Shown here: piece after piece, positions 1-23,177 of the stretch | Layout: every line of letters begins with the position of its first letter | Numbering within the stretch: the stretch's first letter is position 1 | Assembly (NCBI GenBank): GCA_000980495.1 | Contig: LARN01000032.1 | Location: 1 to 23,177, forward strand | Length of the DNA: 23,177 nucleotides | Direction of reading: 5' to 3' | Origin: Acinetobacter sp. N54.MGS-139 | GTDB lineage: Bacteria; Pseudomonadota; Gammaproteobacteria; Burkholderiales; Burkholderiaceae_F | Position numbers and translations under genes: made by a program | The notes under the pieces: model-generated | Database searches by the model: none | What the model was told of the DNA's origin: nothing | The model's input: only the letters and a program-made list of their open reading frames with translations

Positions 1-133
1 AGTTGCCGGTAAAAAGATTAAATACTTTGAAGCGTTAGGTGTTGGAGTTCCGGGAGCCGGGCCCGAGACGCCGGAAGATGTTCAGGAAGAACCAGAAGTT
101 GAACCGTTATTAGGTACGGATATTGAAATTTAA
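1..133 (+). CDS. C-terminal end of an unidentified protein (partial)
   Basis: An open frame enters from the left edge (codons from position 2) and stops with TAA at 131-133, giving the last 43 residues of a protein. The visible tail begins with a basic stretch (VAGKKIKYFEALG), passes a Gly/Pro-rich linker and ends in a strongly acidic segment finishing in DIEI. I do not recognise the family. A short acidic C-terminus like this can be a protein-interaction tail, but that is only an inference. The IS element begins about 48 bases after its stop codon, so the gene itself is not interrupted. Confidence 0.6.
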   Translation, partial: VAGKKIKYFEALGVGVPGAGPETPEDVQEEPEVEPLLGTDIEI

Positions 134-140
134 CGAGGAT

Positions 141-159
141 GCCGGAGCCGAACTCCGGC
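141..159. terminator. GC-rich hairpin after the partial gene
   Basis: GCCGGAG (141-147) and CTCCGGC (153-159) form a perfect 7-bp stem with a 5-base loop, 8 bases after the stop codon of the upstream gene. No run of T follows on either strand. It may be a 3' end stabiliser or the remains of a terminator whose T tract was separated when the IS inserted about 20 bases further on. Confidence 0.4.
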
Positions 160-183
160 TAGATCACTGAAAAACGCAATCTC

Positions 184-193
184 TGGAACCCCT
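184..193. repeat. Subterminal inverted repeat of the IS, transposase 3' side
   Basis: TGGAACCCCT here is the exact reverse complement of AGGGGTTCCA at 1700-1709. Three bases (CTC) lie between it and the putative AT core at 179-180, the short spacing known for one end of IS1111 elements. Confidence 0.75.
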
Positions 194-437
194 GCAGTTG
201 TCAAGCACTTTAGGATAAAGTTTTCCTTTAGTCTTGCGAAGCAAGACCTGTTTGCATAATTTTTTGATTGTCTAGGTATCTTTTTCGAGGTTAAATGCGT
301 CTGCTGTTGCATACAGAAGAGGCCAATCTACCAATCTCTCCAGGCTGTTTCAAGAACCTCAATTGATTCTATTTGCCTACCATGAACTTCAAGATCAGTC
401 CGCTCGTGCCCCTTAAAATCTGATAGCTGCAACGCTA

Positions 438-449
438 ATTGCGTTTTTC
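438..449 (-). other. Putative right target guide of the bridge RNA
   Basis: On the minus strand this reads GAAAAACGCAAT. It is perfectly complementary over 12 bases to the flanking host strand ATTGCGTTTTTC (minus strand, 180 to 169), which begins exactly at the putative core dinucleotide. Its last bases could also close a small hairpin with GTTGC (429-433). A chance 12-base match at the insertion boundary is unlikely. Confidence 0.6.
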
Positions 450-515
450 GGGCTGTGGAGCGGGCCTTTCGGCTTTCTCATGCTTAGTTGTAGACGATTG
501 TGCTCGAACTGTAAG

Positions 516-523
516 TTAAATCT
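516..523 (-). other. Putative left target guide of the bridge RNA
   Basis: Immediately after the transposase stop codon the minus strand reads AGATTTAA, identical to the host flank AGATTTAA (minus strand, 1722 to 1715) that abuts the other end of the element. It lies about 67 bases 5' of the putative right guide, in the order and sense expected for a target-binding loop. Eight bases in AT-rich sequence could match by chance, so this is weaker than the right guide. Confidence 0.4.
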
Positions 524-1636
524 TTAGCTCCCTTTGGACAATGAGCATTTCGCGACCCCCGCTATTTTTGGGTTATATGGTTTGCTACTGATAAGAATAG
601 CTCTAACGATCCGTAAAAGCTTTGCGGCAACGGCGCATACTAGTTTTCCCCACGGCATTTTTTCTTTTTGCTTCTTCAAAATCCACTTCGTTAACTGTTT
701 GGATTTTAATTTTCCACAAGTGGCCAAGCGGATCACACATCCGGCCCCTTGCACCATTAAAGACCTCATTGTCCTGTCTCCACGATGGGTGATTTTTCCT
801 TTTTTCTCATTGTGCCCTGTGGCAATGCTTCTTGGTACCAAGCCATAATAGGCAGGAAAATCTTTGGGATTTTTAAATCTCTTGATGTCTCCAATCGTTG
901 CACGAAGTCTACAACTGCAGATTGTTCCCAGTCCCGGAATCGTTTGAATTAGCTGGCAAACTTTATCGTTCTTAGCCAACACCTCAAGAGTTTTGGTGAT
1001 TTTATTCAAGACCTTTTGAGTCGTTTGTGCGTGTGTGACCATGTCAACGAGACTTTCCCTCAGTTCCTCCGGAAAAGCTGCGTGATTTTCAATCAGATCT
1101 TTCAATTGAGCTTTCCCGCTGATTCCTTTCGATATATTCAATCCCCAGGCTTGGCAAATCCCTTTTAAAGACACAATGGTCTGTCTATATTGTTTGATAT
1201 ATTGTTCCCGCAGCGTTGTTAAGCTCGCGTACTTTTGTTGCTCTATATCTTTGGCTTTGATTGTCCTCAGCTGTTTATCTTGGGCTAGAAAAGCCAGAGC
1301 TTGAGCATCATTTAAATCAGTTTTTTGGCCTGAATAATGATTTTCAACGTAGTTCTGTACATTCTTGCCGCCGATAACCAGACAACGATGCCCCCAAGCC
1401 TCTAACTTTTGAACTAAATAATTCATTTCAGTGCACGGCTCCATGGCGAACGTCGTAGGACTAAGCGCCTGGGCACTTTTCTCGAGCTCAGAATAGTCAA
1501 GCCGGTCGATGCAGACCACTTCACCATCTGTTGTTAACAGAGCAGCACTGACACAATTCTTAGCTAAATCTATACCGATGGCTTCGTATTCGAGATCTGT
1601 ATCGATAGTTTTTGCGAGTATCCTTCTAACTGACAT
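524..1636 (-). CDS. IS110-family transposase (DEDD recombinase, IS1111 group)
   Basis: A 370-residue DNA recombinase that moves the surrounding element under guidance of its RNA. The N-terminal RuvC-like domain shows the four acidic residues of the family: D23 in GIDLAK, E66 in MEPC, and D107 and D110 in KTDLNDAQA. A helical linker covers about 120-225. The C-terminal Tnp_20 domain starts near IPGLG (233-237) and contains YYGLVPR (263-269) and ITHRGD (282-287). The length is normal and the frame is intact. One oddity: where relatives carry the catalytic serine motif (S-S/T-G or E-S-G after GLVPR), this protein reads I-A-T-G (271-274). The ATG start follows AGAGGTGA at a good distance, but both are inside a hairpin formed with the IS end (1631-1714). 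Confidence 0.93.
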   Translation of the reverse strand: MSVRRILAKTIDTDLEYEAIGIDLAKNCVSAALLTTDGEVVCIDRLDYSELEKSAQALSPTTFAMEPCTEMNYLVQKLEAWGHRCLVIGGKNVQNYVENHYSGQKTDLNDAQALAFLAQDKQLRTIKAKDIEQQKYASLTTLREQYIKQYRQTIVSLKGICQAWGLNISKGISGKAQLKDLIENHAAFPEELRESLVDMVTHAQTTQKVLNKITKTLEVLAKNDKVCQLIQTIPGLGTICSCRLRATIGDIKRFKNPKDFPAYYGLVPRSIATGHNEKKGKITHRGDRTMRSLMVQGAGCVIRLATCGKLKSKQLTKWILKKQKEKMPWGKLVCAVAAKLLRIVRAILISSKPYNPKIAGVAKCSLSKGS

Positions 1637-1714
1637 GGAATCACCTCTAATGAGAACTTTGTCACTTTCATTTTGCTCTCTCTATTTCGTTGGGAGCAAA
1701 GGGGTTCCATGTCA
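1631..1714 (-). promoter_or_regulatory. Hairpin covering the transposase start codon
   Basis: TGACATGGAA (1631-1640), which contains the transposase start codon, is the exact reverse complement of TTCCATGTCA (1705-1714) at the IS end. In the mRNA this gives a 10-bp stem over a 64-base loop. After a small internal loop the Shine-Dalgarno bases AGAGG could also pair with CCUUU. Transcripts entering from outside the element would carry both arms and hide the start site, as other IS elements do against read-through. A transcript starting inside the loop would lack the 5' arm and be translatable. Confidence 0.6.
1700..1709. repeat. Subterminal inverted repeat of the IS, transposase 5' side
   Basis: AGGGGTTCCA, the exact reverse complement of 184-193. 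It overlaps the 5' arm of the translation-blocking hairpin, so the same bases may serve transposition and translational control. Confidence 0.75.
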
Positions 1715-1760
1715 TTAAATCTCAGAGATAATTAGTTTGGAACCAAATTTCTCGGAAAAA

Positions 1761-1791
1761 CGAAAAAGCCTCAGATTCGAAAATCTGAGGC
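1761..1791 (-). terminator. Terminator of tRNA-Asp (first copy)
   Basis: GCCTCAGATT (1768-1777) and AATCTGAGGC (1782-1791) form a perfect 10-bp stem with a 4-base loop. On the minus strand it is followed by TTTTTC, making an intrinsic terminator 10 bases after the tRNA 3' end. It also shields the tRNA from the IS transposase downstream. Confidence 0.85.
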
Positions 1792-1800
1792 TTGGAATTT

Positions 1801-1877
1801 TGGCGGAGTGGACGGGACTCGAACCCGCGACCCCCGGCGTGACAGGCCGGTATTCTAACCAACTGAACTACCACTCC
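1801..1877 (-). tRNA. tRNA-Asp (GTC)
   Basis: The reverse complement folds as a 77-base tRNA with the CCA end encoded (1801-1803). The acceptor stem is GGAGTGG/CCACTCC, the D arm contains TTCAGTTGGTTAGAA, the anticodon loop is CTGTCAC in a CCGGC/GCCGG stem, giving anticodon GTC (Asp), and the T arm contains GGTTCGAGTCC. The mature sequence is identical to the copy at 5384-5460. Confidence 0.97.
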
Positions 1878-1917
1878 ATTCGTCTCTCCGTTCGCTCGCG
1901 CTGTCGGAGAAGTCGAA

Positions 1918-1945
1918 ATTCTACATAAATTTCGAAAAGGTGCAA
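1918..1945 (-). promoter_or_regulatory. Promoter of tRNA-Asp (first copy)
   Basis: The minus strand reads TTGCAC (-35, 1945-1940), 16 bases, then TAGAAT (-10, 1923-1918), about 40 bases before the tRNA 5' end. The same two boxes with the same spacing lie before the second tRNA-Asp, which supports the call. Confidence 0.8.
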
Positions 1946-2249
1946 CTCAGAATCAATTTCACTTGTAAAAGTTTATTGCCAGTTATGCATTCCTATCGAT
2001 TTAGTCCTTTGAAACAAGAGAGCAAAGACGAAAGAATGCTCAAAGAAAATTGTTGTAAAAGAGGTTCAGCGGTAAGTAAATAACCTTCCTTTTCGTTAGT
2101 GGTTTCACTTAGAGAAAAGGTCCTAAGGGAGAATTCTTAAAGGATAAAGCCTAGAATCAAGAGTGTTTCTAATTGTTAACTTAGGGTTAGAAACGCAATA
2201 AAAAGAAACTTCCAAAAGAAGTCACTAAAACAACCTCAGGGGAATTCTT
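1946..2249. other. Gene-free region upstream of the DASS transporter
   Basis: About 300 bases between the tRNA-Asp promoter and the transporter start, with no convincing gene. Its main feature is the inverted repeat at 2165-2194. A weak promoter-like pair, TTGTTA (2174-2179) and CAATAA (2197-2202), is spaced 17 bases apart. A Shine-Dalgarno-like AGGGGAA (2238-2244) precedes the transporter ATG. Confidence 0.45.
2165..2194 (+). promoter_or_regulatory. Inverted repeat, possible operator of the transporter gene
   Basis: GTTTCTAA (2165-2172) and TTAGAAAC (2187-2194) form a perfect 8-bp inverted repeat with a 14-base spacer, about 55 bases before the transporter start. The spacer holds a GTTAAC palindrome. 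The half-site spacing suits a dimeric regulator; which one is unknown. Confidence 0.4.
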
Positions 2250-3659
2250 ATGAGTAAAAGTCTAAGGAACTGGATCACAGTTCTGGCGATAGGCTTTGTG
2301 ATTTGGGTTTGCCCAACGCCGCAAGGTTTGACGCCTAATGCCTGGCACTTGTTTGCTGTCTTTGCTGCAACCATCGCCGGCTTCATTCTTCAGCCGATTT
2401 CAATGGGTGCGGTTGCATTTATCGCACTCACATTCTGCGCGATCACCGGTGTTTTAAAGACCGGTCAGGCTCTGATGGGTTTCGGCAACGGCACGATCTG
2501 GCTGATCGTCTGCGCATTCTTTCTTTCCCGCGCATTTATCAAAACTGGTTTCGGCCGTCGTATTGCCTTCCTTATTATTAAATACATCGGTCGTTCTTCG
2601 CTGACCCTTGGTTATTCCATCTCGTTGTCCGAACTGATCGTTTCTCCGGCTATGCCTTCTGCCACTGCTCGAGGAGGCGGCGTTTTCTACCCGATCGTTC
2701 AGTCTTTGGCGAATGCCTTCGGTTCTCAGCCCGGGCCCACAGCCGGCAAAATCGGTAAGTACCTCATGCAGGTCGGTTATCACACTGACGCAGTGACCTG
2801 CACAATGTTCCTGACATCTATGGCCGGCAACCCGCTGTGCGTCGGCTTGGCTGCTACCGCTGTCGGTGTCGAAATTACATGGATGAACTGGGCAGTTGCC
2901 GCTATCGTTCCGGGTTTGATCAGCTTGTTCCTGGTTCCGGTTCTGATGCTCAAACTTTCTCCTCCTGAAATCAGAGACATTCCCGATGCTCGCGACTTAG
3001 CTATCAACGAGCTCGAAAAGATGGGTCCGATGAGCCTTCAGGAAAAAGTCCTCGCATTCGTATTCGTCATGTGCTTGGCTCTGTGGGCTACAGGCTCTTG
3101 GACAAAACTCGGCGCAACACCGGTTGCCATGCTCGCTGTGGCAATCATGCTGATTGCAAAAGTTTTGGACTGGAAAGACATCCTCTCCGAAAAAGGTGCT
3201 TGGGACGCAATGTTCTGGATGGGCGGCTTGGTTGCTTTGGCTACTGCACTTGCTAAGTCCGGCTTCATTGCATGGATCGCCAAACTTATCGGTACAGCAG
3301 TTGCTGCCGCTGATATGGGTTGGGTTGCATCCTTCGTGCTTATTTCGCTTATTTATATCTATTCGCACTACTGCTTCGCTTCCGTAACAGCACGTATTTC
3401 AGCGATGTACGCAGCATTCGTAGCAGTTGCCGCCGCCTGCGGTGTCCCGGCCATGCTGGTTGCCATCACATTCGGCTGCTTCGCTAACCTGCCGATTTCA
3501 CTGACTCACTACGGCAACGGCTGCGGCCCGGTTTATTTCGGTGCCGGCTATGTTTCTCAAGGTGAATGGTGGCGCAACGGCTTCATCATCACAACAATTA
3601 ATGTAGTGATTTGGCTCACCATCGGTATGACCTGGTGGAAGTTCATCGGCTTGTACTAA
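2250..3659 (+). CDS. DASS-family dicarboxylate/anion symporter or antiporter
   Basis: A 469-residue inner-membrane transporter of the divalent anion:sodium symporter family, nearest in style to the CitT/TtdT/YbhI group, which exchanges or imports citrate, tartrate, succinate or 2-oxoglutarate. It has about a dozen hydrophobic segments. The first re-entrant hairpin carries SPAMPSATARGGG (132-144) and the second carries YSHYCFASVTAR (about 370-381), both characteristic of that group. In the first, the residue trio that is usually S-N-T reads S-A-T. The start is the ATG behind AGGGGAA. It is a single-gene unit, followed by a terminator at 3721. Its substrate cannot be read from sequence; a C4-dicarboxylate is the best guess for a gut organism of this type. 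Confidence 0.88.
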   Translation: MSKSLRNWITVLAIGFVIWVCPTPQGLTPNAWHLFAVFAATIAGFILQPISMGAVAFIALTFCAITGVLKTGQALMGFGNGTIWLIVCAFFLSRAFIKTGFGRRIAFLIIKYIGRSSLTLGYSISLSELIVSPAMPSATARGGGVFYPIVQSLANAFGSQPGPTAGKIGKYLMQVGYHTDAVTCTMFLTSMAGNPLCVGLAATAVGVEITWMNWAVAAIVPGLISLFLVPVLMLKLSPPEIRDIPDARDLAINELEKMGPMSLQEKVLAFVFVMCLALWATGSWTKLGATPVAMLAVAIMLIAKVLDWKDILSEKGAWDAMFWMGGLVALATALAKSGFIAWIAKLIGTAVAAADMGWVASFVLISLIYIYSHYCFASVTARISAMYAAFVAVAAACGVPAMLVAITFGCFANLPISLTHYGNGCGPVYFGAGYVSQGEWWRNGFIITTINVVIWLTIGMTWWKFIGLY

Positions 3660-3685
3660 TCAAAAGCAAGTATTTGAGTGCTAAA

Positions 3686-3713
3686 GGCTGAAACCGCGTA
3701 AATGGTTTTAGCC
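3686..3713. repeat. Imperfect hairpin after the transporter gene
   Basis: GGCTGAAACC (3686-3695) pairs with GGTTTTAGCC (3704-3713) over 10 bp including one G-T pair. No T tract follows on the plus strand, so it is more likely an mRNA-end stabiliser than the terminator itself. Confidence 0.4.
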
Positions 3714-3720
3714 AAAAACC

Positions 3721-3757
3721 AAAAGTCCCGTGATTTCGCTCCGAGACTTTTCTTTAC
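3721..3757 (+). terminator. Terminator of the DASS transporter gene
   Basis: AAAAGTCCCG (3721-3730) pairs with CGAGACTTTT (3742-3751) with one mismatch and continues into CTTTAC. It lies about 60 bases after the transporter stop. The sequence from here to the trp promoter at 3883 holds nothing else that I recognise. Confidence 0.6.
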
Positions 3758-3882
3758 CCGGACGGTTGGATGACTGAGTTTTTGTACTATTACTTCAGTA
3801 GTCCTGTCGTTCTTGAGTTCGGGAAAATCCTCAGACCATAAAACGAAAAAACTTTTCTAAAGAACCGAATTTCACTTTTTTC

Positions 3883-3910
3883 TTGATAATATTTTTCTTA
3901 CGGATATAAC
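3883..3910 (+). promoter_or_regulatory. Promoter of the trpB leader
   Basis: TTGATA (3883-3888) and TATAAC (3905-3910) are spaced 16 bases apart. Transcription would start near 3917, only about 12 bases before the leader peptide ATG. Confidence 0.7.
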
Positions 3911-3928
3911 TTAGTTCATTTTGCAGCC

Positions 3929-4006
3929 ATGTACTTCAGCGTTGCTTCTCACAGTTGGTGGTGGCCCATCGATTTCACTCGATGGTGCTGGAGTAATGCT
4001 TACTAA
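3929..4006 (+). CDS. trpL: Tryptophan leader peptide
   Basis: A 25-codon ORF (ATG 3929, TAA 4004-4006) with five tryptophan codons: three in a row at codons 10-12 (3956-3964) and two more at codons 19 and 21. The Trp triplet lies just upstream of the first attenuator arm (3966), so a ribosome stalled for lack of charged tRNA-Trp would cover that arm. There is no clear Shine-Dalgarno sequence, and the 5' leader is very short. Together with the alternative hairpins and the gene controlled (trpB), this makes it a true leader peptide rather than a chance ORF. Confidence 0.92.
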   Translation: MYFSVASHSWWWPIDFTRWCWSNAY

Positions 4007-4074
4007 AATCTTCGGCCTAGAAGCTAAAGAACCAATCTAACCATCGAGCAAAAAACTCGGTGGTTTTTTATTTT
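3966..4074 (+). promoter_or_regulatory. Tryptophan transcription attenuator of trpB
   Basis: Four segments give mutually exclusive pairings. 1:2 is CCATCGA (3966-3972) with TCGATGG (3979-3985). 2:3 is CTCGATGGT (3978-3986) with ACCATCGAG (4040-4048), a perfect 9-bp antiterminator. 3:4 is AACCATCGAG (4039-4048) with CTCGGTGGTT (4056-4065), followed by a T-rich run to 4074, an intrinsic terminator. When Trp is plentiful the ribosome passes the Trp codons, 2:3 cannot form and transcription ends before trpB. When Trp is short, stalling at 3956-3964 frees segment 2 to pair with 3 and trpB is read. Confidence 0.93.
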
Positions 4075-4102
4075 CCAGTTTTTTATTAAATAGGTACCTC
4101 AA

Positions 4103-5311
4103 ATGAATCTCTATAAATCTATTCTTCCGGTTGATGAAAAGGGCTTTTACGGTGAATTCGGCGGCAGCTTTGTTCCTCCCGAGCTTCAGAAAAACATCGA
4201 TGAGCTGCAGGAAGCTTATCTTCGTTATGTTGATGACCCCGAATTCCAGAAAGAATTCAATGACCTTCTAAGAGATTACGTCGGTCGTCCGTCCCCTCTT
4301 TACTTTGCTCCGCGCCTTTCCGAAAAATACGGCACCAATGTTTATCTCAAGAGAGAGGATCTGAATCACACCGGTGCACATAAAATCAACAACGCAATCG
4401 GTCAGGCACTCTTAGCCAAACGCATGGGCAAAAAGCGAATCATTGCCGAGACCGGCGCCGGCCAACACGGCGTTGCTACCGCTACCGTGTGTGCTCTTAT
4501 GGGGCTTGAATGCTCTGTCTATATGGGAGAGCTTGACATTCAGCGTCAAAGACCGAACGTGGAAAGAATGAAGATGCTCGGCGCAAAGGTGATTCCGGCG
4601 ACCAGCGGATCGAAAACACTCAACGACGCCGTCAACGAAGCCCTCGAAGCCTGGATGAAAGACCCCGAAAACTTCTATTTGATCGGTTCAGCTGTCGGTC
4701 CCCAGCCGTATCCGGAAATGGTGGCTCGGTTCCAGTCCGTAATCAGCGAAGAAATTAAAAAGCAGCTCAAAGAGAAGACCGGTAAAGAAAATCCTGATTA
4801 CGTCGTCGCTTGTTTGGGCGGCGGAAGCAATGCGGCAGGCGCTTTCTACCACTTTATCAACGAGACGTCAGTTCATCTCATTGCAGCCGAAGCAGCAGGC
4901 AAGGGCGTTGACAGCGGAGAAACTGCCGCCACTCTGACTATCGGCGAAAAAGGAATCCTCCATGGTTCTCAGACTATGTTGATGAAAGACGAACAGGGCA
5001 ACGTTAAGGAGGCTTATTCTCTGTCTGCCGGCTTGGACTATCCCGGTATCGGACCGTTGCATGCTCATTTGGCAAAGACCGGAAGAATGGAAGTTGAAGC
5101 AGTGACAGATGATGAGGCGTTAAAGGCCGCATTCATGCTGACACGAGAAGAGGGCATTATTCCCGCTCTTGAATCGTCCCACGCGCTTGCTGTCTTGGAA
5201 AAGAGAAAGTTCGGAAAAGACGACGTCGTTGTGATCAATATTTCCGGAAGAGGCGACAAGGACCTGGATAACTATCTGAGCAGTTCTTTTGCTCAGGGAG
5301 CCCTGGAATAA
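4103..5311 (+). CDS. trpB: Tryptophan synthase beta chain
   Basis: A 402-residue PLP enzyme that joins indole and L-serine to make tryptophan, normally as an alpha2-beta2 complex with TrpA. The PLP lysine is K94 in [10 protein letters not shown], the catalytic glutamate is E116 in AETGAGQHG, the phosphate-binding loop is GGGSN (239-243), and S381 in NISGRGDKD faces the pyridine ring. The length is normal for the ordinary TrpB1 type. It starts at ATG 4103, about 30 bases after the attenuator. No trpA follows: a terminator and a tRNA gene come next. In most proteobacteria trpB and trpA are adjacent, so here trpB is a separately regulated single gene. TrpA must be elsewhere, or TrpB uses indole salvaged from outside. 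Confidence 0.97.
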
Positions 5312-5350
5312 TTTTTTGGAGGTGGTCGAAAGGCCGCTGAAAATGAGAAA

Positions 5351-5376
5351 GCCTCGGAAATCAAACCGAGGCTTTT
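5351..5376. terminator. Bidirectional terminator between trpB and tRNA-Asp
   Basis: GCCTCGG (5351-5357) and CCGAGGC (5366-5372) form a 7-bp stem with an 8-base loop. TTTT follows on the plus strand (trpB) and TTTC on the minus strand (tRNA-Asp). It serves both convergent units. Confidence 0.8.
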
Positions 5377-5383
5377 AGAATTT

Positions 5384-5460
5384 TGGCGGAGTGGACGGGA
5401 CTCGAACCCGCGACCCCCGGCGTGACAGGCCGGTATTCTAACCAACTGAACTACCACTCC
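5384..5460 (-). tRNA. tRNA-Asp (GTC), second copy
   Basis: 77 bases including the encoded CCA, identical in mature sequence to the copy at 1801-1877: same acceptor stem, anticodon loop CTGTCAC and T arm. It is the lone product of its unit, with its own promoter at 5499-5526 and a terminator shared with trpB. Confidence 0.97.
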
Positions 5461-5498
5461 TTCTCGTCAAACGCTTACGCGTCATCGAAGTGAAACGA

Positions 5499-5526
5499 AT
5501 TCTACATAGATTAAAAATTCGTGCAA
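5499..5526 (-). promoter_or_regulatory. Promoter of tRNA-Asp (second copy)
   Basis: The minus strand reads TTGCAC (5526-5521), 16 bases, then TAGAAT (5504-5499). Boxes, spacing and distance to the tRNA match the first copy, while the rest of the upstream sequence has diverged. Confidence 0.8.
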
Positions 5527-5807
5527 CTCGAAATCGGAAATTTTTGCGTTCTGTTACATCGAAAATTAGCAGTAGCCTGATTTTGCGGGAAAAAATATTT
5601 TCCGGCTCGATCGCAATTCGGTTTTTCTTAATTTTCTGCCCGGTGCAATGTACAGAGTTATTTTTTTCGAGCGGCATTTTTCCAAAAGTTAACCAAGATT
5701 CAAGGTTTTTGACGTGAACTTTTACTCAAAATTTCCCGCGGAAGGTAAAATTAGACCTTTGTTTTGTATTCCAATAAGAATCGCTCGCTAAGAGCTTGAG
5801 GATCATA
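5527..5807. other. Gene-free region upstream of ppiD
   Basis: An AT-rich gap between the divergent tRNA-Asp promoter and ppiD. Short ORFs here overlap the tRNA promoter on both strands and have no ribosome binding site, so I do not call them. A small inverted repeat, GGAAAA/TTTTCC, flanks AATAT near 5588-5604. No convincing promoter pair for ppiD is visible. The ppiD ribosome binding site is GAGG at 5798-5801. Confidence 0.4.
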
Positions 5808-7733
5808 ATGTTCCAGTCTTTTAGAAACCAGAAACGTTGGCTGATGCTTATCGCCATGATTCTGATTATTCCTGCATTTGTCTTTATCGGTATTAATGGC
5901 TACAGCCGTTTGAATCCGGATGCAAATGCAATCGCCAAGGTTGACGGTAAAGGTATTCAGCCTGAAGAATTCGATTACCAGAAACGCGAATATATTGAGC
6001 GTATGCGCCAGCAGGAAGGAGGTGCCGTTGATCCGAGCATCTTCGAAACACAGGAAGCCAATGCCGCTATCCTTCAGAACCTTGCTACCAGACGCGCTCT
6101 CCAGGCACAGATGGCTCACCACTATATGAATGTGAGCGAAGCTGATGCTATCAACGTGATTAAGAACGCAGACGCTTTCAAGAAAGACGGACAGTTCTCT
6201 CCTGAGCTGTATGAAAACTATCTTGCCGCTCGCGGTAAGAGTGACCAGCAGTTCGTTTATGAACTGAGAAGAGACCTCGTTCAGGATATGCTGGTTAATT
6301 CTGTTGCTCAGACAACCTTTGTTCCTAAGAAGACGGTTGCTCTGTTAAACGACATTCTTCGCGAAACCCGCGTTGTTCGTACGATGAGCTTTGATCCGTC
6401 CGCCTACATGAAAGACGTCAAGGTTTCTGAAGAACAAATCAAGAAATACTACGACGAACACAAGGACGACTACCGCGCTCCTGAATCCCTGAACATTCAG
6501 TTCGTTGTGATGTCCCCTGAAACCGTCAAGATGACAGCTGAACCTTCTGAGCAGGAACTGAAAGATTTCTACGAACAGAACCGTAAGAAATATGAAGTCG
6601 AAGAATCCAGACGCGCAGCCCATATCCTGATCGCTCCGGATGCCAATGAGGCCGATAAAGCCAAGGCTGACCAGGATGCCAAAGCTAAGGCAGAAAAGAT
6701 CCTTGCCGAAGTCAAAGCCGATCCTTCTAAGTTTGCTCAGTTAGCTAAAGAAAATTCTGCCGACCCCGGAACAGCTGAAAGCGGCGGCGATCTTGACTTC
6801 TTCACTCAGGGTCAGATGGTTCCTGAATTCGACAAAGCCGTTTTCGGAGCTAAGAAAGACGAAATCGTCGGACCGGTCAAAACCGAGTTCGGCTATCACA
6901 TCATTCATGTGACCGACATCAATCCGGCTCACGTTCGTCCGTTCGAAGAAGTTCGCGGTGAAATCCTCAAGTTCTGGCAAGACCAGCACCGTCAGTCTAT
7001 GTTTGCTGAAAATGCCGACGGCTTTACCAACATGGTCTACGAGCAGAGCGACAGCTTAGACCCGGCAGTTGAAAAATACGGTCTGACACTTCATACGCTT
7101 GACGGTCTGACTCAGTCCGGTCTTCCGAAGACATCTCCGGATGCTCAGTACATCACGAAGCGTGTCATTGAAGACCTGTTCTCTCCGGACTGCCTCCAGG
7201 AAAAGAGAAATACACAGGCCGTGGAAGTTGCTGCCAACACACTGGTTTCTGCCCGTATTGTTAAACACACTCCGGCTCACATTAAGTCCTTTGACGAAGT
7301 GAAGGGTGATATCAAGGACCAGCTTGAACTGGAACAGGCTTCTGCCTTGGCTAAGAAAGCCGGTGAAGCTAAGCTGGCAGAACTCAAGGCTAAGAAGGAT
7401 CTGGAAGGTTTCGGTCACGAACTGACTGTTTCCCGTATCAATCCTCAGTCTCAGTCAATGCCTTTGATCCAGGCTGAGATGGCGGTTCCTGCTAAGAGTC
7501 TTCCTGCTTTCACAGGTACCACCGTTCCTGACGGTGCTTATGTGATCAGCTATGTTGAATCCAGCAAGATGCCTGCAGCTGACGACAGCCAAGTCGATGA
7601 AATTCGCGGAGAAGCCCTGACAGCTCAGTCCAGAGCCGATGAAGCTTCCTTCTATGAAGGCTTGAAAAAGCTCTACAAGATGGAAATCCTGAAGAAGGAA
7701 TATGAATATCAGGCTCCGACCGTAATGAAATAG
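5808..7733 (+). CDS. ppiD: Periplasmic chaperone / peptidyl-prolyl isomerase PpiD
   Basis: A 641-residue membrane-anchored periplasmic folding factor that works near the Sec translocon on newly exported proteins. The N-terminus MFQSFRNQKRW is followed by one membrane segment (about 12-30) and GYSR, as in other PpiD proteins. A SurA_N-like chaperone domain covers about 35-260. A parvulin domain spans about 265-370 (ESRRAAHILI, then SGGDLDFF, FGYHIIHVTDI). The chaperone part resumes to the C-terminus. The start is ATG 5808 with GAGG 6 bases upstream; a TTG 12 bases earlier is in frame but would place the ribosome binding site inside the gene. A strong terminator follows at 7773. The parvulin domain looks complete, although PpiD parvulin domains are often weakly active. 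Confidence 0.9.
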   Translation: MFQSFRNQKRWLMLIAMILIIPAFVFIGINGYSRLNPDANAIAKVDGKGIQPEEFDYQKREYIERMRQQEGGAVDPSIFETQEANAAILQNLATRRALQAQMAHHYMNVSEADAINVIKNADAFKKDGQFSPELYENYLAARGKSDQQFVYELRRDLVQDMLVNSVAQTTFVPKKTVALLNDILRETRVVRTMSFDPSAYMKDVKVSEEQIKKYYDEHKDDYRAPESLNIQFVVMSPETVKMTAEPSEQELKDFYEQNRKKYEVEESRRAAHILIAPDANEADKAKADQDAKAKAEKILAEVKADPSKFAQLAKENSADPGTAESGGDLDFFTQGQMVPEFDKAVFGAKKDEIVGPVKTEFGYHIIHVTDINPAHVRPFEEVRGEILKFWQDQHRQSMFAENADGFTNMVYEQSDSLDPAVEKYGLTLHTLDGLTQSGLPKTSPDAQYITKRVIEDLFSPDCLQEKRNTQAVEVAANTLVSARIVKHTPAHIKSFDEVKGDIKDQLELEQASALAKKAGEAKLAELKAKKDLEGFGHELTVSRINPQSQSMPLIQAEMAVPAKSLPAFTGTTVPDGAYVISYVESSKMPAADDSQVDEIRGEALTAQSRADEASFYEGLKKLYKMEILKKEYEYQAPTVMK

Positions 7734-7772
7734 GGCAATGAGCCGTGTAAAAACACCGCTTTTATCCCCCAG

Positions 7773-7811
7773 CCGCAGTTACAATAAAATGTACTGCGGT
7801 TTTTTCTTTTT
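7773..7811 (+). terminator. Terminator of ppiD
   Basis: CCGCAGT (7773-7779) and ACTGCGG (7793-7799), extended inward by AC/GT with one bulge, are followed by TTTTTTCTTTTT (7800-7811). The reading frame of the next gene stays open through it, which bears on where that gene starts. Confidence 0.85.
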
Positions 7812-7818
7812 CAAAAAC

Positions 7819-8319
7819 ATGGAAATTTTTGACGTTCCCGGACTTACATTGAGGCATGAGCTAAAAGCCGGTGCCCTCGGCAGACTGATTGAGTTTTCCG
7901 GAATCTACGGGCATTCGGATTTCGATTATCCGATCGCGTTTGAAGGCTATGTGGCAACAACTTTCGCTGAGTACGTTATTGATCCGAAACCGAGAAATCG
8001 TCTTTGGATGGTGGAAGACGAGCAGGGACTTGTCGGCACCATCGGAGTAATGGATCGAGGAGACTCTGCGCAGCTCAGATGGTTTTCCGTCAGACCGGAT
8101 TGGAGAGAAAACAATCTAGGAAACTTTTTGTTTGGAGCCGCAATGGAATACATCCAAGAAAACGATTTTCAAAAAGCGTGGTTATCGACGTTTTCTGAAA
8201 GCGAGATTGCCGTTGCGCTCTACAAACGGAGAGGCTTCCGGATAATGGTAGAGACCGATGTTGAGATTGGCGGGAAGAACTACCGTGAAATAGTCATGGA
8301 AAAGTCATTCCTGACCTAG
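7819..8319 (+). CDS. GNAT-family N-acetyltransferase
   Basis: A 166-residue acetyl-CoA-dependent N-acetyltransferase of unknown substrate. The acetyltransferase core covers about 45-160: a beta strand at RLWMVEDEQGLVGTIGVMD, then LRWFSVRPDWRENNLGNFLF, which holds the acetyl-CoA pyrophosphate loop (R-x-x-N-x-G-x) in a somewhat weakened form, and the C-terminal ALYKRRGFRIM motif typical of GNATs. The start is uncertain. ATG 7819, just after the ppiD terminator, gives a normal GNAT N-terminus but has no Shine-Dalgarno. An ATG at 7738, four bases after ppiD, has AGGG nearby, but its extra 27 codons run through the terminator and do not look like protein. Confidence 0.8.
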   Translation: MEIFDVPGLTLRHELKAGALGRLIEFSGIYGHSDFDYPIAFEGYVATTFAEYVIDPKPRNRLWMVEDEQGLVGTIGVMDRGDSAQLRWFSVRPDWRENNLGNFLFGAAMEYIQENDFQKAWLSTFSESEIAVALYKRRGFRIMVETDVEIGGKNYREIVMEKSFLT

Positions 8320-8385
8320 ATCGATAAAACCAAATCGTATCGCTAAATCTTTAGTTTGTTTTTGAGTACTTATTTCGGAGAGATT

Positions 8386-8400
8386 TTGCGCATTCCGCAA
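8386..8400. repeat. Small inverted repeat upstream of the 60-residue gene
   Basis: TTGCG (8386-8390) and CGCAA (8396-8400) around CATTC. A TATATT box lies at 8412-8417, so this may mark a promoter or operator, though no standard -35/-10 spacing is met. Confidence 0.25.
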
Positions 8401-8420
8401 CAGTGCGTGGATATATTAAC

Positions 8421-8439
8421 TGACCGGAGGATCCGGTCA
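8421..8439 (+). promoter_or_regulatory. Palindrome enclosing the ribosome binding site of the 60-residue gene
   Basis: TGACCGGA (8421-8428), loop GGA, TCCGGTCA (8432-8439) is a perfect 8-bp hairpin. It contains the GGAGGA Shine-Dalgarno and the A of the ATG start codon. Folded mRNA would block initiation; alternatively the DNA palindrome is an operator. Confidence 0.55.
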
Positions 8440-8621
8440 TGGTTGATTTCATCACCTATTTGTGGGCGGCTTTTAGCCTAGTCATTCTTTGCTGGCTGAT
8501 ATACCTATTTGCGAGGAAAAGAATAGGAAAGATCACTTTTGTTTGCTTTTTAATCTTTGTGGTTGCCGGAGCCGCCGGTCTCACTGGCTGGCTGCAAGTT
8601 GTGTTTCAGGCGGCTGCTTAG
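8439..8621 (+). CDS. Small two-helix membrane protein, family unknown
   Basis: 60 residues with a good Shine-Dalgarno (GGAGGA) before the ATG. There are two hydrophobic segments, about 3-24 and 33-56, separated by the positively charged turn FARKRIGK, predicting a helical hairpin with the turn on the cytoplasmic side and both ends outside. I do not recognise a family. It stands alone between the GNAT gene and the regulator, with a weak terminator downstream. Its ribosome binding site lies within a perfect palindrome, so regulated translation is possible. Confidence 0.65.
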   Translation: MVDFITYLWAAFSLVILCWLIYLFARKRIGKITFVCFLIFVVAGAAGLTGWLQVVFQAAA

Positions 8622-8651
8622 ATCCTAAAAATCCTGTAAGCCAAGCGGATT

Positions 8652-8675
8652 AAGCCTTTCGGACGGGGCTTTTTC
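8652..8675 (+). terminator. Weak terminator after the 60-residue gene
   Basis: AAGCC (8652-8656) pairs with GGCTT (8667-8671), extended by two G-T pairs, and is followed by TTTTC. It lies 30 bases after the stop codon. Confidence 0.55.
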
Positions 8676-8684
8676 GTAAACTTT

Positions 8685-8714
8685 TTGCCAACTTTCAGGC
8701 GGTATCGTTACAAT
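8685..8714 (+). promoter_or_regulatory. Promoter of the GntR-type regulator gene
   Basis: TTGCCA (8685-8690) and TACAAT (8709-8714) are 18 bases apart. The start point would be near 8721, about 27 bases before the ATG at 8748. This argues against the in-frame upstream start at 8685, which would place the promoter inside the gene. Confidence 0.7.
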
Positions 8715-8735
8715 GTATTTGTAGTTTTTGATACC
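8701..8735 (+). promoter_or_regulatory. Possible operator over the regulator promoter
   Basis: GGTATC (8701-8706) and GATACC (8730-8735) are inverted copies lying on either side of the -10 box and start point. The position suits autorepression, though the arms are short and the 23-base gap is long for a GntR site. Confidence 0.3.
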
Positions 8736-8747
8736 GACAATTATTCT

Positions 8748-9476
8748 ATGCAAAAGAAAATTTGGCACAAGGTTGCAGAAGAGATCTCGCTCCAAGTTTC
8801 TTTAGGTAAATGGCCAGTTGGCTCGATCATCCCCGGAGAAATTGAACTTGCCAAACAATTTAATGTGAGCAGGGATACCATGCGCAAAGCGCTGGCGTAC
8901 CTTTCTCAGCAAGGATTGTTTGAGCGCAAAGCACACGTTGGAACCCGCGTAAAAGCTAGAACACGCACAGGTCGGTTCTTAAATGAATACAACGATATTC
9001 GAGGAATCGATCATTACGGCAATCTCTATCCTCGGCACATCCAAAACGTCGAACGTTTGGTTCTCAATGAAGAAACCGCGGATCGTTTGGGTTTAATCCC
9101 CAGTGAAGAAGTCATTCGATTCAAGAATATCCGCGTAGCATCAGAACGCCATCCGGAAGCGGTGGTCGTCACCTACGTTTATATCTATCCGAATGCCTTG
9201 GAAGTGCTGGATCTGATTAAAAAACGATCCGATGACCTCATTATTACTTTGGCAGAAGAAGTGACAGGGCAGGAATGCGTGGAAGTGAAGCAGGCGTTTT
9301 CAGCGACAACGATGCCCAAAGAAGTCTCGGATATTTTCCATGTTCCAGAGAACAGCCCGTCGCTTAGAATCATTCGAAACTATTACGACTCGAGAGGCCT
9401 CTCAATCGTCGCTTCGGAGTCTTTCCACATGGCTGAAAGATTTTCTTTCTCGGTTCGAAGCGTCAAACGTTCCTAA
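8748..9476 (+). CDS. GntR-family transcriptional regulator (HutC subfamily)
   Basis: 242 residues. The N-terminal winged helix-turn-helix (about 3-70) has the family pattern GKWPVGSIIPGEIELAKQF then VSRDTMRKALAYLSQQGL, ending in the wing around HVGTRV. The C-terminal UTRA ligand-binding domain (about 85-240) contains the conserved YIYPNAL and a final beta strand. HutC-type regulators sense small metabolites and repress nearby catabolic or uptake genes. Here no target gene is adjacent in an obvious operon; the closest enzyme gene is the convergent M20 amidohydrolase. There is no Shine-Dalgarno before ATG 8748, but the promoter position makes this the first usable start. Confidence 0.88.
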   Translation: MQKKIWHKVAEEISLQVSLGKWPVGSIIPGEIELAKQFNVSRDTMRKALAYLSQQGLFERKAHVGTRVKARTRTGRFLNEYNDIRGIDHYGNLYPRHIQNVERLVLNEETADRLGLIPSEEVIRFKNIRVASERHPEAVVVTYVYIYPNALEVLDLIKKRSDDLIITLAEEVTGQECVEVKQAFSATTMPKEVSDIFHVPENSPSLRIIRNYYDSRGLSIVASESFHMAERFSFSVRSVKRS

Positions 9477-9501
9477 AAGAAAAGGAGGCCGGAGCCTCCT
9501 T
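9474..9501 (-). terminator. Terminator of the minus-strand operon
   Basis: AAGGAGGC (9482-9489) and GCCTCCTT (9494-9501) form an 8-bp stem with a 4-base loop. On the minus strand it is followed by TTCTTTTAGG, ending the unit that finishes with the M20 gene. Its T side overlaps the stop codon of the convergent regulator gene, for which it would work poorly. Confidence 0.75.
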
Positions 9502-9524
9502 CCGAATCCTATCTGTTATTCGAA

Positions 9525-10631
9525 TTAGCCGACAACATTAAGAATCAATCTTTCCAAAACCTTGACACCGTTTCTCAGAGATTCGGGGTTCATGGTCATG
9601 CGCGGATCATGAAGGCCCGGTGTAACGCCAGTGCCGACGCCGATGTATGCAGCATGAAGTTCAGGCTTCTTCTGTTTGAAGTAGTGGAAGTCTTCTCCGC
9701 CGCCACCGCAGTCTTTAGCAACTTTGTCTTCACCGAGTACTTCGCCGATGGTCTTGCGAACCTGGTCGACTAAGTCTTCGTCGTAAACGGCTGCAGGAAT
9801 CACGCCGCCCGGGAATGTGATTTCGCAGGTGACGTTGACGCAGGCGCAGGCATTGGTGATGGCTGTCTTGAGCTTTTCAAGCAACTCGTTCATGGTTTCA
9901 TTGTCCTGGGCGCGGATATCAAGAATCATCTTGCCTTTGTCCGGGATAATGTTGGTGGCTGTAGAAGCGCAGTCAATGGAAGTGACTTTAGCAGACCAGG
10001 CCTTGTTCGGGTTGACCCAAATGGAGTTCACAGCATTAGTTGCGAGAACGGCTGCTTCAACAACGCTGGCGCCGAGGTGCGGACGGGAGCCGTGAGCGAC
10101 TTTGCCCTTAAGTTCGACGATGCAGAATGTGCTGGAAGTATGACGAACAGCTGCGCAGACGGTGCCGTCAGGAATGTCCTGGATCGGACGAACGTGAGCA
10201 CCGAAGGCGTAGTCAACGTCATCTAAGACGCCGTCATCATAAGACTTCAGAGCGCCGAAGAGGGTTTCTTCAGCTGGCTGGAAGAAGAGTTTTACGCGGC
10301 CTTTCTTGACGTGACCGATCAGCTTGGCAGCTGTCGCAAGAACCATAGCGGTATGAGAGTCATGGCCGCAGGCGTGAATGCAGGCGTCCTTTCCGTCGAT
10401 GACAAAAGGAAGGGCGTCCATGTCGGCACGCAGCATGACTGTGGGTCCGGGTTCTGTACCGTCAATGTAGGCAACGACACCGGTTCCGCCGATGCCGCGG
10501 ATCGGCTCAAGCCCCATTTCCTTCAATTTGGCCGCGACGTAGTCACTGGTCTTGTGTTCGTTGAAGCCGAGTTCCGGGATCTGGTGAAGATCGGTTCTCA
10601 TGGCTACTACATCAAAATCTTTAGTGTCCAT
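9525..10631 (-). CDS. M20-family metal-dependent amidohydrolase (N-acyl amino acid or peptide deacylase)
   Basis: A 368-residue cytoplasmic hydrolase of the M20D type (hippurate hydrolase, IAA-amino acid hydrolase, N-acetyl-diaminopimelate deacetylase relatives), which cleaves an acyl or aminoacyl amide bond with two metal ions. Metal and catalytic residues are visible: C88 and H90 in IHACGHDSH, the E121-E122 pair in PAEE, H146 in GAHVRP and H341 in GLHDPRM. The lid/dimerisation domain is about 165-275, and GGGEDFHYF (310-318) is the usual return motif. AAGGA sits 8 bases before ATG 10631. The gene lies 33 bases after the methyltransferase stop, so it is probably the last gene of that operon. 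The substrate cannot be told from sequence. Confidence 0.88.
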   Translation of the reverse strand: MDTKDFDVVAMRTDLHQIPELGFNEHKTSDYVAAKLKEMGLEPIRGIGGTGVVAYIDGTEPGPTVMLRADMDALPFVIDGKDACIHACGHDSHTAMVLATAAKLIGHVKKGRVKLFFQPAEETLFGALKSYDDGVLDDVDYAFGAHVRPIQDIPDGTVCAAVRHTSSTFCIVELKGKVAHGSRPHLGASVVEAAVLATNAVNSIWVNPNKAWSAKVTSIDCASTATNIIPDKGKMILDIRAQDNETMNELLEKLKTAITNACACVNVTCEITFPGGVIPAAVYDEDLVDQVRKTIGEVLGEDKVAKDCGGGGEDFHYFKQKKPELHAAYIGVGTGVTPGLHDPRMTMNPESLRNGVKVLERLILNVVG

Positions 10632-10664
10632 CTTATTTTCCTTGTTGAGGTTATCCTCGAAGAT

Positions 10665-11873
10665 TTATAAATCAGAAGAAGCTTCCTTTTGAGAGACATC
10701 TTCCTTTCGGTTGGATCCCGCTGTCATGGCGAAGCGGAAGAAACGGCACTCGAGGGGGCCGTTGAAAAAAACGATTTTTTTAGACTCTTTGAGCCGCATC
10801 TGGCGAGGCAGTTCTCGGTCGCTTGTGAGCATCCAAACCGTCCAGCCCGCGAAATTGCGTTTAAGGTTATCGGCCACGTTCTTCATCATGGAAGCAACAC
10901 TGGCAGATTTCGGATTGGATTGTTCACCGTACGGCGGGTTCGTCACGATTAAACCCGGCGTCTCGGTGGAGGGCTGAACTTCACGGGCGTCGCAAGCCGT
11001 GAAGCGAACTTTTCCTTCGTTGACCCACTGAGAAATACCGGCTAAGACGGCATTCTTCTGAGCGCGATCGACGATTAATGTCGAAATATCACTTCCGGCC
11101 AAATTAACCGGAACATCAAAATTCACTGCCATTCGGGCTTCTTTCTTGATGCGCTGCCAAGCTGTGGAATCAAATCCGCGGAAGCGCTCAAAACCGAAGC
11201 GGCGGTTAAGTCCGGGAGCCATATTGCAGGCAATTGTAGCTGCTTCAATGATGATGGTGCCAGAGCCGCAGAAAGGATCCTGCAGCGGTGTATCCGGTGT
11301 CCAGCCGGCAAGTCCGAGAAGGCCTGCGGCGAGGTTTTCTTTCAGAGGGGCTTCGCCTTTGGCTTCGCGCCAGCCCCGCTTAAAGAGAGATTCACCGGAA
11401 GTGTCTAAATAAATAATGCAGTTCTTGTCCGTTAAATGGACATAGATGCGGATGTCCGGATCGTGTTTTTCTACGTCCGGGCGCTGACCGTCGGTCTCGC
11501 GAAAATAGTCGCAGACGGCATCTTTGACGCGAAGCGCGGCAAAAGCGACGCTTTTAAGAGGAGAGCGGCGGGAAGAAAGTTCGATTTTGAAGGTATTTTC
11601 AGGTGTGAAATACTGTTCCCAGCGGAAGGATTTCGCTAATTTATAGATATCTTCTTCCGTACGATAAGGTCCTTCGGTCACCTTCAAGAGAATTCTCGAG
11701 GCGTAGCGAGTCCAAAGGTTGACCTGCATCATTTGGCTCATTTCTGCGCCGAACCAGCAGCCGCCTTTCTCTAAACGGAATTTTTCAATACCGAGCTTTG
11801 TGAGTTCCTCAGCGAAGAGCTCTTCTAATGAGAGAGGAACGACTGCATAAAAAGGTTTAAGCAAAGTATTCAC
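10665..11873 (-). CDS. rlmL: THUMP-domain 23S rRNA (guanine-N2) methyltransferase, RlmL N-terminal type
   Basis: 402 residues, transferring a methyl group from S-adenosylmethionine to a guanine of 23S rRNA (m2G2445 in E. coli RlmL). An N-terminal ferredoxin-like/THUMP part covers about 1-160. The Rossmann methyltransferase domain shows DPFCGSGTIIIEAA (199-212, SAM loop), SDIS (261-264) and the base-flipping motif TNPPYG (311-316). It matches only the N-terminal half of E. coli RlmL, which is fused to a second methyltransferase; the single-domain form is common in betaproteobacteria. The start is GTG 11873 with AAGGAA upstream. A hairpin, AGGCC-GAAA-GGCCT (minus strand, 11918-11905), lies in the gap after proA but has no T tract. 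Confidence 0.85.
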   Translation of the reverse strand: MNTLLKPFYAVVPLSLEELFAEELTKLGIEKFRLEKGGCWFGAEMSQMMQVNLWTRYASRILLKVTEGPYRTEEDIYKLAKSFRWEQYFTPENTFKIELSSRRSPLKSVAFAALRVKDAVCDYFRETDGQRPDVEKHDPDIRIYVHLTDKNCIIYLDTSGESLFKRGWREAKGEAPLKENLAAGLLGLAGWTPDTPLQDPFCGSGTIIIEAATIACNMAPGLNRRFGFERFRGFDSTAWQRIKKEARMAVNFDVPVNLAGSDISTLIVDRAQKNAVLAGISQWVNEGKVRFTACDAREVQPSTETPGLIVTNPPYGEQSNPKSASVASMMKNVADNLKRNFAGWTVWMLTSDRELPRQMRLKESKKIVFFNGPLECRFFRFAMTAGSNRKEDVSQKEASSDL

Positions 11874-11951
11874 AAGAATTCCTTCTTTATTTGAATTGAA
11901 TTGTAGGCCTTTCGGCCTGCGGCCGTAAGATGGTTTACCACAAGGAAACTC

Positions 11952-13238
11952 TTACTTGCGAAGTTCGCCGTGGCCGAAAACAACATATTTTTGACTGGTT
12001 AAGCCTTCTAATCCCACGGGTCCGCGGGCATGAATTTTGTCCGTAGAAATTCCGATCTCGGCGCCTAAGCCGTATTCAAAACCGTCTGCGAAACGTGTCG
12101 AGGTGTTGAGCATGACGGATGAAGAATCCACTTCACGCAGGAATCTTTCGGAATGCTCAAGATTATTCGTAATGATGGCATCCGTGTGGTGAGAACCGTA
12201 CGTGTTGATATGATCGATAGCTTCTTCCAGCGTATCGACGACTTTAATCGAAAGAACAGGAGCGTTGTATTCCTCAGACCAATCATCTTCGGTCGCGTCT
12301 TTCACCCGACCGAAATTTTCCAAAATGGCCTTAGAAGCAGGATCGCAGCGAAGTTCCACGCCTTTCTTGAAATAGACGGCGCCGATCTTGGGTAAGAACG
12401 TTCCGGCAATTTTACTGTTGACCAGCAAAGTTTCCATCGCATTGCAGGGAGAATAACGCTGAGTCTTGGCGTTGTCGCAGACGGAAACCGCCATATCGAT
12501 ATCAGCGCTCTCATCCACATAGGTGTGGCAGATGCCTTCGAGATGTTTAATCATCGGAACGGTTGCTTCCTGCATTAAGCGGGAAATCAGACCTTTGCCG
12601 CCGCGGGGAATTAAAACGTCGATGTATTCACGGGCAGTAATCAGCTCGCCCACCAGATCGCGGTCCGGATCTGTGATGATCTGAATTGCGTCGGAGTTAA
12701 TACCGTTTTTCGAGAGAGCCTGCTGAACAAGGCCTGCTAAGAAAGCGTTGGTGTTTTTAGCGTCCGAGCCTCCGCGGAGCACAGCAGCGTTTCCGCTCTT
12801 GAGGCAAAGTGCAGCCGCATCGATGGTTACGTTCGGTCGAGACTCATAAATAATGGCGACTACACCCAGAGGCACGCGCATTTTGCCGACTTCAATACCG
12901 CTCGGCTGCGGACGAACATCAGTTATTTCACCGATCGGGTCTCTTAGAGAGGCTATCTGGCGAAGTCCGGCGGCCATTTGTGCCACCGTATCGACTGTGA
13001 TTGTCAAACGATCGATAAACGCTTTAGAAAGACCGTTCTTTTCTGCTTCAACAATATCCAGGTTATTCGCTTTGAGCAGATCTTCCAGATTCTTGCCAAG
13101 CAAATCCGCCAAGGTCAGAAGAACATCGTTTTTCTGTTTGGAGGAGGCCTTAGCCATGATCAAAGAGGCTGCGCGTGCTTTTTTGCCGATGGCGGCGATT
13201 TTGTCATGGGCCGTTTGGCTGACGTTCGTAGAAACCAT
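11952..13238 (-). CDS. proA: Gamma-glutamyl phosphate reductase
   Basis: A 428-residue NADPH-dependent enzyme of proline synthesis that reduces gamma-glutamyl phosphate to glutamate semialdehyde. It is an aldehyde-dehydrogenase fold protein with the catalytic cysteine C265 in YSPCNAMET, the cofactor region MRVPLGVVAIIYESRPNV (120-137) and the family signature around VLRGGSDA (153-160). The length is normal. It starts at ATG 13238 with AAGGAAGT about 9 bases upstream, inside the last codons of holA, and only 6 bases separate the two genes. proB, the partner kinase, is not in the window. The holA-proA neighbourhood is usual for Burkholderiales. Confidence 0.96.
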   Translation of the reverse strand: MVSTNVSQTAHDKIAAIGKKARAASLIMAKASSKQKNDVLLTLADLLGKNLEDLLKANNLDIVEAEKNGLSKAFIDRLTITVDTVAQMAAGLRQIASLRDPIGEITDVRPQPSGIEVGKMRVPLGVVAIIYESRPNVTIDAAALCLKSGNAAVLRGGSDAKNTNAFLAGLVQQALSKNGINSDAIQIITDPDRDLVGELITAREYIDVLIPRGGKGLISRLMQEATVPMIKHLEGICHTYVDESADIDMAVSVCDNAKTQRYSPCNAMETLLVNSKIAGTFLPKIGAVYFKKGVELRCDPASKAILENFGRVKDATEDDWSEEYNAPVLSIKVVDTLEEAIDHINTYGSHHTDAIITNNLEHSERFLREVDSSSVMLNTSTRFADGFEYGLGAEIGISTDKIHARGPVGLEGLTSQKYVVFGHGELRK

Positions 13239-13244
13239 AGATTA

Positions 13245-14255
13245 TTACTTCCTTTTTAGGGAGAGCATGAGGCAGACAGCCTTTAATTCCTGCCAGGCGT
13301 CTCCGTCACTGCTTTCGACAAAGAGTCCTTTACTCATTCGATCCACATCGCTCAAGCGATGAAGCATCAGTTCAAGGAGTTTGGGATTGGCTCGGCGCGC
13401 TGCTCGGTTGAGCGCACTGCGGTGAGCTTCAGAGAGTCCGAATGTTCTGGCGGCAAGTCCGCGATTAAGCAGGAGCAGATTGCGGACAACATCCGTCAGC
13501 ATCCAGAGGAAAGAAGGAATTTGGACATTTTCCCCTTGCAGGGAATCTATAATTTTGGATACCTGTCCGGCGTCGCCTTCAAGCATCGCAAGAAACAGCG
13601 ATTCCTGATCAAAACGGGAAACGTCGGAAACAGCGTCGAGCACATCGCTGACATCAATTTCCGGTTTATTGACGAGCAAGGCGAGCTTTTGAATTTCCTG
13701 CGATGTCGCTAAAAGATTTCCTTCGGTTCTTTCAGCGATGAGGTTGGCTGCATCAGGTGTGAGCGTTTGACCGTTTTTCTCTTTGGCGCGTTCCATAATC
13801 CAGCGCGGCAGAGCGTTACGGTCGATCGGATCCGTACGGATACAAACGGCCGCTTTCATGAGATGGTTAAACCAGTCTTTTTTTGTCGCGGTCCAGTCGT
13901 AATCAAAGAGCGAGACAACGACCATCTTGTCTTCGTCGGCATGCTCAATGATGGCTTCCACTGCCGCAGGACCGTTTTTACCGATCGTTGCCCTGGGGAA
14001 AACAACCTCAATCAGATTTTTTTCGCCGAAAAGGCTCTGATCGCCGAGTGCCTCGTAAAGAGGCGAGTAATCGGCGTTGCCTTCAAAAACAAAAGATTTA
14101 CGTTCGGAATAACCTGCTTTAAAAGCAGCGGCTCGGATGGCGTCCTGAGCCTCGATGGCCAGCAGGGGTTCCGAGCCCAATAAAAACCAAAGCCGAGGAA
14201 GATTACCGTTTTCGTCGGGCCTTAATTTTTGCGCAAGAAGACTACTCCAGCTCAT
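13245..14255 (-). CDS. holA: DNA polymerase III delta subunit
   Basis: 336 residues, the clamp-loader subunit that opens the beta sliding clamp. It shows the usual three-domain layout: an N-terminal ATPase-like fold without working Walker motifs (LWFLLGSEPLLAIEAQDAI near residues 22-40), a lid, and the helical C-terminal collar domain. FDYDW near residue 118 and FDQESLFLAMLEGD in the middle are typical of delta. The first 14 bases overlap the end of lptE, which suggests translational coupling. The leuS-lptE-holA order is conserved across many proteobacteria. Confidence 0.93.
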   Translation of the reverse strand: MSWSSLLAQKLRPDENGNLPRLWFLLGSEPLLAIEAQDAIRAAAFKAGYSERKSFVFEGNADYSPLYEALGDQSLFGEKNLIEVVFPRATIGKNGPAAVEAIIEHADEDKMVVVSLFDYDWTATKKDWFNHLMKAAVCIRTDPIDRNALPRWIMERAKEKNGQTLTPDAANLIAERTEGNLLATSQEIQKLALLVNKPEIDVSDVLDAVSDVSRFDQESLFLAMLEGDAGQVSKIIDSLQGENVQIPSFLWMLTDVVRNLLLLNRGLAARTFGLSEAHRSALNRAARRANPKLLELMLHRLSDVDRMSKGLFVESSDGDAWQELKAVCLMLSLKRK

Positions 14256-14775
14256 GCATACCTTTTCGGACAGCTTCTTCGGAAATGTGGGTCATACGGC
14301 TGACCATTTGATGGATACAAGACTGTTCCATTTCTTCGTAAAGAAGTCTTTCCTGATTGGCTCTGCCGTTTTCGTCACTTTCGTCGCGAATCAGTTCGCG
14401 AGTGGCGCTGACCGTTGTTGTGGGCAGAAGTTCGACGCCGTTCTGCAAAACGACTCGGAATGTATTCGTTAAGCGAAGACTGTAGATACGGGCTCTGCCG
14501 TCAGTGTTGTAAGCCAGGACATTGGAGCCGCGGGACTGTCCCAGCAGCTCAAAAATCGCTTCGGCTTCTTTGCGGTCATTGACAACCTTGACTTCTGTTT
14601 GGGCTTCAAGGTTGCGGCGGATGGTTGCCCGAACCGCAGAGTTCTCGCCAAGAGCAATATAGATTGTCTTGAAAGGAACGTTTTGCTTGCCGCGCAGATG
14701 CCATCCGCAGCCTGTCAGGCCGAGGGCCGAAAGACCGAGAATGAAACTGCGGCGAGTCAGTCCTTTGTAATTCAT
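14242..14775 (-). CDS. lptE: LPS-assembly lipoprotein LptE
   Basis: 177 residues, the outer-membrane lipoprotein plug of the LptD translocon that delivers lipopolysaccharide to the cell surface. The signal peptide begins NYKGLTRRSFILG and ends in the lipobox LTGC (C23 from this start), followed by GWHLRG, the typical start of mature LptE. The twin arginine is notable but does not by itself prove Tat export. A GTG at 14781 is also in frame and would add two residues; neither start has a clear ribosome binding site. It overlaps holA by 14 bases. Confidence 0.9.
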   Translation of the reverse strand: MNYKGLTRRSFILGLSALGLTGCGWHLRGKQNVPFKTIYIALGENSAVRATIRRNLEAQTEVKVVNDRKEAEAIFELLGQSRGSNVLAYNTDGRARIYSLRLTNTFRVVLQNGVELLPTTTVSATRELIRDESDENGRANQERLLYEEMEQSCIHQMVSRMTHISEEAVRKGMHELE

Positions 14776-14790
14776 AAGCACAGAATAAAA

Positions 14791-14829
14791 CTAAAAGAAT
14801 GAAACCGCAGGCCCCTTGAGGACCTGCGG
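14791..14829 (-). terminator. Hairpin between leuS and lptE, partial terminator
   Basis: CCGCAGG (minus strand, 14829-14823) pairs with CCTGCGG (14811-14805), followed by TTTCATTCTTTT. The T run is broken, so it may thin out rather than stop transcription, letting leuS be expressed above the downstream genes. Confidence 0.6.
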
Positions 14830-14841
14830 CATTAAGCCTTA

Positions 14842-17475
14842 TCAGACCACAATGTTGACCAATTTCTTCGGCACAACAATGATCTTGCGGACAGGTTTTC
14901 CGTCAATGAATCGCTGTGCGTCGGGGTTGGCCAAAGCTGCGGCTTCGATTTCAGATTTCGGTGTTTCGGCCGGAACGTTGATTTCTCCACGCAGTTTGCC
15001 GTTAATCTGAATCACGTACTTCACTTCATCGGCAACCATAGCCTGAGCATCAATCTTCGGCCACGGTGCATCAACGATGGAAGTGCCGAAACGCTGATCG
15101 TAGCCCAGATCTTCGAAAAGCTGAGCCGTGATGTGCGGAGCGATCGGGTAGAGCGTGCGAAGCAGGATGGACATGCCTTCGTTGATCACGGCGCGTGTGC
15201 CTTCGGATGTGTTGTCCTTGAGGGTATCAAGGGAATTGAGCATCTTCATGGCAGCCGAGACAACGGTGTTGTACTGCATGCGGTCTAAGTCGAATTCGGC
15301 CTGTTTGAGCGCCGTGTAAATATCGCGGCGAACAGCCTTTTCTTCGTGATTCAGCTTGGAGGCATCCAGTTTGACATTTTCTTTAATGACATCCTGATGC
15401 GTGAATCCGAAGTTCCAGAGTCTTCTCATGAAGCGGAACGTACCTTCGGCTCCGGAATTGCTCCAGGCGGCGCTCTGGTCGGGAGGTCCTGCAAACATCA
15501 CGAATGCGCGGGCGGTGTCGGCACCGAACTTGCCGATGATGGCAGACGGTTCCACAACGTTGTTCTTAGACTTGGACATCTTTTCGATACCGCCGGACTT
15601 GACGGGTAGACCGTCTTCCTTGGCAGTGATCTTTTCGATTCTGCCTTTGGCGTCGTAAACAATATCGAGTTCGCTCGGGTAGAACCAGCGTTTTCTTCCG
15701 TCCGGAAGTTCACGATAGAAGCATTCTGCGGTAAGCATGCCCTGGGTGAAGAGGCGCTTGAAGGGTTCGTCAAATTTGACGAGGCCCAGGTCACGCATGA
15801 CTTTGGTCCAGAAGCGGGCATAGAGCAGGTGAAGCACAGCGTGTTCGATACCGCCAATGTACTGGTCCATTGCCATCCAGTAGTCATTGCGTTCGTCGAC
15901 CATGGAAGTTTCGCAGTCTGGCGAGCAATAACGCATGTAATACCAGCTGGAATCGACGAAGGTGTCCATTGTGTCGGTTTCGCGCTTGGCGTCTCTGCCG
16001 CACTTCGGGCACTTGCAGTTAAGGAAGGCTTCGTCCTGATTCAAGGGGTTGCCGGAGCCGTCCGGGATTAAGTCTTCCGGCAGGATGACGGGAAGATCTT
16101 TTTCAGGGACAGGAACCGGACCGCAGTGCGGGCAGTTGATCATCGGGATCGGAGTGCCCCAGTAACGCTGGCGGGAAATACTCCAGTCGCGCAGACGATA
16201 CTGAACCTGAAGTTTGCCTAAACCGAGGGCTTCAAGATCTTTCGCAACGGCGTCGCGAGCCTGTTCGAAATCCATTCCGTCATATTTGCCGGAATTGACG
16301 CAGAAGGTGCCTTCTTTTTCGCCGTACCATTCATGCCAAACTTTGTCATCGAAGACTTCGCCTTTCTTGCCGATGACTTGTTTGATGGGCAGACCGTATT
16401 TAAGCGCGAAAGCAAAATCGCGTTCGTCATGAGCCGGAACGCCCATCACAGCGCCTTCGCCGTAGGTCATTAAGACATAGTTGCCGATCCAAACCGGAAC
16501 GTCGGCGCCGGTAAGCGGATGCTTGACGCAGAAACCTGTCGGAACGCCTTTCTTCTCCATCGTGGCCATATCAGCTTCGGAAACTGAGCCCTTGCGGCAT
16601 TCGTCGATGAAGGCCTGAAGTTCGGGTTTGTCCTTTGCCAAGCGAAGAGCAAGCGGGTGCTCGGCAGCGATGGCAGCGAACGTGACGCCCATGATCGTGT
16701 CGGGGCGAGTCGTGTAAACACGAAGTTCTTTCTTTTTACCGTCGAGTTCGTACGGGAAGGCGAGGTTGACACCGTAGGACTTGCCGATCCAGTGTTCCTG
16801 CATACGGCGGACCTGTTCGGGCCAGCCCTGAAGCTGGTCGAGGTCTTTCAAGAGTTCTTCGGCGTAATGAGTAATTCCGAGGTAATAGCCGGGAATCTCA
16901 CGCTTTTCAACAATAGCGCCGCTTCGCCAGCCGCGTCCTTCGATCACCTGTTCGTTTGCCAGCACGGTGTGGTCGACCGGGTCCCAGTTTACTGTCTGGG
17001 TCTTGCGGTAGGCAACGCCTTTTTCAAGCATTTTCAGGAACATCCACTGATTCCAGCGGTAGTAGTCCGGTTTGCAGGTCGTAACTTCGCGAGACCAGTC
17101 AAAGGCCAGGCCGAGCGGCTCCATCTGAGCTTTCATGTCGGCGATGTTGTCGTACGTCCATTTAGCCGGAGCGACTTTCTTGGCAATGGCGGCGTTTTCA
17201 GCCGGCAGGCCGAAAGAGTCCCAGCCCATCGGGGTCATGACGTTCATGCCGCGCATACGCAGGTAGCGGTAAAGGACGTCGTTTAAGGTGTAGTTACGAA
17301 CGTGGCCCATATGCAGTTTTCCGCTTGGGTACGGAAGCATCGGGCAAACATAGAATTTCGGTTTTTCGTTACCGTTGGCGTCGAGTGCGTGTTCGACGGC
17401 GCGGTAGATATCTTTAGCACGCCAGTGGGCCTGCTGGACGGATTCAACTTCCGCCGGATCGTATGTTTCTCTCAT
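14842..17475 (-). CDS. leuS: Leucyl-tRNA synthetase
   Basis: An 877-residue class I synthetase that charges tRNA-Leu. It has the HIGH-type motif HMGH (55-58, within [16 protein letters not shown]) and the KMSKS loop near residues 631-635. The editing domain carries TTRPDTIMG and GVPAHDERD, with the aspartate that recognises mischarged amino acids. A zinc-type cysteine cluster is present (CPHCG, later CKCPKCG). The length is full and the frame is clean. It is first in the minus-strand unit and divergent from uvrD. Start ATG 17475 has no strong Shine-Dalgarno. Confidence 0.98.
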
Positions 17476-17512
17476 GAGAGTTCTTTAGTTAAAGAAGCTG
17501 GAAAATGTGTCA

Positions 17513-17562
17513 ATTATAGGTGATGGAGCCGAAAGTTTCGGCTTTGCGGCAAGTAAAGCCGC
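17513..17562 (-). promoter_or_regulatory. leuS promoter region with two small hairpins
   Basis: The minus strand has TATAAT at 17518-17513, about 38 bases before the leuS ATG. No good -35 is visible. Just upstream are two inverted repeats: AGCCGAA (17527-17533) with TTCGGCT (17537-17543), and GCGGC (17546-17550) with GCCGC (17558-17562). They could be operator sites, or arrest transcription in this divergent gap. No uvrD promoter was recognised. Confidence 0.4.
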
Positions 17563-17692
17563 GGCGGGCGCCTCTATATATTAGAGAGAGGAAATCTAGA
17601 ACAAATTTTTAAGTCGTAAGCGTTCGTCACTGCGTCTGCAACGTGCAGATGCGTTTGCTAGACTTCTCACTCCTTTGGATGAGAAGAAAAGA

Positions 17693-20038
17693 ATGCAATC
17701 CATTACTGAATCGCTTAATAAGCAACAAGCCCAGGCAGTGACTGCCGAACCTAAGTCCGCACTGATTCTTGCAGGCGCCGGTTCGGGGAAGACGCGTGTC
17801 TTAACAAGCCGCATTGCCTACCTGCTTCAACAGAATATGGCTCATCCGAGCGAGATTCTTGCGGTTACCTTTACCAATAAGGCCGCTAAAGAAATGCTGG
17901 CTCGCCTGCAGAACATGATTCCGATCAACCCGCGTGCTATGTGGGTCGGCACCTTCCATGGCTTATGCAATCGCTTACTGCGTCTGCATCATCAGGAAGC
18001 CGGCCTTCCCGCGACGTTTGCTATTTTGGATATGAGCGACCAGCTCGGCGTGATCAAACGCGTGATGAAGGCAAACGGCATTGATACGGAAGAGTTCAAG
18101 CCTCGTGAAGTGCAAAACTTCATCAATCGCTGCAAAGAAGAAGGCAAGCGCGCCTCTGAGGTCTATTCAAAGTTCTCTAAAGACAAGGCATATATCCAGA
18201 TTTATGCCATGTACGAAGCCGTGCTTCAGAGAGAAGGTGCCTGCGACTTTGCTGAACTGCTCTTAAGAGCTTATGAGCTTTTGAGCCGCAACGAAATGAT
18301 TCGTCATCATTATCAGGAACGTTTTCGTTTTATCTTGGTTGACGAGTTTCAGGACACCAATGTCCTTCAGTATGAATGGCTGAAGCTTTTGGCAGGTCTG
18401 GGAGAAAAGAATCCTCCGAATGCAGTTTTTGCTGTCGGCGACGATGACCAGTCGATTTATGCTTTCCGCGGCGCCAACGTCGGCAACATGATGTCCTTTG
18501 TCCAAGAGTTCAGAATCGGAGAACCGATTCGACTTGAACAGAATTACCGTTCTCAAGGCAACATTCTGGATGCTGCCAACGCTTTGATTTCCAACAACTC
18601 CGAGCGTATGGGCAAGAACTTGTGGACTGATGCAGGCAAGGGCGAAAAAATCCGAGCTAACCGTTCGGATAACGACTTTGATGAAGCCCGCTTTGTTTGC
18701 TCTACGATTCAAGAATACATCGACAAGGGCGTCTCTCCCAAAGATATTGCAATTCTTTATCGCTCTAACGCTCAGTCACGTTTGTTTGAAACTGAACTGA
18801 CCAGACGCGGCATACCGTTCATGGTTTACGGCGGTCTCCGATTCTTCGATCGTGCTGAAATTAAGAACGCCATGGCCTACATGCGCTTGGCAGAGAACCC
18901 TTCAGACGATTCTGCATTCTTGAGAGTCGTGAACGTTCCGGCCCGCGGAATCGGCGCGAAGTCCATTGAAAATCTTGTGGATTTTGCGACGACAAACGGA
19001 ATTTCATTGTTTGAATCCATGCAGTACATCCGCGGAGCAGCAGCCAATAAATTTGCTGCTTTCAAGGAGATTATCGATACCCTGCGCGTTGCCAAGGATG
19101 AGATGCCGCTTCCTGCCTTCGTTGACTTCACGGTTGAGAAGAGCGGATTGAAGAACATGTACGAAATGGATCCGAACGGCAGCGAGCGTATTGAAAACTT
19201 ACAGGAATTAACTTCTGCGGCTCAGGGCTTCATTAAAGAAGAAGCGATCGATACGGAAAATTCCGACGGCACTGCGGTTGAGAATCTTCCTGCTTTAGCA
19301 GGATTCGTTTCGCACGCTAGTTTGGAAGCCGGAGAAAACCAGGCGCAGGTCGGTCAAGATGCTGTTCAGCTGATGACCGTTCACGCATCCAAAGGTCTGG
19401 AGTTCGACATTGTCTTCATTACCGGTTTGGAAGAGGACATGTTCCCGCACTTCCGAAGCAAAAATGATAAGAAAGCTCTTCAGGAAGAACGCCGCTTAAT
19501 GTACGTGGCAATCACTCGTGCAAGAAAAGAACTTTATCTGACGCTTGCCGAAGAACGCATGCTCCAGGGCAGAACTTTCTCAAGCTATCCGAGTTCCTTC
19601 CTCACAGAAATTCCGGCAGAGACACTCAAGTGGCTGAGCAGAAATCCGTTTGAGTCACGTTACGAAGTCGAGGATGAGGACTCTTGGGGAAGCAGATCCG
19701 GCTCGAGTAAAAATTATTCAAGTTCATATCGCAATTCTTCTTTCGGTGGTTCTACAAAACCGTCCGGCCATAGATTCGCTTCAAATGTTCCAGAATGGGC
19801 GAGGGGAATTATTGAAATGAAGAAAGAAAAATTGCAGACTCAGAAAATACGAGCTAAGCAGAATTCTGATTCTCCCTTTAAAGCAGGCATTAATATTAAT
19901 CATGAAAAATTTGGTCCCGGTGTCATCCTTGATACTCAGGGGGCAGGGGATGACTTGGTCTTGATCGTAAAATTCAAGACCGGAGGAATTAAGAATCTTT
20001 TAGCGAGAATTGCAGGAAAGAAAATTACAATCCTTTAA
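17693..20038 (+). CDS. uvrD: DNA helicase II, UvrD/PcrA/Rep superfamily 1
   Basis: A 781-residue ATP-driven 3'-5' helicase used in nucleotide excision and mismatch repair. Motifs in order: Q motif near SLNKQQAQAV; Walker A GAGSGKT (28-34); AVTFTNKAAKEM; the DExx box VDEFQDTN (about 216-223); VGDDDQSIYAFRGA; LEQNYRSQ; VMTVHASKGLEFD-type motif V; and YVAITRARKEL. After a low-complexity Ser/Gly linker, the C-terminus (FGPGVILDTQGAGDD to the end) is the Tudor-like fold found in PcrA/UvrD. I prefer ATG 17693; a TTG at 17675 is in frame and adds six residues. The Tudor tail and overall layout favour UvrD over Rep. Confidence 0.92.
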   Translation: MQSITESLNKQQAQAVTAEPKSALILAGAGSGKTRVLTSRIAYLLQQNMAHPSEILAVTFTNKAAKEMLARLQNMIPINPRAMWVGTFHGLCNRLLRLHHQEAGLPATFAILDMSDQLGVIKRVMKANGIDTEEFKPREVQNFINRCKEEGKRASEVYSKFSKDKAYIQIYAMYEAVLQREGACDFAELLLRAYELLSRNEMIRHHYQERFRFILVDEFQDTNVLQYEWLKLLAGLGEKNPPNAVFAVGDDDQSIYAFRGANVGNMMSFVQEFRIGEPIRLEQNYRSQGNILDAANALISNNSERMGKNLWTDAGKGEKIRANRSDNDFDEARFVCSTIQEYIDKGVSPKDIAILYRSNAQSRLFETELTRRGIPFMVYGGLRFFDRAEIKNAMAYMRLAENPSDDSAFLRVVNVPARGIGAKSIENLVDFATTNGISLFESMQYIRGAAANKFAAFKEIIDTLRVAKDEMPLPAFVDFTVEKSGLKNMYEMDPNGSERIENLQELTSAAQGFIKEEAIDTENSDGTAVENLPALAGFVSHASLEAGENQAQVGQDAVQLMTVHASKGLEFDIVFITGLEEDMFPHFRSKNDKKALQEERRLMYVAITRARKELYLTLAEERMLQGRTFSSYPSSFLTEIPAETLKWLSRNPFESRYEVEDEDSWGSRSGSSKNYSSSYRNSSFGGSTKPSGHRFASNVPEWARGIIEMKKEKLQTQKIRAKQNSDSPFKAGININHEKFGPGVILDTQGAGDDLVLIVKFKTGGIKNLLARIAGKKITIL

Positions 20039-20063
20039 CTTAATATAAAGTTATTAGTTAGGT

Positions 20064-20090
20064 TCTGCCTTTAAAGCAGATCCTTATTTT
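20064..20090 (+). terminator. Terminator of uvrD
   Basis: TCTGC (20064-20068) and GCAGA (20076-20080) form a short stem, followed by TCCTTATTTTTT. It is weak by stem length but well placed, 26 bases after the uvrD stop. Confidence 0.5.
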
Positions 20091-20134
20091 TTACCTAAAA
20101 TTCTCAATGTTCAGCTAGTTTGACAGACTATTGA

Positions 20135-20161
20135 ATTTTATCTAGGCGTGTTAGATAAAAT
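20135..20161. repeat. 10-bp inverted repeat in the AT-rich island
   Basis: ATTTTATCTA (20135-20144) and TAGATAAAAT (20152-20161) are perfect inverted copies around GGCGTGT, the only GC-rich heptamer nearby. No T tract follows. It is an operator or RNA hairpin candidate. Confidence 0.45.
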
Positions 20162-20674
20162 GAATTATTACTTACAAAAGTGTATATCTAGTATGTTCAA
20201 AGATTATTTATCTAGATATATAAATCTAGTTTAAGCCTATAGATATACGATCTTGAATTTTTCTCACTTAAAGAGATGATTCAACTTCTATGTATTGTAA
20301 TTAACTGTCTGAATTTACGTTAAATATTATAGATATAATAGTTAAAGTACAAATCTAAACCATGTAAAAATCAGCTTTAAAAATCATTAAAAATAAATTG
20401 TTATTAAGTTCTAGTAAACAATATATAAGAGTTCTATTCAGAAAAAATATTTTCATATAGATTGCATAGATATACTATTTATATCTTTGAATCTTAGGTT
20501 TGAAAATGAGGAAAGTAACTTATCGTTTTATTTATGGTAATAACTAAATTCTAAATTTTTCTTCCTATCAATTACTATTGATATCTAAGCTGCATGTATT
20601 CTTAACAACATCTTATCATCCTTTGTGAATGATATTTATTTCTGATAATTGTGTTTGGAGCTATTCATAAAGAC

Positions 20675-20680
20675 TATAAT
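20675..20680 (+). promoter_or_regulatory. -10 box of a probable panD promoter
   Basis: A perfect TATAAT here would start transcription near 20687, leaving a leader of about 29 bases. The -35 region is poor (TGTTTG at 20652-20657, 17 bases upstream). A second TATAAT at 20708-20713 is only 2 bases from the panD ATG and would start transcription at or inside the gene. Confidence 0.45.
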
Positions 20681-20715
20681 TTATTTACCTTTTGAATGAT
20701 TTTTGGATATAATAG

Positions 20716-21102
20716 ATGCTATTAACGATACTCAAGAGCAAGATTCATCGTGCAAAAGTAACTCAGGCAGATTTAAACTATGTTGGCTCTATCACGATTG
20801 ATGAAGATCTTTTAAGGCAGTCCGGTATTAATGAATATGAGCAAGTTGATGTCGTTGACATTAATAACGGAAATAGATTAACCACTTATGCCATTGCCGG
20901 AAAACCCGGAAGCGGTATTATTTGTTTAAACGGAGCTGCTGCTCGTTTAGTCTCTGAGGGCGATTTGGTCATTATCATGAGCTACGCTCAAATGACCCGA
21001 GATGAATTGAAAGAACATAAACCGACAGTGGTTTTTGTCGATCCGGAATCGAACGAGGTGACCTCCGTGGAGCATCAGGAAGTCCACGGAGAGATTCGGT
21101 GA
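20716..21102 (+). CDS. panD: Aspartate 1-decarboxylase
   Basis: 128 residues. It makes beta-alanine from L-aspartate for pantothenate and coenzyme A. It is made as a proenzyme that cuts itself between G24 and S25 (YVGSIT) to create the pyruvoyl cofactor at S25; both residues are present. Other family marks are K9 ([11 protein letters not shown]), Y58 in LTTYAIAG, and NGAAARL. The length is standard. It is a single gene here, read from the AT-rich island and converging on the Fic-like gene 15 bases away, with no terminator between them. The Shine-Dalgarno is weak (GGA only). Confidence 0.96.
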
Positions 21103-21117
21103 AAACTTCGAATTGAA

Positions 21118-22341
21118 TTAATCGCCGGTAACGGAGAATTTCGGAAGCCCGTCTTCTCTTGTGGGAAGGGGCTCTCGTTTTGTTCGTCCCGGCGTTCCTT
21201 TTTGATACAAAGGAACAAACGGATCGATAGAGGCAGGAAGAGGCGAGAAGCTATAGTTTTCGCTTTCAAGCAGTTCTATTAATCTCGTGTGGTAGAACAC
21301 ACGATCCCTTCCGTCTTCAACTCTTTCCAGGATTCCTGCACGAGCTAAGTCATTCAGAATGTGACTGGCAACTTGTCGTCTTGTCGTGAAGATACTGGAG
21401 AATTCTCCTGTACGGCATGCAGGATGCTTGAAAATCACAGGCAGGAATGCGGCATGGGATGCCAGCCCGATCATCTTCAGGTAAGCCTCTGTCTGAGCGT
21501 ATAAGCGCTGCAGAGAGGCGAGCAGTTCACCGGAAAGCAAAATCGCTTTCGATAATGTCTTCAGCATGTATTGAAGGTACGGGGACCATTGACGGGTTCT
21601 CAAACCGTATAAACGTTCTTCAATGCCGAAGTGCGCATTGGTCATCAAAGCGCGTCCGAGCATCAAGCATGGCGCAGGAGAGTTGATGTTCTGGCCCATC
21701 AAGGAGAGCTGCAGAAGAATTTGCGTCACTCTTCCGTTATGGCGGTTCAAAGGAGAAATCGCCATAAAGTACAAATTCGTCAAAAGAGCGTGAACTAAAG
21801 GATCCAGATCCCTGAGTTCTTTTGAATATTTCTCCCATCTAGCCAATTCAACCTGCACAGCCTTACTGTCTGGAAAGGTGTCAGGCTGAAGAAGAATTTG
21901 CTCTTCATCGGTCTGTGGATTCTCTCTCCAGTTAATTCCGTCCTGGGGGAAGCTGTTTACTACATTCACAACGGTTTGAACCGTTATAGGGCCGTTGGCA
22001 GCCTCATTTGCAGAGTTGAAAAGCGCATTGATGTAATTATCAATAAGGAGAATGTCGGGATTTTCTAAGTCTTTGAGGATCAAAGATAAGAAATAAGACT
22101 TCAGAGAGACTTTTAAACCCTGTCGTTCAAGTTCATTTTTAGCTTCGACTGAAGCCATTAAGGGCGCAAAAGTCTCTGCCATTGCGTCTTTGGCAAAGGC
22201 GTAACGGAAACCGGAAAGTTCTCGGATAACTTTCAAACAAGACTTTAAGACGGCTAAATCTTCGAGTCCTTCGGAATTGGCTGGGGGAGGCAGGCTGATA
22301 GTACCTTGAGCGGCAGCACGCCTTATCTCTTGGAAATGCAT
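21118..22341 (-). CDS. Fic-fold protein with degenerate active site and C-terminal winged helix
   Basis: 407 residues. The central part resembles the Fic core: GINWRENP where Fic proteins have a G-x-Y/W-R segment, then helix PLVHALLTNLYF and the loop ISPLNRHNGR (195-204). The canonical active site is H-P-F-x-D/E-G-N-G-R. Here the catalytic His is Ser196, Phe is Leu198, the acidic metal ligand is Arg200 and the first Gly is His201; only Pro, Asn, Gly and Arg of the phosphate-binding part remain. A winged helix-turn-helix follows at about 318-345 (TTRRQVASHILNDLARAGIL). Normal AMP transfer is therefore unlikely. The open frame and normal length suggest a kept, non-enzymatic role such as nucleotide sensing or DNA binding. 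There is no clear ribosome binding site before ATG 22341. Confidence 0.75.
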   Translation of the reverse strand: MHFQEIRRAAAQGTISLPPPANSEGLEDLAVLKSCLKVIRELSGFRYAFAKDAMAETFAPLMASVEAKNELERQGLKVSLKSYFLSLILKDLENPDILLIDNYINALFNSANEAANGPITVQTVVNVVNSFPQDGINWRENPQTDEEQILLQPDTFPDSKAVQVELARWEKYSKELRDLDPLVHALLTNLYFMAISPLNRHNGRVTQILLQLSLMGQNINSPAPCLMLGRALMTNAHFGIEERLYGLRTRQWSPYLQYMLKTLSKAILLSGELLASLQRLYAQTEAYLKMIGLASHAAFLPVIFKHPACRTGEFSSIFTTRRQVASHILNDLARAGILERVEDGRDRVFYHTRLIELLESENYSFSPLPASIDPFVPLYQKGTPGRTKREPLPTREDGLPKFSVTGD

Positions 22342-22605
22342 TTCGGTCGATCAGTCCTTTTTGTTCTTGTCAGGGTTAACAACGATAATATTTTCGCTAT
22401 TCTAACGAAGAGAAAACACAGCGTCCATATGATTAGAGGACTAAAAATTGCCTGAAAGCCTTAAGTTCTTGGTCTTATGAGGAATAATTAGCATGACTTC
22501 CGGGAGCTGATAATCTTTCCGTCATCCTCTTAACTTGTACTCGTTAATCCTGAGGCTAATTTTTTTGAAATCGACTCTTGTTCGAGAGAACAACTGCGGC
22601 TTGTT

Positions 22606-22640
22606 AATCCTTAAAAATTTGGTTGCAATTCTTAAGGATT
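22606..22640. repeat. 9-bp inverted repeat
   Basis: AATCCTTAA (22606-22614) and TTAAGGATT (22632-22640) are perfect inverted copies with a 17-base gap. The left arm overlaps the second GTTAATCCT repeat. The sequence after it on the plus strand (TTCTAAC) is not a proper T tract. Confidence 0.45.
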
Positions 22641-22656
22641 TTCTAACTGCTTGATT

Positions 22657-22735
22657 AAATTTGAAGTGTCATGAAAGTGACATAATTAGAAAAGATTTCT
22701 GCATCAAGCTTGTCGTATTTTCAAATTTGAAGTGT
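22657..22735 (+). repeat. Pair of 13-base direct repeats
   Basis: AAATTTGAAGTGT occurs at 22657-22669 and again at 22723-22735, 66 bases apart (start to start), ending 32 bases before the GTG of the next gene. The second copy is part of the palindrome TCAAATTTGA (22721-22730). Same orientation and closeness to the gene suggest two binding sites for one regulator. Confidence 0.5.
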
Positions 22736-22766
22736 TTATGATTTGCACGTGATTTAGGAGATCATT

Positions 22767-22952
22767 GTGAACAGAATCGGAGCCAAGCATCGTTGCCCCA
22801 AGTTTACGCCCCATCAGACATCTGTCTCTTTGAGCTGCAGCCGCAGACGCTGCCTCTTTATGTTGGGCTTTCAGCGTTATCAGACACGCGGAAAATTGGA
22901 TTTAAAAGATCATCCGGAATTGAATGATCTTTTCCACCAGACAGCGCATTAA
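22767..22952 (+). CDS. Small basic protein of 61 residues, family unknown
   Basis: GTG start with a strong Shine-Dalgarno AGGAG (22756-22760) at ideal spacing, TAA at 22950-22952, and tandem terminator hairpins 30 bases later: a complete gene layout. The N-terminal half is rich in Lys/Arg/His with three cysteines (C10, C24, C29; SLSCSRRRCLF). The C-terminal half is RYQTRGKLDLKDHPELND followed by LFHQTAH. This last part faintly recalls DUF1127-type tails (R..R..L..L...L.D), but I would not assign it. No signal peptide or membrane segment is clear. Function unknown; dual repeats upstream suggest it is regulated. Confidence 0.6.
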   Translation: MNRIGAKHRCPKFTPHQTSVSLSCSRRRCLFMLGFQRYQTRGKLDLKDHPELNDLFHQTAH

Positions 22953-22981
22953 TTCGCTGTTTGAAAACTTCGGAACGAACA

Positions 22982-23032
22982 CCGCAGACAAGCTCTGCGG
23001 TTCTTGTGCAGGCGCTGTTTCAGCGCCTTTTT
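22982..23032 (+). terminator. Tandem hairpins ending the 61-codon gene
   Basis: First hairpin: CCGCAGA (22982-22988) with TCTGCGG (22994-23000), then TTCTT. Second: AGGCGCTG (23010-23017) with CAGCGCCT (23021-23028), followed by TTTTTGCTTTTT, a strong intrinsic terminator. Confidence 0.85.
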
Positions 23033-23079
23033 GCTTTTTCGGCTGCGGAAATTCTTATTCTGTCTTGTCCTAGAAAAAG

Positions 23080-23098
23080 TTGACTCTTAAGGAGTCAA
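23080..23098 (+). promoter_or_regulatory. Hairpin enclosing a ribosome binding site
   Basis: TTGACTC (23080-23086), loop TTAAG, GAGTCAA (23092-23098). The Shine-Dalgarno AAGGAG (23089-23094) of the next gene lies in the loop and 3' arm, 7 bases before its ATG, so folding would reduce translation. Confidence 0.5.
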
Positions 23099-23101
23099 AT
23101 A

Positions 23102-23177
23102 ATGCAGTATGGAACACAAATAGGTTCGCTACTTACACGGGCCGAAACACAAAGGCTTGTCGTCGATTTGTACAAAC
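23102..23177 (+). CDS. N-terminal start of an unidentified protein (partial)
   Basis: ATG 23102 follows AAGGAG at 7 bases and the frame is open to the window edge, giving 25 residues (MQYGTQIGSLLTRAETQRL...). The visible part looks like an amphipathic helix. It is too short to name a family. A strong terminator lies 70 bases upstream, so it must have its own promoter in 23033-23080, where none is obvious. Confidence 0.6.
   Translation, partial: MQYGTQIGSLLTRAETQRLVVDLYK

Follow-up and report, generated by a model that had tools for sequence, protein, structure and literature searches.

The closest described systems are the seekRNA-encoding IS1111 elements ISEc11, ISKpn4 and ISPa11. According to PMC11187229, these elements carry their non-coding region (NCR) downstream of tnp and have sub-terminal inverted repeats, a promoter at the junction of their ends and no target duplication. 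Their RNA carries the complement of the target top strand 5′ of the match to the bottom strand, and the two target matches overlap. The sub-terminal repeats of the family are given there as usually 11–13 bp, perfect or near perfect, with terminal extensions of 7 bp on the left and 3 bp on the right, occasionally 6 and 3. Two further members of the family, IS4321 and IS5075, target the terminal inverted repeats of Tn21-family transposons (PMC11187229, PMC8269217), and sometimes a look-alike site elsewhere, in ureC (PMC8269217). In the IS110 group, the bridge RNA is described as lying mostly in the left end; that of IS621 carries its two guides on the facing sides of a target loop, with a donor loop after it (PMC11208160). 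RNA guidance of the IS1111 type and, for IS4321 and IS5075, insertion into the ends of mobile elements are thus already published.

The stretch of DNA analysed here (the window, 23,177 nucleotides) contains an IS1111-type insertion sequence (IS) whose 3′ NCR very probably encodes a bridge/seekRNA, with guides directed at AGATT/TTGCGTTTTTC in the end of an IS1634-family element. It shares with ISEc11, ISKpn4 and ISPa11 the position of the NCR, the sub-terminal inverted repeats, the order and overlap of the two target matches, a promoter (here a predicted one) at the end junction and the lack of a target duplication, and differs from them in its guides and target, in its transposase of 370 aa (330–350 aa in that set), in a strict repeat of 10 bp and in having an RNA that is predicted from sequence. 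As with IS4321 and IS5075, an IS1111-type element has inserted in the end of another mobile element and appears sometimes to use a look-alike site; the prey is here an IS of the IS1634 family, carried by a Parasutterella-like genome, where theirs is a Tn21-family transposon, and the IS4321 habit of entering the ends of other mobile elements would be extended to an IS1634 host. The target loop is like that of IS621, as is an apparent donor loop placed after it, whereas both the location of the RNA and the order of the guides differ from the IS110 group, in which the order is the reverse. The IS1634-end target looks newly described; the literature on IS1634 with IS1111, on Parasutterella insertion sequences and on seekRNA, bridge RNA and Sutterella yielded no title on such a target, most subscription papers being outside the scope of that search.

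The element and its relatives

The element occupies positions 180–1717 on the minus strand (1538 bp, TAATGACA...GAGA), and its ends are conserved in relatives. The boundary carries a one-base ambiguity, 179–1716 being equivalent, and was fixed via unoccupied sites. The transposase gene (524–1636, minus) encodes a protein of 370 aa with both domains expected of an IS1111 transposase, an N-terminal RuvC-like DEDD domain (DEDD_Tnp_IS110, PF01548, E 4.9e-15) and a C-terminal Transposase_20 domain (PF02371, E 3.9e-20). The protein scored above the cut-off of NF033542, which is the NCBIfam model of RNA-guided transposases of the IS110 family, and the GL-P----S/TG motif described in PMC11187229 is present in the translation as GLVPRSIATG. 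Its length falls outside the 330–350 aa of the IS1111 set in that paper, a range that represents the spread of the set, not a rule, and was not treated as defining.

The sub-terminal inverted repeats TGGAACCCCT (left, 1700–1709, minus; right, 184–193, plus) are perfect over 10 bp, or 11 bp with one outer mismatch, as in the IS1111 family; relatives in the genomes G052, G055 and G058 have a repeat of 12 bp. The left and right terminal extensions, TAATGACA (1710–1717, minus) and GAGA (180–183, minus), are conserved among relatives and measure 8 and 4 bp beyond the perfect repeat; to arrive at 7 and 3 bp, the mismatched outer position has to be included in the repeat. An unusual end geometry, with 12 bp instead of 10 between the repeats, was set aside, as that way of counting would restore 7 and 3. 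Close relatives share the ends TAATGA(C/T)A and GAGAT (GAGAA in L012), the sub-terminal repeats and a downstream NCR. In the window this NCR extends 330 nt from the transposase stop to the right repeat, a long downstream NCR as in other IS1111 elements. A search of window positions 1–2300 with the Rfam covariance models, at E values up to 5, gave no match inside it.

A TTGACA motif at 199–204 (minus) would, in a joined circle, sit 17 bp from a GATAAT made by the two ends, and the TTGACA-17-GATAAT so produced is what would be expected of a junction promoter. The same arrangement was predicted in five of the six elements tried, with TTGACG-17-GATAAT in the locus L001.

A transposase match was found in 25 of 67 genomes of the same family. 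The sole relative found in named genome contigs was L001, a decayed copy in Parasutterella muris that carries stops and whose best protein segment shows 87% identity; in the related genome G050, the neighbouring locus is 91% identical. No similar DNA turned up in the plasmid and phage collections at the limit applied. Within the close group, the NCRs can be aligned and contain two hypervariable segments inside a conserved frame. As the groups are inter-related and the eight G052 copies used have one common guide, counting was by group; one of these copies, L100, differs by a single NCR base outside the guide. The guide tests did not include L008, L029 and L099 (three of the 11 G052 copies, in which the right repeat was not found), the more distant elements among L013–L028, or any of L105–L128. 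L013 forms one portion of the L145 element, and L005 and L007 contribute a left flank only. A fragment resembling the left end (74% identical) was also seen in G050, on contig C11 (L084, about 1501–1620), with a different left flank and no matching transposase or right end reported alongside.

Guides and fold of the predicted RNA

The preliminary description had reported an IS1111-type element with segments resembling guides in the NCR that follows the transposase and, among these, a right target guide. Its letters were confirmed, with minus 449–438 and plus 169–180 both reading GAAAAACGCAAT, and this match of 12 bases abutting the right end was reached by none of 1000 dinucleotide-shuffled versions of the 330-nt NCR. 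We place the guide one base shorter, as GAAAAACGCAA (439–449, minus), complementary to the top strand of the right target TTGCGTTTTTC. In a position-blind scan of 158 alignment windows and nine guide groups, complementarity to the right flank peaked at minus 452–439 (z 6.26). Secondary signals for the same probe, at minus 306–293 (z 3.00) and 385–372 (z 2.87), count against this assignment; in its favour, the best windows for the opposite senses reached no more than z 2.32 and 2.43. When flanks were permuted among groups, an equal or better fit to the right guide, its blocks chosen by eye, arose once in 200,000 permutations.

Guide–target runs of at least seven, allowing G-U, were present in 20 of the 28 own pairs and in 17 of the 392 cross pairs. 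The own guide was the single best of the 15 guides in 18 rows and was not the single best in the other 10, and eight rows had own runs below seven (L001, L092, L093, L097, L098, L104, L143 and L152). In L001, the closest relative, the right guide mismatches its own flank, in a copy with a shortened target loop and stop codons. Two rows, from the G050 contigs C17 and C79, use the guide of the window by assumption, the G050 assembly having no guide of its own (no match to the covariance model). That model, built on the target domain, matched four of 399 genomes of the order sample and 11 of 67 genomes of the family. Seven loci (L143, L145, L146, L152, L153, L157 and L159) were held out from both the model alignment and the earlier guide test, the guide blocks and flanks of these loci being identified by eye. 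The right guide fits five of the seven, with runs of 11, 11, 10, 9 and 8 (G-U allowed), and has a run of 5 in L143 and L152; L157 shares its guide with L101, at a new site. A right target guide at minus 449–439 is supported, and with it, through the scan, the permutations and the held-out loci, this part of the preliminary description. The set of 15 different right guides with their target sites would form a natural series of related bridge/seekRNAs.

Two of the held-out loci, L145 and L143 (both G063), are related IS1111-type elements whose right end lies near a gene that looks, by eye, to be of the TnpB type; these may again be insertions next to a mobile element. In L145 the right guide fits the site, in L143 it does not.

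The left guide was re-assigned. The same scan placed the maximum of identity to the left flank at minus 429–408 (z 5.30–4.70), and four of 200,000 flank permutations among groups gave an equal or better fit, again with blocks chosen by eye. The segment is AGATTTT (415–421, minus), identical to the top strand of the left target AGATT followed by the opening TT of the right target, and it overlaps GAAAAACGCAA in this TT; overlapping target matches are described likewise for the ISEc11 seekRNA (PMC11187229). The guide is short, with just 2–3 bases matched in L012, L093–L095, L102 and L103. Among the held-out loci the left end is in view only in L145, where four bases match by eye. On the aligned flanks, the left guide is AGATTTT and lies 3′ of the right guide; the two DNA matches have the top-strand complement 5′ of the bottom-strand match, the IS1111 order as given in PMC11187229.

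The preliminary description had proposed the opposite arrangement, that of IS110/IS621, with a left guide AGATTTAA (516–523, minus) just past the transposase stop and 5′ of the right guide GAAAAACGCAAT, and an AT core giving a pre-insertion site AGATTTA-AT-TGCG (AGATTTAATTGCG). Both strings exist and abut the element ends, minus 523–516 and minus 1722–1715 each reading AGATTTAA; the covariation across relatives gives the reverse order, and a guide role for the left string was not borne out. The last three letters of AGATTTAA belong to the conserved left end TAATGACA of the element itself, so only AGATT is target. A match of at least eight abutting the left end was equalled in 29 of 1000 dinucleotide shuffles of the NCR, scan windows around 523–516 stayed below z 1.3 for all four probes (in an area that aligns poorly outside L001), and the string lies outside the folded target loop, the fold having covered minus 481–316 only. 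The homologous stretch of L001 still reads AGATTTAACTTAC, but its left flank is CTTAATTTTAATGACA, not AGATTTAATGACA. The 523–516 stretch therefore does not follow the flank, and L001 is a copy of the kind that the preliminary description had itself named as speaking against its reading. The AT core was likewise rejected, as AGATTTAATTGCG is absent from the seven unoccupied ends read in G050. We consider this arrangement highly improbable and judge AGATTTAA to be a chance match: a plausible short string abutting one end resembled a guide and was none.

The minimum-energy fold of minus 481–316 places GAAAAACGCAAU (449–438) and UCAGAUUUUAAG (423–412), which hold the two guides, opposite each other in a single 12+12 internal loop. 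The loop is closed by an inner stem GCCC/GGGC (450–453 and 408–411, minus) and an outer stem CCGCUC/GAGCGG (458–463 and 400–405, minus), both present in the fold and the alignment consensus and both covarying, and is capped by a hairpin UAGC...GCUA between the guides (424–437, minus) that is seen in the single-sequence fold only and is absent from the consensus. Both stems recur in the consensus, together with a third, short stem farther downstream. Over the 10 pairs of the target loop and four pairs farther downstream, 98.4% of cells were paired; double changes numbered 28, where shuffling gave a mean of 9.5. Slid versions of the stems lowered the pairing to 43% or less. Relatives folded singly do not always have the target-loop structure as their best fold. 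In L001 (4143–4297), the target loop is without the middle part between the guides, with almost no change elsewhere in the RNA. Guide positions in this IS1111 subgroup are readable by covariation instead of from a single match.

The energy of the window RNA is ordinary (z −1.20, with 21 of 200 shuffles folding at least as well), as would be expected if the matches were due to chance and the NCR had no guide function. The permutation, cross-pair and held-out results and the covarying stems argue against chance so strongly that we regard its probability as negligible.

Farther downstream, GTTCAT (382–387, minus) and AGAGAT (334–339, minus) resemble, by eye only, a pair of donor guides, one for each end of the element and in the same order. 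The candidate right donor guide GTTCAT, whose pairing with the left end is partial, is present in eight of the nine rows of alignment A1 (TTTCAT in L012). The candidate left donor guide AGAGAT is identical to the right end of the element and is present in eight of nine rows, L012 being one base off.

We infer that the RNA is made and bound, that it has donor guides and that the element passes through a circular intermediate. By analogy with the published systems (PMC11187229, PMC11208160), the RNA–transposase complex would pair with both target strands and insert the excised circle. On recognising AGATT/TTGCGTTTTTC, it would place the element at the slash, in a single orientation and with no net target duplication. 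The reading-frame phase across the insertion was compared at 18 loci, 11 of which have no long open frame on both sides. The phase was only as expected without duplication in L093, the expected one plus another in L092, L095 and L096, mixed in L097 and L100, and only a different one in L098; the comparison was not relied on.

The insertion site in IS1634-family ends

The right flank of the element (window 1–179), taken for host DNA in the preliminary description, is the end of an IS1634-family IS. The 3′ end of its transposase gene, cut by the window start, lies at 1–133 (plus), the inner part of the IS end, which forms the right target, at 158–179 (plus), and the outer 8 bp of the same end, the left target CTGAGATT, at 1718–1725 (minus). 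With its target sequence in such an end, the element preys on another IS. A second case was found in the IMG/VR record L004, where a stretch of 1725 bp, made up of the IS with 8 bp of flank on its left and 179 bp on its right, matches the window at 99.5% identity. The right flank of L004 contains an IS1634-family transposase that runs to near the junction; it is in two frames around an N, and when these were scanned apart the larger piece passed the NF033559 cut-off and the smaller failed. The left flanks of window and L004 have CTGAGATT in common and then diverge. At the level of sequence, these are two separate copies in an IS1634 end.

Seven unoccupied IS1634-type ends were readable, all in the one genome G050. 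Five are contig ends reading CTGATATTTTGCGTTTTTC, each cut 23–24 nt inside (L061, L069, L072, L074 and L080), and two belong to contig C84 (L179), where an IS 93–99% identical to that of L004 reads CTGAGGTTTTGCGTTTTTC at its right end and CTGAGATTTTGCGTTT at its left. The unoccupied relatives of the site read CTGAGATTTTGCG, CTGAGGTTTTGCG and CTGATATTTTGCG. The predicted empty site AGATTTTGCG occurs as an uninterrupted IS1634-family end, the left end of C84, which corresponds letter for letter to AGATT/TTGCG; the letters past GCGTTT differ from the right flank in the window. A scan of IMG/VR for the empty site gave 12 stretches, none of which then continues as IS1634 end sequence. The ends of the C84 element are imperfect (CTGAGATTTTGCGTTTCTAG versus CTGAGGTTTTGCGTTTTTCAG), and both keep the core read by the IS1111 guides.

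Contig ends of G050 also carry ends of the same element. On C32, its left end lies beside CTGATATT, with the right side out of view; C32 reads like an IS1634 end on the strength of those eight letters. Occupied IS1634 ends are accordingly those of the window and L004, and C32 on the left side only. On C17 and C79, the right end of the element is present and no IS1634 end is; both sites resemble the target of the right guide, with runs of 8 against the guide of the window, which is assumed for them.

We infer that IS1634 ends are a preferred rather than an occasional target. In its stronger form, the element would be a parasite that uses RNA guidance to exploit specifically the ends of one other IS, of the IS1634 family, in Parasutterella-like gut bacteria, with guides tuned to CTGAKRTTTTGCG in the ends read. 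We hold this to be slightly less than an even prospect, having lowered it a little from even because C32 shows one side only. If it is true, each insertion splits the IS1634 end after 8 bp and would immobilise that IS1634 copy. The right ends on C17 and C79 suggest instead that the guides are correctly identified and that any site like AGATTTTGCG is hit, IS1634 merely supplying many of them. The window and L004 lie in IS1634 ends and the left side of C32 is similar, which speaks against such unspecialised targeting, and we regard it as a credible but doubtful explanation. The 99.5% identity of the common 1725 bp raises a different question, whether the window and L004 share CTGAGATT through a single move of a composite IS1634::IS1111 unit as a block, not through two targeted insertions. 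The other variant, CTGATATT, beside the same left end on C32 argues against a block move, its right side being out of view, and the guide match is independent of the question; we think a block move unlikely, though by no means far-fetched. The one-sided view of C32 led us to raise both of these alternatives by the same small step.

Two tRNA-Asp (gtc) genes lie on the minus strand of the window, at 1801–1877 and 5384–5460, and the nested IS pair is just beside the first. In the prophage record L004, a tyrosine integrase gene (1423–2634) adjoins the nested IS pair.
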